Assembly (NCBI GenBank): GCA_012522185.1
Contig: JAAYKY010000009.1
Span: forward strand, 62,001-126,000
Direction: 5' to 3'
Length of the DNA: 64,000 bases
DNA from: Flavobacteriaceae bacterium
GTDB lineage: Bacteria > Bacteroidota > Bacteroidia > Flavobacteriales > Weeksellaceae
Positions 1 to 64,000 of this stretch are shown here, piece after piece. The notes beneath the pieces are model-generated. The model searched no databases. It worked only from the letters and a program-made list of their open reading frames with translations, and had not been told where the DNA came from. The position numbers were made by a program, and so were the translations under genes. Numbering within the stretch: position 1 is the first letter of the stretch; each line of letters begins with the position of its first letter.

Positions 1-561
1 CAATCCAAAGACCATACTTTTCATTCGATCGATGAACTACCCGAAAACCCCACCGGATTGGTGTTGGGCACAAGCAAAAGAGTCAGAGGAGGAGGTGAGA
101 ACCTTTATTTTAAATACCGAATGCAAGCCGCTGTCGAACTCTTTCAGGCAGGCAAAATTCAGTTCATCATCGTGAGTGGAGATAATTCCATTAGAGAATA
201 CAACGAAACCCGTGACATGAAAAATTCACTCATCGAAATGGGAATTCCCGAAGATAAAATCGTAGAGGATTTTGCCGGTTTCAGCACACTCGACTCCGTA
301 CTTAGAGCCAAAGAAGTATTTGGACAAGACTCAATTACAATTATCTCACAGGAATTTCACAATCAACGCGCCATTTTTATCGGTAAAAATCACGATATTT
401 ACGCCCTGGGATTCAATGCAAGCGATGTGCCCAAAGGATATGGGAAATTTATAACCATTCGCGAATATTTTGCTCGGGTAAAAGCCATGCTCGACGTATA
501 TGTGTTGAATACAATGCCCAAGTTTTATAAAGATAAAGAACCATTTCCAAACGTAGAATGA
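1..561 (+). CDS. SanA/YdcF-like DUF218 protein, 5' end outside window
   Basis: The reading frame is open from the first base, so the start and the N-terminal membrane anchor usual in this family lie outside the window; 186 residues are visible. Typical DUF218 features are seen in order: GLVLGTSK, FIIVSGDNS, FSTLDSVLRAKEVFG and IISQEFHNQRAI. SanA-type proteins are inner-membrane proteins linked to envelope barrier function (vancomycin exclusion in enteric bacteria); the biochemical role is not settled. The stop at 559-561 lies one base before the uridine kinase start, so the two are probably co-transcribed. The family call is firm, the function is inferred. Confidence 0.85.
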   Translation, partial: QSKDHTFHSIDELPENPTGLVLGTSKRVRGGGENLYFKYRMQAAVELFQAGKIQFIIVSGDNSIREYNETRDMKNSLIEMGIPEDKIVEDFAGFSTLDSVLRAKEVFGQDSITIISQEFHNQRAIFIGKNHDIYALGFNASDVPKGYGKFITIREYFARVKAMLDVYVLNTMPKFYKDKEPFPNVE

Positions 562-562
562 T

Positions 563-1189
563 ATGCTGATAATCGGAATCGCAGGAGGGACAGGATCGGG
601 GAAAACAACCGTAGTCCGAAATATTTTGAAACATCTGAATACCGAAAATGTACTCGTCGTTTCACAAGATAATTATTACAAAGACCACAACGAACTTTCA
701 CTCGAAGAAAGACAAAAAATCAATTTCGACCATCCCCGTTCCATCGATTTCGAACTCCTCACCGAACATGTGATGAAACTCAAAAACGGCGAAATCATCC
801 AACAACCTGTTTATTCCTTCATAACACATAGTCGTACCGATGAAACTTTGGTGACACATCCCAAAAATGTAATCATCGTCGAAGGAATTCTCGTATTGAC
901 CAACCCCGAACTTCGGGAATTATTTGACGTGAAAATATTTGTGCATGCCGATTCCGACGAACGTCTAATCCGAAGAATCCAACGCGATATCACCGAAAGA
1001 GGACGAGATCTCGAAGAAGTTTTGAACCGATACCGAACCACACTCAAACCCATGCACGAACAATTCATAGAACCGTCAAAAATTCATGCTGACATCATTG
1101 TCCCCAACATGAAAAAGAAAAACGAAGCCGCTATACAGCTGCTCTCAACCTTGATCAAAGACAAATTAAGTACAACCGTGGAACCATGA
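563..1189 (+). CDS. udk: Uridine kinase
   Basis: Phosphorylates uridine and cytidine to UMP and CMP in pyrimidine salvage, in the cytoplasm. The 208-residue protein has the usual length. A P-loop GGTGSGKTT lies at residues 8-16, followed by DNYYKD (36-41), FDHPRSID (about 55-62) and the VIIVEGIL strand (about 103-110), all characteristic of the family. It follows the SanA-like gene by one base, and its stop overlaps the ATG of the FtsB-like gene by 4 bases (ATGA), so this is a tightly packed operon. Confidence 0.95.
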   Translation: MLIIGIAGGTGSGKTTVVRNILKHLNTENVLVVSQDNYYKDHNELSLEERQKINFDHPRSIDFELLTEHVMKLKNGEIIQQPVYSFITHSRTDETLVTHPKNVIIVEGILVLTNPELRELFDVKIFVHADSDERLIRRIQRDITERGRDLEEVLNRYRTTLKPMHEQFIEPSKIHADIIVPNMKKKNEAAIQLLSTLIKDKLSTTVEP

Positions 1190-1545
1190 ACCCTAAAACC
1201 GACAAAATAAAAAAAGAGAAGCCAAAAAAATGGTACCGGATTTTATTGAATAAATATTTAATTGTCACGGTATTGTTCATCGTATGGATGATTTTCTTTG
1301 ACCAAAACTCCTATTTCATTCACAAAGAACTCGATGAGGAAGTCAAAGCTCTGACCAAAGACAAAAGACTTTATGAGCAAAAACTGGAAAAAGAAACCAT
1401 TCAAATTCAGAGAATGAAAACCGATGCCTCCGAAATTGAAAGAGTAGCAAGAGAAAGACATTTCCTGAAAAAAGAAAACGAAGATGTATTCATCATCGAA
1501 AAACAAAAAGTAAAAAAGCCCGAAACAAATGAACCCGAAAACTGA
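1186..1545 (+). CDS. FtsB/DivIC-family septum formation initiator
   Basis: Small bitopic cell-division protein of 119 residues. It has a short basic cytoplasmic N-terminus, one membrane segment (about residues 22-40), and an extracytoplasmic coiled coil (about 48-90) rich in Lys and Glu, ending with RVARERHFLKKENEDVF, typical of FtsB/DivIC. Members link division proteins such as FtsL and FtsQ. It starts inside the udk stop (ATGA), and its last 17 bases overlap the start of the mutase gene. The udk-divIC-mutA order is familiar from Flavobacteriia. Confidence 0.88.
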   Translation: MNPKTDKIKKEKPKKWYRILLNKYLIVTVLFIVWMIFFDQNSYFIHKELDEEVKALTKDKRLYEQKLEKETIQIQRMKTDASEIERVARERHFLKKENEDVFIIEKQKVKKPETNEPEN

Positions 1546-2809
1546 GGAATTTAAACAATTGACACCACAGGAATGGAAACTCAAAGTCCAAGCAGAACTC
1601 GCTGGACTCGATTACAATGAAGTCCTGGTCTGGGATACAGCCGAAGGAATTCAAGTAAAACCCCTTTATACAAGCCAAGACCTTCCCGAAGAAATCTCAA
1701 CCATCCAATCCACAAAAGACTGGAAAATCATCGGAAACTTCCGAAACGATTCCCTTCAGGATTTCTCATACCTATACGGTTTCAAAGTAGAGGAAAATCA
1801 ATTCAATCAAGTTGCAAAACTTCCCGAATTCCTAGATTTGTTTTTTGAAATCAAAACTTCAACGGACTCAATCGGGAAATTGAATTTCTCCGAAATCAAA
1901 AACCTGAAATACTTAAGCCTCGACGTCTTGGGGAACTTCGCAGAAACCGGAAACTGGTTCCATTCGCAAGAAAAAGATTTAGCTTTAACCCAAAAAATCC
2001 TCAACGAAAATACATTTGAAAAAAACATCGAAATAAACGCTTCACTCTATCAGAATGCCGGTGCAAACCATCTGCAGCAAATTGCCATCGCAATTTCTCA
2101 TGCCGTAGAATACTTGGAGAAATTAGGACCGGAAGCTGCTTCAAAAATCTATTTCAAAGTGGCCGTAGGCGGAAACTATTTCTTCGAAATTGCCAAACTA
2201 CGCGCACTTCGTCAGCTATGGAATTTAATTTTAAACGAATACAATTCCCAAGCAGAAACCTTTATTTATGCTGAAACTTCGCTGCGCAATAAATCCCTGC
2301 TCGATGTTCATAACAATATCATCCGAAGTGGATTGGAAGCTTCCGCTGCCGTTCAGGGAAAAGCCGATGTAGTCCAAGTTTTTCCTTATGACGAAATCAG
2401 CGGCTCTACCGCATTCAGCGAAGAACTCGCTTCCAAACAGCAATTGCTTTTGCAGAAAGAATCCTATTTCGATAAATTCATGGATCCCGTTGCCGGAACT
2501 TATTTCGTGGAAAATCTAACCGAACTGATGAGCCGAAACGCCTTGGAGTTATTTAAAAATATAGAAGCCGAAGGCGGATTCCTCAAAGGATTATTCGACG
2601 GAAGAATTCAGAAAATGATTCAGAAAACTGCCGAAAAAGAACAGCAAGCCTTTGATGAAGGAAAACTGACTTTAATCGGTGTAAATAAATTCAGAAATCC
2701 TTCGGATAAAATCCATCCGACACCAAAAACTGAAAATCCGGTTCGAACTCAAATTAAACCGATATTCAGAAAAAGATTGGCCGAAAAAAACGAAAACGAT
2801 AACTCATGA
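1529..2809 (+). CDS. mutA: Methylmalonyl-CoA mutase small (beta) subunit
   Basis: Structural partner of the B12-dependent mutase that interconverts methylmalonyl-CoA and succinyl-CoA. The 426 residues form the TIM-barrel-like half: LTPQEWKLKVQAEL near the start, later AVGGNYFFEIAKLRALRQLW, SLLDVHNNIIRSG and FMDPVAGTYFVENLTE, all typical. The DxHxxG motif of the cobalamin domain is absent, as expected for a small or degenerate subunit. The catalytic large subunit, often encoded next door, is not in this window; a membrane permease follows instead with a 4-base ATGA overlap. Confidence 0.92.
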   Translation: MNPKTEEFKQLTPQEWKLKVQAELAGLDYNEVLVWDTAEGIQVKPLYTSQDLPEEISTIQSTKDWKIIGNFRNDSLQDFSYLYGFKVEENQFNQVAKLPEFLDLFFEIKTSTDSIGKLNFSEIKNLKYLSLDVLGNFAETGNWFHSQEKDLALTQKILNENTFEKNIEINASLYQNAGANHLQQIAIAISHAVEYLEKLGPEAASKIYFKVAVGGNYFFEIAKLRALRQLWNLILNEYNSQAETFIYAETSLRNKSLLDVHNNIIRSGLEASAAVQGKADVVQVFPYDEISGSTAFSEELASKQQLLLQKESYFDKFMDPVAGTYFVENLTELMSRNALELFKNIEAEGGFLKGLFDGRIQKMIQKTAEKEQQAFDEGKLTLIGVNKFRNPSDKIHPTPKTENPVRTQIKPIFRKRLAEKNENDNS

Positions 2810-3903
2810 CACCTAAACAGCTTTCCTATGGCATTCTGAGAGCGCTGGGAATAGCTGCTTTGATTGGCGTTGCCCTTTATTTTCTTTGGCAAATCCGATC
2901 GGTTTTTGCCTACCTCGCCATTGCATTTGTGCTGGCGATGATCGGACGACCGCTGATGAATCTGATGAACAATAAACTTCGGATCCCCAATGCGATTGGC
3001 GCTATCCTTACGCTATCGCTCTTCATTTTTTTGATTTTTGCCTTTGTTAGCTTGTTCATCTCACTCGTGCTCAACGAACCTTATCGACTGTTTGGAAATT
3101 TCGTGCACCTCGATCGCTTCGAAGAAGCCATTTCCAATCAGCTCAAACTACTCGGCGACTCACTCGGGTTCCTTAACATTCCTTTCCTCGAAAACCTATT
3201 GAACGACGCAGTCGAAAATGTAAATGTGAAAAGCCTTTCGGGAATGTTTGGCGACTCCATAACCACTGTGGGCGTGATCATGATCGATACTTTTTCAGTA
3301 ATGTTCATTACCTTTTTCTTCCTAAAAGATCGGGACTTAATCAACAAAATGATGGTGGCCATTGCCCCCAACGGCGAGGAAAAAAGATTTGAATCCGTAC
3401 TCGACAAAACCAAAGATTTATTGTCCCGCTATTTCATTGGACTGACCTTGCAGGTGCTGATTATGTTTACCTTTTATTTCATCATTTTACTTTCCTTTGG
3501 AATCAATTACGCAGCGGTGATTGCATTGCTTTGTGCTTTGCTCAATCCACTTCCTTACATCGGACCACTTTTGGGCGGCGTCATCATGGCGAGTTTATCG
3601 ATAAGTGATTTACACGGTTTGGGACTGGATTTCCGAGCAGAAATCATTCCAACGGTTTTATGGATTATGTTTTGGTACATCCTCACGCACGTTTGGGACA
3701 ATTTCATCAACCAACCGCTTATTTATTCGCGAAGCGTAAAGTCAAATCCTTTGGAAATATTTCTTGTTATTTTAATCGGAGGAATCCTTTTCGGAATCAT
3801 CGGAGTAGCCGTGGCCGTTCCGGCTTATACCGTTTTACGAGTCGTGCTGAAAGAATTCTTTTCCGAATATAAACTCGTGCAAAGTATCACCAAGAATTTG
3901 TAA
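2806..3903 (+). CDS. AI-2E family transporter (permease)
   Basis: Integral inner-membrane protein of 365 residues with about eight hydrophobic segments: two near the N-terminus (15-50), one at 58-85, then a polar stretch, and four to five from about 165 to the end. It fits the AI-2E/UPF0118 (TqsA/YdiK-like) family, whose members export autoinducer-2 or act as ion antiporters; the substrate here is unknown. Its start overlaps the mutA stop. The stop (3901-3903) directly abuts the end of the convergent MscS gene, with no room for a terminator. Confidence 0.88.
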   Translation: MTPKQLSYGILRALGIAALIGVALYFLWQIRSVFAYLAIAFVLAMIGRPLMNLMNNKLRIPNAIGAILTLSLFIFLIFAFVSLFISLVLNEPYRLFGNFVHLDRFEEAISNQLKLLGDSLGFLNIPFLENLLNDAVENVNVKSLSGMFGDSITTVGVIMIDTFSVMFITFFFLKDRDLINKMMVAIAPNGEEKRFESVLDKTKDLLSRYFIGLTLQVLIMFTFYFIILLSFGINYAAVIALLCALLNPLPYIGPLLGGVIMASLSISDLHGLGLDFRAEIIPTVLWIMFWYILTHVWDNFINQPLIYSRSVKSNPLEIFLVILIGGILFGIIGVAVAVPAYTVLRVVLKEFFSEYKLVQSITKNL

Positions 3904-5208
3904 TTAATTCGGAAGAACTTTAGGGTTCAAAGCTTTGCCAATGCTTCGCATATCATCCGAAGCAGGCGCTTCAAAGGTTTCCAGATTGAAAAATTTAATC
4001 GCCGCCAATAAATGGTCGAAAATATCCGACATAATTCCTTCGTAAACGACCCAACGAACATCGGCCGTAAACATATAAAGTTCGATAGGAAGACCGTGTT
4101 CAGTCGGTGATAACTGACGAACCATAATCGTCATATCCTTGTGGATGCCCGGATGGATTTTCACGTATTGATTGATGTATTCACGGAAAAGCCCGATGTT
4201 CGTCATATTTCTTCCGTTCACCGGCATCGTACGATCCGGGAAATGTTCGGCATTGTACTGATCGATTTCTTCTTGTCTTTGGTCGATATAATTCTGAAGA
4301 AGTTTGATTTTTTTCAATTCCTTCAATTCCTCCGGACTTACATAATGAATCGAAGAAATCTTAATATTGAGTGCACGTTTGATCCGTCTTCCACCCGAAT
4401 TCTGCATTCCGCGCCAGTTTTTAAAAGAATCGGTAATCAGATAATAAGTCGGAACCGTGGTAATGGTTTTGTCCCAATTCTGAACTTTTACCGTATTTAA
4501 ATTGATTTCAATCACATCCCCATCGGCACCGTATTTCGGCATTTCAATCCAGTCGCCCACACGCACCATATCGTTGGTCGAAACCTGAATGCTCGCTACA
4601 AATCCCAAAATCGTATCCTTGAAAACCAACATCAAAACCGCAGAAGCAGCGCCCATCGCCGTCAGAAATGCCCAAGGCGATTGCCCCGTAAACGTGGTGA
4701 AAATTAAAATTCCAGCAATGAAAAACAGAAAAATATTGGCGACTTGTAAATAACTGTCAAGTGGTTTGCCACGGAAACTTTCTTTATCGCCCAAATAATC
4801 CCGAATCGATTTCATTACCGAAATAACCAGAATCGTCCAGTTGATAATCAGTAAAATCTCCACAAACTTTTCGGTAAAAACCACACCACCCGGAAATCCC
4901 GAAAATAAAACAGGAATCAAGGAAGCGAAAATATACAGCGGAATCAATCGCGCAAGGTTCGCAAAAACTTTATTCTTTAAAAGATAATCATCAAATTTCG
5001 TCTTGGAACGCTTGGTAAATTCTGTTGTAAACTTGATCAAAACGCGACGAGCCACGAAATGAATCAGCCACAATAAAATAAGGGAAGCGATGAGTAGCGA
5101 AACAAAGGTAAATAAATGTGTCAACGTTGCTTCGAAACCAAGTGTTGAATATTTTTGAAAAGTCCAGTTGTAAATAAAATGTGTTGAATTATCAATTTGA
5201 AAACTCAT
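3904..5208 (-). CDS. MscS-family mechanosensitive channel
   Basis: 434 residues from the chosen ATG at 5208; an in-frame ATG at 5289 would add 27 residues without a membrane segment, so the inner start is preferred. Several membrane helices fill the first 190 residues. They are followed by the pore-lining and beta-domain signature (TGQSPWAFLTAMGAASAVLMLVF region, then STNDMVRVGDWIEMP and GDVIEINLNTVKVQNWDKT). Family members release solutes on hypo-osmotic shock. The long C-terminal soluble domain resembles YbdG/YnaI-type channels. The gene converges on the AI-2E transporter with zero spacing. Confidence 0.9.
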   Translation of the reverse strand: MSFQIDNSTHFIYNWTFQKYSTLGFEATLTHLFTFVSLLIASLILLWLIHFVARRVLIKFTTEFTKRSKTKFDDYLLKNKVFANLARLIPLYIFASLIPVLFSGFPGGVVFTEKFVEILLIINWTILVISVMKSIRDYLGDKESFRGKPLDSYLQVANIFLFFIAGILIFTTFTGQSPWAFLTAMGAASAVLMLVFKDTILGFVASIQVSTNDMVRVGDWIEMPKYGADGDVIEINLNTVKVQNWDKTITTVPTYYLITDSFKNWRGMQNSGGRRIKRALNIKISSIHYVSPEELKELKKIKLLQNYIDQRQEEIDQYNAEHFPDRTMPVNGRNMTNIGLFREYINQYVKIHPGIHKDMTIMVRQLSPTEHGLPIELYMFTADVRWVVYEGIMSDIFDHLLAAIKFFNLETFEAPASDDMRSIGKALNPKVLPN

Positions 5209-5342
5209 AGAAATTTTTTGATTTTTTGCCCGGAATGGGCTTGAATGATTTGCAAAGTTATGAATTTTAAAAAGGATGCTAAAATCCACCGGATTAATTT
5301 AAGGTAAAACCCAACTCATTTTCCGGCTAATGAATTTAGTTT

Positions 5343-5350
5343 TAACTTTG
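5343..5350 (+). promoter_or_regulatory. -7 promoter element (TAACTTTG)
   Basis: Matches the Flavobacteriia -7 consensus TAnnTTTG and ends 7 bases before the methyltransferase ATG, so the message would be nearly leaderless. No clear -33 TTTG is seen. Confidence 0.4.
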
Positions 5351-5357
5351 AACTTTT

Positions 5358-6527
5358 ATGAATCCAAATCTCTTAGAACCCGAAGTTCAAAACTATATTC
5401 GTGCGCAAGAAAACCAAGATGTACGCAGTATTTCTTTGAAAAAATCTCCTTTTGAAAACCTGAGTTCTTCGGAACTTGCCCAGCAAATCAAAGGTTTGCA
5501 AATTGCACGCAATAAATTTCCTTTTTTCTACCAAACGGGAGGAATTTATTATCCGCCTTCCCTCAACCTCGAACAGGCTTCTTCCTGGATTACTGCCCAA
5601 TACAAATCAGAAATTATCAACGGAAAAACTTTGATTGATTTAACCGCCGGAATGGGAATCGATGCATTTGGATTTGCCCAAAAATTTGAAAAAGTCACCG
5701 CTTTGGAACGGAATTCAGAATTGGTGGAAATTTCAAAACATAATTATAAAGCGCTAAATCAAAATAACTTAGAATACATAAATTCCGATTTTGAAATCTT
5801 TTGGAAAGAAAATCCGAAAGAAAAATGGGATGTTATTTACCTCGATCCTTCGCGACGAATTGATTCCCAAAGAAAATTCGTTTTGGAAGATTTAGAACCC
5901 AATATTCTCGAATGGATGGATGAATTTCTAAGTCGTTCCAAAACAGTAATGATCAAGCTTTCTCCATTGCTGGATTTGAAATCAACGGTGGAGAAAATTC
6001 CTCAAATTCAGGAAATTTACATTGTTGCAGTTAAAAACGAAGTCAAGGAATTATTGCTGATTTGCAAAAAAGAAATCCAAACCAATCCCAAAATAATCGC
6101 TACAAACCTGGAATCCGATCATCTGCTTTTTGAATTTCATTTAAAGGAAGAAGCAGCCGCTGTTTCCGAGTTTTCATCACCCGAAAAATTCATTTACGAA
6201 CCCAATTCTGCCGTTTTGAAATCGGGCGCTTTTAAATTATTGGGAGAGAAATTAAATTTAAAAAAACTGCATATTCATTCGCATTTATATACTTCGGAGG
6301 AATTATTGAAGTCCTTTCCGGGTAAGGTTTTCGAAGTTTTGGGAGAAATAAAAAATCCGAAAAAAGAAATTGAAAAATCAGCTTTTCACGTCATTTCAAA
6401 GAATTATCCACTCAGTGTGGAATTAATCCGAAAGAAATATAAAATAAAAGAATCGGAAGAACAAACTTTGATTTTCACGCAGAGTATTTCGGGAAAACAT
6501 ATTCTGCTTTGTAGAAGATTGTTGTAA
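5358..6527 (+). CDS. Class I SAM-dependent methyltransferase with THUMP-like C-terminus
   Basis: 389-residue protein of a Bacteroidota-wide family (PG_1098-like). Motif I, LIDLTAGMGIDAFGFA, lies at residues 92-107, the acidic loop ALERN at about 115-119, and motif IV, YLDPSRR, at 161-167. The DPSRR form, together with a C-terminal ferredoxin/THUMP-like region (about 250-389), suggests an RNA or base methyltransferase, but the substrate is unknown. It is transcribed alone, divergent from the MscS gene; a TAACTTTG element lies just upstream of the ATG. Confidence 0.85.
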   Translation: MNPNLLEPEVQNYIRAQENQDVRSISLKKSPFENLSSSELAQQIKGLQIARNKFPFFYQTGGIYYPPSLNLEQASSWITAQYKSEIINGKTLIDLTAGMGIDAFGFAQKFEKVTALERNSELVEISKHNYKALNQNNLEYINSDFEIFWKENPKEKWDVIYLDPSRRIDSQRKFVLEDLEPNILEWMDEFLSRSKTVMIKLSPLLDLKSTVEKIPQIQEIYIVAVKNEVKELLLICKKEIQTNPKIIATNLESDHLLFEFHLKEEAAAVSEFSSPEKFIYEPNSAVLKSGAFKLLGEKLNLKKLHIHSHLYTSEELLKSFPGKVFEVLGEIKNPKKEIEKSAFHVISKNYPLSVELIRKKYKIKESEEQTLIFTQSISGKHILLCRRLL

Positions 6528-6540
6528 CCTGTTCAAGAAA

Positions 6541-6604
6541 CGTTCCTACAGAACGAATCGGAACACCTTATTTTTTCTACCTACGAATTGTTCCTACGGA
6601 ACAA
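6541..6604. repeat. Two palindromic GTTCC-TAC-GGAAC repeats
   Basis: CGTTCCTACAGAACG (6541-6555) and TTGTTCCTACGGAACAA (6588-6604) are short palindromes of the same type, separated by a T-rich stretch containing TTTTTTCTACCTACG. They look like an interspersed flavobacterial repeat and may form hairpins at the end of the methyltransferase transcript. Confidence 0.6.
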
Positions 6605-6631
6605 GTATTTTGAAGCATCCTGACTTTACCT

Positions 6632-6701
6632 CGTAAATCGTATATCGTCCCTCGTATATCGTAAATCGAACTTCGTCTCACGAATTTCGAACTTCGACTT
6701 T
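6632..6701. repeat. Array of ten 7-bp units, each starting with CG
   Basis: Ten consecutive heptamers begin with CG at exact 7-base steps from 6632 to 6695: CGTAAAT, CGTATAT, CGTCCCT, CGTATAT, CGTAAAT, CGAACTT, CGTCTCA, CGAATTT, CGAACTT, CGACTTT. The last units match the heptamers flanking the S23-type gene near 37.6-38.0 kb and the gldF-gldG gap. No gene is associated with the array here. It precedes the promoter of the secreted protein gene. Confidence 0.85.
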
Positions 6702-6712
6702 ATTCATAATAC

Positions 6713-6744
6713 TTTGTACAGTTTCACTTAAAATAATACCTTTG
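6713..6744 (+). promoter_or_regulatory. Promoter TTTG-N20-TACCTTTG
   Basis: TTTG at 6713-6716 and TACCTTTG at 6737-6744, spaced by 20 bases, match the Bacteroidota housekeeping promoter. The ATG follows 25 bases later. Confidence 0.65.
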
Positions 6745-6769
6745 GAAAGCAAAAGAGAATTCATCGTCA

Positions 6770-7705
6770 ATGATTAAATATTTAGCTTCTGCTTTATTGG
6801 TTTTGAGCGCCCTGAACCTGTCGGCGCAAATGAAAATTGATACTTTGGACATTGAAAATTACCAAATCAAAACCTTGAAGATTTCCGAAAAACTGGACGA
6901 AATTTCATCACTCGAATTTCACGACGGATTTTATTGGGGACAAAACGACAGCGGAGGAGAAGCGGAATTGTACAAAATCAGTCCTGAAACGGGAAAAATT
7001 CTTCAGACCGTGAAAATCACCAATGCCGAAAACCGCGACTGGGAAGAACTTGCATTTAGCGAAGACTATGTTTTCATTGGGGAATTTGGAAATAATTTAG
7101 GCAACCGAAAAGACCTTTCCATTTTTTATTTTCCGATTTCGAAATTGAATTCCAAAGAAGAAATCATTTCAGTGGAAGTTGAGAAAATCGAATTCTCCTA
7201 TCCCGAACAGAAAAACTTCAATCCGGGAAACCGAAAAACCAATTTCGATTGCGAAGCTTTCTTTTTTTATAACGAAAAACTCCACCTTTTTACGAAAGAA
7301 TGGACCAATTTGTCCACAACTCATTATACGCTGGAAGTCAAGCCCGGAAAGCAACAAGCCAAAAAATTGGAAACTTTTAAAACCAATTATATGGTCACCG
7401 GAGCTACAGTCGATGATAGCCCGATTTCCAATACCCACGGATTTTACCTGATCGGATATACGCCCGACGGTTTCGGATTTATCTCCGGATTTTCTTTGCC
7501 AAAACGCGGTTCTGATCTCTTATTCGATGAGAAATTAAGCAAATTTAGTTTGCCACTTGGACTGACAACCGAGGTAGGACAAATTGAAGGCATCGTCATA
7601 AAGCCCGAAATTCCAGCAGTGATTTGTTATAGCAACGAGGATTTTAAATTCCGGACTGCCCATGTGGAACAAAGTGTTCAATGTATTCATTCCTTAGCCG
7701 AATAA
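6770..7705 (+). CDS. Secreted beta-propeller-like protein of unknown function
   Basis: 311 residues with an N-terminal signal peptide (hydrophobic 4-18, cleavage near LSAQ). The mature part has repeated strand-rich segments such as ISSLEFHDGFYWGQNDSGG, RDWEELAFSEDYVFIGEFGNN and IEGIVIKPEIPAV, with acidic NDSGGEAELY and DWEELA motifs resembling SdiA-regulated or phytase-like propellers. No catalytic residues can be assigned. The last codon abuts the ATG of the polyprenyl synthase gene, so the two are co-transcribed from the promoter at 6713-6744; a functional link is not evident. Confidence 0.75.
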   Translation: MIKYLASALLVLSALNLSAQMKIDTLDIENYQIKTLKISEKLDEISSLEFHDGFYWGQNDSGGEAELYKISPETGKILQTVKITNAENRDWEELAFSEDYVFIGEFGNNLGNRKDLSIFYFPISKLNSKEEIISVEVEKIEFSYPEQKNFNPGNRKTNFDCEAFFFYNEKLHLFTKEWTNLSTTHYTLEVKPGKQQAKKLETFKTNYMVTGATVDDSPISNTHGFYLIGYTPDGFGFISGFSLPKRGSDLLFDEKLSKFSLPLGLTTEVGQIEGIVIKPEIPAVICYSNEDFKFRTAHVEQSVQCIHSLAE

Positions 7706-8683
7706 ATGAAGAAATCGATTGAAAAAATAAAAGCACCGATTGCCGAAGAGATGAAACTTTTTGAAACAAAGTTTTATCAGTCGATGAAAAGTAACGTTCC
7801 TTTGCTGGACAGGATTACGCATTATATCGTACGCCGAAAAGGAAAGCAAATGCGTCCGATGTTTGTGTTTTTGACAGCCAAATTAACCGGCGAATTTCAG
7901 GAAAGAAGTTACCGGGCAGCGGCTTTGATTGAATTGATTCATACCGCCACTTTGGTACACGATGACGTAGTGGACGATTCCGATATGCGTCGTGGGTTTT
8001 TCTCGTTGAATGCTCTTTGGAAAAATAAAATTGCGGTTTTGGTTGGCGATTATCTTTTGTCCAAAACCTTAATTCTTTCCACTGAAAACGAAGATTTTGA
8101 TTTGCTGAAAGTCGTTTCGGTAGCGATCAAAGAAATGTCGGAAGGAGAATTATTACAAATCGAAAAAGCAAGAAAATTAGATATAACCGAAGAAGTTTAT
8201 TTCGAAATAATTCGTCAGAAAACCGCGACTTTGATTGCGGCTTGTTGTGAAGCCGGCGCTCGTTCGGTAGGTGCTTCGGAAGAGGTTTGCAAAAAGATGA
8301 ACCGTTTCGGAAACCTTGTGGGAATTGCCTTTCAGATAAAAGACGATTTATTTGATTATACAAGTTCGGATTTAATTGGAAAACCGGTCGGAATCGACAT
8401 CAAAGAACAAAAAATGACCTTGCCTTTGATTTATGTTTTGAATAAAGTTTCCAAAAAAGACCACGATTGGCTGATCAATTCTGTGAAGCGACACAACAAT
8501 AATAAGAAAAGAGTACGCGAAGTAATTCAGTTTGTGAAAGACAACGGAGGTATCGAATACACCCAAGAAACCATGCGAAAATACAGCGCCGAAGCTCTCG
8601 CCATTTTGGATGAATTTCCGGATAGCGAATACAAAGAATCTCTTCGAACGATGGTCAATTATGTAATGGAACGGGAAAAATAA
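7706..8683 (+). CDS. Polyprenyl diphosphate synthase (long-chain)
   Basis: Elongates farnesyl diphosphate with isopentenyl diphosphate to the side chain of menaquinone (IspB-like). The 325-residue length is normal. The first Asp-rich motif LVHDDVVDDSD lies at residues 83-93, the second FQIKDDLFD near 210-218. GKQMRPMFVF near 46-55 binds diphosphate. Product chain length cannot be read off with confidence. It is the second gene of a two-gene unit and converges on the small membrane protein gene, with no gap between stops. Confidence 0.92.
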   Translation: MKKSIEKIKAPIAEEMKLFETKFYQSMKSNVPLLDRITHYIVRRKGKQMRPMFVFLTAKLTGEFQERSYRAAALIELIHTATLVHDDVVDDSDMRRGFFSLNALWKNKIAVLVGDYLLSKTLILSTENEDFDLLKVVSVAIKEMSEGELLQIEKARKLDITEEVYFEIIRQKTATLIAACCEAGARSVGASEEVCKKMNRFGNLVGIAFQIKDDLFDYTSSDLIGKPVGIDIKEQKMTLPLIYVLNKVSKKDHDWLINSVKRHNNNKKRVREVIQFVKDNGGIEYTQETMRKYSAEALAILDEFPDSEYKESLRTMVNYVMEREK

Positions 8684-8839
8684 TCAAAATTTACCGGATT
8701 CATCCTCCATTTTTTCTCTTTCCATTTGTTCCGCCTCCTCATTGAAACGGGGTTCGCGCTTTCTCCTTAGAAACAAAAAGAATGCGATTAAAACCAAAAC
8801 AGTTGCCACGACTGAGATAATTATCAAAAACATTTCCAT
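8684..8839 (-). CDS. Small single-span membrane protein, 51 aa
   Basis: A short ORF starting at ATG 8837-8839 and ending with TGA 8684-8686. The protein begins MEMFLIIISVVATVLVL, giving one membrane helix at residues 4-24, followed by a basic stretch FLRRKREPRF and an acidic, helical tail EEAEQMEREKMEDE. The positive-inside rule predicts a cytoplasmic C-terminus. No family is recognised. It is supported by clean codon use and its position directly after the convergent synthase gene. Confidence 0.65.
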   Translation of the reverse strand: MEMFLIIISVVATVLVLIAFFLFLRRKREPRFNEEAEQMEREKMEDESGKF

Positions 8840-8854
8840 AACAATTGATTTAAA

Positions 8855-9010
8855 TTAACTATTCGATTTGAGTGAGCGCTCTTCCATATCAAATCCTTTC
8901 CCCAAAACGGGCTTGAAAAATCGCCTTTTTTCGATTCTTGCCAATGCATTGTAAATATTGAAATCTGTCGGGCTTAATCCGTGAACGACTTCGTCCCATT
9001 CCAGCGGCAA
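8855..9010 (-). pseudogene. Remnant of DNA ligase D (LigD), C-terminal end of polymerase domain
   Basis: The minus strand reads LPLEWDEVVHGLSPTDFNI, then a RIEKRRFF segment, then KPVLGKGFDMEE, ending at a TAA (8855-8857). Bacteroidota LigD proteins end in just this way: PLxWDEVxxGLxPxDFTIxNxxxRxxKxGDxFKPVLGKGIDxxxxL. An in-frame TAG at 9011-9013 lies immediately before this piece and nothing upstream on that strand resembles the rest of LigD, so only about 51 codons of a roughly 800-residue gene remain. It implies loss of a Ku/LigD end-joining gene here. The assignment rests on recognition of the family's C-terminus. Confidence 0.65.
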
Positions 9011-9013
9011 CTA

Positions 9014-9323
9014 ACCAAATCCAATCCAATTACAATGTTTCAAATTATTTATGAAGCAAGGATTTGAGTGATTTCCAACAATTTACATACCATTTTAAAA
9101 TTTCTTAATGAAATTTAACTTGAAATTTTCAGCATAATTTTTGTCCTAATAATTCTTGGAAGTATTTAAATCTATATCCTTTGTGATCCTAATCATAAAA
9201 CTCGGTTGAGATTCTAAACTATCATTGAGAAACTATAATTCTCTATAAAAACTTCATTATCGTCTTGAGAGACTTTGATTAGAAACTAATAGTTATTTGA
9301 GTCATTAATTAAAAAAAACGATT
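9014..9323. other. Gene-free AT-rich stretch between two gene remnants
   Basis: No convincing coding potential on either strand. It holds the Crp/Fnr-like palindrome at 9181-9200 and presumably the promoter for the glycosyltransferase fragment; CAT/ATT-rich runs are otherwise featureless. Confidence 0.5.
9181..9200. promoter_or_regulatory. Crp/Fnr-like palindrome, copy 1
   Basis: TTGTGATCCTAATCATAA (from 9181) is a variant of the TTATGAYCYNAATCATAA palindromes at 12573 and 17033. It lies about 125 bases upstream of the truncated glycosyltransferase gene. Confidence 0.5.
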
Positions 9324-9836
9324 ATGAAAAAAATTGCTCTGATTGGTTCGTATTACCCACGGAAGTGTGGAATTGCGACTTTTACCTATGACCTTTACAA
9401 TGCCCTGCAAAAAGAAGAAAATGATTGTCAAGTCATTGCGCTGAATGATGGAAACGAATATGATTATCCTCCAGAAGTGAAATGGGAAATCAAACAACAA
9501 AATCTGGAAGACTATCTGAAAGCAGCGAAATACCTTAATCAATCCGGAGTGGAACTGGTTTGTATTCAGCATGAATTTGGGATTTTTGGAGGCAAGGACG
9601 GTCAATACCTTCTGGAATTAATCAAACGATTGAAACTACCCGTGGTCACTACTTTTCATACCATTTTAGACACTCTAACTTCCATTGCTTGGAGAACTCC
9701 ACCCGAACATTATGAACCTTGTTCAAGATACCCGAGTTTCATGGGAAGACTTCACCCATTTGTCGCGATGACAAACCAAACATTTTCCAGGATTGCCTAT
9801 GGATTTGAATTCTGTATTACCACAAAAAATACATGA
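9324..9836 (+). pseudogene. Truncated glycosyltransferase (family 4-like), N-terminal fragment
   Basis: The first about 115 codons (to about 9670) match the N-terminus of a GT4-type transferase: MKKIALIGSYYPRKCGIATF, YDYPPEVKWEI, VCIQHEFGIFGGKDG and LPVVTTFHTIL. Bacteroidota homologues continue for several hundred residues. Here the frame then runs into unrelated sequence, and its last 114 bases are antisense to the 3' end of the DUF421 gene. The natural reading is a deletion that removed the rest of the gene and fused the stub to its neighbour. A short translated stub of 170 residues is possible but would lack the donor-binding domain. Confidence 0.75.
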
Positions 9837-10433
9837 ATAATCCGCTTCTTCTGGAATGAATTTCAACGGATGATCACAATCACCTGGTAAAATAGGAAGA
9901 CCAGATTTGATCTTTTCATTTTCAAAGAAAAATATACTTATGTCGCCATTTATTTCTTCAATCGCCATACGAACCTGTCCGAGCTGAGAAACCCGTTCGA
10001 TACGTAAGGCAGCAAAAAGTTCTTCCGTTCCCAGATCCTTGGAAGTGTTTTCTTTGAAAACAAAACTGCCATCACGAATTAGAATTTCTGGACGTCCTTC
10101 CATGAAATTTTCTATGAAATCAAATCTTTCAACCAAATAAGTCAGAAGTCGATACAATAGGACGACTACAGTAAAAACCAAAACCGCCGCCAAAATGCCT
10201 ACTTCACTGTAAAACATGGGATCTCCGGCCGCTGAACCTAATCCAATGATAACGACAAGTTCAAAAATAGAAAGTTGCTTTATGCCTCGCCTGCCCAAAA
10301 TTTTAACTCCGATGATGATAATCAAAAACATGATTGCGGTGCGCACGAGAATTTCCCAAGCGAATTTCCAATCTTCCTTTCCGATGAAAAACGGTTCATC
10401 AAAAATTTCAGCCAAAATGAAAAGAGAACTCAT
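9723..10433 (-). CDS. DUF421 (YetF-like) membrane protein with C-terminal zinc-ribbon
   Basis: 236 residues. Three membrane helices (about 28-45, 53-70, 76-100) are followed by a soluble domain with RPEILIRDGSF and EELFAALRIERVSQLGQVRMAI, diagnostic of DUF421/YetF. A tail carrying CIFCGN and CLVC looks like a four-Cys metal site; this extra module is not part of the basic family. The last residues (SSHETRVS) may derive from the deletion junction. It lies 13 bases after the SDR gene, so the two are probably one operon. Its role is unknown; relatives are stress or sporulation associated. Confidence 0.85.
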   Translation of the reverse strand: MSSLFILAEIFDEPFFIGKEDWKFAWEILVRTAIMFLIIIIGVKILGRRGIKQLSIFELVVIIGLGSAAGDPMFYSEVGILAAVLVFTVVVLLYRLLTYLVERFDFIENFMEGRPEILIRDGSFVFKENTSKDLGTEELFAALRIERVSQLGQVRMAIEEINGDISIFFFENEKIKSGLPILPGDCDHPLKFIPEEADYSCIFCGNTEFKSIGNPGKCLVCHRDKWVKSSHETRVS

Positions 10434-10446
10434 TGTATCTTAGTTT

Positions 10447-11307
10447 TTAACCATTTATAATCTCTCCACCGTTGGGATGAAGAATTTGACCGTTGATGTA
10501 AGTGGCATCATCAGAGGCGAGAAACAAAAAACAAGGCGCTACTTCATCGGGCATCCCAGGTCTTTTCATAGGGACATCGCTTCCGAATTCTGATACTTTT
10601 TTGGCATCAAATGTAGAAACGATGAGCGGTGTCCAAATAGGTCCTGGTGCGACTCCGTTTACACGAATTCCTTTTTCGATGAGATTCATGGCTAAGCTTC
10701 GGGTAAAAGAAACAATTGCTCCTTTTGCAGCCGAATAATCAATTAATTTAGGGCTGCCCTGATAAGCGGTTACGGAAGTGGTATTGATGATGGATGAACC
10801 TTTTGACAAATGAGGAACGGCGTATTTTACAATCCAGAAATAGGCGAAAAAATCAGTTTGAAAAGTTTTCAATAATTGTCGGGTTGTGATGTCCTCAATT
10901 GATTCTGCTTCCCAATGCAGTGCAGCATTGTTGACTACGATGTCCAATTTCCCATAAGTTCGGATGGTTTTTTCAATCACATTTTTACAATGGGCTTCAC
11001 GGCTGAGGTCTCCTTTGATGAGGTAACATTTACCTCCATTTGCTTCGATTTCTTCTTTTGTTGCTTTGGCGTCGCTTACTTCATTCAAATAAGCAATGGA
11101 AAGAAGTGCTCCTTCTTTGGCGAAAAGTAAAGCAGTTGCCTTGCCGATCCCACTATCACCTCCTGTAATCAATGCAACTTTATTGTGAAGTTTTCCCTTT
11201 CTAAATTCATGAGGTTCCGTTTCGGGAACAGGCTTCATTTTGCTCTCGATGCCCGGACGTGATTGTCTTTGTTTTGGATTTATTTTTTTGGATTCCTGTT
11301 TCTTCAT
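10447..11307 (-). CDS. SDR-family oxidoreductase (YghA-like)
   Basis: 286-residue short-chain dehydrogenase with a 40-residue basic, Pro-rich N-terminal extension typical of the general-stress subgroup (YghA, YdaD, GsiB-type operons). The cofactor motif TGGDSGIG lies at 48-55, VNNAA near 125-130, the catalytic Ser in TTSVTAY, and YSAAK near 191-195, followed by PGPIWTPL. The substrate is unknown. It is commonly found beside DUF892 and DUF421 genes, as here. The message probably starts upstream of 11307, after the hairpin at 11351-11384. Confidence 0.9.
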   Translation of the reverse strand: MKKQESKKINPKQRQSRPGIESKMKPVPETEPHEFRKGKLHNKVALITGGDSGIGKATALLFAKEGALLSIAYLNEVSDAKATKEEIEANGGKCYLIKGDLSREAHCKNVIEKTIRTYGKLDIVVNNAALHWEAESIEDITTRQLLKTFQTDFFAYFWIVKYAVPHLSKGSSIINTTSVTAYQGSPKLIDYSAAKGAIVSFTRSLAMNLIEKGIRVNGVAPGPIWTPLIVSTFDAKKVSEFGSDVPMKRPGMPDEVAPCFLFLASDDATYINGQILHPNGGEIING

Positions 11308-11350
11308 TGTAAATTATTTTGATTCGACAAATGCCTTTGTCCCATAGAAG

Positions 11351-11384
11351 AAAACTGCATGAATTATAGAATTCATGCAGTTTT
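11351..11384 (-). terminator. Perfect 15-bp hairpin after DUF892 gene
   Basis: AAAACTGCATGAATT, a 4-base loop ATAG, then its exact complement. It lies 45 bases past the DUF892 stop on the minus strand, with a short T-run on both strands. Confidence 0.75.
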
Positions 11385-11428
11385 CCGGATGGAAAAAAGA
11401 TGTAAAAGAGCGTATGAGTTTTTGAATG

Positions 11429-11998
11429 TTATTCTTCCTCTTCGGCTTCGTAGTTGATTGAATTTTTGGCTATTTCGGTTAATAATTCATCGGCTTCTTT
11501 TTCTTGTTCCAGAATTTCACCTAATAAATCCGCTGCTTTACTATGTTCCATGGTGTTTGCAAGTTGAGCCAAGCCACCATAGGAAGCGATTTCGTAATGC
11601 TCGACTTTTTGCGCAGCGATAATCAAGGCAGCATCTCTTGTCATGGTTCCTTCTTCGGTGTCGGAAATGATTTCTTCGGCCTCTTCAATCAAACCGTCCA
11701 TAGCCTTGCATTCTTTTTCTTCAGGTTTTTCTCCGAGTTCTTTGAAAACTTTTTCTAACTGTGCATAATGTTTCTCAGTTTGGCTCTTGTGATCTTTAAA
11801 AGCTTTTTTTAGTTCTTTCGAAGTAGCTGCTTTTTCCATTTTCTTCAATGCTTCCACCAAAGCATTTTCAGCATAGTACATATCTTTTAGTCCGTCCATG
11901 AAGAATTCGTGCAAAGGAGAATCTTTCATGTCTTTGCGCTCAGAAGCTTTTTTTGCTTTGGGTGAGCTTTTCTTGGTGGTTTCTTTTACTTTTGGCAT
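11429..11998 (-). CDS. DUF892 ferritin-like protein (YciE/YciF type)
   Basis: 189 residues. A Lys-rich tail (1-25) precedes a four-helix domain starting LHEFFMDGLKDMYYAENALVEAL, with ExxH-type motifs such as KSQTEKHYAQLEKVF and AAQKVEHYEIASYGGLAQL. This is the DUF892 signature; relatives bind metal and are induced by stress. The basic tail recalls Dps proteins and may touch DNA, which is inference. Two small genes lie upstream on the same strand with a 35-base gap, and a Crp/Fnr-like palindrome precedes them, so all may form one regulated unit. Confidence 0.9.
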   Translation of the reverse strand: MPKVKETTKKSSPKAKKASERKDMKDSPLHEFFMDGLKDMYYAENALVEALKKMEKAATSKELKKAFKDHKSQTEKHYAQLEKVFKELGEKPEEKECKAMDGLIEEAEEIISDTEEGTMTRDAALIIAAQKVEHYEIASYGGLAQLANTMEHSKAADLLGEILEQEKEADELLTEIAKNSINYEAEEEE

Positions 11999-12033
11999 AA
12001 CAATATCAGTTTTTAATTAAACATTTAGATAAA

Positions 12034-12270
12034 TCAGTCAGTAGGTTTGGTTACAGGAACGGGAATCGCTACGAATGCTCCTGGGACTTGAAAGGCTTGT
12101 ATTTGATAGTTTGAAAGAACTTCTTGATCAACTACCTCTGTGACCGGATTAAGGTGTGCCTGAGAATGAATCTCCTCCATCTTTAGGGTGAGCACTATGA
12201 ACATGAGTGCGGTTATCGTTAAAATTTTTATTGCTATAATCTTGAAATGAGTTGTTTTCAGCGTTTCCAT
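12034..12270 (-). CDS. Small membrane-anchored or secreted protein, 78 aa
   Basis: One hydrophobic segment (residues 9-29, IIAIKILTITALMFIVLTL) is followed by a polar region ending in a Pro/Val-rich tail, AFVAIPVPVTKPTD. No family is recognised. Its first 122 bases overlap the end of the 110-residue ORF upstream in another frame, so one of the two may be spurious or the pair is truly overlapping. The sensible signal-like N-terminus argues that this one is real. Confidence 0.5.
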   Translation of the reverse strand: METLKTTHFKIIAIKILTITALMFIVLTLKMEEIHSQAHLNPVTEVVDQEVLSNYQIQAFQVPGAFVAIPVPVTKPTD

Positions 12271-12481
12271 AATCTTGGGTGTTTAATAAATTAAGATTTT
12301 GGTTTTCTGTTAGTTCGTTTGTTTCCTGAAAACTTTCCCCCGGATATTGCCCCATAAATTCATGTTCGTTATAAGGCATAGAATCTTCAGGTACAAAATG
12401 GTTGAAATCCTTTGGAGAATCCTCCTGTTCTTTGTTGAAATGATGTATGTCCATAACTTTAATTTTTGAGGTTTGACTCAT
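12149..12481 (-). CDS. Asn/Gln/His-rich small protein, 110 aa
   Basis: Hydrophilic, low-complexity protein without a signal peptide. It is rich in Asn, Gln, Glu and His (for example MDIHHFNKEQEDSPKDFNHF, starting at residue 10, then NELTENQNLNLLNTQ). No family is recognised. The Crp/Fnr-like palindrome at 12573-12590 lies about 92 bases upstream, suggesting this is the first gene of the unit leading to DUF892. The 3' third overlaps the next ORF. Confidence 0.5.
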   Translation of the reverse strand: MSQTSKIKVMDIHHFNKEQEDSPKDFNHFVPEDSMPYNEHEFMGQYPGESFQETNELTENQNLNLLNTQDYGNAENNSFQDYSNKNFNDNRTHVHSAHPKDGGDSFSGTP

Positions 12482-12572
12482 TGAATTATTTCAATTCTTA
12501 TAAGTCATTAAGAGATGAAATTCGATTTATCTCGTTATTTAGTTCAAAGTTATGACGGTTGTCAGGTCAATC

Positions 12573-12590
12573 TTATGACCCTAATCATAA
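12573..12590. promoter_or_regulatory. Crp/Fnr-like palindrome, copy 2
   Basis: TTATGACCCTAATCATAA: 6-base inverted arms TTATGA/TCATAA with 6 bases between. It sits between the Crp/Fnr gene end and the start of the small-gene/DUF892 unit, preceded by CAATC exactly as at copy 3. Confidence 0.6.
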
Positions 12591-12597
12591 TTGAATT

Positions 12598-13191
12598 TTA
12601 GTAGTGAATTTTTCGATCTTTGATGCGAATGATGTCTTTTTTAACCATTTTTTTACTGGTTCGGATTACGGTTTCTACACATAATCCCGTCAGATTGGCT
12701 ACTTGTTGTCGCGTAAACGGAACAACGAAAGCATACTTTTCTTTTTTGACATGGAAACTTTTGAGATAATTCATCAAACTAATCATTCGAGTAGTTGGAT
12801 CCGTACTTGAGAGATTTTGAAGCATGATGTATTTGTAATAAAGACGTTGAGAAAGTGCTTTGTTTAGCCCAAAAGATACTTCCGGGTGTTCATTCATCAA
12901 ATCAAAAAAAGAAGTTTTTGGAAGTGAAATGATTTGACAATCCTCCAGACAAATTGCATTCATAGGGTACTGAACCTCTATAAATAATAAGGATTCTCCG
13001 AAACTTTGACCTTCTGAAAAAATGTTTTGTATGAACTCTTTTCCGTCTTCCTTGAAATTGTTCAGTTTTATTTTGCCCTCTTTTAACTGATAATAAAAAT
13101 TTGGGGTTCCTCCTTCCTCAAAAATAACATCTCCTTTCATATACAATTTGGATTCCGCTCTAAATTTGTATAATAATCTTTCTTCTATCAT
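12598..13191 (-). CDS. Crp/Fnr-family transcriptional regulator
   Basis: 197 residues: a cyclic-nucleotide-type beta-barrel (1-110, with GDVIFEEGG and GQSFGESLLF), a dimerisation helix (about 110-140) and a winged helix. The latter has a recognition segment FTRQQVANLTGLCVETVIRT, close to the Fnr/Crp E-SV/TR..R pattern. No N-terminal Cys cluster for an iron-sulfur centre is seen, so oxygen sensing as in Fnr is not supported. It lies downstream of the cbb3 cluster with a 108-base gap. Three TTATGA-n6-TCATAA sites near by are candidate targets. Confidence 0.92.
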   Translation of the reverse strand: MIEERLLYKFRAESKLYMKGDVIFEEGGTPNFYYQLKEGKIKLNNFKEDGKEFIQNIFSEGQSFGESLLFIEVQYPMNAICLEDCQIISLPKTSFFDLMNEHPEVSFGLNKALSQRLYYKYIMLQNLSSTDPTTRMISLMNYLKSFHVKKEKYAFVVPFTRQQVANLTGLCVETVIRTSKKMVKKDIIRIKDRKIHY

Positions 13192-13299
13192 AGCATTTAT
13201 AATTAAAATTAAGTTCGATGATTAGAAAAAGGGGTAGGAACTTTAAAAGTAGGGATAATTTGTTTATAAGCATTGGTCAATCAGGACTTTAACTAAATT

Positions 13300-13710
13300 T
13301 TATAATTCAACTTGTGCACTTGTTATTTCATAATAAATTGCCCAACCGATAAATAATATGATAATTATCCAAACCCAAAAAGGAATGGACTGTGGAGTTT
13401 CACTTCCCGTAATGATAAATGACTTTTGATTTCCCTTGTCGTAAGCGTTGATCATCAAAGATAACTTTCCATTCACTATGTCTTTGTTGCGAATTCCCTC
13501 CACCGAAATTGAAGGTCCATTTGAGACGGTGAAATTAATCTTCTTCACTCCTTCCTTTCCAAATGGAGATTGACTCACAATTTTTAGTTGATGTTCTCCA
13601 TCACTTAATTTTTGTGTATCAAAATCAAAAACCACAGGCGTTTCCAGTTCGGCAATTGGTTGAGGGTCGTCGTCGATAAATAGAAATACTATGCTTTTAT
13701 CCTTTGTCAT
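13300..13710 (-). CDS. C-tail-anchored protein of the cbb3 cluster, 136 aa
   Basis: The N-terminal 100 residues look like an Ig-like beta sandwich (VVFDFDTQKLSDGEHQLKIV, KKINFTVSNGPSI). One C-terminal membrane helix follows (FWVWIIIILFIGWAIYYEI). No signal peptide is seen, so the domain's location depends on orientation. It is last of four genes running with the oxidase, ten bases after the 83-residue gene. No known oxidase subunit is matched; an assembly or accessory role is a guess from context. Confidence 0.65.
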   Translation of the reverse strand: MTKDKSIVFLFIDDDPQPIAELETPVVFDFDTQKLSDGEHQLKIVSQSPFGKEGVKKINFTVSNGPSISVEGIRNKDIVNGKLSLMINAYDKGNQKSFIITGSETPQSIPFWVWIIIILFIGWAIYYEITSAQVEL

Positions 13711-13720
13711 CTCTTCATTT

Positions 13721-13972
13721 TTATTCGATAAATCTATATTTTATGTGAGACTTGTCCTTTTCACCGGGTTTAAGCAAATATTTCAGTGAATAAACCAAGG
13801 TGTAAATTGTAATAAGCACAATAAATCCAACGATAAACCAATCCCAATTGTTATCAGGGCCAGTACCATGTGTGAGGTTTCTTGTGATTTTTGGTTGTTG
13901 CAAATTACAAGCTTCACAAGCTTTTGAGATTGAAAATCCCATCAAAAGCAGAAATGTTATTAATTTTTTCAT
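13721..13972 (-). CDS. Small signal-peptide membrane protein of the cbb3 cluster, 83 aa
   Basis: A signal peptide (1-18) leads to a mature start CEACNLQQPKI with a CxxC pair, then one membrane helix (about 46-64, FIVGFIVLITIYTLVYSLKY) and a basic tail. The CxxC lacks the following His, so it is not a heme site; it could bind copper or be redox active. It overlaps the cytochrome gene stop by 4 bases. It could stand in for a CcoQ/CcoH-like subunit, but no homology is claimed. Confidence 0.65.
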   Translation of the reverse strand: MKKLITFLLLMGFSISKACEACNLQQPKITRNLTHGTGPDNNWDWFIVGFIVLITIYTLVYSLKYLLKPGEKDKSHIKYRFIE

Positions 13973-14952
13973 TTTAATTGATCCATTATATTTTTAACTT
14001 CTTCTACAGTTACTTCCTTAGCATCATTTCCCCAATTGTTTCTTTCATGATTAATAATTGCCGTTAGTTCTTCCGGACTCAACCCTGCGTTTTCTCCGAC
14101 CGCAGGAATGGAAGCATATTCCGGTCGCGGGTCATATCCTTTCATGATAATGGTGACGATGAGTTCCAAATCGCCACCGGTAATTATCGGACTTTCTTTC
14201 AGCGAAGGGAAAGCGCCAGGCACACCTTCACCACTTGTTTGATGGCAGGTTGCACAATGCGTCGTGTAAAGCTGTGCGCCATCAGGTAAATCGCCGGTAC
14301 TACCGACTCTTGAATCCTTTTGTTTGTAAAGAAATAAAGGTACTTCTTGTTCGGTGAAATCCACTTGCTTGAGAGACAAAAGATAAGCGACGAGTTGCAA
14401 AGCATCTCGAGAAGCGATGATTTTTTTGGAGGGATGGGTAAGGAATTTTTCAGGTATTTTGACTTCGATATCTTCTTTAGTCACATAAGTTTTTTCTTCA
14501 AAAAGCCAAGGGTAAGCAGGCATGATTGATTCTTCTACAGCCGCTCTGGGTTGATATAAATGGATGAGATGCCACTCAATGCTGGGCTGTCTTTCTCCGA
14601 TTGTAGTCAAATCCGGACCCGTTCTTTGTGTTCCCAATAAGTTGGCAGTGTTTCGCCAAAAATCCGTTCGACGATTGATGGAATAATCTGCCGCTATGCT
14701 GGGCCTTTTCCCAAAAACATTGTCCATTTCTACATTTCGAACTTGTTGAGTATGACAAGCTACGCAACCCTCTCTCAAATAAACCATTTTCCCGGCTTTT
14801 TCATCCTCGGAAAGCATATCAATTCCTCTGGGAAGTGGATGATTGATTTTTTGATTTTCGATAGCCGGATACACGGCAATATAAACCGTCAGGCTAAGAA
14901 ATAAGACCAATGCAGCTCCGAATAATACATTATGATTATTGTAAATAAACAT
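13969..14952 (-). CDS. cbb3 oxidase cytochrome c subunit (CcoO-like) with second heme domain
   Basis: 327 residues. One membrane helix (10-28) is followed by a CcoO/FixO-like domain with heme site CVACH (63-67), the family's GTQRTGPDL (about 107-115) and MPAYPWLF (144-151) containing the axial Met. A second cytochrome c domain follows with CATCH (233-237). This makes a di-heme electron-input subunit. No separate CcoP gene is present, so the second domain may replace it. It overlaps the CcoN stop by one base. Confidence 0.88.
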   Translation of the reverse strand: MFIYNNHNVLFGAALVLFLSLTVYIAVYPAIENQKINHPLPRGIDMLSEDEKAGKMVYLREGCVACHTQQVRNVEMDNVFGKRPSIAADYSINRRTDFWRNTANLLGTQRTGPDLTTIGERQPSIEWHLIHLYQPRAAVEESIMPAYPWLFEEKTYVTKEDIEVKIPEKFLTHPSKKIIASRDALQLVAYLLSLKQVDFTEQEVPLFLYKQKDSRVGSTGDLPDGAQLYTTHCATCHQTSGEGVPGAFPSLKESPIITGGDLELIVTIIMKGYDPRPEYASIPAVGENAGLSPEELTAIINHERNNWGNDAKEVTVEEVKNIMDQLK

Positions 14953-16691
14953 CAGATTTCTGCGTTTTTAAACTTCTCTTTCAACTTGAGTATCTCTGCC
15001 GGAGTTTGTGGAATGCTTATCTCTTCCTTTTTTTGGGTCATTTTGTAAAAATTATAAACGAAAATTAAATGAGAAACCCACATCATAGTTCCGCCAATGG
15101 CTCGCCACAACCAATAAGGCCCCATATTGACGGTTCCATGTATAAATGGATTTTTAGCCATCCAGATTTGACCGGTTTGAGTACCCCCAATCATAAGTGC
15201 AAAAACATAAATCATCAAGCCAATTAAGGCCAACCAGAAATGAATTCCAACCCAGATTTTCGGGGGTTCCTTTCCTGTAAGTCTTGGAATCAATGTGTAA
15301 CTGAAAGCCCACAGCATAAATGTGATGATTCCATACATTGTCAAATGGGAATGCGCAACGGTGAAATCGGTAAAATGCCAGAGTAAATTGGTGTAGCGAA
15401 AAGCTTCTACCGTTCCTTGAAATGATCCGGTGAAATAAAAAATTATCGACATCAAATAAAAAGGCAAAGTATAACTGGTACGAAGTTGATACCAAGCGCC
15501 TTTGAAGGTCAATAGAAAATTGGCCGTACCGGCAGCAACTGGAATGACCATCCCCGCACTGGCGACAATGGCGGTGGTTTGAATTCGCCAGGGAATTGAA
15601 CTAAATATGTAATGATGGGTTCCGATGAGTGTGTAAAACAAAACATGAGTCCAAAATGCCAGAACCCCTAAGCTATAGGAATAAATAGGTTTGTTTAATT
15701 GTTGAGGCAAGAAATAATACATCAAACCTAAATTCAAAAGCATAAACCACATACCAATGGCCTGATGCATATAATAACCCTGGATAATGGTCTCTCCAAT
15801 TCCGTTTTGCCAATAGGGGATATAGCCAATCAGAATCACGATAACTACAAACATAGTCGCGGAAATGATGTACCAATTGGAAATATAAATTTCTTTAACT
15901 TTTCTTTTGATAACAGGTCGAAATAAATTGAAAGTAGATAATGCAACACCGATTCCAAATCCAATCATCACCGGCCAGATGTATTCCCGGTATTCGCCAC
16001 CACCATTATTTACACCTGCAAGAACCAGAATTGTACCGGAGAAAACGGCGAGATTTATTATAATCAGAGAAAGATATCCTTGGCGGATATTGTAGTTTTC
16101 TTGATTGCTGACTCTTGCCACTACATAGTAAGCCAGACCAATCATGGCCAAGGAAGACCAACCCCAAAATACGATGTTGGTATGAGCAGGACGAAGCCGT
16201 CCAAAACTCAACCATTCGACGTGATCAATGTCGGGAATCACGAATTTAATTCCTAAGTATAATCCAATGGTAGTTCCGATGATTAACCAAAAACTAGCTG
16301 TGCCGAGAAAATACAAAATTAATTTGCTCAAAGGAGCTGAAGCAGTGGACTCAAAAGATGAAGTTCTCCTCTTCGAAGGGAAAAATCTTAATTCTTCGAC
16401 CCGATTAAAATTAGAAACAATTCCTTTTTCATCCAAGGGAGGAAGACTGCCTGATAATTCCTTTTCAGGTGAAACATAATCAAGTCGTTTCTGTTTATCT
16501 TTCAGTTCAAGAATTTCTTCCTTTTTTAGCTTTCTAATTTTCCTTTCGGCGGCTTTCTTCTCTCGGATTTTTAGAATCCGGTCATACATGAATAGAAATT
16601 TTAAAACAAATACAACAAGTCCAGCAACTATTACTATCAGTAGTAAAAGTACAGTGATTTGAATTCCCGTTGCATTGAACAAGTTTTCCAT
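14952..16691 (-). CDS. ccoN: cbb3-type cytochrome c oxidase catalytic subunit I
   Basis: 579-residue C-family heme-copper oxidase that reduces oxygen at the inner membrane. Candidate ligands are all present: H170 (RPAHTNIVFWGW) and H449 for the low-spin heme, H447 for heme b3, H309 (YYMHQAIGMW) and H359/H360 (GTHHYIF) for copper B. An unusual N-terminal extension of about 120 residues holds an extra membrane helix (10-34) and a Lys/Glu coiled coil (40-70); this resembles a CcoQ/CcoS-like piece joined to CcoN, which is inference. The first gene of the operon; there is no ccoNO fusion here. Confidence 0.93.
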   Translation of the reverse strand: MENLFNATGIQITVLLLLIVIVAGLVVFVLKFLFMYDRILKIREKKAAERKIRKLKKEEILELKDKQKRLDYVSPEKELSGSLPPLDEKGIVSNFNRVEELRFFPSKRRTSSFESTASAPLSKLILYFLGTASFWLIIGTTIGLYLGIKFVIPDIDHVEWLSFGRLRPAHTNIVFWGWSSLAMIGLAYYVVARVSNQENYNIRQGYLSLIIINLAVFSGTILVLAGVNNGGGEYREYIWPVMIGFGIGVALSTFNLFRPVIKRKVKEIYISNWYIISATMFVVIVILIGYIPYWQNGIGETIIQGYYMHQAIGMWFMLLNLGLMYYFLPQQLNKPIYSYSLGVLAFWTHVLFYTLIGTHHYIFSSIPWRIQTTAIVASAGMVIPVAAGTANFLLTFKGAWYQLRTSYTLPFYLMSIIFYFTGSFQGTVEAFRYTNLLWHFTDFTVAHSHLTMYGIITFMLWAFSYTLIPRLTGKEPPKIWVGIHFWLALIGLMIYVFALMIGGTQTGQIWMAKNPFIHGTVNMGPYWLWRAIGGTMMWVSHLIFVYNFYKMTQKKEEISIPQTPAEILKLKEKFKNAEI

Positions 16692-16742
16692 TTCATACGT
16701 TTAATAAGAAAGCATTTAGAAAACATCAGCCGAATTTCTATG

Positions 16743-16781
16743 AAAAAAACCCTTAGAATATTTAGAACATCCTAAGGGTTT
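16743..16781 (-). terminator. Terminator overlapping the end of the lipoprotein gene
   Basis: AAACCCTTAG (16747-16756) and CTAAGGGTTT (16772-16781) form a 10-bp stem followed on the minus strand by a run of T. The lipoprotein stop codon (16772-16774) is inside the stem. Confidence 0.8.
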
Positions 16782-16990
16782 CGGTTTGTAATTGAATCAA
16801 CATCATAATCGGTGCTGTCAATCGGTGCTACGGTGTCAAGAGTATCGGGAATGAATTCAGAAGTTCCCGTTACGACGCTATCTTGAATTATCACTTCATC
16901 GTCGGGGTACATATCATTGACCGTCTCATTTTTCTTACATCCGATTAGGAATAGTCCTGCCGAAATAATTAAAAATGTGATTGCTTTCAT
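16772..16990 (-). CDS. Small acidic lipoprotein, 72 aa
   Basis: Signal peptide with lipobox LIGC (Cys at residue 18), then KKNETVNDMYPDDEVII and a Ser/Thr/Asp-rich tail with no predicted fold. No family recognised. The palindrome at 17033-17050 is 43 bases upstream of the ATG, so it is probably controlled by the local Crp/Fnr regulator. Confidence 0.7.
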   Translation of the reverse strand: MKAITFLIISAGLFLIGCKKNETVNDMYPDDEVIIQDSVVTGTSEFIPDTLDTVAPIDSTDYDVDSITNRNP

Positions 16991-17032
16991 AAATAATTTT
17001 TTTCAAACTTATATCGAAAAGCAAGCCCAATC

Positions 17033-17050
17033 TTATGATCTCAATCATAA
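17033..17050. promoter_or_regulatory. Crp/Fnr-like palindrome, copy 3
   Basis: TTATGATCTCAATCATAA with 7-base inverted arms. It lies in the gap between nhaA and the small lipoprotein gene and is preceded by CAATC, as copy 2. Confidence 0.6.
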
Positions 17051-17094
17051 GCAGGTCAATTGAGTAGTGAACTTTAATAATGATTGATCCAAAA

Positions 17095-18426
17095 TTATTT
17101 TGAGGAGGGTTTCTGACCCTGACTAAGTACCCAGTATCCTGAAAATCCTCCAATAATGGAAGCGGTAAAGATTCCAATTTTCGCCTGTGTCATGAATTCG
17201 GGCGTTTGAAACGCAAGTGAAGTAATGAACAAAGACATTGTAAACCCAATCGAAGCCAAAAGTCCCAATCCAAAAAGATTTTTCAAATTCATTCCTTCAG
17301 GAAAAGTTGCTATTTTCATTTTTACACTAATCCATGTAAAACCAAAAACTCCGATAACCTTTCCTAAAAGAAGTCCAAGTCCAACTCCGAGTGCTACATT
17401 GGTACTGAAAATTTGATCGAAGTCAATGTCAATGACCCTAACTCCGGCATTGGCCAACGCGAAAATCGGGATAATTAAAAAGCTAACCAAAGGATGCATG
17501 GCATGCTCCAATCGCTGAAGAGGAGGAGTCGCTTTGTGTAGATCCGTCTTTATGTTTTCAAGCAAATGCAATTGTTCGTTGGTAAGCGTAGGGATTTTGT
17601 CGTTCGGGTCAATTTGAGTGAATTGATCAAGAGAGTTTTTTATTTTACTCACCAAATAAGCTTCCTTAATTCTAACATCGGCTGGTATCATGAAAGCCGC
17701 AAGAACTGCTGCAATGGTCGCATGAACACCGGAAAGAAGAAAGCAAGTCCAAACGCCTAAAATTCCCAAAAAAGCATAAAAAATGATGTTTCGAATTCCC
17801 ATTTTATTTCCCAAATACATCACGGCCAAAAACGAAAAACCAAGCAACAAGCTGACGAAGGAGATATCGGAAGTATAAAAGAAAGCAATTACCAAAACGG
17901 CACCGATGTCGTCCACGATGGCAAGTGCTGTGAGAAATATTTTTAGAGAAATTGGAATTCGATTTCCAAGCAAATACAATACACCCAAGGCAAATGCAAT
18001 GTCGGTTGCCATCGGAATTCCCCAACCTTGACTGACTTCCCCCATAGGATTTAGTGAAAAATAAATCAAAGCCGGAACGATCATACCACCGGCAGCCGCA
18101 ATGATGGGCAACAACGCCTTTCGAGGATTGGAAAGTTCACCGGCAACAATTTCCCGTTTCAGTTCCAAGCCCACCACAAAAAAGAAAATCGCCATCAAAC
18201 CATCGTTGATCCAATGCAAAATACTGTATTCCAAATAAGAGTTTCCATCCAGTGTGAAACCTAATTTATGTTCCAAAAAGGCATAGTAATGATTTGAAAT
18301 GGGCGAATTGGCCAAAATCAACGCCAACAAAACACAGACTCCCAACACAAGTCCTCCAGATTTTTCATGTTGAATGAATCTTTGAATGGGTTTCGTGATT
18401 TTTTGAATGGGATACTTTTTTTCCAT
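17095..18426 (-). CDS. nhaA: Na+/H+ antiporter NhaA
   Basis: 443-residue inner-membrane antiporter that exchanges sodium for protons. It shows about 12 membrane helices, the early motif GLMAIFFFVVGLELKREI, the paired aspartates in ALAIVDDIGAVLVIAFFY and the late GLGLLLGKVIGVFGF. A soluble insert at about 235-280 (VSKIKNSLDQFTQIDPND) is longer than in the E. coli protein. It begins 13 bases after the holA stop on the same strand, so it may be the second gene of a holA-nhaA message. Confidence 0.95.
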   Translation of the reverse strand: MEKKYPIQKITKPIQRFIQHEKSGGLVLGVCVLLALILANSPISNHYYAFLEHKLGFTLDGNSYLEYSILHWINDGLMAIFFFVVGLELKREIVAGELSNPRKALLPIIAAAGGMIVPALIYFSLNPMGEVSQGWGIPMATDIAFALGVLYLLGNRIPISLKIFLTALAIVDDIGAVLVIAFFYTSDISFVSLLLGFSFLAVMYLGNKMGIRNIIFYAFLGILGVWTCFLLSGVHATIAAVLAAFMIPADVRIKEAYLVSKIKNSLDQFTQIDPNDKIPTLTNEQLHLLENIKTDLHKATPPLQRLEHAMHPLVSFLIIPIFALANAGVRVIDIDFDQIFSTNVALGVGLGLLLGKVIGVFGFTWISVKMKIATFPEGMNLKNLFGLGLLASIGFTMSLFITSLAFQTPEFMTQAKIGIFTASIIGGFSGYWVLSQGQKPSSK

Positions 18427-18439
18427 TGGATTTTTTTAA

Positions 18440-19447
18440 TTAAATATTAAAGATTTTGAACAATAATTCATTCAATAAATCACCGTCAGACACATTTCCA
18501 GTTGACCCTACACCTTTGCTTTTTACATCGGTTTCTCTTAAGAGTGATATGATTCTTGTGGCTTTTTTGAGTGGATAATTTTTGGCGGCAGTGGCAGCGT
18601 CTTTTACAAAAAATGGATGTAAGCCCAATTCTTTGGCTACATTGGATTGGGATTTATCGCTCAAAGTATGATAAACAATGATGTTTGAAAAAGTTTGATA
18701 CAATATCGACAAAGTTACCACCAGAGGGTTATCTTTTGGGTTTTGACTGAAATAATTTGCAATTTTAAATGCCTTGACCGCATTTCGAGTTTCAATAGCA
18801 TTCCTTAACTCAAAATTATTGTAATCTTTACTGATTCCAATGTTTTTTTGAATGATTTCGGGGGTGATATTACCCGTTTCTGCAAGGATTTTTAGCTTCT
18901 GTAATTCGTTGTAAATCCTTCCCAAATCCGAGCCCAAGGATTCTGCCATCATAAATTTTGATTTGGCTTCCAGGTTCATTCCCATTTCCTTTGCTGTAGT
19001 TTCAATCCAATCAGGGATTTGGTTATCATAGATTCTTTTGGTTTCGAGAACTACCGAATTTTTTTGAAGTGTTTTATAAAGTTTCTTGCGTTTGTCCAGC
19101 GACTTTCCTTTGTAATTAAACACTAAAACCGTGGAAGGTTGAGGGTTTTCAGCATAAGATTCCAACTGATCGATGCTTCTGGAAAGATGCTGCGCTTCTT
19201 TCACAATCACAACTTGCCGTTCGGCGCCCATCGGAAATTGTTTTGCCAAAGCCAGTACATCGGCCATTTCCACGTCATTTCCATACAAAATGGTTTGATT
19301 GAATCCCTTTTCATCTTCAGTTAAAACATCCGACTCGATGGCTTTGGAAACTTGATCTATAAAAAATGGTTCCTCACCAGAAAGAAAATAAATAGGTGCA
19401 AACTTTTTGTTTTTAATATCTTTGAGGATGCTATTTGGCTGACTCAT
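18440..19447 (-). CDS. holA: DNA polymerase III delta subunit
   Basis: 335-residue clamp-loader subunit that opens the beta sliding clamp. It begins with the usual PIYFLSGEEPFFIDQ (about 18-32) and has the family's helical third domain with AIETRNAVKAFKIANYF near residue 215. The ATG (19445-19447) overlaps the ATG of the divergent gene by two bases (CATG), so each gene's promoter must lie inside the other. Confidence 0.9.
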   Translation of the reverse strand: MSQPNSILKDIKNKKFAPIYFLSGEEPFFIDQVSKAIESDVLTEDEKGFNQTILYGNDVEMADVLALAKQFPMGAERQVVIVKEAQHLSRSIDQLESYAENPQPSTVLVFNYKGKSLDKRKKLYKTLQKNSVVLETKRIYDNQIPDWIETTAKEMGMNLEAKSKFMMAESLGSDLGRIYNELQKLKILAETGNITPEIIQKNIGISKDYNNFELRNAIETRNAVKAFKIANYFSQNPKDNPLVVTLSILYQTFSNIIVYHTLSDKSQSNVAKELGLHPFFVKDAATAAKNYPLKKATRIISLLRETDVKSKGVGSTGNVSDGDLLNELLFKIFNI

Positions 19448-19904
19448 GAACGAATTAAAATTACCAGAATTAAATTTTCCCGAAAATTACCAATTTCGAT
19501 TTAAACAAGACGAGAATTCTGTTTATATCTTTTGCAACACACGAAAAAAATGGTTAATCCTCACTCCCGAGGAATGGGTTAGACAAAATCTTGTTCACTT
19601 CCTGATTCAAGAAAAAAAGTACTCCCAATCAGCCATCAATACAGAAATCATAGTCAAGGTAAATGGTATGAAGAAAAGAGCCGATGTAATTGTCTATAAA
19701 AAAGAAAAACCCTTTTTAATTGTAGAATGTAAATCTCCTTCCGTACCCATTTCACAGGAAACTTTTGATCAAATCGCAAGATATAATCTAGAAATCGGAG
19801 CAGACTATCTGATGGTTACCAATGGTATGAATCATTATTATTGCCAGATGGATATGGAAAACCAGCGTTATGTTTTTCTTCCAGAGCTTCCCGACAGCAA
19901 TTAA
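19446..19904 (+). CDS. HsdR N-terminal-domain protein (PD-(D/E)XK nuclease-like)
   Basis: 152 residues corresponding to the N-terminal domain of type I restriction R subunits. The putative active site is KKRADVIVYKKEKPFLIVEC followed by KSP (Asp, then ExC-K instead of the usual ExK), and QIARYNLEIGADYLMVTNG follows. No helicase domain or methylase gene is present, so this is a stand-alone Bacteroidota protein and not a working restriction system. It is conserved divergent to holA in this phylum, which hints at a housekeeping role in DNA metabolism. Confidence 0.85.
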   Translation: MNELKLPELNFPENYQFRFKQDENSVYIFCNTRKKWLILTPEEWVRQNLVHFLIQEKKYSQSAINTEIIVKVNGMKKRADVIVYKKEKPFLIVECKSPSVPISQETFDQIARYNLEIGADYLMVTNGMNHYYCQMDMENQRYVFLPELPDSN

Positions 19905-19940
19905 TTTCTCCGTATTAAAATAAGATTAATCTTTTTAATT

Positions 19941-19976
19941 TTATTATGCGTGCATAGTAAAAAAAGATTATATTTG
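19941..19976 (+). promoter_or_regulatory. Promoter of the fad operon with MarR-type operator
   Basis: A 20-base imperfect palindrome TTATTATGCGTGCATAGTAA (19941-19960) is followed by the -7 element TATATTTG (19969-19976); the ATG is 21 bases further. The palindrome covers the -33 region, so a bound repressor would block the promoter. The adjacent MarR protein is the obvious candidate. Confidence 0.6.
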
Positions 19977-19997
19977 TGTTTCTCTTAAATAAATAAG

Positions 19998-20462
19998 ATG
20001 ATTCACAACGATTTAGCTATTGACCAATATTTAAGATTTACATGGCTTGTTGTTCAGAAAATGTACAACGAACAAGCTTCTAAATTTAATTCAACCATGG
20101 TAATGGGTTTCACGCTTTTATCCATCGACCCAAAAAACGGAACACCAAGTACTTCACTTGGTCCCAAAATGGGAATTGAACCGACAAGTTTGTCCCGAAC
20201 TTTGAAAAATCTGGAAGAGCGTGGGTTGATTATCAGAAAACCCAATCCAGATGACGGACGAAGTGTCTTAATCATTTTGACCGAAGATGGATTGAAAATG
20301 CGCGATGTTTCCAAAGAAGTGGTTTTGAGTTTTTATGACGCCTTGAATGAGAAAATTTCCCAAGAAGAACTGGATGTTTTCTATGGCGTTTTGCAGAAAA
20401 TCAATTCGATTGCTACAGATGAAAATACGTTTAAAAAGAAGAAAGAATTACTTAATCATTAA
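19998..20462 (+). CDS. MarR-family regulator of the fatty-acid oxidation operon
   Basis: 154 residues with the winged-helix core: GFTLLSIDPKNGTPSTSLGP leading to MGIEPTSLSRTLKNLEERGL (recognition helix) and the wing KPNPDDGRSVLIILTEDG. Family members are dimeric repressors released by small ligands, here presumably acyl-CoA or fatty acids, since fadB follows 11 bases downstream. The palindrome at 19941-19960 is a likely autoregulatory site. Confidence 0.92.
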   Translation: MIHNDLAIDQYLRFTWLVVQKMYNEQASKFNSTMVMGFTLLSIDPKNGTPSTSLGPKMGIEPTSLSRTLKNLEERGLIIRKPNPDDGRSVLIILTEDGLKMRDVSKEVVLSFYDALNEKISQEELDVFYGVLQKINSIATDENTFKKKKELLNH

Positions 20463-20473
20463 TAAAACATAAA

Positions 20474-22831
20474 ATGAATAGGCACATAAGACGAGTTACA
20501 GTATTAGGTTCCGGAGTTATGGGCTCTGGGATTGCCTGTCATTTGGCCGGAATCGGCGTCGAAGTAGTATTGCTCGACATGCCGTCTGAAGGCGCAGACA
20601 GAAATAAAACCGCAAGAGAGCATCTCAACCATGCGCTCAAATCCAATCCTTCCCCGATATATGACAAAGCTTTTGCTTCGCGAATTACCGTTGGGAATTT
20701 TGAAGACGATTTAGAAAAAATTAAAAATTCAGACTGGATAATCGAGGTCATCATCGAAAGACTCGACATCAAAAAATCCATGTTTGAAAAAGTTGATCAG
20801 TTCCGAAAAGAAGGAACATTGATCACCTCCAATACATCGGGTATTCCCATCCAACTGATGTCAGAAGGGCGTTCTGAAGATTTTCAGAAACATTTCTGCG
20901 GAACGCACTTCTTTAACCCTCCTCGTTACCTCAAATTATTTGAAATCATTCCGGGACCGAAAACAGATCCATCTGTAATCGATTTCTTTACCGTTTATGC
21001 GGAGAAGTTTTTAGGAAAAACACCGGTCTTGGCCAAAGACACGCCTGGTTTCATCGGAAACCGCGTCGGAGTTTATTCGATGGCAAAAGTAATGGAACTC
21101 GCACAGGAAATTGGTTTGACGATCGAAGAAGCCGATACCCTGACCGGTTCGATTTTGGGACGACCCAAAACTGGAACCTTTAAACTCGCCGATTTAGTCG
21201 GGCTCGATACAGCTTCCAACGTTACCAAAGGTTTGCAACAAAATTTACCCAATGACAAATTCATTCAGGATTTAAAAGAATCCAAAGTGATGAATTTCCT
21301 TTTGGAGAATAAATTCTTTGGTGACAAAGCCCAAAAAGGTTTTTATTATAAAGAATTTGATAAATCAACCGGTGAAACCAATCGTTTTGCACTTGATTTG
21401 GAGAAATTGGAATATCGCCCGCTGAATCGTGCAAAAGTTGCGGCCGTCGAAACCGCCAAACAAGCCGGAAACACCCGAAATAAACTTGGGGTTTTATTGA
21501 AAGACAAAAGCAAAGCGGGTGATTTACTTCGTAAACATTTTGCATCTTTGTTTGCCTATGTAGCCGATAAAGTTCCGGAAATTACAGAAGTTTTCTACAG
21601 CATTGACGATGCGATGAAAACCGGATATGCCTGGAAATACGGATCTTTTGAAACTTGGGATTTGGTCGGATTGAAAACCGGAATTCAGTTGATTGAATCA
21701 GAAGGTTATGAAGTTTCTGACTGGGTCAAGGAAATGGCCGAATCGGGAAAAGAAAGTTTCTATCAGGTCAAAGACGGAAAGAAATATTTCTACGATATTC
21801 ATTCAAAAGATTATCAGCTCATTCCGGGTCAAGATGCCTTTATCATTTTGGACAACATCCGAAAAACCAAAGAAGTTTGGTCCAATGCCGAAGCAAGCAT
21901 TCAGGATTTAGGCGATGGAATCATCAATTTGGAATTCCGCTCCAAAATGAATTCCATCGGTGGTGGTGTGATTACCGGAATCAACAAAGCAATTGACCTG
22001 GCCGAAAAAGATTATCAGGGATTGGTGATTGGAAATCAAGCCGATAATTTCTCTGTCGGAGCGAACTTGGCGATGATTATGATGATGGCTTCCGAACAGG
22101 ATTGGTGGGAATTGAATATGGCCATCAAAACTTTCCAAGATACGATGATGAAAGTTCGTTACAGTGCCATTCCGGTCGTAGTTGCGCCACATGGAATGAC
22201 TTTGGGTGGCGGCTGCGAAATCTCGCTTCATGCCGATAAAATCGTGGCAGCTGCCGAAACTTATATGGGACTCGTAGAAGCGGGAGTTGGGGTAATTCCC
22301 GGCGGTGGCGGAACCAAAGAAATGACCCGAAGAGCATCTCAATTCTTGATTTCAGATGATGTGAAAACCAATCATTTGCGCGAAGCTTATATGACCGTAG
22401 CGATGGCAAAAGTGGCAACTTCTGCTTATGAAGCAAAAAACTTTGGTTTCATCCGAAACGAAGATGTGATTGTTGTAAATAAAGACCGACAAATTGCCGA
22501 AGCCAAAAAACATGCCTTGATTATGGCAGAAGCCGGATACACCCAGCCAATTGCTAAAAAAGTAAAAGTTTTAGGAAAAGAAGCCATGGGTATGTTCTAT
22601 GTAGGATCTGACCAAATGGTGGCCGGAAATTATATTTCGGAACACGACCGTTTGATTGCCAATAAATTGGGATATGTGATGACCGGTGGGAATCTTTCCG
22701 AACCGACTGAAGTTTCGCAGCAGTATTTATTGGATTTAGAGAGAGAAGCCTTCTTATCACTTTGTGGAGAACGTAAAACTTTGGAGCGAATTCAGCATAT
22801 GTTGAAAACAGGGAAACCGCTTAGAAATTAG
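20474..22831 (+). CDS. fadB: 3-hydroxyacyl-CoA dehydrogenase / enoyl-CoA hydratase fusion
   Basis: 785-residue bifunctional beta-oxidation enzyme. The NAD-binding 3-hydroxyacyl-CoA dehydrogenase comes first (GSGVMGSGIACHLAG, residues 12-26; HFFNPPRYLKLFEI near 155), then its C-terminal domains, then the hydratase (about 480-700; FSVGANLAMIM and APHGMTLGGGCEISLHAD). This order and length match B. subtilis FadN more than E. coli FadB. It lies in the order marR-fadB-fadA-acyl-CoA dehydrogenase. Its TAG stop shares its last base with the left arm of the S23 element A. Confidence 0.94.
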   Translation: MNRHIRRVTVLGSGVMGSGIACHLAGIGVEVVLLDMPSEGADRNKTAREHLNHALKSNPSPIYDKAFASRITVGNFEDDLEKIKNSDWIIEVIIERLDIKKSMFEKVDQFRKEGTLITSNTSGIPIQLMSEGRSEDFQKHFCGTHFFNPPRYLKLFEIIPGPKTDPSVIDFFTVYAEKFLGKTPVLAKDTPGFIGNRVGVYSMAKVMELAQEIGLTIEEADTLTGSILGRPKTGTFKLADLVGLDTASNVTKGLQQNLPNDKFIQDLKESKVMNFLLENKFFGDKAQKGFYYKEFDKSTGETNRFALDLEKLEYRPLNRAKVAAVETAKQAGNTRNKLGVLLKDKSKAGDLLRKHFASLFAYVADKVPEITEVFYSIDDAMKTGYAWKYGSFETWDLVGLKTGIQLIESEGYEVSDWVKEMAESGKESFYQVKDGKKYFYDIHSKDYQLIPGQDAFIILDNIRKTKEVWSNAEASIQDLGDGIINLEFRSKMNSIGGGVITGINKAIDLAEKDYQGLVIGNQADNFSVGANLAMIMMMASEQDWWELNMAIKTFQDTMMKVRYSAIPVVVAPHGMTLGGGCEISLHADKIVAAAETYMGLVEAGVGVIPGGGGTKEMTRRASQFLISDDVKTNHLREAYMTVAMAKVATSAYEAKNFGFIRNEDVIVVNKDRQIAEAKKHALIMAEAGYTQPIAKKVKVLGKEAMGMFYVGSDQMVAGNYISEHDRLIANKLGYVMTGGNLSEPTEVSQQYLLDLEREAFLSLCGERKTLERIQHMLKTGKPLRN

Positions 22832-23268
22832 TATTAAGACAGATGTATTAAGAATTAAGATGATGCACAATTTTGAAAAATTAAAAATATGGCAAAAAGC
22901 AATGGACATTGCTGTGTCTGTTTATGAAATTTCTTTGCTTTTACCGGAAGATGAAAAGTTTAATTTAATCCATCAGATTAAAAAATGTGCGGTATCTATT
23001 TCTTCCAATATAGCCGAGGGTTCAGGGAGGAATTCAAATAAAGAGTTCGTTCAGTTTTTAGGAATTGCAAACGGGTCAACATTTGAATTAATAACGCAAT
23101 TAATTCTTGCTAAAAGATTAAAACTAATCGGTGAAGAAATGGTTCAGCCTATAATAAATCAATTAGTAGAGGTTTCCAATATGAATTTTTCTTTTCAGAA
23201 AACATTAAAAAATAATAACGAATGATTTAGAGATTAAGTCTTGATACTTAATACTCTAATCTTAATAC
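22831..23268 (+). mobile_element. S23-type element A with inverted heptamer arms
   Basis: The left arm (22832-22859) reads as four 7-bp units TATTAAG, ACAGATG, TATTAAG, AATTAAG and runs straight into the gene's ATG. The right arm (23231-23268), read on the opposite strand, is TATTAAG, ATTAGAG, TATTAAG, TATCAAG, so the arms are inverted copies in the same 7-base phase (about 23 of 30 positions agree). They enclose the four-helix-bundle gene and fill the fadB-fadA gap completely. Calling it mobile is inference from the three similar elements in the window. Confidence 0.6.
22860..23225 (+). CDS. Four-helix-bundle protein, S23/IVP family (copy A)
   Basis: 121 residues of the family first seen in intervening sequences of 23S rRNA genes (S23, TIGR02436-type). 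The signature is FEKLKIWQKAMDIAVSVYEI near the start, QIKKCAVSISSNIAEGSGR at about 40-58 and GSTFELITQLILA. Such proteins form pentameric helical bundles with a basic groove; related Avd proteins bind nucleic acid. The gene has the same orientation as the fad operon it interrupts. A regulatory role on fad mRNA is possible but not shown. Confidence 0.88.
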   Translation: MMHNFEKLKIWQKAMDIAVSVYEISLLLPEDEKFNLIHQIKKCAVSISSNIAEGSGRNSNKEFVQFLGIANGSTFELITQLILAKRLKLIGEEMVQPIINQLVEVSNMNFSFQKTLKNNNE

Positions 23269-23277
23269 AATAAAACA

Positions 23278-24456
23278 ATGAAAGACGCATATATAGTAAC
23301 AGGATACAGAACCGCAGTTGGAAAAGCTCCCCGCGGAACTTTAAGATTTACCCGACCGGACGAATTGGCTGCAAGCGTTATTGAACGCATGATGCAGGAT
23401 GTCCCGAATCTGGATAAAGACAGAATTGATGATGTGATTGTCGGATGTGCCATGCCCGAAGCTGAACAAGGCCTGAATATGGCACGTTTGATTTCGTTGA
23501 TGGGATTGAACACCGATAAAGTTCCCGGCGTGACAGTCAATCGTTATTGTGCTTCGGGCTCAGAATCCATTGCGATTGCAACTGCCAAAATCCGTACGGG
23601 GATGGCCGATTGTGTCATTGCCGGAGGAGCCGAAAGTATGTCCTACATCCCGATGGGCGGATACAAACCTATTCCGGGAACCGATGTCGCCAAGCACAAT
23701 GCCGATTACTATTGGGGAATGGGATTGACTGCTGAAGCGGTTGCTAACGAATTCAATATTTCCCGAGAAGACCAGGATTTATTTGCATTTAATTCACATC
23801 AGAAAGCGATCAAAGCAATCCAAGAAGGGCGGTTTGAAAATCAGATTGTGCCGATCGATGTAGAAATCAGCAAATTGGATGAAAAAGAAAAAATTCAGAC
23901 AGAAAACATTTCATTCAAACAAGACGAAGGGCCACGAGCCGACACTTCGCTCGAAGCTTTGGCAAAACTAAGACCTGTTTTCGCCCAAGGTGGATCAGTA
24001 ACAGCCGGGAATTCTTCCCAAATGTCAGACGGAGCTTCTTTCGTCATGGTGATGTCAGAAGAAATGGTGAAAGAATTAAATCTGGAGCCGGTGGCGAGAT
24101 TGGTTTCTTATGCAACAGTGGGCGTTCCGCCTAGAATCATGGGAATCGGGCCTTTGTATGCCATTCCGAAAGCATTGGAACAAGCAGGCATGAATCAATC
24201 CGACATAGAAATGTTTGAATTAAACGAAGCTTTTGCTTCGCAATCATTGGCGGTCATTCGCGGACTGGATTTAAATCCTGAAATCGTGAATGTGAACGGA
24301 GGAGCGATTGCTTTGGGGCATCCGCTGGGTTGTACCGGAACAAAATTAACGGTTCAATTGTTCAACGAAATGAAACGTCAGAATAAAAAATACGGAATGG
24401 TTACGATGTGTGTGGGAACCGGACAAGGAGCGGCTTCGGTGTTTGAGATTTTATAA
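23278..24456 (+). CDS. fadA: Acetyl-CoA C-acyltransferase (3-ketoacyl-CoA thiolase)
   Basis: 392-residue thiolase that performs the last step of beta-oxidation. The acylated cysteine is C91 in VNRYCASGSE, the His is in NGGAIALGHPLGCTGT near 342-357, and the second Cys is in CVGTGQGAA near the end. It starts 9 bases after the right arm of element A, and its TAA stop is part of the left arm of element B. In other Bacteroidota fadA usually follows fadB directly, so the element is an addition. Confidence 0.96.
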   Translation: MKDAYIVTGYRTAVGKAPRGTLRFTRPDELAASVIERMMQDVPNLDKDRIDDVIVGCAMPEAEQGLNMARLISLMGLNTDKVPGVTVNRYCASGSESIAIATAKIRTGMADCVIAGGAESMSYIPMGGYKPIPGTDVAKHNADYYWGMGLTAEAVANEFNISREDQDLFAFNSHQKAIKAIQEGRFENQIVPIDVEISKLDEKEKIQTENISFKQDEGPRADTSLEALAKLRPVFAQGGSVTAGNSSQMSDGASFVMVMSEEMVKELNLEPVARLVSYATVGVPPRIMGIGPLYAIPKALEQAGMNQSDIEMFELNEAFASQSLAVIRGLDLNPEIVNVNGGAIALGHPLGCTGTKLTVQLFNEMKRQNKKYGMVTMCVGTGQGAASVFEIL

Positions 24457-24875
24457 AAGAAAATAGAAAAAAGAGGATAGAAAATGAACTCTAAGAAAAG
24501 ACATAATTATAAAAATCTGAAGATATGGCAATTGGGAATTGAAATAGCAAATCAAGTATCCGATATTTTAATTGATTTCCCAATTCATGAAAAGTATGAT
24601 TTGAGTTCTCAAATAAGTCGTTGCTCCGTTTCAATCCCATCCAATATTGCCGAAGGCTCTTCACGGACTAATAAATCTTTTAGTCATTTTTTAGATGTTT
24701 CATTAGGTTCTTCTTTTGAACTTATAACTCAATTAATCATTGCAAACCATAGAAATTATATAAATCAAAATACTTATAATCAATTAGAAAATAAAATAGA
24801 AGAGTTTCAGAGAATGACAATGTCATTTCAAAACGGACTGGAATAGTCCATTTTCTATATTCTATTTTCTTTTCT
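24455..24875 (+). mobile_element. S23-type element B with inverted heptamer arms
   Basis: The left arm (24455-24486) is AAAAGAA, AATAGAA, AAAAGAG, GATAGAA, AATG and includes the gene's start codon. The right arm (24849-24875), on the opposite strand, is AAAAGAA, AATAGAA, TATAGAA, AATG. The two arms match over 14 and 10 bases and differ by exactly one 7-base unit. The heptamer is different from elements A and C although the architecture is the same. It occupies nearly the whole fadA-acyl-CoA dehydrogenase gap. Confidence 0.62.
24484..24846 (+). CDS. Four-helix-bundle protein, S23/IVP family (copy B)
   Basis: 120 residues, clearly related to copies A and [37 protein letters not shown] and GSSFELITQLIIANHRNYIN. 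It starts inside the left heptamer arm and stops two bases before the right arm. Codon use is more AT-rich than in the flanking fad genes, in line with separate origin. Same strand as the host operon, so it will be translated from the fad message unless the arms are processed. Confidence 0.88.
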   Translation: MNSKKRHNYKNLKIWQLGIEIANQVSDILIDFPIHEKYDLSSQISRCSVSIPSNIAEGSSRTNKSFSHFLDVSLGSSFELITQLIIANHRNYINQNTYNQLENKIEEFQRMTMSFQNGLE

Positions 24876-24892
24876 CTAATACTCAAAGACAT

Positions 24893-26689
24893 ATGAAAAA
24901 AAATAGACTAAAAGGAGGAGAATTCCTGATCAAAGATTTGACTTGGGAAGATATATTTACGCATGAAGATTTCAGCGAAGAACAAAAAATGATGTTGGAA
25001 TCTGCCAAAGAATTCATCGACAGAGAAGTTTGGCCCAAAAAACATCAGATTGAGAAAAAGGATTATGCTTTGATTGAAGATTTGATGAAAAAGTTGGGCG
25101 AACTTGGGTTTTTAGGGATTTCAGTTCCTGAAGAATATGGTGGATTGGGAATGGGATTTGTCACCACAATGTTGGTTTGTGACTACCTTTCAGGTGCCAC
25201 CGGATCTTTGGCAACGGCCTATGGAGCGCACACGGGAATTGGTACTATGCCGATTACGCTTTATGGAACTGAGGAACAAAAGAAAAAATATTTACCCAAA
25301 CTGGCAACGGGCGAATGGTTTGCTTCCTATGCCTTGACCGAGCCGGAAGCGGGTTCTGATGCGAATTCAGGAAAAACTAAAGCGGTTTTGACCGAAGATG
25401 GTAAATTTTATAAAATCACCGGACAAAAAATGTGGATTACCAATGCCGGATTCGCAGAATTGTTCATCGTTTTTGCCCGAATTGAAGATGATAAAAACAT
25501 TACGGCATTCATCGTAGAGAAATCACAGGCTGGTGAAGGTTTTTCTTTGGGCGAAGAAGAAGATAAACTCGGAATTGTTTCATCTTCAACTCGTCAGGTG
25601 TTTTTTAATGAAGTAAAAGTGCCGATTGAAAATATGCTGGGCGAACGGAACGGCGGATTTAAAATCGCGATGAATGCGTTGAATGTAGGACGAATCAAAT
25701 TGGGTGCAGCTTGTTTGGATGCCCAAAGAAGAATTCTCACAAATGCAATTAATTATGCCGATGAAAGAAAACAATTTGGTGTATCGATTAATACGTTTGG
25801 GGCTATTCAGGAAAAATTGGCAGAGATGGCTGTTGCAACTTTTGCTTCGGAAGCAGGTGCTTATCGCGCTGCAAAAAATATGGAAGACGCCATTGCAGAA
25901 AATATCGCAAACGGAATGCCTCATAACGAAGCTGAATTAAAAGGAATTGAAGAATACGCCATCGAAGCTTCCGTTTTGAAAGTCTGGATTTCGGATATGG
26001 CGCAGATTGCGGCCGACAAAGGAATTCAGATTTACGGAGGAATGGGTTATTCAAAAGAGATGCCAATGGAATCGGCCTGGCGAGATGCAAGAATTTCAAG
26101 AATTTACGAAGGGACCAACGAAATCAATAGTTTGTTGTGTGTGAGCATGTTGGTGAAAAGAGCCTTTCAGGGAAGAATTGATTTGATGACACCGGCGATG
26201 GGCATTGCCGACGAATTAATGAGCATTCCTTCATTCGATACACCGGATTATTCTGAACTTTTTGCCCAGGAAAAAGAAATTTTAACAAATTTGAAAAAAG
26301 TCTTCTTTATGGTTGCTGGAGCGGCTTTGCAGAAGTTTGGTGCCGATTTGGAACAGCATCAACAATTAATTTTGAAAGCTTCATCGATTTTAATTGAAAT
26401 TTATATGGCAGAAAGTACTATATTGCGTGCCGAAAGGATTGCCAAAACAAAATCCGAATCAGATGCTGAAGTTTCAATTAAATTTGCTAAATTGCAGCTG
26501 TTTGACTCAGTTGAGACAATCAAAAGAGACGCGACCGCCGGTATTATTTCATTCACAGAAGGAGATGAACAACGGATGATGCTTTCCGGATTAAGAAGAT
26601 TTACACGATATAATGAGTATCCAAACGTGGTTCTTTTAAAATCTGAAATCGCAGAATATTTAATTAAACAAAATAAATACACTTTTTAG
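24893..26689 (+). CDS. Acyl-CoA dehydrogenase (FadE-like)
   Basis: 598-residue flavoprotein that introduces the 2,3 double bond in acyl-CoA; last gene of the fad operon. Typical motifs: YALTEPEAGSDANSGKTKAV near 145-165, MWITNAGFAELFIVFARI near 180-197, QIYGGMGYSKEMPMESAWRD near 378-397, followed by the IYEGTNEIN segment with the catalytic Glu. The C-terminal 180 residues are an extra helical domain as in the very-long-chain type. It starts 18 bases after the right arm of element B. Confidence 0.94.
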   Translation: MKKNRLKGGEFLIKDLTWEDIFTHEDFSEEQKMMLESAKEFIDREVWPKKHQIEKKDYALIEDLMKKLGELGFLGISVPEEYGGLGMGFVTTMLVCDYLSGATGSLATAYGAHTGIGTMPITLYGTEEQKKKYLPKLATGEWFASYALTEPEAGSDANSGKTKAVLTEDGKFYKITGQKMWITNAGFAELFIVFARIEDDKNITAFIVEKSQAGEGFSLGEEEDKLGIVSSSTRQVFFNEVKVPIENMLGERNGGFKIAMNALNVGRIKLGAACLDAQRRILTNAINYADERKQFGVSINTFGAIQEKLAEMAVATFASEAGAYRAAKNMEDAIAENIANGMPHNEAELKGIEEYAIEASVLKVWISDMAQIAADKGIQIYGGMGYSKEMPMESAWRDARISRIYEGTNEINSLLCVSMLVKRAFQGRIDLMTPAMGIADELMSIPSFDTPDYSELFAQEKEILTNLKKVFFMVAGAALQKFGADLEQHQQLILKASSILIEIYMAESTILRAERIAKTKSESDAEVSIKFAKLQLFDSVETIKRDATAGIISFTEGDEQRMMLSGLRRFTRYNEYPNVVLLKSEIAEYLIKQNKYTF

Positions 26690-26703
26690 TGTAATTTACA
26701 AAG

Positions 26704-26720
26704 TTTGGCACGAGCTTTGT
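26704..26720 (+). promoter_or_regulatory. Sigma-54-like promoter candidate (TTTGGCACG-N4-TTTGT)
   Basis: TTTGGCACGAGCTTTGT resembles the -24/-12 consensus TTGGCACG-N4-TTGC with T in place of the final C. It is also embedded in a palindrome TTACAAAG/CTTTGTAA (26696-26723), so the resemblance could be fortuitous. It is placed correctly to start the small RNA below. Confidence 0.4.
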
Positions 26721-26729
26721 AATTAGACA

Positions 26730-26822
26730 AGTTAAGTACTATTCTTTTCATAAGGTAGTTGAGTTTTCATGGTACTTAAGTTTTAGTAGAGAGGGTCCCG
26801 GCAGAAATGCCGGGGTTTTTTT
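26730..26822 (+). ncRNA. Candidate small RNA, about 90 nt
   Basis: Between the promoter-like site and a strong terminator lies a stretch with no ORF that can fold. AAGTACTAT (26734-26742) pairs with ATGGTACTT (26769-26777) as a 9-bp stem, then a single-stranded AAGTTTTAGTAGAGAGG region precedes the terminator stem at 26797-26814 with its T-run. The length and layout are those of a stand-alone small RNA. It could instead be the 3' end of the acyl-CoA dehydrogenase message. The start point is estimated. Confidence 0.45.
26797..26822 (+). terminator. Strong intrinsic terminator
   Basis: CCCGGC-AGAAAT-GCCGGG followed by a run of seven T. It ends the candidate small RNA and/or the fad operon. Confidence 0.9.
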
Positions 26823-26838
26823 GCTCCAAATTCAAAAA

Positions 26839-26860
26839 AAAATCGCTTACTAGCGATTTT
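26839..26860 (-). terminator. Terminator of the DUF5522-like gene
   Basis: AAAATCGC-TTACTA-GCGATTTT, with a long T-run on the minus strand, 11 bases past the stop at 26872. Confidence 0.8.
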
Positions 26861-26871
26861 GAAAATTTTAT

Positions 26872-27030
26872 CTATTTAATAAATCTATCCGTTTTTTTGT
26901 CGTATCCATACGGGCAATGACGACATCCGCTTTTGCAGCAATATCCACGACGTAGCAAATATTGTTCGGTAAAAACAATGTATCCTTCCGGTGTTTTATA
27001 GAAATCACCTTCTTCTAATTTTGGTTTCAT
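26872..27030 (-). CDS. DUF5522-like Cys-rich protein, 52 aa
   Basis: Short ORF from ATG 27028-27030 to TAG 26872-26874. The protein has EGYIVFTEQYLLRRGYCCKS followed by GCRHCPYGYDKK, the conserved four-Cys/one-His pattern of a small Bacteroidota family (DUF5522), likely a metal site. Function unknown. It is 21 bases past the phoH stop, on the same strand, so probably co-transcribed with phoH, and it has its own terminator. Confidence 0.85.
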   Translation of the reverse strand: MKPKLEEGDFYKTPEGYIVFTEQYLLRRGYCCKSGCRHCPYGYDKKTDRFIK

Positions 27031-27051
27031 TTGTTTAATGAATTGAATGAT

Positions 27052-27999
27052 CTATTTTTCGTCCAGTTGCTTATAAGCTTTTAAAATTTTACTTACTAAT
27101 TTGTGTCGAACCACATCTTTTTCGGTTAGTTTGACCATGCCGATTCCTTCGACATCACTTAGGATATTCATTGCTTCTTTGAGTCCAGATTTTTGTTTAG
27201 GAGGCAAATCGACTTGGTCGGGATCTCCGGTGATGATGAATTTTGCATTTTTTCCCATTCGGGTCAGAAACATTTTCATCTGTGCGTGCGTAGTATTTTG
27301 AGCTTCATCGAGAATTACAAAAGCTTCATCCAGCGTACGACCTCGCATGAAAGCAAGTGGTGCTACTTCGATGATGCCCTTTTCGTAAAACGAACTTAAT
27401 TTATCGAAGTGGATCATATCTTTTAAGGCATCGTAAAGCGGTTGTAAATAAGGGTCTAATTTCTCTTTTAAATCGCCGGGTAAAAACCCTAAACTTTCAC
27501 CGGCCTCAACAGCGGGACGAGTTAATATGATTCTTCTAACTTCTTTGTTTTTAAGTGATTGTACGGCGAGAGCTACGCTGGTGTAGGTTTTTCCGGTTCC
27601 TGCAGGTCCTATGGCAAAAACCATATCGTTTTTATATACTTTTTCGACTAATTCCCTTTGCCCAGGTGTGTGTGCTTTGATGAGTTTTCCGCTAACGCCA
27701 TGCACTAAAATTTCTGCAGATTTAGGAATTCGACTGGCTTGAGAATTTTCCGTTTCAAGTATTTCTTCTACGTCTTTTTCTTTGAGTTGGTTATAGTGTT
27801 GGATATGAAAAATAAGCTGCGAAATTTTCGAATTCAACTCATTGAGTAAATCCTCATTTCCGACTGCAGAAATATTTCGGCCACGACCAATTATTTTTAA
27901 TTTTGGGAAGTGAGCTTTCAGGGTTTTGAAATTTTCATTGTTGGGTCCGTAGAACTCCTGAAGGTTCACATCGGCCAGTTCTAAACTTAATTCTGTCAA
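27052..27999 (-). CDS. phoH: PhoH-family ATPase
   Basis: 315 residues. An N-terminal KH-like region (1-100) carries FPKLKIIGRGRNISAVGNED; the ATPase domain has Walker A GPAGTGKTY (131-139), EAGESLGFLPGDLKEKLDPY, MRGRTLDEAFVILDEAQN (Walker B) and GDPDQVDLP. PhoH/YbeZ proteins bind nucleotides and are linked to RNA processing and ribosome maturation with YbeY; phosphate control is not general. Divergent from the SAM hydrolase gene with facing promoters in 28028-28048. Confidence 0.94.
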   Translation of the reverse strand: MTELSLELADVNLQEFYGPNNENFKTLKAHFPKLKIIGRGRNISAVGNEDLLNELNSKISQLIFHIQHYNQLKEKDVEEILETENSQASRIPKSAEILVHGVSGKLIKAHTPGQRELVEKVYKNDMVFAIGPAGTGKTYTSVALAVQSLKNKEVRRIILTRPAVEAGESLGFLPGDLKEKLDPYLQPLYDALKDMIHFDKLSSFYEKGIIEVAPLAFMRGRTLDEAFVILDEAQNTTHAQMKMFLTRMGKNAKFIITGDPDQVDLPPKQKSGLKEAMNILSDVEGIGMVKLTEKDVVRHKLVSKILKAYKQLDEK

Positions 28000-28027
28000 A
28001 TGTCTTGTCTTTAAATTCGATTCAATA

Positions 28028-28048
28028 CAAAAATACGCAATATATTTG
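28028..28048. promoter_or_regulatory. Facing -7 elements for phoH and the SAM hydrolase gene
   Basis: On the plus strand TATATTTG (28041-28048) precedes the SAM hydrolase ATG by 20 bases. On the minus strand TATTTTTG (28035-28028) precedes the phoH ATG by 28 bases. The two promoters nearly overlap, so the genes may compete for polymerase. Confidence 0.5.
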
Positions 28049-28068
28049 TTTGCGGAATTGAATTTTTA

Positions 28069-28893
28069 ATGTCTATTATAACTTTAACAACCGATTTTGG
28101 ATTAAAAGATCCTTTTGTTGCTTCGGTGAAAGCGCGTATCTATAGCGAATTACCAGATGCAGTGATTGTGGATATTTCTCATGGAATTCAGCCTTTTGAT
28201 ATTGGGGAAGGTGCTTTCATCGTCAAAAACAGTTATAAAGATTTTCCAGACGGAACGATTCACGTTCTGGGAGTGGATGCATTAATTAATCCTTTCAAAA
28301 AGCCAATTGCAGCACTGATTGACAATCATTATTTCATAACGGCAGACAATGGGATTTTGTCTTTGATTTGTTCCGAAGTGAAACCCAATGAAATTGTTGA
28401 GATAGACATTCCTCAAGCTCAGTTAAATTCATCTTTTCCAACTCGAGACTTATTTGTTCCAGTTGCTTGCCATTTGGCAAGAGGTGGGAAATTATCGGTA
28501 ATTGGCCCTAAATTGAAAGAGTACAAAGAGCTTTCGACCTTGAGACCAGTTGTTAAGGATGATAAAACCATCATTGGACTCGTTATTTACATCGATAATT
28601 ATGGAAATGCCATTACAAATATCACTGAGAGGTTTTTTGATGCTGTCGGAAAAAAGCGAAATTTCCGGATTTATTATAGAAGTCATGAATTCACGCAGGT
28701 ATTTAGAAACTACACTGAAGTCGTGAATGACTTTGAAAAAGAAGCGGATGTGACTGGTAAAGGAATGGCTTTGATGGGCTCATCTGGCTATCTGGAAATT
28801 GCTGTTTATAAAAGCAATCCCAATAATTTTGGGGCAGCAAGTACGCTTTTTGGATTGAAAAAGGGTACAGAAATTTATGTCGAATTTACTTAA
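28069..28893 (+). CDS. SAM hydrolase / SAM hydroxide adenosyltransferase (DUF62)
   Basis: 274 residues of the family that cleaves S-adenosylmethionine with water to adenosine and methionine; chlorinases and fluorinases are relatives. TTDFGLKDPFVASVKARI (about 6-23) holds the conserved Asp; VDISHGIQPFDIGEGAFI, FITADNGILSLI and YIDNYGNAITNIT are typical. No halide-pocket insertion is obvious, so a hydrolase is more likely. It converges with the acetyltransferase gene, overlapping its end by 8 bases. Confidence 0.9.
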   Translation: MSIITLTTDFGLKDPFVASVKARIYSELPDAVIVDISHGIQPFDIGEGAFIVKNSYKDFPDGTIHVLGVDALINPFKKPIAALIDNHYFITADNGILSLICSEVKPNEIVEIDIPQAQLNSSFPTRDLFVPVACHLARGGKLSVIGPKLKEYKELSTLRPVVKDDKTIIGLVIYIDNYGNAITNITERFFDAVGKKRNFRIYYRSHEFTQVFRNYTEVVNDFEKEADVTGKGMALMGSSGYLEIAVYKSNPNNFGAASTLFGLKKGTEIYVEFT

Positions 28894-29422
28894 AATTCAG
28901 CCAGTCTTCTTTTAGAATTTCATATTGAAAATTCAAATGATCCGGCTCGCCGAAATAAGCTACCACAATTTCATCGGTTTTTATGGCACCTAATTTTTCC
29001 ATTGCTTTTTGGGAGCGGTAATTGGTGGCTCCAACATGAAAAATGACTTTGTTCACAAACTGAAAAATATAATCGAGCATCAGAGTTTTGGCCTGATGAT
29101 TTAAACCTTTTCCCCAAAATTTCACTGCATAAAATGTATAGCCGATCAAAATGCTTTTGTCCGTTTCATTGTAATCATAAAACCTTGTACTTCCGGCAAT
29201 TTCTCCTGTGTTTTTACAGAAAATTAGGTAAGCACCTCCACTTTCTAAAGCGCCTTCAAAAAAGTTTTTAAATACATCTACTTTGTACCGATTGGTATTG
29301 GGATGATTAGCCCAAACCGCAGGGTCGGAACCGACTTCGTACAATCTTTCAAAGTCATTTTCCTGAAGTGGCATGAGCCGGATGTTTTCGTTTTCTAATT
29401 CGGGTTGAATGGAAAAATTCAT
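28886..29422 (-). CDS. GNAT-family N-acetyltransferase (RimJ/RimL type)
   Basis: 178 residues. Starts with IRLMPLQENDFERLYEVGSD and has the acyl-CoA site region IGYTFYAVKFWGKGLNHQAK followed by HVGATNYRSQKAMEKLGAIK. This is the GNAT_3 subgroup that modifies protein N-termini or small amines; the substrate is unknown. Single gene on the minus strand; its 3' end overlaps the SAM hydrolase gene tail. Confidence 0.88.
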   Translation of the reverse strand: MNFSIQPELENENIRLMPLQENDFERLYEVGSDPAVWANHPNTNRYKVDVFKNFFEGALESGGAYLIFCKNTGEIAGSTRFYDYNETDKSILIGYTFYAVKFWGKGLNHQAKTLMLDYIFQFVNKVIFHVGATNYRSQKAMEKLGAIKTDEIVVAYFGEPDHLNFQYEILKEDWLNFK

Positions 29423-29505
29423 TGGATAAATTTAATAAAAGACTTTGATTTATTTTTAATTTAAATTTATAAATAATTAATATATTTACATTTTATAAAT
29501 ATAAT

Positions 29506-29751
29506 ATGGCAACATTCACATCATCACTACCGGACGATCTGCTTCAGCAATTGGCTGATTATGCAGATAGGATTGGCGTAGCCAAAAACAAAATCATTGA
29601 AAAGGCACTTCGGGTTTACTTGGATGAAATGAAACGTGCAGAATATGCGCAGTCCTATCGGCGTGCGAGTCAGGACGTAGATATAATGATGGTCGCAGAA
29701 GAAGGAATGGCTGAATACATTCGTCATATTGATTCAGAAGATAAAGAATGA
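29506..29751 (+). CDS. Ribbon-helix-helix antitoxin
   Basis: 81 residues. TFTSSLPDDLLQQLADYADR then IGVAKNKIIEKALRVYLDEM is a CopG/Arc-type ribbon-helix-helix DNA-binding domain; the acidic C-terminus (VAEEGMAEYIRHIDSEDKE) probably wraps the toxin. Its stop overlaps the ATG of the MazF-like gene by 4 bases. Such antitoxins repress their own operon. Confidence 0.88.
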   Translation: MATFTSSLPDDLLQQLADYADRIGVAKNKIIEKALRVYLDEMKRAEYAQSYRRASQDVDIMMVAEEGMAEYIRHIDSEDKE

Positions 29752-30080
29752 GACAGGGCGAAATCTGGGAAATGTATTTTGATCCGGTAAAAGGAAGCGA
29801 GCAGGGCGGAAGAGGACCAGCGGTCATCATCAGTGGAAATTTAATGAATCAATATTTGAATGTAGTGATTGTTTGTCCTTTAACCACAAAAATCAAAAAC
29901 TACAAAGGAAATCTAATCATTGAGCCAAATGCGGAAAACGGGCTGGAAATGAAATCCGAAGTTTTGACGTTTCACATTCGTTCGGTGGTAAAAGACCGCT
30001 TGAAAAGTCGCTTGGGTGAAATTCCACCAAAAGATGTGGAATTTATCAAATCGACTTTGGATGATATATTGAGGTATTAA
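29748..30080 (+). CDS. MazF/PemK-family toxin
   Basis: 110-residue endoribonuclease-type toxin: MRQGEIWEMYFDPVKGSEQG (with the conserved G-x-I-W-x-x-x-x-x-P core), RGPAVIISGN, VVIVCPLTTK and LTFHIRSVVKDRL. The family cuts mRNA at short sequences. Partner of the upstream antitoxin. A perfect palindrome directly after the stop ends the unit. Confidence 0.93.
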   Translation: MRQGEIWEMYFDPVKGSEQGGRGPAVIISGNLMNQYLNVVIVCPLTTKIKNYKGNLIIEPNAENGLEMKSEVLTFHIRSVVKDRLKSRLGEIPPKDVEFIKSTLDDILRY

Positions 30081-30084
30081 ATAA

Positions 30085-30112
30085 CCCTAACAGGGTCAAA
30101 ACCCTGTTAGGG
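30085..30112 (+). terminator. Perfect 12-bp palindrome after the toxin gene
   Basis: CCCTAACAGGGT-CAAA-ACCCTGTTAGGG. Suits transcription termination although the T-run is short. The sequence has the look of an interspersed flavobacterial repeat. Confidence 0.6.
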
Positions 30113-30135
30113 CTATTTGCAATGGTTTAAAATTG

Positions 30136-30143
30136 TATTTTTG
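30136..30143 (+). promoter_or_regulatory. -7 element TATTTTTG
   Basis: TAnnTTTG match 18 bases before the ATG of the 81-residue gene, with a TTG about 16 bases upstream. Confidence 0.5.
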
Positions 30144-30161
30144 TGAAGAAAAAAAACTTTA

Positions 30162-30407
30162 ATGAGTGAGTTTTTAACTGAATTATTTACCGGGCTAATT
30201 TTAGAAGGAACTATCGGGCAAAATATCAGATTTTATTTCTTTAAATTATTTGGAATAAAAGTGGCTAAAGAAAAGTTGGCAAATGAAGTAGTAGGATCGG
30301 AAAAACCTCATAGACAAAAGAATTATAATATTTTAGTTGGTTTTATCGCTTTAATTTTCCTGATATCTTTCATTTTGGGAATGACTTTTTTAATCTTTGG
30401 AAAATAA
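30162..30407 (+). CDS. Small membrane protein, 81 aa
   Basis: Amphipathic N-terminal half (SEFLTELFTGLILEGTIGQN, then FYFFKLFGIKVAKEKL) and a C-terminal membrane helix (about 56-78, ILVGFIALIFLISFILGMTF). No family recognised. Ten bases before the HemJ-like gene, so probably co-transcribed from the promoter at 30136. Confidence 0.65.
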   Translation: MSEFLTELFTGLILEGTIGQNIRFYFFKLFGIKVAKEKLANEVVGSEKPHRQKNYNILVGFIALIFLISFILGMTFLIFGK

Positions 30408-30417
30408 TTATTTATAA

Positions 30418-30954
30418 ATGCAATTCTACCCAATCATAAAAGCAGTTCACATCATTTTTGTGATCAGCTATTTTGCCGGACTTTTTTACATCGTCCGACT
30501 TTTTATTTACCACACGGAAACACAAGATAAACCGGAAGCGGAACAAAATGTTTTGCGGAAACAGTTTCGATTTATGGAAGAACGGCTTTGGAACATCATC
30601 ACGGTTCCGGCAGGAATTCTGGTGCTGGCAACGGGAATTACGATGTTGGTTCTGAATTCCGCTTTGCTGACTCAGCCCTGGATGCACATCAAACTGACCG
30701 CTGTGATTTTACTTCTCGGCTATCATCTCTGGAGCTGGCGAACGTTGAAAGAAATTCAGAAAGATCAATATAAAATGAAATCCGTCCGACTGCGAATGAT
30801 GAATGAAGTTGCAACTTTGTTGCTTTTTATCATTGTTTTCGCCGTGATTTTAAAAGGACTTTTTATGCAGTATTGGTACTGGATTTTGATTAGTTTTGTA
30901 GCCGTTGGCGTACTAATTATGCTGATTGTCCGTTTGGTGAACAGAAAGAAATGA
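30418..30954 (+). CDS. HemJ/CopD-like membrane protein (protoporphyrinogen oxidase candidate)
   Basis: 178 residues with five membrane helices. IKAVHIIFVISYFAGLFYIV and RLFIYHTE at the start match HemJ, which oxidises protoporphyrinogen IX in heme synthesis; the conserved His, Arg and downstream HIKLTAVILLLGYHLW support it. CopD copper-import proteins share the fold, so the substrate call is from the HemJ-like N-terminal motif. No other heme gene is nearby. Confidence 0.75.
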   Translation: MQFYPIIKAVHIIFVISYFAGLFYIVRLFIYHTETQDKPEAEQNVLRKQFRFMEERLWNIITVPAGILVLATGITMLVLNSALLTQPWMHIKLTAVILLLGYHLWSWRTLKEIQKDQYKMKSVRLRMMNEVATLLLFIIVFAVILKGLFMQYWYWILISFVAVGVLIMLIVRLVNRKK

Positions 30955-30961
30955 TAAAATA

Positions 30962-31054
30962 ACTTTGTGAACTTCGTGTCCGCCGCGGCGGATTGTGGAC
31001 TTCGTGGTTTAATTTTACCACAAAGAACGCTAAGAAGTCACAAAGAACACAAAG
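30962..31054. repeat. Facing inverted repeat arms without a gene between
   Basis: The left arm (30962-31010) reads ACTTTGTGAACTTCGTG ... GTGGACTTCGTGGTTT and the right arm (31017-31054) is its inverted relative, ACCACAAAGAACGCTAAG ... CACAAAGAACACAAAG, with only a few bases between. A perfect 14-base palindrome TCCGCCGCGGCGGA lies in the left arm. It fills the gap between the HemJ-like gene and gldF and would fold into a long hairpin in the message. Confidence 0.7.
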
Positions 31055-31069
31055 GAAATTGAAAAATAA

Positions 31070-31798
31070 ATGCTGAAAATATTTAAAAAAGAGCTTGCCA
31101 ATTATTTCTCGGGCTATATGGCCTACATCGTGGCTTCGGCTTTTGTGCTGATTTGCACTTTGTTTTTATGGTTTTTTGACAATGAATTCAACATTTTCAA
31201 CATCGGAACCGCGACTTTGAGCAGTTTCTTTTTCATTGCACCTTGGATATTGCTTTTCCTGATTCCGGCTTTGACGATGCGGACGATTGCGGAAGAAGAA
31301 AGCAGCGGAACTTTGCAATGGCTTTTTACGCAACCGATTAAAATTTGCGGAATTGTTTGGGGGAAATACCTTCCGGTCGTTGTGGTTTTGCTTTTCGCGC
31401 TGATTCCCACTTTACTATTTGTTTATACTTTGCAACAATTCATCGTCGATGCAGACCAATTGGATTTCGGAGCGATTTTCAGCGGATATTTGGGCTTGTT
31501 TTTGTTGGGAAGCAGTTTTGCCGCGATAGGATTGTTTACGTCTTCGCTGACCAAAAATCAGGTTGCAGCCTATGTTTCGGCCATATTTTTATGTTTTGTA
31601 TTGTTTTATGCATTTGAAAGTCTGGCGTCTTATAATTTATTGGGCGGTGCCGATTATTATGTACAAAAAATAGGGATGTATCAGCATTATCAGCAGATGC
31701 TGAAAGGGATTATTGACACAAGAGATTTGATTTATTTCATAGTAATCATTGCTTTGTTTTTGGTGTTGACGAATTATAATTTAGAAAGAAAAAAGTAA
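31070..31798 (+). CDS. gldF: Gliding motility ABC transporter permease GldF
   Basis: 242-residue ABC-2 type membrane protein: LKIFKKELANYFSGYMAYIV at the start, six membrane helices, and the AEEESSGTLQWLFTQP motif. With GldA (ATPase, not here) and GldG it forms a transporter needed for gliding in Flavobacterium johnsoniae. The following gene is gldG, as usual. The stop is three bases from a heptamer array. Confidence 0.92.
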   Translation: MLKIFKKELANYFSGYMAYIVASAFVLICTLFLWFFDNEFNIFNIGTATLSSFFFIAPWILLFLIPALTMRTIAEEESSGTLQWLFTQPIKICGIVWGKYLPVVVVLLFALIPTLLFVYTLQQFIVDADQLDFGAIFSGYLGLFLLGSSFAAIGLFTSSLTKNQVAAYVSAIFLCFVLFYAFESLASYNLLGGADYYVQKIGMYQHYQQMLKGIIDTRDLIYFIVIIALFLVLTNYNLERKK

Positions 31799-31801
31799 TA
31801 G

Positions 31802-31836
31802 CGAATTTCGAGCTTCGAACTTCGTATTTCGAATAA
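31802..31836. repeat. Five CG-phased heptamers filling the gldF-gldG gap
   Basis: CGAATTT, CGAGCTT, CGAACTT, CGTATTT, CGAATAA at exact 7-base steps; it ends one base before the gldG ATG. Same heptamer family as the arms of element C, but with no S23-type gene. Confidence 0.85.
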
Positions 31837-31837
31837 A

Positions 31838-33514
31838 ATGAAAAAACATACCCGAAATATAATTGGAATTCTGATTCTCCTTGTGGGAATTGCGGTTTTG
31901 TCCGAATTCGTTTTCAAACGATTCGATATGACACGCGATAAGCGTTATACACTGACGAATTCTACCAAAGAAATTCTTCAAAAAATTGATAAACCACTCA
32001 AAATTAATGTTTTGTTGGGTGGTGAACTTTCCGGAGATTATCGGACTTTAAAAAATGAAATTTCATTTCTTTTGGATGAATTCCGACAAATAAATCCTAA
32101 AATTTCCTATCAATTTTTAAATCCGTCCAAAGATTTTACCGCAGCTCAATTACAGGAAAACGGACTGGCGCCGGCACCGGTAAAAACCGACAAAGGCGTG
32201 CTGAATGTTTATCCGTATGCCCAATTGAAATACGATGGAAAGGAAGGCTGGATGGAAACTTTGGTCAATGATCCGGCTTTACCTTTTGAAGAATTGGCGT
32301 CTGCTTCCACCGAAAAACTCGAATATCTTTTCATGGATGATTTGCGGAAAATCACGCAGACCGAACGGAAAAACATTGGATTTCTGGTGCATCATGACGA
32401 ATTGAGCCAAATTCACATGGACGGATTTGGTCGCGCATTGGCCGATAATTACAATGTGGATGTGTACATTCAGCCCATTCAGGATTCGACTTATACATTG
32501 AAACAATCCGATTTAAAGGCATTGGAACATTTTGATGCGCTTGTCGTGGCCAAACCGACTTTGCCTTTTTCGGATTCCGATAAACTCGTGATGGATCAAT
32601 ACATCATGAACGGCGGGAAAATGATGTTTCTGACCGAATATGTGGATGCGGAAATGGACAGTATTTTTCGAAGCGGAAAAATTGTGGCTTTTCCTCGGGA
32701 TTTGAAACTCAATGAATTCTTTTTCAATTATGGTGTTCGGATCATTCCGGCGATTGTGAAAGATTTGGAAGCTGCGAAAATCGTTCTCGCTGACGGCGAA
32801 ACAACTGCCGGAAATGTGAGTTACAATACTTATACCTGGCCCTATTTTGTGCGCGGATTTCAAGCCGGAGAAAACCCGATAACCGAAAGTATTTCTTCGG
32901 TGAAATTTGAATTTGCCAATCCATTGGAATTATTGGAAAATCCCAATGTGGAGCATACCGTTTTGCTGGCGACTTCGCCTTATACGACTTTGCAGCCTTC
33001 GATGAGTTTGGTGGAATTGGCCGAAGTGGATGAATTCGTAGCGGAGGAATACCAAATGGGTCGAATTCCATTAGCTGTTTTAGCCGAAGGAAATTTAAAA
33101 TCCATGTTTGCTTCGCGTTATGAACGAAATGAAATTCCGAATTTCAAATCTGAAACGACCGAAGGGAAATTGATCGTGGTTTCAGACGGTGATGTAGCGA
33201 AAAATCATGTATTGATGGGACGTCCGATGCGTTTGGGTGAAGATAAATTTTCGCTTCGTCCCGACAATCCGAGACAGCGTCCGGTGGCTTATGACAATCA
33301 GAATTTCCTGTTGAATTGTATCGATTATCTTTTGGGCGAAACCGATTTTCTCAATCTGAAAAACCGAAAACTGGAAATTCCGGTTCTAAACGAAACCAAA
33401 GTCCAATTGGATAAATCAACTTGGCAAATGACCAATTTGATTCTTCCGGCAGTAGTAATCTGGCTCATCGGTTTGGGAATGATTTGGTGGCGGAAGAGGA
33501 GATATACGGTTTGA
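31838..33514 (+). CDS. gldG: Gliding motility-associated ABC transporter substrate-binding protein GldG
   Basis: 558 residues: an N-terminal membrane helix (about 8-28), FDMTRDKRYTLTNSTKEIL as in GldG/DUF4350-type auxiliary proteins, a large periplasmic domain and a C-terminal membrane helix ending in WWRKRRY (about 532-552). It acts with GldF and GldA. gldF and gldG are co-oriented and separated only by the heptamer array. Confidence 0.93.
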   Translation: MKKHTRNIIGILILLVGIAVLSEFVFKRFDMTRDKRYTLTNSTKEILQKIDKPLKINVLLGGELSGDYRTLKNEISFLLDEFRQINPKISYQFLNPSKDFTAAQLQENGLAPAPVKTDKGVLNVYPYAQLKYDGKEGWMETLVNDPALPFEELASASTEKLEYLFMDDLRKITQTERKNIGFLVHHDELSQIHMDGFGRALADNYNVDVYIQPIQDSTYTLKQSDLKALEHFDALVVAKPTLPFSDSDKLVMDQYIMNGGKMMFLTEYVDAEMDSIFRSGKIVAFPRDLKLNEFFFNYGVRIIPAIVKDLEAAKIVLADGETTAGNVSYNTYTWPYFVRGFQAGENPITESISSVKFEFANPLELLENPNVEHTVLLATSPYTTLQPSMSLVELAEVDEFVAEEYQMGRIPLAVLAEGNLKSMFASRYERNEIPNFKSETTEGKLIVVSDGDVAKNHVLMGRPMRLGEDKFSLRPDNPRQRPVAYDNQNFLLNCIDYLLGETDFLNLKNRKLEIPVLNETKVQLDKSTWQMTNLILPAVVIWLIGLGMIWWRKRRYTV

Positions 33515-33528
33515 TTAAAAATTATATA

Positions 33529-34044
33529 ATGCGAAAAATTTTCTTGCTTTTTCTGATAGTTTTAGTTTCTCATTCCTGTCTCACTCAGACGAAAGAAGAA
33601 AGTCAAACTTCACTAAATCACACAACCTATAACTTTCCTGAACTAATCGGATATGTGAACGATTATGCTTTGATTTTAGATAGTTTGGAAACTGAAAAAT
33701 TAGAAAGAAAACTAATAGATTTTAATGAACTTACTACAAACCAAATGGTTATTCTAACTATAATTGATGATGAGGTTACAGAAGAAAATTTTGAAGACTA
33801 TGCATTAAGCCTATCAAACTATTGGGGTGTAGGGAGCAAAGAGAAAAACAATGGATTGACCATTGTCTTAAACCCTAAGCTCCGATTGATAAGAATTAGT
33901 ACAGGATTAGGAATACAAGAAATTCTTACAGATGAAATCTGTGAACGAATTCTCCAAAATATAATACTTCCTGAATTTGAGAATGAAGATTATTATACCG
34001 GTTTAGACAAAGGAACCGATGAACTTATTAAGTTTTGGAAATAA
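33529..34044 (+). CDS. TPM-domain lipoprotein
   Basis: 171 residues from the ATG at 33529; longer in-frame starts would lie within gldG and lack a signal. The signal peptide ends in SHSC (lipobox Cys near residue 18). A TPM domain follows: ELIGYVNDYALILDSLETEK, NQMVILTIIDDE, SNYWGVGSKEKNNGLTIVLN and IRISTGLGIQEILTDE. TPM proteins (YgcG, Psb32) are periplasmic and involved in membrane-protein or photosystem repair; the exact role is unknown. Confidence 0.82.
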   Translation: MRKIFLLFLIVLVSHSCLTQTKEESQTSLNHTTYNFPELIGYVNDYALILDSLETEKLERKLIDFNELTTNQMVILTIIDDEVTEENFEDYALSLSNYWGVGSKEKNNGLTIVLNPKLRLIRISTGLGIQEILTDEICERILQNIILPEFENEDYYTGLDKGTDELIKFWK

Positions 34045-34099
34045 GAACTCTTTTCAGGATTTAAGGAAATACTAGAATAACTAATTTTCATATTTAACC

Positions 34100-34138
34100 G
34101 AAATTAATACTCAATCTTCTTCTGATAAAATTAGACTT
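34100..34138. repeat. Copy of the purF 3' end (36 of 39 bases)
   Basis: Position 34100 to 34138 repeats 35311-35349 (purF end) with three mismatches; AATACTCAATCTTCTTCTGA and the next 7 bases are identical. The two copies are in direct orientation and flank the DinB and RelE genes. Confidence 0.85.
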
Positions 34139-34156
34139 TCTTAAAATTATCAATAA

Positions 34157-34714
34157 TTATTTCCGCTTCGGCAATCTTTTGATAATCAGTGCAATCTGTC
34201 CCATGTGATTGGCTTGATGTTCCATTACGTGATACCAAGCGTAAAAATTATTCATCTGGCTTTTACCAACGGGCGAATTCAACCATTTATCATCTTTGGT
34301 TTTGAGAATTTCCAAGGTTTCATTTCGTACCTCATCCCAAATTTTCAGGTAAAAATCAATTGGCTTGTCTTTGAACTCTTTTTGAGCCGGTTTCCCTAAA
34401 TCCAAAGCTTTCTGAAAACCTTGTTTTCTTTCCTGCGGATTAAAACCCCGATTTGAAAATGTAAAAACCTGATAATATTTTTCTGTTGCCGCAAGATGCA
34501 TAATCAGTGCGCCGATCCGGTTCGACTCTTCATCCATCAAGAAATCTGTTTCTTCCTGATTTAAATTTTGAACATTATACGTAACTCTTAGCTTCAAATC
34601 TTCCAGCATCGAAACCAAAATGCCGATTTGCGGCGAATATCCTTCGGTAGGCTCGATTTTTTGAGCATTGATCGAAATGCTAATGAGTGTGAGAATAAGG
34701 AATAGTTTTTTCAT
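34157..34714 (-). CDS. Secreted DinB-family protein
   Basis: 185 residues from ATG 34714, which starts an ideal signal peptide (MKKLFLILTLISISINAQ); the upstream in-frame ATG at 34732 adds six residues. The mature protein is a DinB four-helix bundle: ILVSMLEDLKLRVTYNVQNL, IGALIMHLAATEKYYQVF and NNFYAWYHVMEHQANHMGQI, giving the three metal-binding His. DinB-like proteins include thiol transferases and damage-inducible proteins; export is common in Bacteroidota. Upstream lies the RelE module. Confidence 0.85.
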   Translation of the reverse strand: MKKLFLILTLISISINAQKIEPTEGYSPQIGILVSMLEDLKLRVTYNVQNLNQEETDFLMDEESNRIGALIMHLAATEKYYQVFTFSNRGFNPQERKQGFQKALDLGKPAQKEFKDKPIDFYLKIWDEVRNETLEILKTKDDKWLNSPVGKSQMNNFYAWYHVMEHQANHMGQIALIIKRLPKRK

Positions 34715-34733
34715 AGTTGGTTTAGGGAACAAA

Positions 34734-35030
34734 TTATTGACTGAAATCTAAATTTTTTCTTTTGGCGAAAACGATGGCTAAAACGATTATTCTTTTTTGA
34801 TGTTCATCAATTAAATAATGAATCTGATAAGGGAATTTTTTAATTAACCGAACACGGATATTTTTATACATAATATCATCAGCAAAAGGGTTTTCAGCTA
34901 TAAAGTCACGAGCCTCTTTAACGCGTTCTAGAAATTTTTTTGCTAATTGCGGTGAGATTTGCTTATAATATTTCACTGCGTCGGATACGTCTTGTTTTAC
35001 AAAAGGTCGATTGACGATTTTGTATTTCAT
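34734..35030 (-). CDS. RelE/ParE-family toxin
   Basis: 98 residues: YKIVNRPFVKQDVSDAVKYY, QISPQLAKKFLERVKEARDF, IAENPF, VRLIKKFPYQIHYLIDEH and IVVLAIVFAKRK, the standard ParE/RelE beta sheet with an FPYQIHY core. The family inhibits gyrase (ParE) or cuts mRNA (RelE); which applies is not clear. Overlaps the upstream antitoxin stop by 4 bases. Confidence 0.9.
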   Translation of the reverse strand: MKYKIVNRPFVKQDVSDAVKYYKQISPQLAKKFLERVKEARDFIAENPFADDIMYKNIRVRLIKKFPYQIHYLIDEHQKRIIVLAIVFAKRKNLDFSQ

Positions 35031-35260
35031 AGTTCGTCTTCGAGTTGTTGTAAAAGTTCGTTAAAATCCAACATTTCGTCCGGATGGTTTTCATAATCTT
35101 TCAAACGAACTTCCAATAGATTTCTTAAATCCTCACCCACTGTTGAATCATTGTCGGAAGGGATAATTATTACTTCAACTTTCTTCGCATTAAATCCTTC
35201 GGGTAGCGTAACCTGAAAGGAGTTATCTTCTACATTGATAAATTGTCTTATCGCATTCAT
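35027..35260 (-). CDS. Antitoxin partner of the RelE/ParE toxin
   Basis: 77 residues from ATG 35258-35260; a TTG two codons earlier is also possible. AbrB/YefM-like start (AIRQFINVEDNSFQVTLPEG) with beta strands, then an acidic helical tail (DEMLDFNELLQQLEDEL) suited to toxin binding. Family not named with certainty; the call rests on gene order and size. Confidence 0.75.
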   Translation of the reverse strand: MNAIRQFINVEDNSFQVTLPEGFNAKKVEVIIIPSDNDSTVGEDLRNLLEVRLKDYENHPDEMLDFNELLQQLEDEL

Positions 35261-35314
35261 ATTCAAAATTATTGGTCTTGCTAATATAAGAAGAATCGTT
35301 GATTTTTTATGAAA

Positions 35315-36805
35315 TCAATACTCAATCTTCTTCTGATAAAATTCGTCTTTTTGTGTAGTTCTTTCCACCGGATATTTCTCAGTAAAACATCCGAAACAAT
35401 GATTGGTGGAACCAAGAATTTCAATCAGATTGGGAACCGATAAAAAGTCCAGACTGTCCACACCGAGATAATTAACCAGTTCTTCCGGCGTCATATTGGC
35501 CGAAATCAAATCTTTTTTTGTCGGCATATCAATTCCCAAAAAACAAGGCGCAATGATCGGCGGAGAAGCACTTCTGAAATGAATTTCCTTTGCGCCGGCT
35601 TCTTTCAAAATTTTGACCAATAATTTACTCGTCGTTCCCCGAACGATGGAATCATCCAAAATCACCAAGCGTTTTCCTTTGATTTTATTGGCAATCGGAT
35701 TTAATTTCAAATTCACAATCCGCTCGCGCATTTCCTGCGAAGGAACGATAAACGAACGGCTCATGTATCGGTTTTTGACCAAAATCGGCTCAAACGGAAT
35801 ACCCGAAGCTTCGGAAAATCCGATTGCCGAAGGCACACCGGAATCGGGAACACCAATGACCACATCGGCTTCCACAGGCGATTGTTCAAATAATTTTCGT
35901 CCGCTTTCTACCCGTAAACCATAAATATCGGTTCCTTGAATGGTAGAGTCGGGACGTGCAAAATAAATGTATTCAAATGCGCAAATTCTATTTTTGGAAG
36001 CTTGTTCGAGCGGATAGGAGTGAAGCCCGTTTTCATCCGCTACTACAATTTCTCCCGGTTCTACATCCCGCAGGAATTCCGCTCCCACGGCATCCAATGC
36101 ACAGGTTTCCGAACTGAAAACATAAGTGTCCTCACCAATTTTTCCAATCGACAACGGCCGGATTCCATTCGGATCGCGGAAAGCAGCCAATGAATTTTTG
36201 GTTAATAATAAAATGGAATAAGCACCGCGAATATCTTTCAATCCTTTCTGAATCGCTTCCTGAACTGTTAAATCCGAATATTTTTGAATCGAACGCAAAA
36301 TCACTTCGGTATCCGAAGTCGCCAGAAAAGGCAAACCTTCTTTGATTAATTCTTCTTTTAATTCGTCGGTTTCAATGACGTTTCCGTTGTGGGCAATCGA
36401 AAAATGCGGTTTCCCAAAATAATTGACCGCATAAAGCGGCTGAATATTTTTGGAACTTCCGCCTCCGGCTGTGGTATATCGGGTATGACCAATCGCAGCG
36501 TTTCCCTGAAAATCTTCGATTTCTTCGATTTGTTTGAAAACATCCAGCACCAAACCGGTGGATTTGTAGGTTTTGATAACGCTGTCTTTCAAAACCGAAA
36601 CACCCGCTGCTTCCTGTCCGCGGTGCTGCAAAGCAAACATCCCAAATTGAGCCAAAGAGAAAGTGTCGATGTTATGAGGCGAATAAATCCCAAAAACACC
36701 ACATTCTTCTTCCATACTGTCCAGCGAATCATTAAACATCTTTTTCAGATGGTTTCTCTGATAGAACTGAGTGGGGATTTTTACTGTTTTCGTACAGGTT
36801 TTCAT
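35315..36805 (-). CDS. purF: Amidophosphoribosyltransferase
   Basis: First step of purine synthesis: PRPP plus glutamine to phosphoribosylamine. 496 residues from the first ATG. The catalytic Cys of the N-terminal glutaminase is in EEECGVFGIYS (residue 35), so a 34-residue propeptide would be removed; a start at 36739 would give a 12-residue propeptide like that of Bacillus and may be the real one. PRPP site VILDDSIVRGTTSK near 370-385. Last of the purL-purC-purF series. Its 3' end is duplicated at 34100. Confidence 0.94.
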   Translation of the reverse strand: MKTCTKTVKIPTQFYQRNHLKKMFNDSLDSMEEECGVFGIYSPHNIDTFSLAQFGMFALQHRGQEAAGVSVLKDSVIKTYKSTGLVLDVFKQIEEIEDFQGNAAIGHTRYTTAGGGSSKNIQPLYAVNYFGKPHFSIAHNGNVIETDELKEELIKEGLPFLATSDTEVILRSIQKYSDLTVQEAIQKGLKDIRGAYSILLLTKNSLAAFRDPNGIRPLSIGKIGEDTYVFSSETCALDAVGAEFLRDVEPGEIVVADENGLHSYPLEQASKNRICAFEYIYFARPDSTIQGTDIYGLRVESGRKLFEQSPVEADVVIGVPDSGVPSAIGFSEASGIPFEPILVKNRYMSRSFIVPSQEMRERIVNLKLNPIANKIKGKRLVILDDSIVRGTTSKLLVKILKEAGAKEIHFRSASPPIIAPCFLGIDMPTKKDLISANMTPEELVNYLGVDSLDFLSVPNLIEILGSTNHCFGCFTEKYPVERTTQKDEFYQKKIEY

Positions 36806-36830
36806 TTTTTTCTTACTGAATAAATTTTCT

Positions 36831-36861
36831 GACCTCCAAGGTTTTCAAAACCTTGGAGGTC
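36831..36861. repeat. Perfect palindrome between purC and purF
   Basis: GACCTCCAAGGTTTT-C-AAAACCTTGGAGGTC, a 15-bp stem with a 1-base centre. It fits a known style of interspersed Bacteroidota palindrome and could stabilise the pur message ends. Confidence 0.75.
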
Positions 36862-36870
36862 TTCTTATGT

Positions 36871-37626
36871 CTATTTTATGGCTTCAACCAATCGGTTATA
36901 AACTTCGTGATACGCTTCAGAAACTTCTCCCAAATCTCTTCTGAAACGGTCTTTGTCCAATTTTTTCAAAGTGTCTTTGTCCCACAAACGACAAGTATCC
37001 GGACTGATTTCGTCGGCCAAAATGATGTTTCCTTCGGAATCTTTTCCAAATTCGATTTTAAAATCAACCAGAATCAAATTGGCTTTCATGAACAATTCTT
37101 TCAAAGCTTCATTGATTTTATCGGTCATTTCGTACATCAATTTCAATTCTTCATAAGTTGCTGCGCCCAATAAAACGGCGTGATGGTCATTGATCAAAGG
37201 ATCTCCCAATTCATCTTTTTTATAACAAATATCAAAAATCGTTACCGGCGATTTTGCTCCTTCTTCCAGCCCCAAACGTTGTGCCATCGAGCCGGCTACA
37301 TAATTGCGAACCACCATTTCCAAAGGAATGATATCTACTTTTTTGACCAATTGTTCACGATCGTTCAAGGTTTCGATGTAATGCGTGGGAATTCCCTTTT
37401 GGATTAAATATTCAAAAATTAAAGTCGAAATTTTATTGTTCATTTCGCCTTTGTCGGCAACGGTTCCGCGTTTTTGTGCATTGAATGCAGTCGCATCGTC
37501 TTTGTAATAAACGATGACCAAATCCGGATCCTCAGTGGAATAAACCTGTTTGGCTTTTCCTTCGTAGATAAAATCTTTCTTGCGAGGTTCGAAATTCGAA
37601 GTTCGAAATTCGTTATTATTTTCCAT
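36871..37626 (-). CDS. purC: SAICAR synthetase
   Basis: Step eight of purine synthesis (CAIR plus aspartate). 251 residues with [45 protein letters not shown] and [20 protein letters not shown], all typical. The first 17 residues ([17 protein letters not shown]) are an extension absent from usual PurC, which starts just before the YEGKAK strand. They are encoded by the end of the S23 gene C and the 3' heptamer arm. The ATG overlaps the S23 ORF by 11 bases. Confidence 0.94.
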
Positions 37627-38044
37627 TTAATTTCGTTTGTAATTTATAATTCATTTTTTGAATGTCTTCAATGAGTTGAGTGATTTCGTTCAAATCATTT
37701 TGATTGATATAACCTTGTCGGTTCGATATGATTAATTGAATATCAAGTTCTAATGTGGAGCCGTTCGAATAGGATAAAAAATTCTGAAATTGAGAATTAG
37801 AATTTCTACCTGCGCCCCCTGCGATGTTCGATGGAATAGATACTGCTGACCTTCTGACTTGATTGGTTAGTCCATAAATCTCTTCTTTTGGAAAATTCTT
37901 GGTTAAAGAATAAACCATATCAACTAAATCCATTGATTTTTGCCAAATGTGTAAATTTTTGTAGTAACTCATAATTTTAATTTTTAGGTTTATATTGAAT
38001 TAAATTTACAAATTCCATCAACGAACTTCGAATTTCGAGCTTCG
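37583..38044 (-). mobile_element. S23-type element C with inverted CG-heptamer arms
   Basis: On the plus strand the left array is CGAGGTT, CGAAATT, CGAAGTT, CGAAATT, CGTTATT (37583-37617) and the right array CGAACTT, CGAATTT, CGAGCTT from 38022. They share a 17-base inverted match (TCGAAATTCGAAGTTCG) in the same 7-base phase. The right array ends at 38044, touching the purL stop codon (38045-38047). The left array lies inside the purC coding sequence. The S23-type gene lies between, co-directional with pur genes. Confidence 0.65.
37616..37972 (-). CDS. Four-helix-bundle protein, S23/IVP family (copy C)
   Basis: 118 residues related to copies A and [40 protein letters not shown] (Gly in place of the usual Glu in IAEG) and [20 protein letters not shown]. 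It starts 50 bases inside the 5' arm and its stop is within the 3' arm region. The last codons (AAATGGAAAATAA) also contain the purC start. Confidence 0.88.
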
Positions 38045-41000
38045 TCAAGCGAAATATTTCACCCCGTTCTTAAATATATTCATCACTTCAATCCCCGGAA
38101 TGTTCTGAAACAAACCTTCTTCGAAACGTTCCGGATGTCCCATTCGTCCAAAAACTTTTCCGCAAGGACTCGTAATTCCTTCAATTCCCAACACAGATCC
38201 ATTCGGATTATAAGGCATTTCTTCTGCGATATTCCCTTCTAAATCAATGAATTGAGTAGCGATCTGATTTTGTTCAAATAAAACTTTCAAATTCTTTTCA
38301 TCTGCCATGAATCTTCCTTCTCCATGCGAAACCGGAATCCAGAATTCCTTTCCGCTCATTCCATTCAACCAAGGCGAATGCGAGTCATTGACCTTGACTT
38401 TCGCTAATTGCGAAATGTGTCGCCCGATTTCGTTGAAAGTCAAAGTCGGTGTATCTTCTTCCAGCGGACGAATTTCGCCGTAAGGCAATAATCCTGATTT
38501 GATTAAACCTTGAAATCCATTGCAAATTCCCAATACCAATCCATCGCGTTCCAATAAACGATGAACGCTTTCTCTAATTTTTTCGTTTCTCAAAACCGTC
38601 GCGATGAATTTCCCGGAACCATCCGGTTCGTCCGCAGCGGAAAATCCACCCGGAATAAAGAAAATTTGTGCTTGGTCAATCGCTTTGCTGTAAGCTTCCA
38701 CGGTTTCTTCAATGTCTTTTTCCGAAAGGTTTTTAAACACGATGATTTCGGCTTCCGCACCTTCTTTTTGGAAGGCTTTTGCCGAATCATATTCCGAATT
38801 CGTTCCCGGAAAAGCAGGAATGAAAACTTTTGGTTTTGCGTTCTGCGTTTTGGGTTTTGGGTTTTGAAGCTTTATGTTTTGCAAAACAAAATCGCTTTTG
38901 TCTTTTGCCTTTCGCCCTTTTACTTCGTAAGGAAATAGCTCCGAAAAAGTCGATTTCCAAGCTTGTTTGGCTTCAGAAATTGAAATGGATATTCCATTGA
39001 AGTTAAATTCTTTCGATGAATTTGTATTTCCTAACGGATGATACTTGGATTTAATTTCATCCGGAATATTCAATTCTTCGGAATGTTCCACTATAATCGC
39101 TCCCGGATAATATTTCATTAAATCCAAATCAGCATTTAATTCAAAACCAATTTCATTTCCAAATGCCATATTGGCCAGCGTTTCCGCAATTCCGCCAGAT
39201 TTAACGGTTGCGGCAGAAATGATATTAGAATTATTGGATTGAATGCATTCGAAAATTTCTTTCAGATTTAATTCATCAAATAAAAACTCATCATTTAATT
39301 CTGGAATGAAAACTGAAAGTTTCGAATTTGTTTTTTGAAGGGTTGCAGATTTGATTTTATATGATTTATTGGGCGCTACCGCAAAGGAAATCAAAGTCGG
39401 CGGAACATCGATGTCCTGATAACTTCCGCTCATGCTGTCTTTTCCGCCAATTGCCGGGATTTCCAGTTGTTTCTGTGCTTCGATGGAGCCCAGCAAAGCG
39501 GCAAACGGTTTTCCCCAGCGCTCTGCTTCGTTACGCAATCGTTCAAAATATTCCTGAAAGGTCAGACGGATTTCTTTGAAATTTCCACCTCCGGCTACGA
39601 TTTTCGCAACTGATTCCATTACGGCAAAATAAGCACCGTGATAAGGTGACCAGCGGCTGATTTCGGGATTGAAACCAAAACTTGCCATGGAGACTGAATT
39701 CGTAAACCCGTCCGTCGGGAATTTCTGAACGCTCACATCCTCCGGCGAGTCCATTGTTTTTCCGCCAAAGGAATTCAAAACCGTACTTCGCCCGATGTTG
39801 TTGTCAAACATTTCAACCATTCCCTTTTGGGAAGCATGATTGAGCTCTTTTAAGAGTTCGATGAAACTTTCTTTTGAGAAATCTTTTGTTTGAAACGGAT
39901 TGAGATTTTCTCCGTCTTGAACTTCTGCTTTTGTTTGTTTTCTTACACCGTTTGTATCGAGAAATTTACGGTCGAGTTCGACGATTTTGTCGCCTCTCCA
40001 CCACATCGTCATGGTTTCCTCAGTTGTTACATCGGCGACTACCGTGGCTTCCAGATTTTCGATTTTGGCAAATTCAATGAATTTTTCCACATCCGCCGAT
40101 TCGACCACAACAGCCATTCTTTCCTGTGACTCGGAGAGGGCGAGTTCCGTACCGTTCAGGCCGGTATATTTGAGCAATAGTGTGTCTAAATTTATATTTA
40201 CGCCTCTTGCGATTTCCCCAATCGCGACCGAAACTCCCCCCGCACCGAAATCATTGCATTTTTTAATGAGTGCTAAAACTTCTTTATTTCTAAACAAACG
40301 TTGAATTTTCCGTTCAACAATTGCATTTCCTTTTTGTACTTCTGAACTTAATTCTTCGAGATTTTGTCCGTCGTGTGTTTTGGAGGAACCTGTGGCGCCA
40401 CCCACACCGTCACGTCCAGTTCTTCCACCCAACAAAATTACTTTGTCGCCCGCTACGGGTTCTTCTCTGCGAACCCAATTTCTTTTCACTGCACCTGCTA
40501 CAAAACCAACTTCCATTCGTTTGGCTTTGTAACCTTCGTCGTAAATTTCTTTGACAAATGTCGTGGCCAATCCGATTTGATTTCCATAAGAACTGTATCC
40601 GTTGGCGGCTTCTTTGGTGATTTTTCTTTGCGGTAATTTTCCCGGAAGGGTATCTTCAATTTTCTCCAAAGGATTGGCAGAACCCGTAATCCGCATTGCC
40701 TGAAAAACATAGGCACGCCCTGACAAAGGATCGCGAATTGCCCCGCCCACACAGGTGGAAGCACCTCCGAAAGGTTCCACTTCCGTCGGGTGATTATGGG
40801 TTTCGTTTTTGAATTGTAGAAGCCATTCTTCTTCCACGCCGTCCACATCGATGGGAACGACGATGGAACAAGCGTTGATTTCTTCCGAAATATCTATGTT
40901 TTTAACTTTACCTGATTTGCTCAGGTGTTTTCCCATAATCGTTGCCATATCCATCAAACGGATGGGTTTGCTAATGCCCATTTCACGGCGTAAACTCAGG

Positions 41001-41749
41001 TAATAATCAAAAGTTTTCTGTAAGGTTTGTTGAAACTGATTTTCAAATTTCACATCGGTGATTTCCGTTTCAAAAGTGGTATGACGACAATGGTCGGACC
41101 AATAAGTGTCGAGGACTTTTAATTCGGTTTCGGTGGGATTTCTGTCGATGGATTTGAAATAATTTTGAATGAATTCCAAATCGTCCATTCCCATGGAAAA
41201 TCCGAAGTCTTTATGAACTTCTTCCAATTGATTTGTATCGAAATCAATAAATCCGCCCATAATAAGTACCGGTTTGATTTCTGTTTTTTCGTGGATTTTT
41301 AATTCGTTCAGATTTTTTTCACGCGCCTCAATCGGATTGATTAGATAATTTTTCACCTTATTTAAATCCGTTTCTGAAATATTTTCAAAAACATATAAAA
41401 ATCCGGTTTTGACTTCGGGTTCTCTAAAACCTAATAACTGCAAACATTGATCGGCCGAGTCGGCGCGCTGGTCGTATTGGCCGGGGAGAGGTTCAGTCGC
41501 GAAATTCGAAGTTCGAGTTTCGAACTTCTCCAAAATTTCATCTAAATTATGGTAAACAACATCGGTCACCGGATCAGCAAAAACCTGAAAAAGGGATTGT
41601 TCCAGTTGATTTTCTGTGATTTCAAAAAGGTCATAAATAACGAAAACCTTGCACGCAATTCCGGGAACAAGGTTCTGTAATTCTTTGGTGACTTTCTTGC
41701 TGTGAATGTCAAACTGAGGTTTTTTCTGAATAAAAATTCGTTTATTCAT
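38045..41749 (-). CDS. purL: Phosphoribosylformylglycinamidine synthase
   Basis: Large single-chain FGAM synthase of 1234 residues (step four of purine synthesis). The N-terminal PurS-like part is followed by the LPGQYDQRADSADQCLQLLG motif, two AIRS-like halves (WSDHCRHTTF near 225, IGGKDSMSGSY near 765) and the glutaminase domain with Cys in LGICNGFQGL near residue 1076. Two low-complexity insertions come from heptamer repeats: ETRTSNFA (77-84) and QNPKPKTQNAKP (about 962-973, between synthetase and glutaminase). Its leader holds a purine riboswitch. Confidence 0.95.
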   Translation of the reverse strand: MNKRIFIQKKPQFDIHSKKVTKELQNLVPGIACKVFVIYDLFEITENQLEQSLFQVFADPVTDVVYHNLDEILEKFETRTSNFATEPLPGQYDQRADSADQCLQLLGFREPEVKTGFLYVFENISETDLNKVKNYLINPIEAREKNLNELKIHEKTEIKPVLIMGGFIDFDTNQLEEVHKDFGFSMGMDDLEFIQNYFKSIDRNPTETELKVLDTYWSDHCRHTTFETEITDVKFENQFQQTLQKTFDYYLSLRREMGISKPIRLMDMATIMGKHLSKSGKVKNIDISEEINACSIVVPIDVDGVEEEWLLQFKNETHNHPTEVEPFGGASTCVGGAIRDPLSGRAYVFQAMRITGSANPLEKIEDTLPGKLPQRKITKEAANGYSSYGNQIGLATTFVKEIYDEGYKAKRMEVGFVAGAVKRNWVRREEPVAGDKVILLGGRTGRDGVGGATGSSKTHDGQNLEELSSEVQKGNAIVERKIQRLFRNKEVLALIKKCNDFGAGGVSVAIGEIARGVNINLDTLLLKYTGLNGTELALSESQERMAVVVESADVEKFIEFAKIENLEATVVADVTTEETMTMWWRGDKIVELDRKFLDTNGVRKQTKAEVQDGENLNPFQTKDFSKESFIELLKELNHASQKGMVEMFDNNIGRSTVLNSFGGKTMDSPEDVSVQKFPTDGFTNSVSMASFGFNPEISRWSPYHGAYFAVMESVAKIVAGGGNFKEIRLTFQEYFERLRNEAERWGKPFAALLGSIEAQKQLEIPAIGGKDSMSGSYQDIDVPPTLISFAVAPNKSYKIKSATLQKTNSKLSVFIPELNDEFLFDELNLKEIFECIQSNNSNIISAATVKSGGIAETLANMAFGNEIGFELNADLDLMKYYPGAIIVEHSEELNIPDEIKSKYHPLGNTNSSKEFNFNGISISISEAKQAWKSTFSELFPYEVKGRKAKDKSDFVLQNIKLQNPKPKTQNAKPKVFIPAFPGTNSEYDSAKAFQKEGAEAEIIVFKNLSEKDIEETVEAYSKAIDQAQIFFIPGGFSAADEPDGSGKFIATVLRNEKIRESVHRLLERDGLVLGICNGFQGLIKSGLLPYGEIRPLEEDTPTLTFNEIGRHISQLAKVKVNDSHSPWLNGMSGKEFWIPVSHGEGRFMADEKNLKVLFEQNQIATQFIDLEGNIAEEMPYNPNGSVLGIEGITSPCGKVFGRMGHPERFEEGLFQNIPGIEVMNIFKNGVKYFA
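38832..38866. repeat. Five 7-bp repeats inside purL (interdomain linker)
   Basis: GGTTTTG, CGTTCTG, CGTTTTG, GGTTTTG, GGTTTTG in exact 7-base steps. On the coding strand they give QNPKPKTQNAKP in the linker before the glutaminase domain. Confidence 0.85.
41500..41527. repeat. Four CG-phased heptamers inside purL
   Basis: CGAAATT, CGAAGTT, CGAGTTT, CGAACTT in exact 7-base steps; GAAGTTCGA-GTT-TCGAACTTC within it is a perfect hairpin. The first 17 bases equal those in element C. On the coding strand they encode RTSNF, as in PurC. Confidence 0.85.
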
Positions 41750-41771
41750 AGAGTTTTAAATCTTTTTATAA

Positions 41772-41817
41772 CTACAAATGAAGTAAACGAAAATGAATTC
41801 ATAAACTTCATTTGTAG
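41772..41817 (-). promoter_or_regulatory. Alternative hairpin of the purL riboswitch (expression platform)
   Basis: On the minus strand CTACAAATGAAGT (the P1 3' strand) can pair with a second ACTTCATTTGTAG downstream (41784-41772), a 13-bp perfect stem that is mutually exclusive with aptamer helix P1. The downstream copy mimics the P1 5' strand. The purL ATG is 22 bases further; the hairpin is not followed by a clear T-run, so the mode (termination or translation) is open. Confidence 0.6.
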
Positions 41818-41878
41818 AGGAAAATTAACGGTTTTCCGTAGAAACGCCCGACCTTATTACGGGTTTATACAAATGAAA
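41806..41878 (-). promoter_or_regulatory. Purine (guanine-type) riboswitch aptamer upstream of purL
   Basis: Read on the minus strand: P1 is an 11-bp helix TTTCATTTGTA/TACAAATGAAG. J1/2 is TAA, P2 CCCG/CGGG closes loop AATAAGG, J2/3 is GTTTCTAC, P3 is GGAAAA/TTTTCC closing CCGTTAA, and J3/1 is TC then TA. The known aptamer has P1, TATAA, loop GATATGG, GTTTCTACC, loop CCGTAAA and CTA, so the match is base for base in the core. The C in J3/1 (position 74) predicts guanine specificity. Position 73 is T instead of the usual A. Confidence 0.85.
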
Positions 41879-41955
41879 TGAGCCATTTCGGCAATTCCGA
41901 AGTGTCATTTAATGAAAAGAACACCCAGGAAATTATTAACTTTAAAAACAAGCGA

Positions 41956-41963
41956 CAAATTTA
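41956..41963 (-). promoter_or_regulatory. -7 element TAAATTTG for purL
   Basis: Minus-strand TAnnTTTG match about 75 bases upstream of the aptamer, giving a leader of about 200 bases; no clear -33 box. Confidence 0.35.
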
Positions 41964-41998
41964 CGATTAATTTTCGTGATCTTATGCCTAAAAAAACA

Positions 41999-42394
41999 TT
42001 AAAAATTTCGAATTATAACTTCTTGGTAAACCAATGTGTTGTCTTTTGTAAAATACACACAAGTCATTTTGTTTAAATCCACTCTCCATCGTTCAATTCC
42101 CGCATCTGCGCAGTTTTTGCAAAAGCTAAGGTAATCGGTTTCTCCTTTTTTATGGATGGTCAGGTATTTTTTAAATTTCCCTGGATTGTATTCGGGCGCA
42201 ATTTCCAGATCGGTGTACATCGAAGGCATTTGCAGGTTTTCATTTCTTTCGTTGAAATAAGTAGTGGTATTGTCCCTTAAGGAAGTCTCAATTTTTGTTA
42301 CTCCCAAATTTTTGATTTCTCGAATGAAATTGGGGAAATCCGTTCCTGTTTTAACTTTTGAAAGTGCTGCCTGTATAGGCTCAATTGTAAACAT
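41999..42394 (-). CDS. DUF1398 family protein
   Basis: 131 residues: IEPIQAALSKVKTGTDFPNF, LGVTKIETSLRDNTTTYFNE, YLTIHKKGETDYLSFCKNCA and DAGIERWRVDLNKMTCVYFT match the DUF1398 (YbcV-like) family. Function unknown. It starts 3 bases after the purB stop, on the same strand, so it is probably co-transcribed with purB. Confidence 0.85.
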   Translation of the reverse strand: MFTIEPIQAALSKVKTGTDFPNFIREIKNLGVTKIETSLRDNTTTYFNERNENLQMPSMYTDLEIAPEYNPGKFKKYLTIHKKGETDYLSFCKNCADAGIERWRVDLNKMTCVYFTKDNTLVYQEVIIRNF

Positions 42395-42397
42395 AAT

Positions 42398-43834
42398 TTA
42401 AACTTTTAAATCTGTTTTCAGACCGATTAAATCTTTATTTTTATTCAAAATGGGTTGTACATGTTCTGTTAAAAATTCTTCTGTCTGGATGGGAGCAAAA
42501 CCTATGAAATTCATCGGATCCAAAACTTGTTGAAGTTTTTCTTTGTCGATGTTAAATCTTTCGTCTGCCAAAATTCTTTCTACCAAATCGTTTGGTTTTC
42601 CTTCCATTTTTACTTGTTTTGCTGCTTCCATACTGTGTTCACGGATTAATTCGTGTAATTCCTGACGGTCGCCACCGTTTTTCACTCCTTCCATGATGAT
42701 GTATTCCGTCGCCATAAAGGGAAGTTCTTCCTTGATGCGTTTTTCGATGATTTTAGGATAAACGACCATACCGTCCAAAACATTGTTCCAAATAATCAAA
42801 ATCGCATCGATGGCCAGAAATGCTTGCGGAATGCTCAGTCGTTTGTTGGCCGAGTCATCCAAAGTCCTTTCAAACCATTGCGTGGAAGCCACCATCGCGG
42901 GACTCGAAGCCAATGAAATCACAAACTTTGCCAAAGCTGAAATTCGCTCGCTTCGCATCGGATTTCGTTTGTAAGCCATGGCCGATGAACCGATTTGCGA
43001 TTTTTCAAAAGGTTCTTCGATTTCTTTTAAATTCTGAAGCAATCTTAAATCATTTGTGAATTTATGTGCGGATTGTGCGATGTTGGAAAGTGTCGCCAAA
43101 ACTTCTGCATCGATTTTCCGGTCGTAAGTCTGTCCGGTTACGCCCAAAACTTTATTAAATCCGAATTGTGCTGAAAGACGTTTGTCCAGTTCTTTTACTT
43201 TTTCGTAATCTCCGTCAAATAATTCCTTGAAACTCGCAGCTGTTCCGGTGGTTCCTTTTACTCCACGGAAACGCAAAGTTTCAATTCGGAATTCCAATTC
43301 TTCAAAATCCAACAAAACCGATTGTAACCAAAGTGTCGCTCTTTTCCCGACGGTGGTTAATTGTGCAGGCTGAAAGTGGGTGAACCCCAAAGTGGGTAAA
43401 TCTTTGTATTCCAATGCGAAATCATTCAGTCCTTTGATGACGTTGACCAGTTTTTTCTTCACAATCAAAAGTCCTTCTCGAATTTGAATTAAATCGGTAT
43501 TATCACCCACAAAAGCGGAAGTGGCACCGAGGTGAATAATCGGACGGGCTTTCGGAGTGACATCACCCAAAGTGTGAACGTGCGCCATCACATCGTGACG
43601 GAATTCTTTTTCATATTTGGCGGCGGTTTCGTAATCGATGTTGTGAATATTGTCACGAATTTCCTGTAGTTGTTCATCGGAAATATCCAATCCCAAATCT
43701 TTCTGGATTTCAGCTAAGGAAAGCCAAAGTTTTCTCCAAGTTGAAAATTTCATATCAGGAGAGAAGTTATAAAGCATTTCATCGCTACTGTAACGGGATT
43801 CGAGAGGGTTTTGATATTTGGCGTTTGAACTCAT
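42398..43834 (-). CDS. purB: Adenylosuccinate lyase
   Basis: 478 residues; catalyses two steps, SAICAR to AICAR and adenylosuccinate to AMP. The superfamily signature GSSAMAYKRNPMRSERI is intact, with TLGFTHFQPAQLTTVGKRAT and the HVHTLGDVTPKARPIIHLGA region containing catalytic His. Length is standard. A TAATTTTG -7 element (43851-43858, minus) lies 17 bases upstream of the ATG. Confidence 0.95.
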   Translation of the reverse strand: MSSNAKYQNPLESRYSSDEMLYNFSPDMKFSTWRKLWLSLAEIQKDLGLDISDEQLQEIRDNIHNIDYETAAKYEKEFRHDVMAHVHTLGDVTPKARPIIHLGATSAFVGDNTDLIQIREGLLIVKKKLVNVIKGLNDFALEYKDLPTLGFTHFQPAQLTTVGKRATLWLQSVLLDFEELEFRIETLRFRGVKGTTGTAASFKELFDGDYEKVKELDKRLSAQFGFNKVLGVTGQTYDRKIDAEVLATLSNIAQSAHKFTNDLRLLQNLKEIEEPFEKSQIGSSAMAYKRNPMRSERISALAKFVISLASSPAMVASTQWFERTLDDSANKRLSIPQAFLAIDAILIIWNNVLDGMVVYPKIIEKRIKEELPFMATEYIIMEGVKNGGDRQELHELIREHSMEAAKQVKMEGKPNDLVERILADERFNIDKEKLQQVLDPMNFIGFAPIQTEEFLTEHVQPILNKNKDLIGLKTDLKV

Positions 43835-43850
43835 TGAAATATATTTTCTA

Positions 43851-43858
43851 CAAAATTA
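43851..43858 (-). promoter_or_regulatory. -7 element TAATTTTG for purB
   Basis: TAnnTTTG on the minus strand close upstream of the purB ATG; -33 not clear. Confidence 0.4.
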
Positions 43859-43945
43859 AGCTTTCAAAAAGAATACTGAAAGAATTCGACCTTGATTTGG
43901 CATTAATTATGAAGTAGAAGAACTAAACCTTTAAAAATTAAAATC

Positions 43946-44263
43946 ATGGAAGAAAAAAGACAATACAAGTATGCCGACGCAGAAAAGGCACTTGAGGATT
44001 TGAGAAAAAAAGGTTATGTGAAAGATTATAATGCTCATTCTGAAGAGGTTACACACAATCCGGCTGCTTTCAAAATCATGTACATTTATCGGTACGAAGG
44101 GATGAGCAATCCCGATGATGAGTCCACGGTTTATGGAATTGAACACCTGAACCATGGGGAAAAAGGCGTTTTTGTAGCCGGAAATTTGAGCTTTAATGAA
44201 GATGATGCTGCCAAAGTTCTCTTGCAATTGGAAATTGATGGTAGAAAGGAGGAGTTGGAATAA
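43946..44263 (+). CDS. Conserved small cytoplasmic protein, 105 aa
   Basis: Soluble alpha/beta protein: KYADAEKALEDLRKKGYVKD, FKIMYIYRYEGMSNPDDEST and GIEHLNHGEKGVFVAGNLSF. No domain of known function is recognised. Upstream, TTTGGCATTAATTATG (43892-43907) is weakly similar to the sigma-54-like site at 26704. The gene is ended by two hairpins. Confidence 0.7.
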   Translation: MEEKRQYKYADAEKALEDLRKKGYVKDYNAHSEEVTHNPAAFKIMYIYRYEGMSNPDDESTVYGIEHLNHGEKGVFVAGNLSFNEDDAAKVLLQLEIDGRKEELE

Positions 44264-44265
44264 AA

Positions 44266-44341
44266 AAACTTTGTCAAAGCTTTACGAATAAATTTTTGAC
44301 AAAGTTTAATTTGAAATCGGCTTTTGAATGCCGATTTTTTT
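44266..44341 (+). terminator. Two tandem hairpins, second with T-run
   Basis: AAACTTTGTCAAA (44266-44278) pairs with TTTGACAAAGTTT (44295-44307). AAATCGGC (44314-44321) pairs with GCCGATTT (44330-44337) followed by T-run. They end the 105-residue gene; the second stem may also serve purA from the other side. Confidence 0.8.
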
Positions 44342-44351
44342 ATGTTTTAAA

Positions 44352-45638
44352 TTAAAACAATTCCTTTCTGATGATATTCTGCGACCGATCCGGTCCGACT
44401 GAAACCAGATAAATTTCAATTCCCAAATATTCTTCAATGAAGTGAATGTATTCCTGTGCATTTTCTGGTAATTCACTGAAGGAATTGATGTTGCAAATGT
44501 CTTCCTTCCATCCGTCCAATTCCTTGTAAACCGGAGTGTATTTGTCCAGTTTGGTGGTGGAAGCCGTGAAATTATGTTTGATTTCGCCGTCTTCGGTTTG
44601 GTAATCGGTACAAACTTTAATTTTATCAAATCCGCTCAAAACATCCAGTTTCGTGATGACCAAATGCGTGATTCCGTTGATGCGACAGGCATGTTTCAAA
44701 GCGACTAAATCCAGCCAACCACATCTTCTCGGACGACCTGTTGAAGCGCCGAATTCATGTCCGACTTTGCGGATGTGCTCTCCGACTTCATCGTCCAATT
44801 CCGTCGGGAAAGGACCGTTACCTACTCTAGTGCAATAAGCTTTGGAAACCCCAATCAGATTTTTCAGTTTGGTAGGCGGAACGCCTGCACCCACACAAAC
44901 GCCACCGGTGGAAGGCGAAGACGAAGTTACGTATGGATAAGTTCCATAATCGATGTCCAGCATCAAGGCTTGAGCACCTTCAAATAATACATTTTTTCCT
45001 TCGTCAATTGCATCGTTTACTTCCACGACTGCATCGATGATTCTGTGTTTTATTTTTTCGCCGTAGGCTAAATAATCATTGTAAATTTCATCAAAATCCA
45101 ATGCCGGTTTATCAAATAATTTTTCAAACAAAGCATTTTTGATTTTCAGATTGATTTCCAATTTTTCTCTTAAAACTTCAGGGTTTAATAGATCAATCGC
45201 ACGGATGCCGACTCTTGCGACTTTGTCTTCATAGCAAGGCCCAATTCCGCGTTTGGTAGTCCCGATAGAATCTTTTCCAGCAGCTTCTTCGCGGTACCCA
45301 TCCAGTAAAACATGGTAAGGCATGATGATGTGTGCGCGACGGTCAATGAAAATATGACCACTACTGATCCCACGACTTTCCAAAGTGGCTACTTCATCCA
45401 GAAAACTTTGAGGGTTGACAACTACACCACTTCCGATGATGCATTTCCCTTGTGATTGCAAAACGCCTGACGGCAGCAGGTGCAATACAAATTTATCCTC
45501 GCCTACATAAACCGTATGGCCGGCATTGTTACCGCCTTGATAGCGAACTACATAATCTGATTTAGCTGAAAGTACATCGGTGATTTTCCCTTTTCCTTCG
45601 TCTCCGAACTGAAGACCTACTACAACGTATGTGGACAT
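44352..45638 (-). CDS. purA: Adenylosuccinate synthetase
   Basis: 428 residues from ATG 45636-45638; an extension to 45776 would add an unrelated hydrophobic stretch and is rejected. GTP-dependent conversion of IMP to adenylosuccinate. MSTYVVVGLQFGDEGKGKIT starts the protein; then YQGGNNAGHTVYVG, GTTKRGIGPCYEDKVARVGI and STGRPRRCGWLDLVA. Not linked directly to the other pur genes by strand order but in the same neighbourhood. Confidence 0.95.
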   Translation of the reverse strand: MSTYVVVGLQFGDEGKGKITDVLSAKSDYVVRYQGGNNAGHTVYVGEDKFVLHLLPSGVLQSQGKCIIGSGVVVNPQSFLDEVATLESRGISSGHIFIDRRAHIIMPYHVLLDGYREEAAGKDSIGTTKRGIGPCYEDKVARVGIRAIDLLNPEVLREKLEINLKIKNALFEKLFDKPALDFDEIYNDYLAYGEKIKHRIIDAVVEVNDAIDEGKNVLFEGAQALMLDIDYGTYPYVTSSSPSTGGVCVGAGVPPTKLKNLIGVSKAYCTRVGNGPFPTELDDEVGEHIRKVGHEFGASTGRPRRCGWLDLVALKHACRINGITHLVITKLDVLSGFDKIKVCTDYQTEDGEIKHNFTASTTKLDKYTPVYKELDGWKEDICNINSFSELPENAQEYIHFIEEYLGIEIYLVSVGPDRSQNIIRKELF

Positions 45639-45687
45639 TTTCTGAATTGAAATTTTTAGCGCAAAAAAAAGCTTGCTTGTTACCGCA

Positions 45688-45719
45688 CAAAAATAAAGGA
45701 TTAAGACGGGGAAGGCAAA
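45688..45719 (-). promoter_or_regulatory. purA promoter TTTG-N20-TATTTTTG
   Basis: Minus strand: TTTG (45719-45716) and TATTTTTG (45695-45688), spaced by 20 bases, 49 bases upstream of the purA ATG. Confidence 0.6.
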
Positions 45720-45848
45720 TAAAACAATCAACAAAAAGAGGAAGTTTTCAAGAATTCCGAAATCGTTTAGTATCAATCTAAATTAAGCATAAACAAAAAA
45801 ATAAAATCTTAAATGCTTAATTTTAAGGGTATTTAAAAATCATTCATT

Positions 45849-46172
45849 ATGAAATCATTATTTAAAACACTTGGATTGGTTCTGATCGTTTTGATTGTGG
45901 TCAGTTGTGCGGCTCGTGTTGTGAATACCGTTGCACATCTGGAACCGGTGCCGACCAAGGCAGAAGTTCATACGAATTTTTCTACGGAACAACTCGCGGA
46001 GGGCGGAGCTTTGTTTTCCAATAACTGCGATAAATGTCACAAACTGTTTGAACCTCAGTCCCGTGATGCTGAAAAGTGGAACCATGTGCTGAAGCGTATG
46101 ATTCCCAGAGCCAAGTTGAATTACGAAGAAGGGAAACTAGTACGTGCTTATATAATTGCCCATTCAGAGTAA
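45849..46172 (+). CDS. Small cytochrome c lipoprotein
   Basis: 107 residues. The signal peptide ends in VVSC (lipobox Cys near 20). ALFSNNCDKCHKLFEPQSRD carries one heme c site CDKCH, and the axial Met is probably in VLKRMIPRAKL. It is a periplasmic electron carrier or sensor tethered to a membrane; the partner is not known. It lies 33 bases before pbpC. Confidence 0.82.
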   Translation: MKSLFKTLGLVLIVLIVVSCAARVVNTVAHLEPVPTKAEVHTNFSTEQLAEGGALFSNNCDKCHKLFEPQSRDAEKWNHVLKRMIPRAKLNYEEGKLVRAYIIAHSE

Positions 46173-46180
46173 TTTGGAAT

Positions 46181-46188
46181 TATATTTG
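46181..46188 (+). promoter_or_regulatory. -7 element TATATTTG for pbpC
   Basis: TAnnTTTG match 17 bases before the pbpC ATG, TTG about 21 bases upstream. Confidence 0.45.
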
Positions 46189-46205
46189 ATGAGCAGGGAT
46201 TCTTC

Positions 46206-48530
46206 ATGTGGAAAAAGTTCAAAATAGTTTACGGCAAGTTTAAAATCCCAATTTGGTCAGTCTTTGGGATTTTTTTGATTTGGTATTTGTTTTTTTCTTT
46301 ACCAAAACCACTTTTTAAAGAAGAAACTTCCACACTGATTTACAGTCAGGACAATAAACTGCTCGGGGCAACTATTTCCGAGGATGAACAATGGCGTTTT
46401 CCGGCCAATGATTCGGTTCCAAAACGTTTTGAAATTTGCATCACTCAGTTTGAAGATGCTTATTTCAGAAAACATCCAGGGGTAAATCCGGTTTCCTTGT
46501 TTCGAGCTTTGCGCCAAAATTTCTCTTCGGATAAAATCGTCAGTGGTGGAAGTACCATAAGTATGCAAACCATCCGATTAGCCAAACGAAATCCAAAAAG
46601 AACTTATATTCAAAAGTTTCTAGAAATTATTCAGGCCACCCGTTTGGAGCTTACAAACTCCAAAGACAAAATTCTGAAATATTATGTTTCCCATGCGCCT
46701 TTCGGGGGAAATGTAGTTGGGCTTGACGCAGCGGCTTGGCGTTATTATGCCAAATCTTCGGGTCAACTTTCTTGGGGCGAATCCGCTACACTTGCGGTAT
46801 TGCCCAATGCGCCTTCCTTGATTTTCCCAGGAAAAAATCAGGATTTATTACGAAAGAAAAGAAATCGTCTTTTGAAAAAATTATGGGACGAAGAATTCAT
46901 TGACAAAGACGATTATGAACTCGCGATTTTGGAACCTTTGCCAGGGAAACCCAATGCGCTACCAGAAATCGCTCCCCATTTACTGCACACAGCAGCCAAA
47001 ACCCATAAAGGAAAAAGGTTAAGAACTACCTTGGACTCCAATTTACAAGAACAACTGAATTTAATCGTGGAAAGTCACAAACAAGAATTGTCTTCAAAGC
47101 AAATTCACAATATGGCAGTTTTGGTTCTGGAGTTAAAATCGGGTCATGTGAAAGCTTATGTGGGTAATACTTCCGATCGAAATAATTCTTATTCCAATCA
47201 GGTGGATATCATTCACGCCAAAAGAAGTAGCGGGAGTATTTTGAAACCTTTTTTGTATGCTTCCATGATCCAAGAAGGAAAGCTCTTGCCGAAAATGTTA
47301 ATTTCAGATACCCCCATGGATATCACCGAAAATTACGATAGGACCTATTCGGGTGCCGTTCCGGCCGATGAAGCCTTAGCTCGTTCGTTGAATATCCCAT
47401 CGGTTCATATGTTGGAAAATTATAGCGTCGCCAAATTTCATCATCGTTTGCAGGAATTTGGATTTACAACTTTTACCCAAACACCTAAACATTATGGTTT
47501 ATCCTTGATTGTGGGTGGAGGAGAAGTGACATTATGGGAATTGGCACAGGCGTATCGAAATATGGCTTATGGTGTTATGAAACCCAATAGTTTTGTATTT
47601 AATCAGAAAATTGACTATTTGAAAAATTCAGATACGGATCTAAGGAAATTGCCGGTAAATGCGCAGTCATCTTATCTGACCCTACAAGCACTGCTTGATG
47701 TGGCAAGGCCTGATTCAGAGAGTGGTTGGCAGGTTTATTCAGACAAAAATATAGCCTGGAAAACCGGAACGAGTCATGGGTTTAAAGATGCTTGGTCAGT
47801 TGGAGTGTCAACTCAATATGTCGTGGCGGTTTGGGTGGGAAATGCAGATGGAGAAGGTCGTCCCGGAATCTTGGGTGTGAAAGCGGCTGCTCCCGTTATG
47901 TTCGATGTTTTCAGTCGGTTAAAATCACAGGATCGTTTTGAGAAACCTCCTCTAAACTGGATTGAAGTTGAAACCTGTAAGGAAACGGGGTATTTGATGG
48001 GAGAAAATTGTGCAGAGTCCGTCACGATAGAAATTCCTGCTTCGGCTGAGAATGGTCCGGTATGTCCTTATCATCAGAAAGTACATCTCGATAAAACCCG
48101 AACTTACCGTGTCAATAATGAATGTTATCCGGTCACCGAAATGGTGATGGAAAAGAGATTTGTTTTACCGCCGGTGGAAGCATACTATTTCCAGAAAATC
48201 AATCCGAACTATCAACCTTTGCCGTCGTTTGGAGAAAACTGTGTGGATCCTAGCGGTCGAAAGCCTTTTGATTTTGTCTATCCCAAAAATTTCACACGTA
48301 TTTTTTTGCCACGTGATTTTTCGGGAAATCAACAGGAAGTTGTATTTGAGATAGCATATTTGCGTCCGGAAAATCCACTTTTTTGGTATTTGGATGGAAA
48401 TTATGTGGCAACTACGCAAAATATTCATAAACTTGCGTTGCGTCCCGAACCGGGGTTACACAGCATTACCGTAAGTGATAAAGAAGGAAATAGAATTCAA
48501 AAATCATTTCGGATTGTTAATAAAGAATAA
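46206..48530 (+). CDS. pbpC: Penicillin-binding protein 1C
   Basis: 774-residue bifunctional peptidoglycan synthase. One membrane anchor (about 12-38) is followed by a GT51 transglycosylase (FEDAYFRKHPGVNPVSLFRA, GGSTISMQTIRLAKRNP). The transpeptidase has SGSILKP as SxxK, SLN in ARSLNIPS and KTGTSHG. A C-terminal PBP1C-specific beta domain (about 665-774) ends in KEGNRIQKSFRIVNKE. It is distinct from the Bacteroidota PBP1A type. Confidence 0.94.
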   Translation: MWKKFKIVYGKFKIPIWSVFGIFLIWYLFFSLPKPLFKEETSTLIYSQDNKLLGATISEDEQWRFPANDSVPKRFEICITQFEDAYFRKHPGVNPVSLFRALRQNFSSDKIVSGGSTISMQTIRLAKRNPKRTYIQKFLEIIQATRLELTNSKDKILKYYVSHAPFGGNVVGLDAAAWRYYAKSSGQLSWGESATLAVLPNAPSLIFPGKNQDLLRKKRNRLLKKLWDEEFIDKDDYELAILEPLPGKPNALPEIAPHLLHTAAKTHKGKRLRTTLDSNLQEQLNLIVESHKQELSSKQIHNMAVLVLELKSGHVKAYVGNTSDRNNSYSNQVDIIHAKRSSGSILKPFLYASMIQEGKLLPKMLISDTPMDITENYDRTYSGAVPADEALARSLNIPSVHMLENYSVAKFHHRLQEFGFTTFTQTPKHYGLSLIVGGGEVTLWELAQAYRNMAYGVMKPNSFVFNQKIDYLKNSDTDLRKLPVNAQSSYLTLQALLDVARPDSESGWQVYSDKNIAWKTGTSHGFKDAWSVGVSTQYVVAVWVGNADGEGRPGILGVKAAAPVMFDVFSRLKSQDRFEKPPLNWIEVETCKETGYLMGENCAESVTIEIPASAENGPVCPYHQKVHLDKTRTYRVNNECYPVTEMVMEKRFVLPPVEAYYFQKINPNYQPLPSFGENCVDPSGRKPFDFVYPKNFTRIFLPRDFSGNQQEVVFEIAYLRPENPLFWYLDGNYVATTQNIHKLALRPEPGLHSITVSDKEGNRIQKSFRIVNKE

Positions 48531-48592
48531 GGAGTTGTAAAAGAATTTAAAGTTCTGTAAATCAATAATTTGTCAAATTAATTAAGAAGAAT

Positions 48593-50236
48593 ATGAGAAA
48601 ACTAATGATGTCTTTGTTTGCGTTGATTTTAAGTTTCCAGGTCTTTGCCCAGGAAACGGTTGACCAAGCAGAACTGGAAAAAAGAAACTGGTTTCACAGT
48701 GACTTTTCCGAAACAGGAATTTATGGTATCGGAACGGATGCCGCCATTGAATTTTTAAAATCCAAAGGTTTGACACCACAAACAGTGGTAGTCGGCGTTT
48801 TGGACAGCGGAATTGAAATCGATCATGAAGACTTAAAGAACAACATTTGGGTAAATGCAAAAGAAGTTGCCAATAATGGAAGAGATGACGATAGAAACGG
48901 ATATGTCGATGATATTCACGGTTGGGATTTCAATGTAGATGGAAATAACGAGGATTATAACGATGAAACTTACGAAGCAACGCGTGTAGTAAAACGATAC
49001 ATGCCACTCTTTGGTTCTGACAACAAAAGAGCCAATGTGGAAAACATGAAAAAAATGCCTGCCGAATACCAAGAATACTTGCGTGCAAGGAAGTATTGGG
49101 CAGAAAGATACAACGGAGCCAAAACGAATCTTGAAAATATAGAAAAAGAAAGCAATAAAATCCTTCCGGCTTTGAAAGGATTGAAGTCAACTTTCCAAAC
49201 TACGAAACTCTCCAAAGAATATGTGCGAAATACTGCTAATTCTGAAAAAACGACTAAGACCGAAAAGGAACATATTGAATTATTGTTAGCAGAAAATATA
49301 GATTTTGAAGGACATACAATTGATGAAATCATTGACCGTATGGAAAGACGTTACAATGCTATGAAAAACAGATATGAAGGAGACATCAAATATGCTTTCA
49401 ATTTAGATTATGATCCAACGGACGGAAGGACAGCTTCCACCCCAAAGGGATTTGGAAACAACGAAGTAGAAGGCCCTGATGCATTCCATGGTTCGCACGT
49501 TGCCGGGATTATTGGTGCAGAACGAAACAATGGCTTGGGGATGAACGGTGTGGCAGGTGATGTTGTAAAGTTGATGTCGGTTCGTATGGTTGCCAACGGT
49601 GACGAACGTGATTTGGATGTTGCTTTGGGGATTCGTTATGCAGTTGACAATGGAGCGAAGATTTTGAATATGAGTTTCGGGAAAGGATTCTCACCTGATA
49701 AAAAAATCGTCATGGACGCCATCAAATACGCCAATCGAAAAGGTGTTTTGATGTTCCATGCAGCAGGAAATGACAATAAAGATTTGGATTTTAACCATAA
49801 TTATCCATCCAATTTCAAGCACAATGAAATGAAAAACTTGTTTAAAAACTGGATTACAGTTGGTGCAAGTACAAGAGATCCCGAAAATCTGAAAGCCCGT
49901 TTTTCGAATTATGGTACAATGAAAGTTGACATTTTTGCACCGGGTACTGAAATCTGGTCCACAGTTCCTGATCAAACTTACCGATATGCACAAGGAACTT
50001 CCATGGCTTCACCCGTTGCAGCAGGTGCTGCCGCCTTGATTTGGGCCTATTTTCCACATATGAAGTCACACCAAGTAAAAGAAGTTTTGTTTGAATCGGT
50101 AAATAAATCCGATCAGTTGACAAGAATTGGTTCAGAAAATGATGAGCGTAAATTCTCTGATTTGTCTGTAACCGGTGGTGTAATTGATGTAAACAAAGCC
50201 GTGCGTTTGGCTTACGAGAGATACGGTAGAAAATAA
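48593..50236 (+). CDS. Secreted subtilisin-like serine peptidase (S8)
   Basis: 547 residues with signal peptide 1-20. Catalytic triad: Asp in VVVGVLDSGIEIDH (D71), His in HGSHVAGIIG (about 301) and Ser in QGTSMASPVAAGAAAL (about 470). A long insertion between Asp and His (about 110-270) is charged and helical, typical for the Bacteroidota subgroup. No C-terminal T9SS sorting domain is visible, so it is probably periplasmic. Confidence 0.94.
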   Translation: MRKLMMSLFALILSFQVFAQETVDQAELEKRNWFHSDFSETGIYGIGTDAAIEFLKSKGLTPQTVVVGVLDSGIEIDHEDLKNNIWVNAKEVANNGRDDDRNGYVDDIHGWDFNVDGNNEDYNDETYEATRVVKRYMPLFGSDNKRANVENMKKMPAEYQEYLRARKYWAERYNGAKTNLENIEKESNKILPALKGLKSTFQTTKLSKEYVRNTANSEKTTKTEKEHIELLLAENIDFEGHTIDEIIDRMERRYNAMKNRYEGDIKYAFNLDYDPTDGRTASTPKGFGNNEVEGPDAFHGSHVAGIIGAERNNGLGMNGVAGDVVKLMSVRMVANGDERDLDVALGIRYAVDNGAKILNMSFGKGFSPDKKIVMDAIKYANRKGVLMFHAAGNDNKDLDFNHNYPSNFKHNEMKNLFKNWITVGASTRDPENLKARFSNYGTMKVDIFAPGTEIWSTVPDQTYRYAQGTSMASPVAAGAAALIWAYFPHMKSHQVKEVLFESVNKSDQLTRIGSENDERKFSDLSVTGGVIDVNKAVRLAYERYGRK

Positions 50237-50270
50237 TTTAATTCAGAAAATTAAATTCTAATAAAATTTC

Positions 50271-50299
50271 ATCCCCGGAGTTAGGCTTCGGGGATTTTT
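50271..50299 (+). terminator. Terminator of the subtilase gene
   Basis: ATCCCCG (50271-50277) pairs with CGGGGAT (50289-50295) followed by T. Confidence 0.85.
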
Positions 50300-50338
50300 A
50301 ATTCCAATTATTCAAGAAGCAATTGGAATTCTAATTTG

Positions 50339-50346
50339 TATTTTTG
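50339..50346 (+). promoter_or_regulatory. -7 element TATTTTTG
   Basis: TAnnTTTG 19 bases before the symporter ATG chosen at 50366; supports that start over the one at 50336. Confidence 0.5.
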
Positions 50347-50365
50347 CAGTTCTAAAAATCATTTT

Positions 50366-51712
50366 ATGGTGGAATACGGATTGGACAAATTACAACCGGT
50401 AAAAGATCTTTATACCTATCTTCAAAGATTTGTTCAGAAACGTTTATGGCTTCGTGTGATAATTGCGATGGTTGCCGGAATTCTTTTGGGTGCTTACTTC
50501 GCCACCAAACCGGAATGGATCGAAGCAAATACTTTGGAATCAGTTGTGAATTGGATTGCTTTCCCCGGAAACCTATTTATCCGAATTGTTCAAATGATTA
50601 TGATTCCGCTAATGTTTTCATCGGTTGTGCAAGGAATTGCCGGCGGTGGAAGTGCGGATTATCTCAAAAAATCCGGCCCCAAACTTTTGATTTATTATAT
50701 GATGACCACCACCACAGTTTTGATTTTGGCGGTGATTTTGGCAAGTATAATGACTCCGGGTGATTACATGGACGCCGGAAATCTGATTACGCCCGATATG
50801 GCAATTGACCCAGAAGCAGCAAATCAAACTCAATCTGCAACAAGTTTTGGAACAATTCCCAATATGATTATTGATTTATTGCCCGCCAACCCGCTTGCAG
50901 CATTGGTTTCGGGCGATATGTTGAGTATCGTGATTTTTGCGGTTATCATTGGGGTTTCGCTTGCCAATATTCCTTCGGATACTGCTGTGCCTTTGTTAAA
51001 AGTATTGTATTCCGTTCAGGAAATCACCATGGCGATTACCCAATGGGCAATGAAAATCGTGCCTTTGGCGGTTTTTGGTCTGATGTGTCAGGTAACTTCT
51101 CAAGTGGGAATTGGAACCATCATGGGGCTTTCCATGTTTATGCTGACGGTGATAATCGGACTTTTCCTTGTGGTAATTGTGTACAGTTGTATTCTTTTGT
51201 TTGTAGTAAGAGTCAATCTGAAAAAGTTTTTTATAGACGCCAGAGATACTTTATTATTGGCATTTTCGGTAGCGAGTTCTGCAGCGGTGATGCCACTTAC
51301 ATTGAAAACGGCTGAAGAAAAAATGGGAATTCATCCTTCGGTCAGTCGGTTTATCATTCCAGTCGGGGTATCCTTGAACATGGATGGAACCGCAGTTTTT
51401 CAGGCAATTGCTACTTTGTTCATTGCTCAAGTTTATGGATTGGAACTGGATTTGGCGACGATTATGATTATCATCATTACCACGATTCTGGCTTCGATCG
51501 GTACGCCTTCTGCGCCCGGAGCGGGTGTAATTGTTTTGGGTTCGGTACTCGGAACCATTGGAATTCCGATGACCGCTATTGCTTTGATCATTGGCGTTGA
51601 CCGACTTTTGGGAATGTTCCGAACTTCTGTTAACGTGATGGGTGATTTGGTAACTTGTAATGTGTTTAACCGATTTTATAATGAGGTGCCGGAGAAAACT
51701 GAGCAACCTTAA
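50366..51712 (+). CDS. Dicarboxylate/amino acid:cation symporter (DAACS family)
   Basis: 448 residues from ATG 50366; the -7 element lies upstream, so the ATG at 50336 cannot be used from this promoter. Eight membrane helices plus re-entrant loops; core motifs FIRIVQMIMIPLMFSSVVQG, SSAAVMPLTL, PVGVSLNMDGTAVFQAIATL and IGTPSAPGAGVI are those of GltP/DctA transporters that import glutamate or C4-dicarboxylates with protons or sodium. The substrate is not decided by sequence. fumC, a C4-dicarboxylate enzyme, lies next to it in convergent orientation. Confidence 0.92.
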   Translation: MVEYGLDKLQPVKDLYTYLQRFVQKRLWLRVIIAMVAGILLGAYFATKPEWIEANTLESVVNWIAFPGNLFIRIVQMIMIPLMFSSVVQGIAGGGSADYLKKSGPKLLIYYMMTTTTVLILAVILASIMTPGDYMDAGNLITPDMAIDPEAANQTQSATSFGTIPNMIIDLLPANPLAALVSGDMLSIVIFAVIIGVSLANIPSDTAVPLLKVLYSVQEITMAITQWAMKIVPLAVFGLMCQVTSQVGIGTIMGLSMFMLTVIIGLFLVVIVYSCILLFVVRVNLKKFFIDARDTLLLAFSVASSAAVMPLTLKTAEEKMGIHPSVSRFIIPVGVSLNMDGTAVFQAIATLFIAQVYGLELDLATIMIIIITTILASIGTPSAPGAGVIVLGSVLGTIGIPMTAIALIIGVDRLLGMFRTSVNVMGDLVTCNVFNRFYNEVPEKTEQP

Positions 51713-51767
51713 ATCAATTTGTTGAGGCAGATTATTTTTTATTCTTCGAATTAATTAAAAAAACATA

Positions 51768-51806
51768 AAAATCCCGGTCACTGAGGTTCTCGAAGTGCCG
51801 GGATTT
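51768..51806. terminator. Shared hairpin between symporter and fumC
   Basis: AAATCCCGG and CCGGGATTTT form the base and CACT/AGTG continues the stem over a TGAGGTTCTCGA loop, which belongs to the CTGAGGYTCTCGAAG repeat family seen at 55975-56020. Suits both convergent genes. Confidence 0.7.
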
Positions 51807-51859
51807 TATTTTCAAATTATCTATTTTAATTCTTCCTGTCAGGGGAGGTCAGGAGGGGC

Positions 51860-53245
51860 TTATACCATTTCCTCAGGTTTCACCCAAGCATCAAAATCTT
51901 CCGCTGAAACATAGCCCAAACGAACTGCTTCTTCTTTCAAAGTCGTTCCGTTTTTATGTGCGGTTTGAGCAATTTCGGCCGCTTTGTAATAGCCAATTTT
52001 AGTATTCAAAGCCGTAACCAGCATCAATGAATTATCCAGCAATTCTTTGATTCGTTTGTGGTTCGGTTCGATTCCTTGCGCACAATGTTCGTCAAAAGAA
52101 ACACAGGCATCGCCAATCAATTCTGCGCTTTGCAGGAAATTATAAGCCATCATCGGTTTGAAAACATTCAGTTCATAATGACCTTGGGTTCCACCGATGG
52201 TAATGGCTACATCATTTCCCATCACTTGGGCAGCGACCATCGTCAAAGCTTCGGCTTGTGTAGGATTGACTTTTCCAGGCATAATGGAGGAACCCGGTTC
52301 GTTTTCTGGAATGAAAATTTCGCCAATTCCTGAACGGGGACCCGAAGCCAGCATTCGGATGTCGTTTGCAATTTTATTCAGTGAAACAGCCAATTGTTTT
52401 AAAGCGCCGTGCGATTCTACGATGGCATCGTGTGCAGCCAAAGCTTCAAATTTATTTTCAGCTGTTACAAATGGAAGTCCGGTAAATTCGGCAATGTATT
52501 TCGCTACGAGGACATCATACCCTTTCGGTGTATTCAATCCGGTTCCAACGGCCGTTCCGCCCAGCGCCAGTTCTGAAAGATGAGGTAAAGTATTTTTCAA
52601 AGCTTTCAATCCATGGTCTAATTGGGAAACATAACCTGAAAACTCTTGTCCCAAAGTTAGGGGAGTGGCGTCCATCAAATGCGTACGTCCGATTTTTACC
52701 ACATCTTTGAATTCTTCCGATTTTCTTTTCAGGGTATCGCATAATTTTTCTACACCCGGAATTGTTTTTTCCACAACGGCCTTGTAACATGCAATGTGCA
52801 TTCCGGTGGGAAAAGTATCGTTGGAAGACTGGGATTTGTTCACATCGTCATTGGGTTGCAAAACTTTTTCACCTTCACCGATTTTTCCACCCGAAAGTAC
52901 TTGGGCACGATTCGAAATGACTTCGTTCACATTCATATTGGACTGAGTACCCGAACCCGTTTGCCAGATCACAAGCGGAAATTGATCATCTAATTTCCCT
53001 GCCAGAATTTCGTCACAAACTTCTGCAATTCGGTCTCTTTTTTCTTGCGGTAATGCACCGAGTTCAGAATTTGCATAGGCAGCTGCTTTTTTCAAATAAG
53101 CAAATCCATGAATGATTTCCTTTGGCATAGAAGCCGCTGGTCCGATTTTGAAATTATTTCGGGAACGTTCGGTTTGTGCACCCCAATATTTATCGGCAGG
53201 AACTTTCACTTCCCCCATTGTGTCTTTCTCAATTCTGTATTCCAT
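51860..53245 (-). CDS. fumC: Fumarate hydratase, class II
   Basis: 461 residues, iron-independent fumarase of the TCA cycle. Signature [20 protein letters not shown] (about 315-334) is complete; [33 protein letters not shown] and [20 protein letters not shown] match. A minus-strand TAACTTTG at 53334-53327 may be its -7 element with an 80-base leader. Confidence 0.96.
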
Positions 53246-53383
53246 TCTACTTTTTATTTAAAATACGATTAAACTATTTTATTTTTATAAATTCAAATGA
53301 ATTCTATCTATTTGAAAATTAAAGCCCAAAGTTAAGAAACCTGAAGTTAAGAATTTTTAAAAGTGATAATTTTCAGTTTAGTT

Positions 53384-53412
53384 TTGGAATTGGATTTAAT
53401 TTTTTACTTTTG
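53384..53412 (+). promoter_or_regulatory. Promoter TTG-N18-TACTTTTG
   Basis: TTG (53384-53386) and TACTTTTG (53405-53412) are spaced by 18 bases; good match to the phylum consensus. It supports the ATG at 53432 for the next gene, not the upstream one at 53363. Confidence 0.6.
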
Positions 53413-53431
53413 TCAAGATAAATTTACAGTT

Positions 53432-53638
53432 ATGGCACAGTACTTAGGATTTGTATTTTTCTTATTTATGGCGGTTTGTGGTTTTTGGGGAATTTTGTTT
53501 TTCTCATCCATCATTCCTTTTTGGTTAACCGGTTGGTTCAGAATGAAAGCCAAAGAAAGAAAAGGTGGGCTTCATTTGGAAGTTCGTCCTACTTTACCTG
53601 AACAAGAGGGTGTAACTGTTTTATATTCTAAAAACTAA
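53432..53638 (+). CDS. Small membrane protein, 68 aa
   Basis: Start at ATG 53432, after the promoter. One long hydrophobic region (residues 5-38, MAQYLGFVFFLFMAVCGFWG onward) is followed by a basic tail (WFRMKAKERKGGLHLEVRPT). No family known. Ends in a good terminator at 53678-53713. Confidence 0.68.
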   Translation: MAQYLGFVFFLFMAVCGFWGILFFSSIIPFWLTGWFRMKAKERKGGLHLEVRPTLPEQEGVTVLYSKN

Positions 53639-53677
53639 TTCGAAAGATTATAACCTAATTGGTTTCGATTTATAAAA

Positions 53678-53713
53678 AAATCAGATTGAAGTTTTCTTTG
53701 ATCTGATTTTTTT
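53678..53713 (+). terminator. Terminator of the small membrane protein gene
   Basis: AAATCAGAT pairs with ATCTGATTT, with a T-run after. Confidence 0.85.
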
Positions 53714-53732
53714 ATGGAATTAAATCAATTAA

Positions 53733-53759
53733 AAAACCCTGACATTTCTGCCAGGGTTT
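53733..53759 (-). terminator. dnaK terminator
   Basis: Minus strand AAACCCTGGCAGAAATGTCA followed by GGGTTTTTT: stem of about 8 bp and T-run. Confidence 0.85.
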
Positions 53760-53776
53760 ACTATGAAAAATTTAAA

Positions 53777-55687
53777 TTATTTCACTTCTTCGAAGTCCAC
53801 ATCCTCCACTTGATCGCTTCCGCTGTCTGAGTCGGAATTTGTAGTGTCTTGTGGATTTGCATCTCCTGATTGAGCTTCTTGCTCGTTCATCGCTGCGTAG
53901 ATTTCCTGAGAAGCCGCTGCCCAAACTTCGTTTAGTTTTTCGACTGCAGGATCTACTTGCGCGATTTCTTGAGTGGCATGTGCCGCTTTCAGATTTTCCA
54001 ATGCGGATTCAATTGCAGATTTTTTATCGGCAGGTATTTTGTCACCGTAATCTTTCAATTGTTTTTCGGTTTGGAAAATCAATGCGTCCGCAGCATTCAA
54101 CTTTTCAATTCTTTCTTTGGCTTCCGCATCTTTGGCCGCATTTTCCTGCGCTTCTTTTTTCATTCTTTCGATGTCCGCATCGCTAAGTCCAGATGAAGCT
54201 TCGATTTTGATGGATTGTTCTTTTCCGGTTCCTTTGTCTTTAGCCGAAACATTCAAAATACCGTTCGCATCGATGTCAAAAGTAACTTCGATTTGCGGAA
54301 CACCTCTTGGCGCCGGTGGAATGTCCACCAAATCAAATCGACCGATTTCTTTGTTGTCATTGAACATAGAACGCTCTCCTTGTCCGATTCTCAATGTTAC
54401 CGCAGGCTGATTGTCTGCTGCTGTTGAGAAAGTTTCAGACTTTTTAGTCGGGATGGTTGTATTGGCTTCAATCAGTTTGGTGAAAACACCTCCCAAAGTT
54501 TCGATTCCCAATGAAAGTGGCGTTACGTCAAGTAACAGTACATCTTTCACGTCTCCGGTCAAAACACCACCTTGAATGGCAGCACCGATTGCTACAACTT
54601 CGTCAGGGTTTACGCCTTTTGAAGGAACTTTTCCGAAGAATTTTTCAACTTCTTCCTGGATTTTCGGGATACGTGTCGATCCACCTACCAGAATTACTTC
54701 GTCAATATCAGAAGCAGACAAACCTGCATCGCTCAAAGCTTTTTTACAAGGTTCCATAGAACGACGTACCAAATCATCACTCAATTGTTCAAATTTCGCA
54801 CGAGTAAGCGTTTTTACCAAGTGTTTAGGACCTGAAGCCGTTGCGGTGATATAAGGAAGGTTGATTTCGGTTTGAGAAGAAGCAGATAATTCGATCTTTG
54901 CTTTTTCAGCCGCTTCTTTCAAACGTTGCAATGCCATCGCATCTTGTTTCAAATCAACACCTTCTTCGCTTTGAAACTCGCTTGCCATCCAGTTGATGAT
55001 TACGTTGTCAAAGTCGTCACCCCCCAAGTGGGTATCCCCATTGGTGGATAAAACTTCAAAAACCCCATCACCTAATTCAAGGATTGAGATGTCAAAAGTA
55101 CCACCACCCAAGTCATAAACCGCGATTTTTTTGTCGCCGGTTCCTTTGTCCATTCCATAAGCCAAAGCCGCTGCAGTAGGCTCATTGATGATTCTTTCTA
55201 CTTTTAGTCCGGCAATTTCTCCGGCTTCTTTTGTCGCCTGACGCTGGGCATCATTGAAATAAGCAGGAACTGTAATCACAGCACGGCTTACTTCCTGTCC
55301 CAGATAATCTTCAGCTGTTTTCTTCATTTTTTGAAGGGTCATCGCTGAAATTTCCTGTGGAGTATAAGTTCTTCCGTCGATTTCAACGCGTGGCGTATCA
55401 TTATCACCTTTTACAATTTTATAAGGAACGTTGTCGATTTCTTTTACGTCTTCAGAAAATTTAGTTCCCATGAATCTCTTGATAGAAGATATGGTTTTAT
55501 GTGGATTGGTAACTGCCTGTCTTTTGGCTGCATCCCCCACTTTTCTTTCACCGCCTTCCACAAAAGCAACGATAGAAGGGGTAGTTCTTTTTCCTTCTGC
55601 ATTTGGAATAACGGTAGGGTCGCTACCCTCCATCACTGCCACACAGGAGTTTGTTGTACCTAAGTCGATTCCGATTATTTTACTCAT
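53777..55687 (-). CDS. dnaK: Hsp70 chaperone DnaK
   Basis: 636 residues: ATPase domain ([18 protein letters not shown] at 4-21; [18 protein letters not shown] near 195), substrate-binding domain ([14 protein letters not shown] near 395) and lid. The acidic C-terminus ends in [18 protein letters not shown], a typical EEV-like end. Folding and stress protection in the cytoplasm. dnaJ and grpE are not adjacent. An inverted repeat TGTCA-n8-TGACA lies 84 bases upstream. Confidence 0.97.
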
Positions 55688-55770
55688 CTTCAGTATGTTT
55701 TTATAATTTTATTTGAAATGATTTCCCTCTTAAAGTCAAGTTTTATGCCAACGGATGAATTATTCCGATT

Positions 55771-55788
55771 TGTCAGAATACCGTGACA
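55771..55788. promoter_or_regulatory. Inverted repeat upstream of dnaK
   Basis: TGTCAGAATACCGTGACA with an extra TTGACA a few bases on. Could be a regulator site; it does not match the HrcA CIRCE element (TTAGCACTC-n9-GAGTGCTAA). Confidence 0.35.
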
Positions 55789-55815
55789 GATTGACATATT
55801 TTAATAAGAAATTCG

Positions 55816-56025
55816 GTTAGGGTGTGCCGCCGTTGCGATTCCAAATTTGAGAATCAAATTAAATTTTCCCGCAACGACGTCGGGCTCAGCTGCGCTGGTT
55901 ACTTTCATTTTTTATTTTATAAAAAATTCAGTAATACTTCAATCTTTTCTTCCCTTTGACTTAGTCTATAAACGGTGGCTGAGGTTCTCAAAAATGTTGG
56001 CTGAGGCTCTCGAAGCCACGGTCAG
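55816..56025. repeat. Gene-free repeat-rich gap between dnaK and the thioredoxin-like gene
   Basis: No ORF of note in 55688-56085. CGTTGCG (55831-55837) and CGCAACG (55870-55876) are inverted. GTGGCTGAGGTTCTC (55975-55989) and TTGGCTGAGGCTCTCGAAGC (from 55997) are copies of a CTGAGGYTCTCGAAG repeat also seen at 51781-51795; the second forms a hairpin GTGGCTTCGAGAGCC/GGCTGAGG. Confidence 0.55.
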
Positions 56026-56085
56026 AAAAGGATTTCCGCTACTATCCCTCACGCGAACTGAGTTATAAATTAACTATTCGTATAA

Positions 56086-56670
56086 TTATTTAGAAGTAAG
56101 AATTTGAAGTAATTCTTTAAAAGTACTTTCTCCTTTATCCTGATTGTACCAAACTTGAAGATCTTTATGGAATTCATCTGCCGTATAATTATCAGGATCC
56201 GATTTGTGCTTTTCCAGCATTTCCATTCCGGCTTTTGGACGGGGTCCAAAGCGAAATAACTCTTTTCCGTTGGCATCAACTCCCACATACATCGGAATTG
56301 ACCTTGCGCCATCGGTCAGATAAGCATCCATCAACTCAGGATTTTCATCACGAAAAAGAATTTTCTGAGTTACCCCCAATTCTTCCATGATTTTGTTGAC
56401 AATCGGCATACTTTGCGCCGCGTCGCCACACCAGCCTTCGCTGATTACCAAAAGCGAAAAATTAGTATTGACAGATTTGAGCTGCTCTTTTTGGGCTTCG
56501 CTTAATTCAAAAGTGTTGTTTAACCTGTCAATTCGCTTTAGATTCATCGAGTAATATTGCGCAAAACCTTTTTCATCTCCGGACTCTTCAAGTTCTTGAA
56601 AAGTTTTTTCGACTTTGGTTAAATAATCCGAATAGGAATATCCTTTTTCAAGGTAATTTGATAAGTTCAT
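56086..56670 (-). CDS. Thioredoxin-family protein with single active-site Cys
   Basis: 194 residues. A thioredoxin fold begins near 70; the active site region is VISEGWCGDAAQSMPIVNKI, where CGDA replaces CxxC, so only one Cys remains. The cis-Pro is in ARSIPMYVGVD. This WCGD form is a known Bacteroidota subgroup (annotated as thioredoxin family). A disulfide-shuffling role is unlikely; monothiol chemistry is possible. It follows the desaturase gene by 11 bases. Confidence 0.85.
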   Translation of the reverse strand: MNLSNYLEKGYSYSDYLTKVEKTFQELEESGDEKGFAQYYSMNLKRIDRLNNTFELSEAQKEQLKSVNTNFSLLVISEGWCGDAAQSMPIVNKIMEELGVTQKILFRDENPELMDAYLTDGARSIPMYVGVDANGKELFRFGPRPKAGMEMLEKHKSDPDNYTADEFHKDLQVWYNQDKGESTFKELLQILTSK

Positions 56671-56681
56671 TTTAAATTATT

Positions 56682-57665
56682 TTAAGCGGGATAAACCCAT
56701 TTCAATCTTGGCGATTCAGCCGGAATGATGATTCTTTGAGCAATTCGATCCAATCTGTCGGGAAGTTTCATGATGTAATCACGTGCTTTTTCTGCCTCTT
56801 CATTGAGATTGACAATTTTGTCAATGTTCCATAAATTAATCAGTTTGCGAATGATGTCCACATAATCCAATGAAGTATAAACGCCCAAACGCTGTGCAGA
56901 GTCCGAGAAAATTTCAAAAGCGCGACCTATAGGTTCACCCGATTCTCTCAGGAAATGCGCCGGCATCACGATTTTTAATTTCAACATATGCTGGAAAGCC
57001 AACATCATTTCACTTGGATCGACTTCAAAGATTCTTTTCACAAATTCAACATAAGCCAAATGATGACGCATTTCGTCTCCCGCAATGATTTTACACATTC
57101 GTGCCAAACCTTTTGCACCGTATTTTTTAGCAATTTCCGATACGCGATTGTGCGAAATATAAGTCGCCAGTTCCTGAAAACTTGTGTACACAAAATTTTT
57201 ATAAGGATCATGACTCGTTCCGATGTCAAATCCGTCCGCAATTAAATAATGGGTTGAAATTTCAACTTCGCGCATATTGATTCTGCCTGAGAGGTAAAGA
57301 AATTTATTCAAAACATCCCCGTGGCGGTTTTCTTCTGCCGACCAAGCACGGAACCACTCGGACCAGCCGTTTCGGTTTTCATTGTCCACGCCTTCAATTT
57401 CCATAATCCAGGATTCATAGGAGGGAAGCGCCTCCTCGGTAATGGTATCACCAATCAGCGTAACCCAAAAATCATAAGGAAGATCTTTGGAAAGTTCTCT
57501 TAATTCGGTTATCTGGTCAAAAAATTTATCGGAATTGGAATCAGGCAGGAAATCAGTCGGTTGCCATATTTTCTCGGGACTAATGAGAAATTTCTCCATA
57601 TAATCATCTACATCTTTGTCGATGAAATTCATTACTTCCAAACGTACATTTTCTCGCTTTGTCAT
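56682..57665 (-). CDS. Acyl-ACP desaturase
   Basis: 327 residues from ATG 57665; nine extra residues to 57692 are in frame but would overlap plsC. Ferritin-like di-iron enzyme that makes unsaturated acyl-ACP. Iron-ligand motifs EENRHG (EExxH, first) and DEMRHH (DExxH, second) are complete. It is 4 bases after the plsC stop, thus a lipid operon plsC-desaturase-thioredoxin-like. Confidence 0.9.
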   Translation of the reverse strand: MTKRENVRLEVMNFIDKDVDDYMEKFLISPEKIWQPTDFLPDSNSDKFFDQITELRELSKDLPYDFWVTLIGDTITEEALPSYESWIMEIEGVDNENRNGWSEWFRAWSAEENRHGDVLNKFLYLSGRINMREVEISTHYLIADGFDIGTSHDPYKNFVYTSFQELATYISHNRVSEIAKKYGAKGLARMCKIIAGDEMRHHLAYVEFVKRIFEVDPSEMMLAFQHMLKLKIVMPAHFLRESGEPIGRAFEIFSDSAQRLGVYTSLDYVDIIRKLINLWNIDKIVNLNEEAEKARDYIMKLPDRLDRIAQRIIIPAESPRLKWVYPA

Positions 57666-57669
57666 GGTA

Positions 57670-58401
57670 TTAATTTTCGAGTTTTGATTCAATTGCTTCT
57701 CTTAGTTTTTGCATTAACGCTTCGAAATCATAGTCTTTTGGAGAAATAGGAGCATGTACATCCAAAGAGAAGCTTGTCCCCAAAGATAGTGGAAAATAGC
57801 CGTTTTTTACAATTTTCCATGAATTATTAATGGTAATTGGAACAACCAAAGCCGAAGGCGCAAATTTCAAAAGCATTTTCATTCCATTGTCGTGAAAAGT
57901 TTTGAGTTTCCCGTCGCGACTGCGGGTTCCTTCAGGGAAAATCGCAGCTGAGCGTTTATGTTTCTCTATGTATTGGGATAATTTTTTAATTTCGGGAAGT
58001 GCCTGACGCGAATCCTTACGGTCAATAAGCACTGAACCACCTCTTTGCAAATTATAAGAAACACTTGGAATTCCTTTTCCCAATTCGATTTTACTGATGA
58101 ATTTCGGATGAAAACTTTCTAGATACCATTCAATCGGTGAAATATCAAATATACTTTGGTGATTGCTAACAAAAATAAGCGGAACTCCTTTTGGTAACTT
58201 TTCTTTTCCTCTGAATTTATGAGAAGTCCCCAATAGTTTGGTGCACATAATCAACATCCAGTTCATGGTTTTTACCGAATTGTGATGCGCTTGGTATCCG
58301 CCCAGATTATAACAAAGCCATTGTACAATATGCATGATGGCCAACGTTATTCCAAAGAAAAAATAATAAATAACGGAGAGGGGATAGGAAATTATTTTCA
58401 T
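57670..58401 (-). CDS. plsC: 1-acyl-sn-glycerol-3-phosphate acyltransferase
   Basis: 243 residues, membrane-bound; transfers the second acyl chain to give phosphatidic acid. HX4D motif is VSNHQSIFD, the substrate motif FPEGTRSRDG and the late VPITI strand are present. An N-terminal membrane helix (8-28) anchors it. Linked with the desaturase, which supports a phospholipid role. Confidence 0.92.
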   Translation of the reverse strand: MKIISYPLSVIYYFFFGITLAIMHIVQWLCYNLGGYQAHHNSVKTMNWMLIMCTKLLGTSHKFRGKEKLPKGVPLIFVSNHQSIFDISPIEWYLESFHPKFISKIELGKGIPSVSYNLQRGGSVLIDRKDSRQALPEIKKLSQYIEKHKRSAAIFPEGTRSRDGKLKTFHDNGMKMLLKFAPSALVVPITINNSWKIVKNGYFPLSLGTSFSLDVHAPISPKDYDFEALMQKLREAIESKLEN

Positions 58402-58416
58402 TATTTTATTGAAGAA

Positions 58417-58438
58417 CTGCCAGATTTTCTTCTGGCAG
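58417..58438 (-). terminator. Hairpin between phosphoglucomutase and plsC
   Basis: CTGCCAGA-TTTTCT-TCTGGCAG. The T-run on the minus strand is weak, so termination may be partial. Confidence 0.55.
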
Positions 58439-58450
58439 TGATTTTTATTT

Positions 58451-60160
58451 TTAATTAAATTCTTTTTTTAATCGTTCAATTTTTGCCTGAAGTTCATCTT
58501 CTTTCCATTCGAAATCCGAAATTTCATCCAAATTTGTTTTCACCGAAAAATAGAATTTTATTTTGGGTTCGGTTCCCGAAGGACGCGCAGCAATTTTACT
58601 TCCGTCTTCGGTATAGAAAATCAAAACATTGGATTTGGGAATATCAATGGTTTTTTCTTCGCCTGTCACCAGGTTTTTTGAAATTGAAATCTGATAATCA
58701 TCCAGTCGGATTACTTTCGACCCATCAAAAGAAGCCGGCGGATTGGCTCTGAAATCGGCCATCATCTGACGGATTTCGGCAGCGCCGTCTTTTCCTCGTT
58801 TGGTAATGGAAATCAAATCTTCCAAGTAAAACTTGGTTTTGGTGTAAATGGTCAATAATTCTTCAAAGAAACTGCTGTCATTTGCTTTGGCATTGGCCGC
58901 AATTTCACAAGCGAGAAGGGTAGAAGTTACCGAATCTTTGTCACGGACAAAATCCCCAACCATAAATCCGAAACTTTCTTCACCACCGCCTATAAATTTT
59001 TGTTTGCCTTCGGCTTTGCGGATCATATCGGCAATCCATTTGAAACCGGTCAGCCCGACTTTGCATTCGACATTGTAATATTTCGCCAGATCATAGAAAA
59101 TGTCGGAAGTTACGATGGTTGAACCGATGAATTCCGTTCCGTCCATGCCGTCGTTTTGCCTTTGCTCCAAAAGATAATCGGTCAGAACCGTATTGGTTTG
59201 GTTTCCGTTGAGCAAAACCATTTTTCCATGAAAATTTCGAACGGCAATTCCCAATCGGTCGGCATCAGGGTCGGTTCCAATCACGATGTCGGCATCAATT
59301 TCATTGGCCAGATCAATGGCCATTTTCAAAGCAGCCGGTTCTTCCGGATTGGGCGATTGCACTGTCGGGAAATTTCCGCTTGGCACTGCTTGTTCTTCTA
59401 CGATATGCACATTTGTAAATCCGGCACGTTTGAGTGCTTCGGGAATGATGGCAATCGAAGTTCCGTGAATGGGTGTGAAAACGATTTTTACCTCTTCTTT
59501 TCCTTTATTTGTAAATCCGATGTTGCGGATGGAAGCCTCGATAAACAAATCGTCAATTTCCTTTCCGATTACGTTCAGCAAACGGTCGTTTCCGTGAAAT
59601 TGAATTTGATGAGGTTGTACATTTCCAACTTCGGCAATGATTTCATTGTCTTGTGGCGGAACGATTTGTCCTCCGTCATTCCAATACACTTTGTAGCCGT
59701 TGTATTCCGGCGGATTGTGCGAAGCTGTCAGGACAATTCCTGCATCGCATTTCAGGTGCCGAACGGTGAAAGATAGTTCGGGTGTTGGCCTGAAACTTTC
59801 AAACAAATGAACTTTGATGGCGTTTCCGGTCAGAATATCGGCTACAATTCTCGCAAAAAGTTCGGAATTGTTTCGAACGTCATAAGCGATTGCGACTGAT
59901 TTTTCTTTGTCGGGAAATTGTTTTTTCAGGTAATTGGCAAGTCCTTGCGTAGCCGCGCCGAGTGTGTATCGGTTGATTCGGTTGGTGCCAACGCCCATAA
60001 TGCCGCGCATTCCACCGGTTCCAAATTCCAAATCTTTGTAAAAAGCATCTTCCAGAAGTTGTAAATCGGTATCGATCAAATGCTGAACTTCTTCTCTTGT
60101 TGTTTCGTCATGATGTTCTCCGAGCCATATTTTGGCTCTCTCCATTGCATTGGTACTCAT
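58451..60160 (-). CDS. Phospho-sugar mutase (phosphoglucomutase/phosphomannomutase)
   Basis: 569 residues from ATG 60158-60160; the frame is open to a TTG at 60169 but ATG is preferred. Interconverts hexose 1- and 6-phosphates. Phosphoserine site TASHNPPEYNGYKVYWNDGG, metal site GTDPDADRLGIAV, sugar site GGGEESFG and phosphate site AARPSGTEPKIKFYF are all present. This is the PgmB2/long type with about 570 residues. Confidence 0.95.
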   Translation of the reverse strand: MSTNAMERAKIWLGEHHDETTREEVQHLIDTDLQLLEDAFYKDLEFGTGGMRGIMGVGTNRINRYTLGAATQGLANYLKKQFPDKEKSVAIAYDVRNNSELFARIVADILTGNAIKVHLFESFRPTPELSFTVRHLKCDAGIVLTASHNPPEYNGYKVYWNDGGQIVPPQDNEIIAEVGNVQPHQIQFHGNDRLLNVIGKEIDDLFIEASIRNIGFTNKGKEEVKIVFTPIHGTSIAIIPEALKRAGFTNVHIVEEQAVPSGNFPTVQSPNPEEPAALKMAIDLANEIDADIVIGTDPDADRLGIAVRNFHGKMVLLNGNQTNTVLTDYLLEQRQNDGMDGTEFIGSTIVTSDIFYDLAKYYNVECKVGLTGFKWIADMIRKAEGKQKFIGGGEESFGFMVGDFVRDKDSVTSTLLACEIAANAKANDSSFFEELLTIYTKTKFYLEDLISITKRGKDGAAEIRQMMADFRANPPASFDGSKVIRLDDYQISISKNLVTGEEKTIDIPKSNVLIFYTEDGSKIAARPSGTEPKIKFYFSVKTNLDEISDFEWKEDELQAKIERLKKEFN

Positions 60161-60169
60161 GTTTTTCAA

Positions 60170-60874
60170 TTAATTTTGTCGGATAAAAGCTCTGTCCTTT
60201 TCCGTGGTATTTTTATTTGGGTCGCCTTTGTAAGAAACCTGTGAATTGTTGGAGGCTGTTCCTGATAAGTCTTTCATGGCGTAGATGGATAAATGAGAGT
60301 TGTCTTTGGTGGAAAATTCTACTTCCACCGCCTGTAAATCACTTAACTCGGCACGTGATTCATTGGAAGTATTTACATCGAGTTTGATGACGGTGCCACT
60401 CATACGTGCGCTGGATTGTTCAGAAAGATCTAAATCAAAATTTTTTATATCGATAAAGGATTCGCTAACAGAAGATTGGTCATTTAAATCTAAGCTAAAT
60501 TCATTGGCTTTTAAAGTGCCTGAGATTCTCATTCGGGCTTGTTTGTTTAATTCGATTTCATCTAATTCAGGAGTGAAATAAATAAGAACATTGTACAAAT
60601 CATAATCTCCAACCGATGTTTTTTCTTTTAGAACCAAATTTCTTCCTTTGGAGCGAATATCTAAATTATCAATCAAGTTTTGATGCGATTCTACCACGAC
60701 TTTTGAAGTTTCCGACGGAATAAAAGTCACATCGCAATTGCAATTGATTTCGGCGGAATCAAATCCTTCAACTGCGTACTCTTGAGTTGCCGTTGCTGTG
60801 CCTTCTCCGTCCAAAGCAGAATTACAAGACATCATAATGAATGCAAGCGTTATAATTGGAATTAAATTTTTCAT
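60170..60874 (-). CDS. DUF2807 lipoprotein (head GIN domain)
   Basis: 234 residues. Signal peptide with lipobox MMSC (Cys near 17). The domain is a right-handed beta solenoid of short repeats (INCNCDVTFIPSETSKVVVE, then SLDLNDQSSVSESFIDIKNF, then ESRAELSDLQAVEVEF). Function unknown; relatives sit on the cell surface or in the periplasm. Nine bases ahead of the mutase gene on the same strand. Confidence 0.85.
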   Translation of the reverse strand: MKNLIPIITLAFIMMSCNSALDGEGTATATQEYAVEGFDSAEINCNCDVTFIPSETSKVVVESHQNLIDNLDIRSKGRNLVLKEKTSVGDYDLYNVLIYFTPELDEIELNKQARMRISGTLKANEFSLDLNDQSSVSESFIDIKNFDLDLSEQSSARMSGTVIKLDVNTSNESRAELSDLQAVEVEFSTKDNSHLSIYAMKDLSGTASNNSQVSYKGDPNKNTTEKDRAFIRQN

Positions 60875-60899
60875 ATGAATTGTATTTATAGGTTATGGT

Positions 60900-61880
60900 T
60901 TAATAATTGGATTTTTTACGATTTAAATTCAAAGTTTCTCTTATCTCAAATTCCTGAGAGTTATTTTTGGATCGAACTAAAATTTCTCCTAAAAATCCGG
61001 CCAGGAATAATTGAGTGCCCAAAATCATAGCTACCAAAGAAATATAAAAATAAGGATTATCGGTAATCAATCTTGCGTTTTTCTCGAGAATATAAACTTT
61101 AAAAAGTTTATCAAGTCCAAGATAAAGCGCAGCCAGAAATCCGATGATGAACATCAAAGTTCCCACAGCGCCAAAAAGATGCATGGGCTTATTGCCAAAA
61201 CGATTGATAAAGGAAAGTGTGATTAAATCGAGAAAACCGTTTACAAATCTTCGTTTTCCAAATTTAGATTTTCCATATTTTCTTGCTTGATGGCGAACTT
61301 TTTTCTCATAAATCCTTCCGAAACCGATGTTTTTGGCCAAAACGGGAATGTACCGATGCATATCGCCATGCAAATCTAATTCTTTGGCAACTTCGTTTCG
61401 GTAAGCTTTCAATCCACAGTTGAAATCGTGAAGTTCAAGTCCTGAAACTTTTCTGGCAACGGAATTGAAGATTTTGGAAGGGAGGTTTTTGGTCAGTTTA
61501 GGATCTTGACGATTTTGTTTCCATCCCGAAATAATGTCCGCATTTTTTGAATTTAATTCATGGTATAATTCGGGGATTTCTTCGGGGAAGTCTTGTAAGT
61601 CCGCATCCATGGTGATGATGACATCTCCACGGGTTTGTTTAAATGCGGCCATGAGAGCAGATGATTTTCCGTAATTTTTTCGGAAACGAATGCCTTTGAT
61701 TTCTGGATTGACTTCGGAAAGAAATTCTATGATTTCCCAAGAGTTATCTGAACTTCCATCGTCAATGAAAATTACTTCAAATTCAAATCCATTTTCCTGA
61801 CAAACCGATTTAATTCGCTGGAATAATTCTTCCAGTGAATCCTGTTCGTTTAATAAAGGAATGACTACGGATAAATGCAT
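60900..61880 (-). CDS. Family 2 glycosyltransferase (DPM1/GtrB-like)
   Basis: 326 residues: GT2 domain with VVIPLLNEQDSLEELFQRIK, IDDGSSDNSWEII and the DxD motif TMDADLQDFPEEIPEL, plus two C-terminal membrane helices (about 233-255 and 270-295). Such enzymes transfer sugar from a nucleotide donor to polyprenyl phosphate. It overlaps the DUF4199 stop by one base. Confidence 0.9.
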   Translation of the reverse strand: MHLSVVIPLLNEQDSLEELFQRIKSVCQENGFEFEVIFIDDGSSDNSWEIIEFLSEVNPEIKGIRFRKNYGKSSALMAAFKQTRGDVIITMDADLQDFPEEIPELYHELNSKNADIISGWKQNRQDPKLTKNLPSKIFNSVARKVSGLELHDFNCGLKAYRNEVAKELDLHGDMHRYIPVLAKNIGFGRIYEKKVRHQARKYGKSKFGKRRFVNGFLDLITLSFINRFGNKPMHLFGAVGTLMFIIGFLAALYLGLDKLFKVYILEKNARLITDNPYFYISLVAMILGTQLFLAGFLGEILVRSKNNSQEFEIRETLNLNRKKSNY

Positions 61881-62419
61881 CAGATGCGTCGGTTTTTAAA
61901 GAATACTGCGAAGATACTCGAAATCAAAAAGTAAAAAAAGATAATCACTGAAAATGAAAGAAAGAATACTTTCAGTGTAAACATATTGATGTTTAAGTCA
62001 GTCATTCCACTGAGAAATTCTCCGTTTTTCTCCATAAATTCCGGGTTGGGATTCGACATGATCAAATCGTGCCAACCTCTTTGCAAACTGTCTTCGACCC
62101 ATTCACCGGAGGTGTTGAAATAAATAAATATGGTAGCGAGACTTAAAAAGCCTCCCAAAAACATCGGTAAAAAGCACAATTGCCAAGCTTGACGAAAAGT
62201 TACGGGTCTTTGTTTGGCTATGATGAAAACACTATAAAATCCAACTCCTGCGTAAAGCCCAGGCAGTAAAAAGCAATTAATCATTGCAGAATAATTGAAA
62301 AATTGAGCGTCGGTAATTTTTCCCTGTGTTGCAAATATGAAAATCAATAAAAAAAATAGAGAAACGGTAATGAGGAAAAGAGTAATTCCTAACCTTATGG
62401 ACTGCCTGTTTGTATTCAT
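61880..62419 (-). CDS. DUF4199-like membrane protein
   Basis: 179 residues with four membrane helices (about 12-32, 42-62, 75-97, 150-172) and a periplasmic stretch with LQRGWHDLIMSNPNPEFM. DUF4199 members are Bacteroidota-specific and uncharacterised; next to a GT2 gene it could aid the lipid-linked sugar step, which is inference. TACCTTTG (62431-62424, minus) lies 5 bases upstream of the ATG, so the message may be nearly leaderless. Confidence 0.78.
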   Translation of the reverse strand: MNTNRQSIRLGITLFLITVSLFFLLIFIFATQGKITDAQFFNYSAMINCFLLPGLYAGVGFYSVFIIAKQRPVTFRQAWQLCFLPMFLGGFLSLATIFIYFNTSGEWVEDSLQRGWHDLIMSNPNPEFMEKNGEFLSGMTDLNINMFTLKVFFLSFSVIIFFYFLISSIFAVFFKNRRI

Positions 62420-62476
62420 ACGGCAAAGGTAATTAGAAAATGCTTACTTTAATTAGCGTGATTAGTTTAAAAGGGA

Positions 62477-62968
62477 TTATTTTTCCTCAAAACCAAGCGA
62501 AATTGAATTCACACAATAGCGCAATCCGGTTTCTGTAGGGCCATCCTCAAAAACATGTCCCAAATGACTCCCGCAATTGGCGCAAAGAATTTCCGTGCGG
62601 ATCATACCGTGGGATGTATCGGTTCTCTCAAAAATTTTTCCTTCAGAAATTTCACGGTCAAAACTCGGCCAGCCACAATGCGCATCAAACTTTGAGTCCG
62701 ATGTAAACAAAGGTTCACCGCAACCACCGCAAGTGTAAATTCCTTCTTCGAAATGCATATTGTATTTTCCCGTAAAAGGGCGTTCCGTTCCGGCCTGACG
62801 CATTACGTAATATTGCTCCGGCGTCAATTCATTTTTCCATTCCTCTTCGGATTTTTCTAATTTAAATGTATGCGGATTTGTATTTGATTTTTCCATAGCG
62901 TTTTTTTTAAAATTGTTTTGAGTGCAAGCAAACATTGATAAAATCAGAATGAAATATACGAATTTCAT
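62477..62968 (-). CDS. msrB: Peptide-methionine (R)-S-oxide reductase, lipoprotein form
   Basis: 163 residues. The signal peptide ends in SMFACT (lipobox Cys near 15). MsrB domain: WKNELTPEQYYVMRQAGTER, GIYTCGGCGEPLF (zinc Cys pair), HCGWPSF, CANCGSHLGHVFEDGP (second zinc pair) and the catalytic Cys in RYCVNSISLGF. It repairs oxidised methionine in the periplasm. The ATG overlaps the aroB stop by 4 bases. Confidence 0.94.
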   Translation of the reverse strand: MKFVYFILILSMFACTQNNFKKNAMEKSNTNPHTFKLEKSEEEWKNELTPEQYYVMRQAGTERPFTGKYNMHFEEGIYTCGGCGEPLFTSDSKFDAHCGWPSFDREISEGKIFERTDTSHGMIRTEILCANCGSHLGHVFEDGPTETGLRYCVNSISLGFEEK

Positions 62969-64000
62969 ATCATAGACAATTTCTTGTTGTACAACAAAAT
63001 TCCCTCCAAAATCTGTTCATTCGTCAGGAAAATATCGTATTGGCAGTTCCCGATTCCATTCAGTAAACTGAAACTGAGTTGACCTTTCGTGTTTTTTTTG
63101 TCTTGTTTCATCCAGTTCAACAGATTCGGAATGATTTCCTCCGGAATTGGAGTTTTTCCAAAAATACGGACGATAGAAATAAAAATCTCATCGAGTTCCT
63201 CCAGCGAAATCAATTCGTTTTCAAAGCTTAAAACGGATTCTACAAGCATTCCCATTGCGATGGCTTCACCATGAAGAAAAGGATTTTCGGTTTCCAAAGA
63301 TTCACTTTCAATTGCGTGACCTATGGTATGTCCGAAATTCAAAATTTTCCGAAGCCCGCTTTCAAAAGGATCTTTTTCCACGACTTCTTGTTTGATTTTT
63401 ACTGATTCTTCGATTAAATCTTTTATGGAGGAAGAATTGAAATTCGTGATTGAGTTTAAATTTTCCCAATGATTTTTATTGTAAATCAATCCGTGTTTGA
63501 GCATTTCGGCAATTCCGGAACGAAATTCCCGTTCGGGAAGCGTTTCCAGAAATTCCGGATAAATAAAAGTCGAAACCGGCATCGCAAAAGTTCCGACGGC
63601 GTTTTTAATTCCACTCAGATCAATTCCGGTTTTTCCGCCCACAGAAGCATCGACCATCGAAAGAAGTGTCGTCGGGATGTTGATGAAATCAATTCCGCGT
63701 TTGAAAGTCGAAGCGATAAATCCGCCGATGTCGGTCAGCATTCCGCCGCCCAGATTGATCATCAGGCTTTTACGCGAGCCTTCGAGTTGTGCCATCGTTT
63801 CCCAAACGTTGGCTGCAATTTCGATGACTTTGTTTTCCTCGCCCGAAGGGATTTCGATGATTTCAAAAGTAAAATCTTTTTCGATTTCGGGAAGCAAAAT
63901 GGGTAAACAATCTTCGTGTGTATTTTCATCCACCAAAATGAAAACCGGATGATACTCTTTTTGATTTAAAACTTCATTTAGCGAAGCGAAAATTTCTTGG
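62965..64000 (-). CDS. aroB: 3-dehydroquinate synthase, 5' end outside window
   Basis: The frame stays open to the right edge (reading ...EYHPVFILVDENTHEDCLPI), so the N-terminus lies beyond 64000. Second step of the shikimate pathway. NAD site GGGMLTDIGGFIASTFKRGI, IPTTLLSMVDASVGGKTGID, MLKHGLIYNK and NFGHTIGHAIE (zinc His) are complete. Frame GTG at 63936 is internal and not a start. msrB follows with a 4-base overlap. Confidence 0.95.
   Translation of the reverse strand, partial: QEIFASLNEVLNQKEYHPVFILVDENTHEDCLPILLPEIEKDFTFEIIEIPSGEENKVIEIAANVWETMAQLEGSRKSLMINLGGGMLTDIGGFIASTFKRGIDFINIPTTLLSMVDASVGGKTGIDLSGIKNAVGTFAMPVSTFIYPEFLETLPEREFRSGIAEMLKHGLIYNKNHWENLNSITNFNSSSIKDLIEESVKIKQEVVEKDPFESGLRKILNFGHTIGHAIESESLETENPFLHGEAIAMGMLVESVLSFENELISLEELDEIFISIVRIFGKTPIPEEIIPNLLNWMKQDKKNTKGQLSFSLLNGIGNCQYDIFLTNEQILEGILLYNKKLSMI

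Follow-up and report, generated by a model that had tools for sequence, protein, structure and literature searches.

A guanine-type purine riboswitch upstream of purL in a Bacteroidota genome, with a predicted start-masking platform

The window, the whole 64,000-nucleotide stretch of DNA analysed here, carries an aptamer in the leader of purL. Covariance search and comparison of related sequences support its assignment as a guanine-type purine riboswitch. From sequence and folding, we propose, with a probability of about three in four, that guanine or hypoxanthine acts through this riboswitch to repress purL translation by masking the purL start. The riboswitch class is known; within the accessible part of the literature searched, the host group and the expression platform are new. 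The features are collected in Table 1.

Table 1. Riboswitch elements, linker segments, and genes of the purL locus in the window
Feature	Position	Strand	Basis or remark
Guanine-type purine riboswitch aptamer	41795..41892	minus	RF00167 match; covariation in relatives
P1 5' strand, ATTTCATTTGTA	41868..41879	minus	12 pairs (one G-U) with 41816-41805
P1 3' strand and C74, CTACAAATGAAGT	41805..41817	minus	Partner is the P1 5' strand or 41784-41772
L2, AATAAGG	41858-41852	minus	Sequence
J2/3, GTTTCTAC, with U47 and U51	41838..41845	minus	Sequence and Rfam alignment
P3, GGAAAA/TTTTCC, 6 pairs	41837-41832/41824-41819	minus	Sequence
L3, CCGTTAA	41831-41825	minus	Sequence
J3/1, U73 (41818) and C74 (41817)	41817..41818	minus	Rfam alignment; C74 marks guanine type
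Anti-P1, copy of P1 5' strand, ACTTCATTTGTAG	41772..41784	minus	13-bp pairing; shuffles
Anti-start segment, TTCGTTTACTTCAT, overlaps anti-P1	41778..41791	minus	Complementary to purL start
purL start, ATGAATAAACGAA / AUGAAUAAACGAA	41737..41749	minus	Target of anti-start segment
purL, single-chain FGAM synthetase, 1234 aa	38045..41749	minus	PF13507, PF02769, PF18072
S23 / 23S rRNA intervening-sequence protein gene, purL-purC interval	37616..37972	minus	PF05635, E 1.2e-37
purC	36871..37626	minus	PF01259
purF	35315..36805	minus	GATase_6/7 and Pribosyltran
Possible Bacteroidota -7 promoter element, TAAATTTG	41956..41963	minus	Similar motif at similar place in several relatives, by eye; no statistics

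Class of the aptamer and gene context

The covariance model RF00167 (purine riboswitch) matches the minus strand (41892-41795) over its full length with 62.8 bits (E 1.5e-8; gathering cut-off 37). The match is not a chance one. It is the sole Rfam match at the gathering cut-off in the 64-kb window, and a single RF00167 match is found in the genome at E 0.001. The original prediction, made from the letters of the window, placed a guanine-type purine riboswitch upstream of purL and named an RF00167 search and a comparison of relatives' leaders as checks. The score above the cut-off, the core bases, the compensatory changes in P1, P2, and P3, and the gene context in related genera all bear it out. 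The core elements that it listed are present on the minus strand, including both seven-base loops, with the correction that P1 counts 12 pairs, not 11. In the Rfam alignment, the guanine-type core bases U22 (J1/2), U51, and C74 are present; we take the position numbers, including U47 and U51 in J2/3, to follow xpt numbering. U22, U51, and C74 are named as ligand contacts in the available part of an earlier study (PMC9295807).

Covariation is assessed in 27 aptamers, including that of the window, picked from 36 with near-duplicates left out and two U74 loci of g11 included. Changes on both sides occur in 18 of 23 pairs (72 cells); by stem, they affect 6/9 pairs of P1, 6/6 of P2, and 6/6 of P3. 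The pairing cells amount to 91.1%, compared with a shuffled mean of 79.4, and none of five measures is reached by shuffles (0/500). Both GG-CC pairs of the L2–L3 contact are present and invariant in the 27 sequences, and thus provide no covariation evidence.

Judged from these features, the ligand is probably guanine or hypoxanthine. It is highly improbable that the aptamer senses another purine such as 2'-deoxyguanosine, adenine, or xanthine. Such a reading could appeal to four f24 genomes that have RF00167 matches with a different J2/3, and to the occurrence of 2'-dG-II riboswitches in Bacteroidetes (PMC8872408, in the part available). However, the window's aptamer combines J2/3 GTTTCTAC with U51, C74 in J3/1, and U22 in J1/2, and the gene context is de novo purine synthesis. 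The adenine-type U74 is absent, with C74 at 41817 in its place; among the 36 aptamers, U74 is found solely at the g11 loci L024 and L030. The altered J2/3 of the 2'-dG-II type is absent too, the f24 loci serving as a stand-in for the class consensus.

The f24 loci (L031-L035) comprise five RF00167 matches in four genomes, of which G287 has two. J2/3 reads GC.TCCACC in the four loci read out (L033 was not extracted), a form that we take to resemble 2'-dG-II riboswitches. By eye, the loci precede secreted nuclease-like genes. The 2'-dG-II class shares with the window's aptamer the scaffold and the presence in Bacteroidetes (PMC8872408, same portion), whereas the f24 loci, 2'-dG-II-like by resemblance, differ in J2/3 (in four of five) and in their downstream genes. 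In g11, both matching genomes carry an RF00167 aptamer with U74, of the adenine type (L165:5381-5478, minus strand, G011; L024:1501-1598). The G011 aptamer lies ~150 nt upstream of an EamA-family transporter gene (L165:4242-5231, PF00892), and the two together are a candidate for an adenine-regulated exporter. The G040 contig ends shortly after the U74 aptamer.

The original prediction regarded the T at position 73 as unusual, which does not hold. Position 73 is A in 47, T in 31, and G in 6 of at least 84 motif-passing matches listed from other genomes, and U73 is dropped as a special feature. The set was chosen by P1 letters with position 73 left free, and is mostly Firmicutes by 80 listed names; 36 further pattern matches without both loop motifs, among the matches listed, were set aside. 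The pattern scan yields lower bounds, names, and examples, not a census, and possibly leaves out the window's own genome. Four of eleven pattern-match loci read out (L040, L041, L091, and L103) show no loop motifs on inspection by eye and are dismissed as chance.

The identities predicted for the genes stand as well: Pfam identifies purL, the S23 gene, and purC, and purF is recognized by domains of two kinds. Four relatives (L161, L162, L163, and L167; proteins named by eye) share the order purL-purC-purF. Compared with these four, the S23 gene between purL and purC is found in the window only; their purL-purC intervals contain no ORF of ≥100 aa. The S23 gene overlaps the purC start by 11 bases. 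A DUF1398 protein gene (41999-42394) separates purB (42398-43834) from the riboswitch, and purA is positioned further upstream (44352-45776). Thus, adenylate-branch genes lie upstream of the riboswitch. We liken TAAATTTG to what we take to be the -7 consensus, TAnnTTTG.

The linker and its two partners

According to sequence and folding, the linker segment 41791-41772 has two mutually exclusive uses. In the first, which rivals P1, CTACAAATGAAGT (41817-41805) pairs with ACTTCATTTGTAG (41784-41772) over 13 bp. This alternative helix had been predicted and proves exact; its energy is reached by 0/300 shuffles of the downstream stretch. As isolated duplexes, the 13-bp alternative has -15.7 kcal/mol and P1 has -10.8 kcal/mol, and the mean pairing probability of the P1 3' strand with the linker is 0.99 without constraint. 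In the second use, the partners are TTCGTTTACTTCAT (41791-41778) and the purL start AUGAAUAAACGAA, which form a helix with one bulge. The mutually exclusive helices agree with the 'natural switch' of the original prediction, to which the capacity of the same segment to mask the purL start adds a mechanism.

Without ligand, the P1 3' strand would hold the linker segment in the 13-bp helix, and the purL start would be comparatively free (ON). With ligand, P1 would be locked and the linker segment released; the released segment would then pair with ~13 nucleotides of AUGAAUAAACGAA and cover the purL start codon (OFF). The masked start would stop the ribosome, and purC and purF may follow the repression of purL, as the original prediction suggested for S23, purC, and purF. 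As stated in the accessible part of one report, Bacteroidetes are without Shine-Dalgarno sites, and low structure around the start accompanies efficient initiation in F. johnsoniae (PMC6847099). With no Shine-Dalgarno site in Bacteroidota mRNAs to cover, repression of this kind has to hide the start region itself.

In the folding calculations, enforced P1 and P3 stand in for bound ligand, and the tertiary L2–L3 contact lies outside the model. The pairing probability between start and linker is 0.88 with the aptamer enforced, compared with 0.10 in the free state. Upon enforcement, the unpaired probability of the purL AUG falls from 0.41 to 0.02, and that of the region -2 to +12 from 0.42 to 0.10. 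The free start is 42% open, for which a weak local hairpin is responsible. The bound state costs 3.9 kcal/mol in folding, plausibly a size that ligand binding could pay. The direction predicted by folding is that ligand lowers purL expression; for RNA so rich in A and U, the output of folding programs is uncertain.

The 13-bp hairpin ends 22 nt before the AUG and could act in the opposite direction, blocking the ribosome until guanine relieves the block. Of three helices compared, that of the hairpin has the highest stability (-15.7 kcal/mol as a duplex), and it is close to the start; the adenine riboswitch of Vibrio add is an ON switch (PMC8191784, part available). Nevertheless, activation of a biosynthesis gene by its own end product makes little sense, and the anti-start helix, although kept in most relatives tested, would go unexplained. 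We consider an ON switch very unlikely.

Control could also be exerted on transcription by the same guanine riboswitch, if the anti-start helix and UUUUUAUU (purL codons 5-7) formed a ligand-bound terminator. A U-rich stretch does lie immediately 3' of the helix in the window's genus, and in the sister group Empedobacter/Weeksella/Vaginella a T-run of ≥6 stands right after P1 in 20/20 aptamers. However, the anti-start stem is rich in A/U and closes a long loop. The U-stretch is broken in 4/6 Apibacter starts and is ≤3 in the three Chitinophagaceae starts, and a scan with loops of 3-8 finds no terminator-like site at 41500-42100. We judge such a terminator unlikely at the window's locus. The 13-bp hairpin was also tried as a terminator and rejected, with no T-run behind it and no site from the same scan (41500-42100, loops 3-8).

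The start–linker duplex of translational masking has -11.0 kcal/mol at the window's purL. Among 52 ORFs in the window, purL is the sole one with a duplex of ≤-10 and a fully paired AUG; five of the 52, including purL, reach -11 kcal/mol somewhere near the start. By duplex energy alone, the locus is reached by 62/1000 shuffles, which is too weak singly. As single-locus duplex energies are too weak, we rely on ensembles, sister contrasts, and clade swaps.

Start masking and U-tract forms among relatives

At the cut-off, RF00167 is found in 5/6 genomes of the genus, 30/197 genomes and 5/33 genera of the family sample, 3/395 of the order sample, 1/395 of the class sample, and 5/395 of the phylum sample, each count including the window's genome; there is overlap between the samples, and the larger ones had stricter filters. 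The four other phylum-sample genomes belong to family f24. In Chitinophagaceae, RF00167 occurs in 3/195 family-sample genomes and 1/298 order-sample genomes; both counts include the L100 genome, which was found by pattern and scores 67.6 bits. For nine Weeksellaceae genomes, from nine genera, that have no purL riboswitch, a search of the purL locus at E ≤ 10 gives no RF00167 among the 8 matches listed. The patchiness in the family sample might suggest a functionless relic. This is scarcely credible, given that the riboswitch is kept in most genomes of the genus, that its stems covary and the switch helices are kept, and that PurL, too, has no match in two Apibacter genomes that lack the riboswitch.

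The first gene downstream is purL at 5 loci of g1, 6 of Apibacter, 14 of Empedobacter, and 3 of Chitinophagaceae, for both tandem copies in Vaginella, and for one of the two aptamers per Weeksella genome. We test all 14 leaders found to precede purL without a U-tract (5 g1, 6 Apibacter, and 3 Chitinophagaceae) and, as a contrast set, 5 of the 17 purL-proximal U-tract leaders. Each leader is compared with 120 dinucleotide-shuffled linkers; seeds were unfixed, so that exact counts vary on repeat. Bound-state start–linker pairing is reached by ≤8/120 shuffles in 12/14 leaders, the misses being L011 (55) and L155 (14), whereas the five U-tract leaders are reached by 115, 100, 63, 111, and 21 of 120. 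A combined score, devised after the pattern was seen, multiplies free-state pairing of the P1 3' strand with the linker by bound-state pairing of the start with the linker. It is reached by ≤1/120 in 11/14 leaders, with L006 (36), L155 (15), and L011 (4) as misses, and by 44, 30, 10, 56, and 1 of 120 in the U-tract leaders. Start masking is thus not above shuffles in 4/5 U-tract leaders tested; the fifth, Weeksella L159, scores like a masking leader (combined score 1/120).

With the aptamer enforced, the region -2 to +12 closes by >0.05 in 11/14 leaders; the fit is poor in L006 (0.08 to 0.09), L155 (0.38 to 0.35), and L157 (0.28 to 0.29). The helix predicted for Apibacter lies mostly over +4 to +13. 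No closing of the AUG is predicted there, its unpaired probability passing from 0.70 to 0.83 in L004, 0.22 to 0.73 in L007, 0.34 to 0.36 in L008, 0.11 to 0.22 in L010, and 0.41 to 0.43 in L011. Duplex energy alone is modest in relatives (L155, 398/1000 shuffles; L156, 400/1000). The anti-P1 copy is reached by ≤13/300 shuffles in 12/14 leaders, with L004 (62) and L008 (63) as misses.

The purL start reads AUGAAUAAACGAA in the window's genus, AUGAACAAAAGAA in Apibacter (one AUGGACAAAAGAA), and UUGGACACACGC, UUGAAUACAAGA, and UUGAACACACGA in Chitinophagaceae. The purL of the three Chitinophagaceae genomes (L155-L157) appears to begin with UUG, that of the window's genus with AUG. Pairing is strongest between linkers and starts of the same clade, with means of -9.7, -9.9, and -8.9 kcal/mol, compared with -4.9 to -7.1 kcal/mol for foreign starts. 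A foreign-clade start costs 2.6 to 4.9 kcal/mol on average, which is reached by 0/10,000 label permutations in a test that counts 14 related sequences, really three clades, as separate. Both-side changes in the start helix occur at +6 (U-A or U-G versus C-G), +8 (A-U versus C-G), and +10 (C-G versus A-U), where the partner letters were located by folding and their pairing is not independent evidence. Position +6 is unpaired in L002, L009, and L012, and the start helix is kept in part only in L012 and L011. As read from sequence and predicted folds, Apibacter and three Chitinophagaceae genomes share the start-masking arrangement, with changes on one strand matched by changes on the other.

A run of 6-8 T follows the first seven P1 3' bases after 0-4 nt in 20/20 aptamers of Empedobacter (14, many with near-identical leaders) and Weeksella/Vaginella (6). 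The 14 other aptamers have no such run there (the run of 6 in L157 lies at position 9). The U-tract versions share the window's aptamer and, in 18/20, the purL context, one of these being the upstream tandem copy; they differ from the window's version in the T-run of ≥6 right after P1 and in start masking, which does not exceed shuffles in 4/5 tested. The likeliest reading is that ligand-stabilised P1 itself would serve as the terminator stem in these forms. An anti-P1 copy is also present in 7/20 U-tract aptamers at ≤13/300 shuffles, where it might have an antiterminator role.

Two further arrangements were seen. In Vaginella (L158, G028), two complete guanine-type aptamers (1718-1815 and 1501-1598) stand in tandem before one purL, 217 nt from start to start, with a T-run behind each. 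In G049 (L166:3946-4045, plus strand) and similarly in G064 (L019), a second guanine-type aptamer is followed by a T-run. The L166 copy lies after an Mpl-like gene (by eye) and faces the 3' end of a histidine kinase gene (L166:4143-5045, minus strand); it is perhaps a purine-dependent terminator between convergent genes.

PurL history and relation to known riboswitches

The single-chain PurL of three Chitinophagaceae is 50-52% identical to that of the window. In one of the three, G862, PurL is split over two contigs, and the N-terminal piece has 40% identity to the window's protein. Four searched Chitinophagaceae without the riboswitch give 27-31% matches over a shorter subunit and short separate second matches, and three f2 genomes give PurL matches of 27-29%. 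In a PurL tree with 24 rows, of which 12 have a purL riboswitch, the PurL proteins with the riboswitch group into three lineages, whose order the tree does not settle: Chitinophagaceae (98/98), g1 with Empedobacter/Weeksella/Vaginella (99/100), and Apibacter beside nine genera without the riboswitch (85/93).

Predicted start masking occurs in all three lineages, and the U-tract form is nested in one. Therefore, the tree suggests that start masking is ancestral and the U-tract derived, with one loss in the nine genera; repeated gain instead of ancestral start masking is possible. The data also suggest that Chitinophagaceae received purL along with its riboswitch. Overall, we lean slightly towards a Bacteroidota lineage of a two-partner switch without Shine-Dalgarno site that was ancestral to a clade of large PurL proteins, moved with purL to Chitinophagaceae, whose relatives have split PurL, and was rebuilt as a P1-terminator in Empedobacter/Weeksella/Vaginella.

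Guanine sensors of the RF00167 kind are best known from Firmicutes. With guanine-I riboswitches such as Bacillus subtilis xpt, the window's riboswitch shares the three-way junction, the L2–L3 contact, U22/U51/C74, a downstream purine gene, and the predicted ligand-OFF logic. It differs from xpt in its Bacteroidota host, in that no terminator is found (41500-42100, loops 3-8), and in a platform predicted to mask the start. According to the available text on Vibrio vulnificus add, that purine aptamer likewise acts on translation by hiding the AUG, together with the Shine-Dalgarno sequence, when ligand is absent (PMC8191784). However, add senses adenine and is ON with ligand, whereas the window's aptamer has C74, is predicted to be OFF with ligand, and is expected to lack a Shine-Dalgarno sequence.

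In its accessible part, a survey of 255 genomes reports purine riboswitches as ubiquitous in Firmicutes, with one or two proteobacterial lineages in addition, and the Bacteroidota group visible there is Bacteroidaceae (PMC3766115). A 2007 survey, as far as available, reports them in few groups (PMC2258182). In the open-licence literature, taken without figures and supplements, we find no account of purL being preceded by a guanine riboswitch in Bacteroidota; annotation of genomes with Rfam may already have flagged such sites. The same partial literature yields little on riboswitches that govern translation in the absence of Shine-Dalgarno pairing by the ribosome.

The locus is a small system open to experiment, and synonymous codons of its target gene appear to be matched to the switch. 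As sister lineages carry the same aptamer and gene with a probable terminator-type platform, the change of platform can be studied directly. The finding extends the range of guanine riboswitches to the de novo purine pathway of Weeksellaceae and of some Chitinophagaceae, and start masking would suit bacteria that lack the usual mark at the start of translation.
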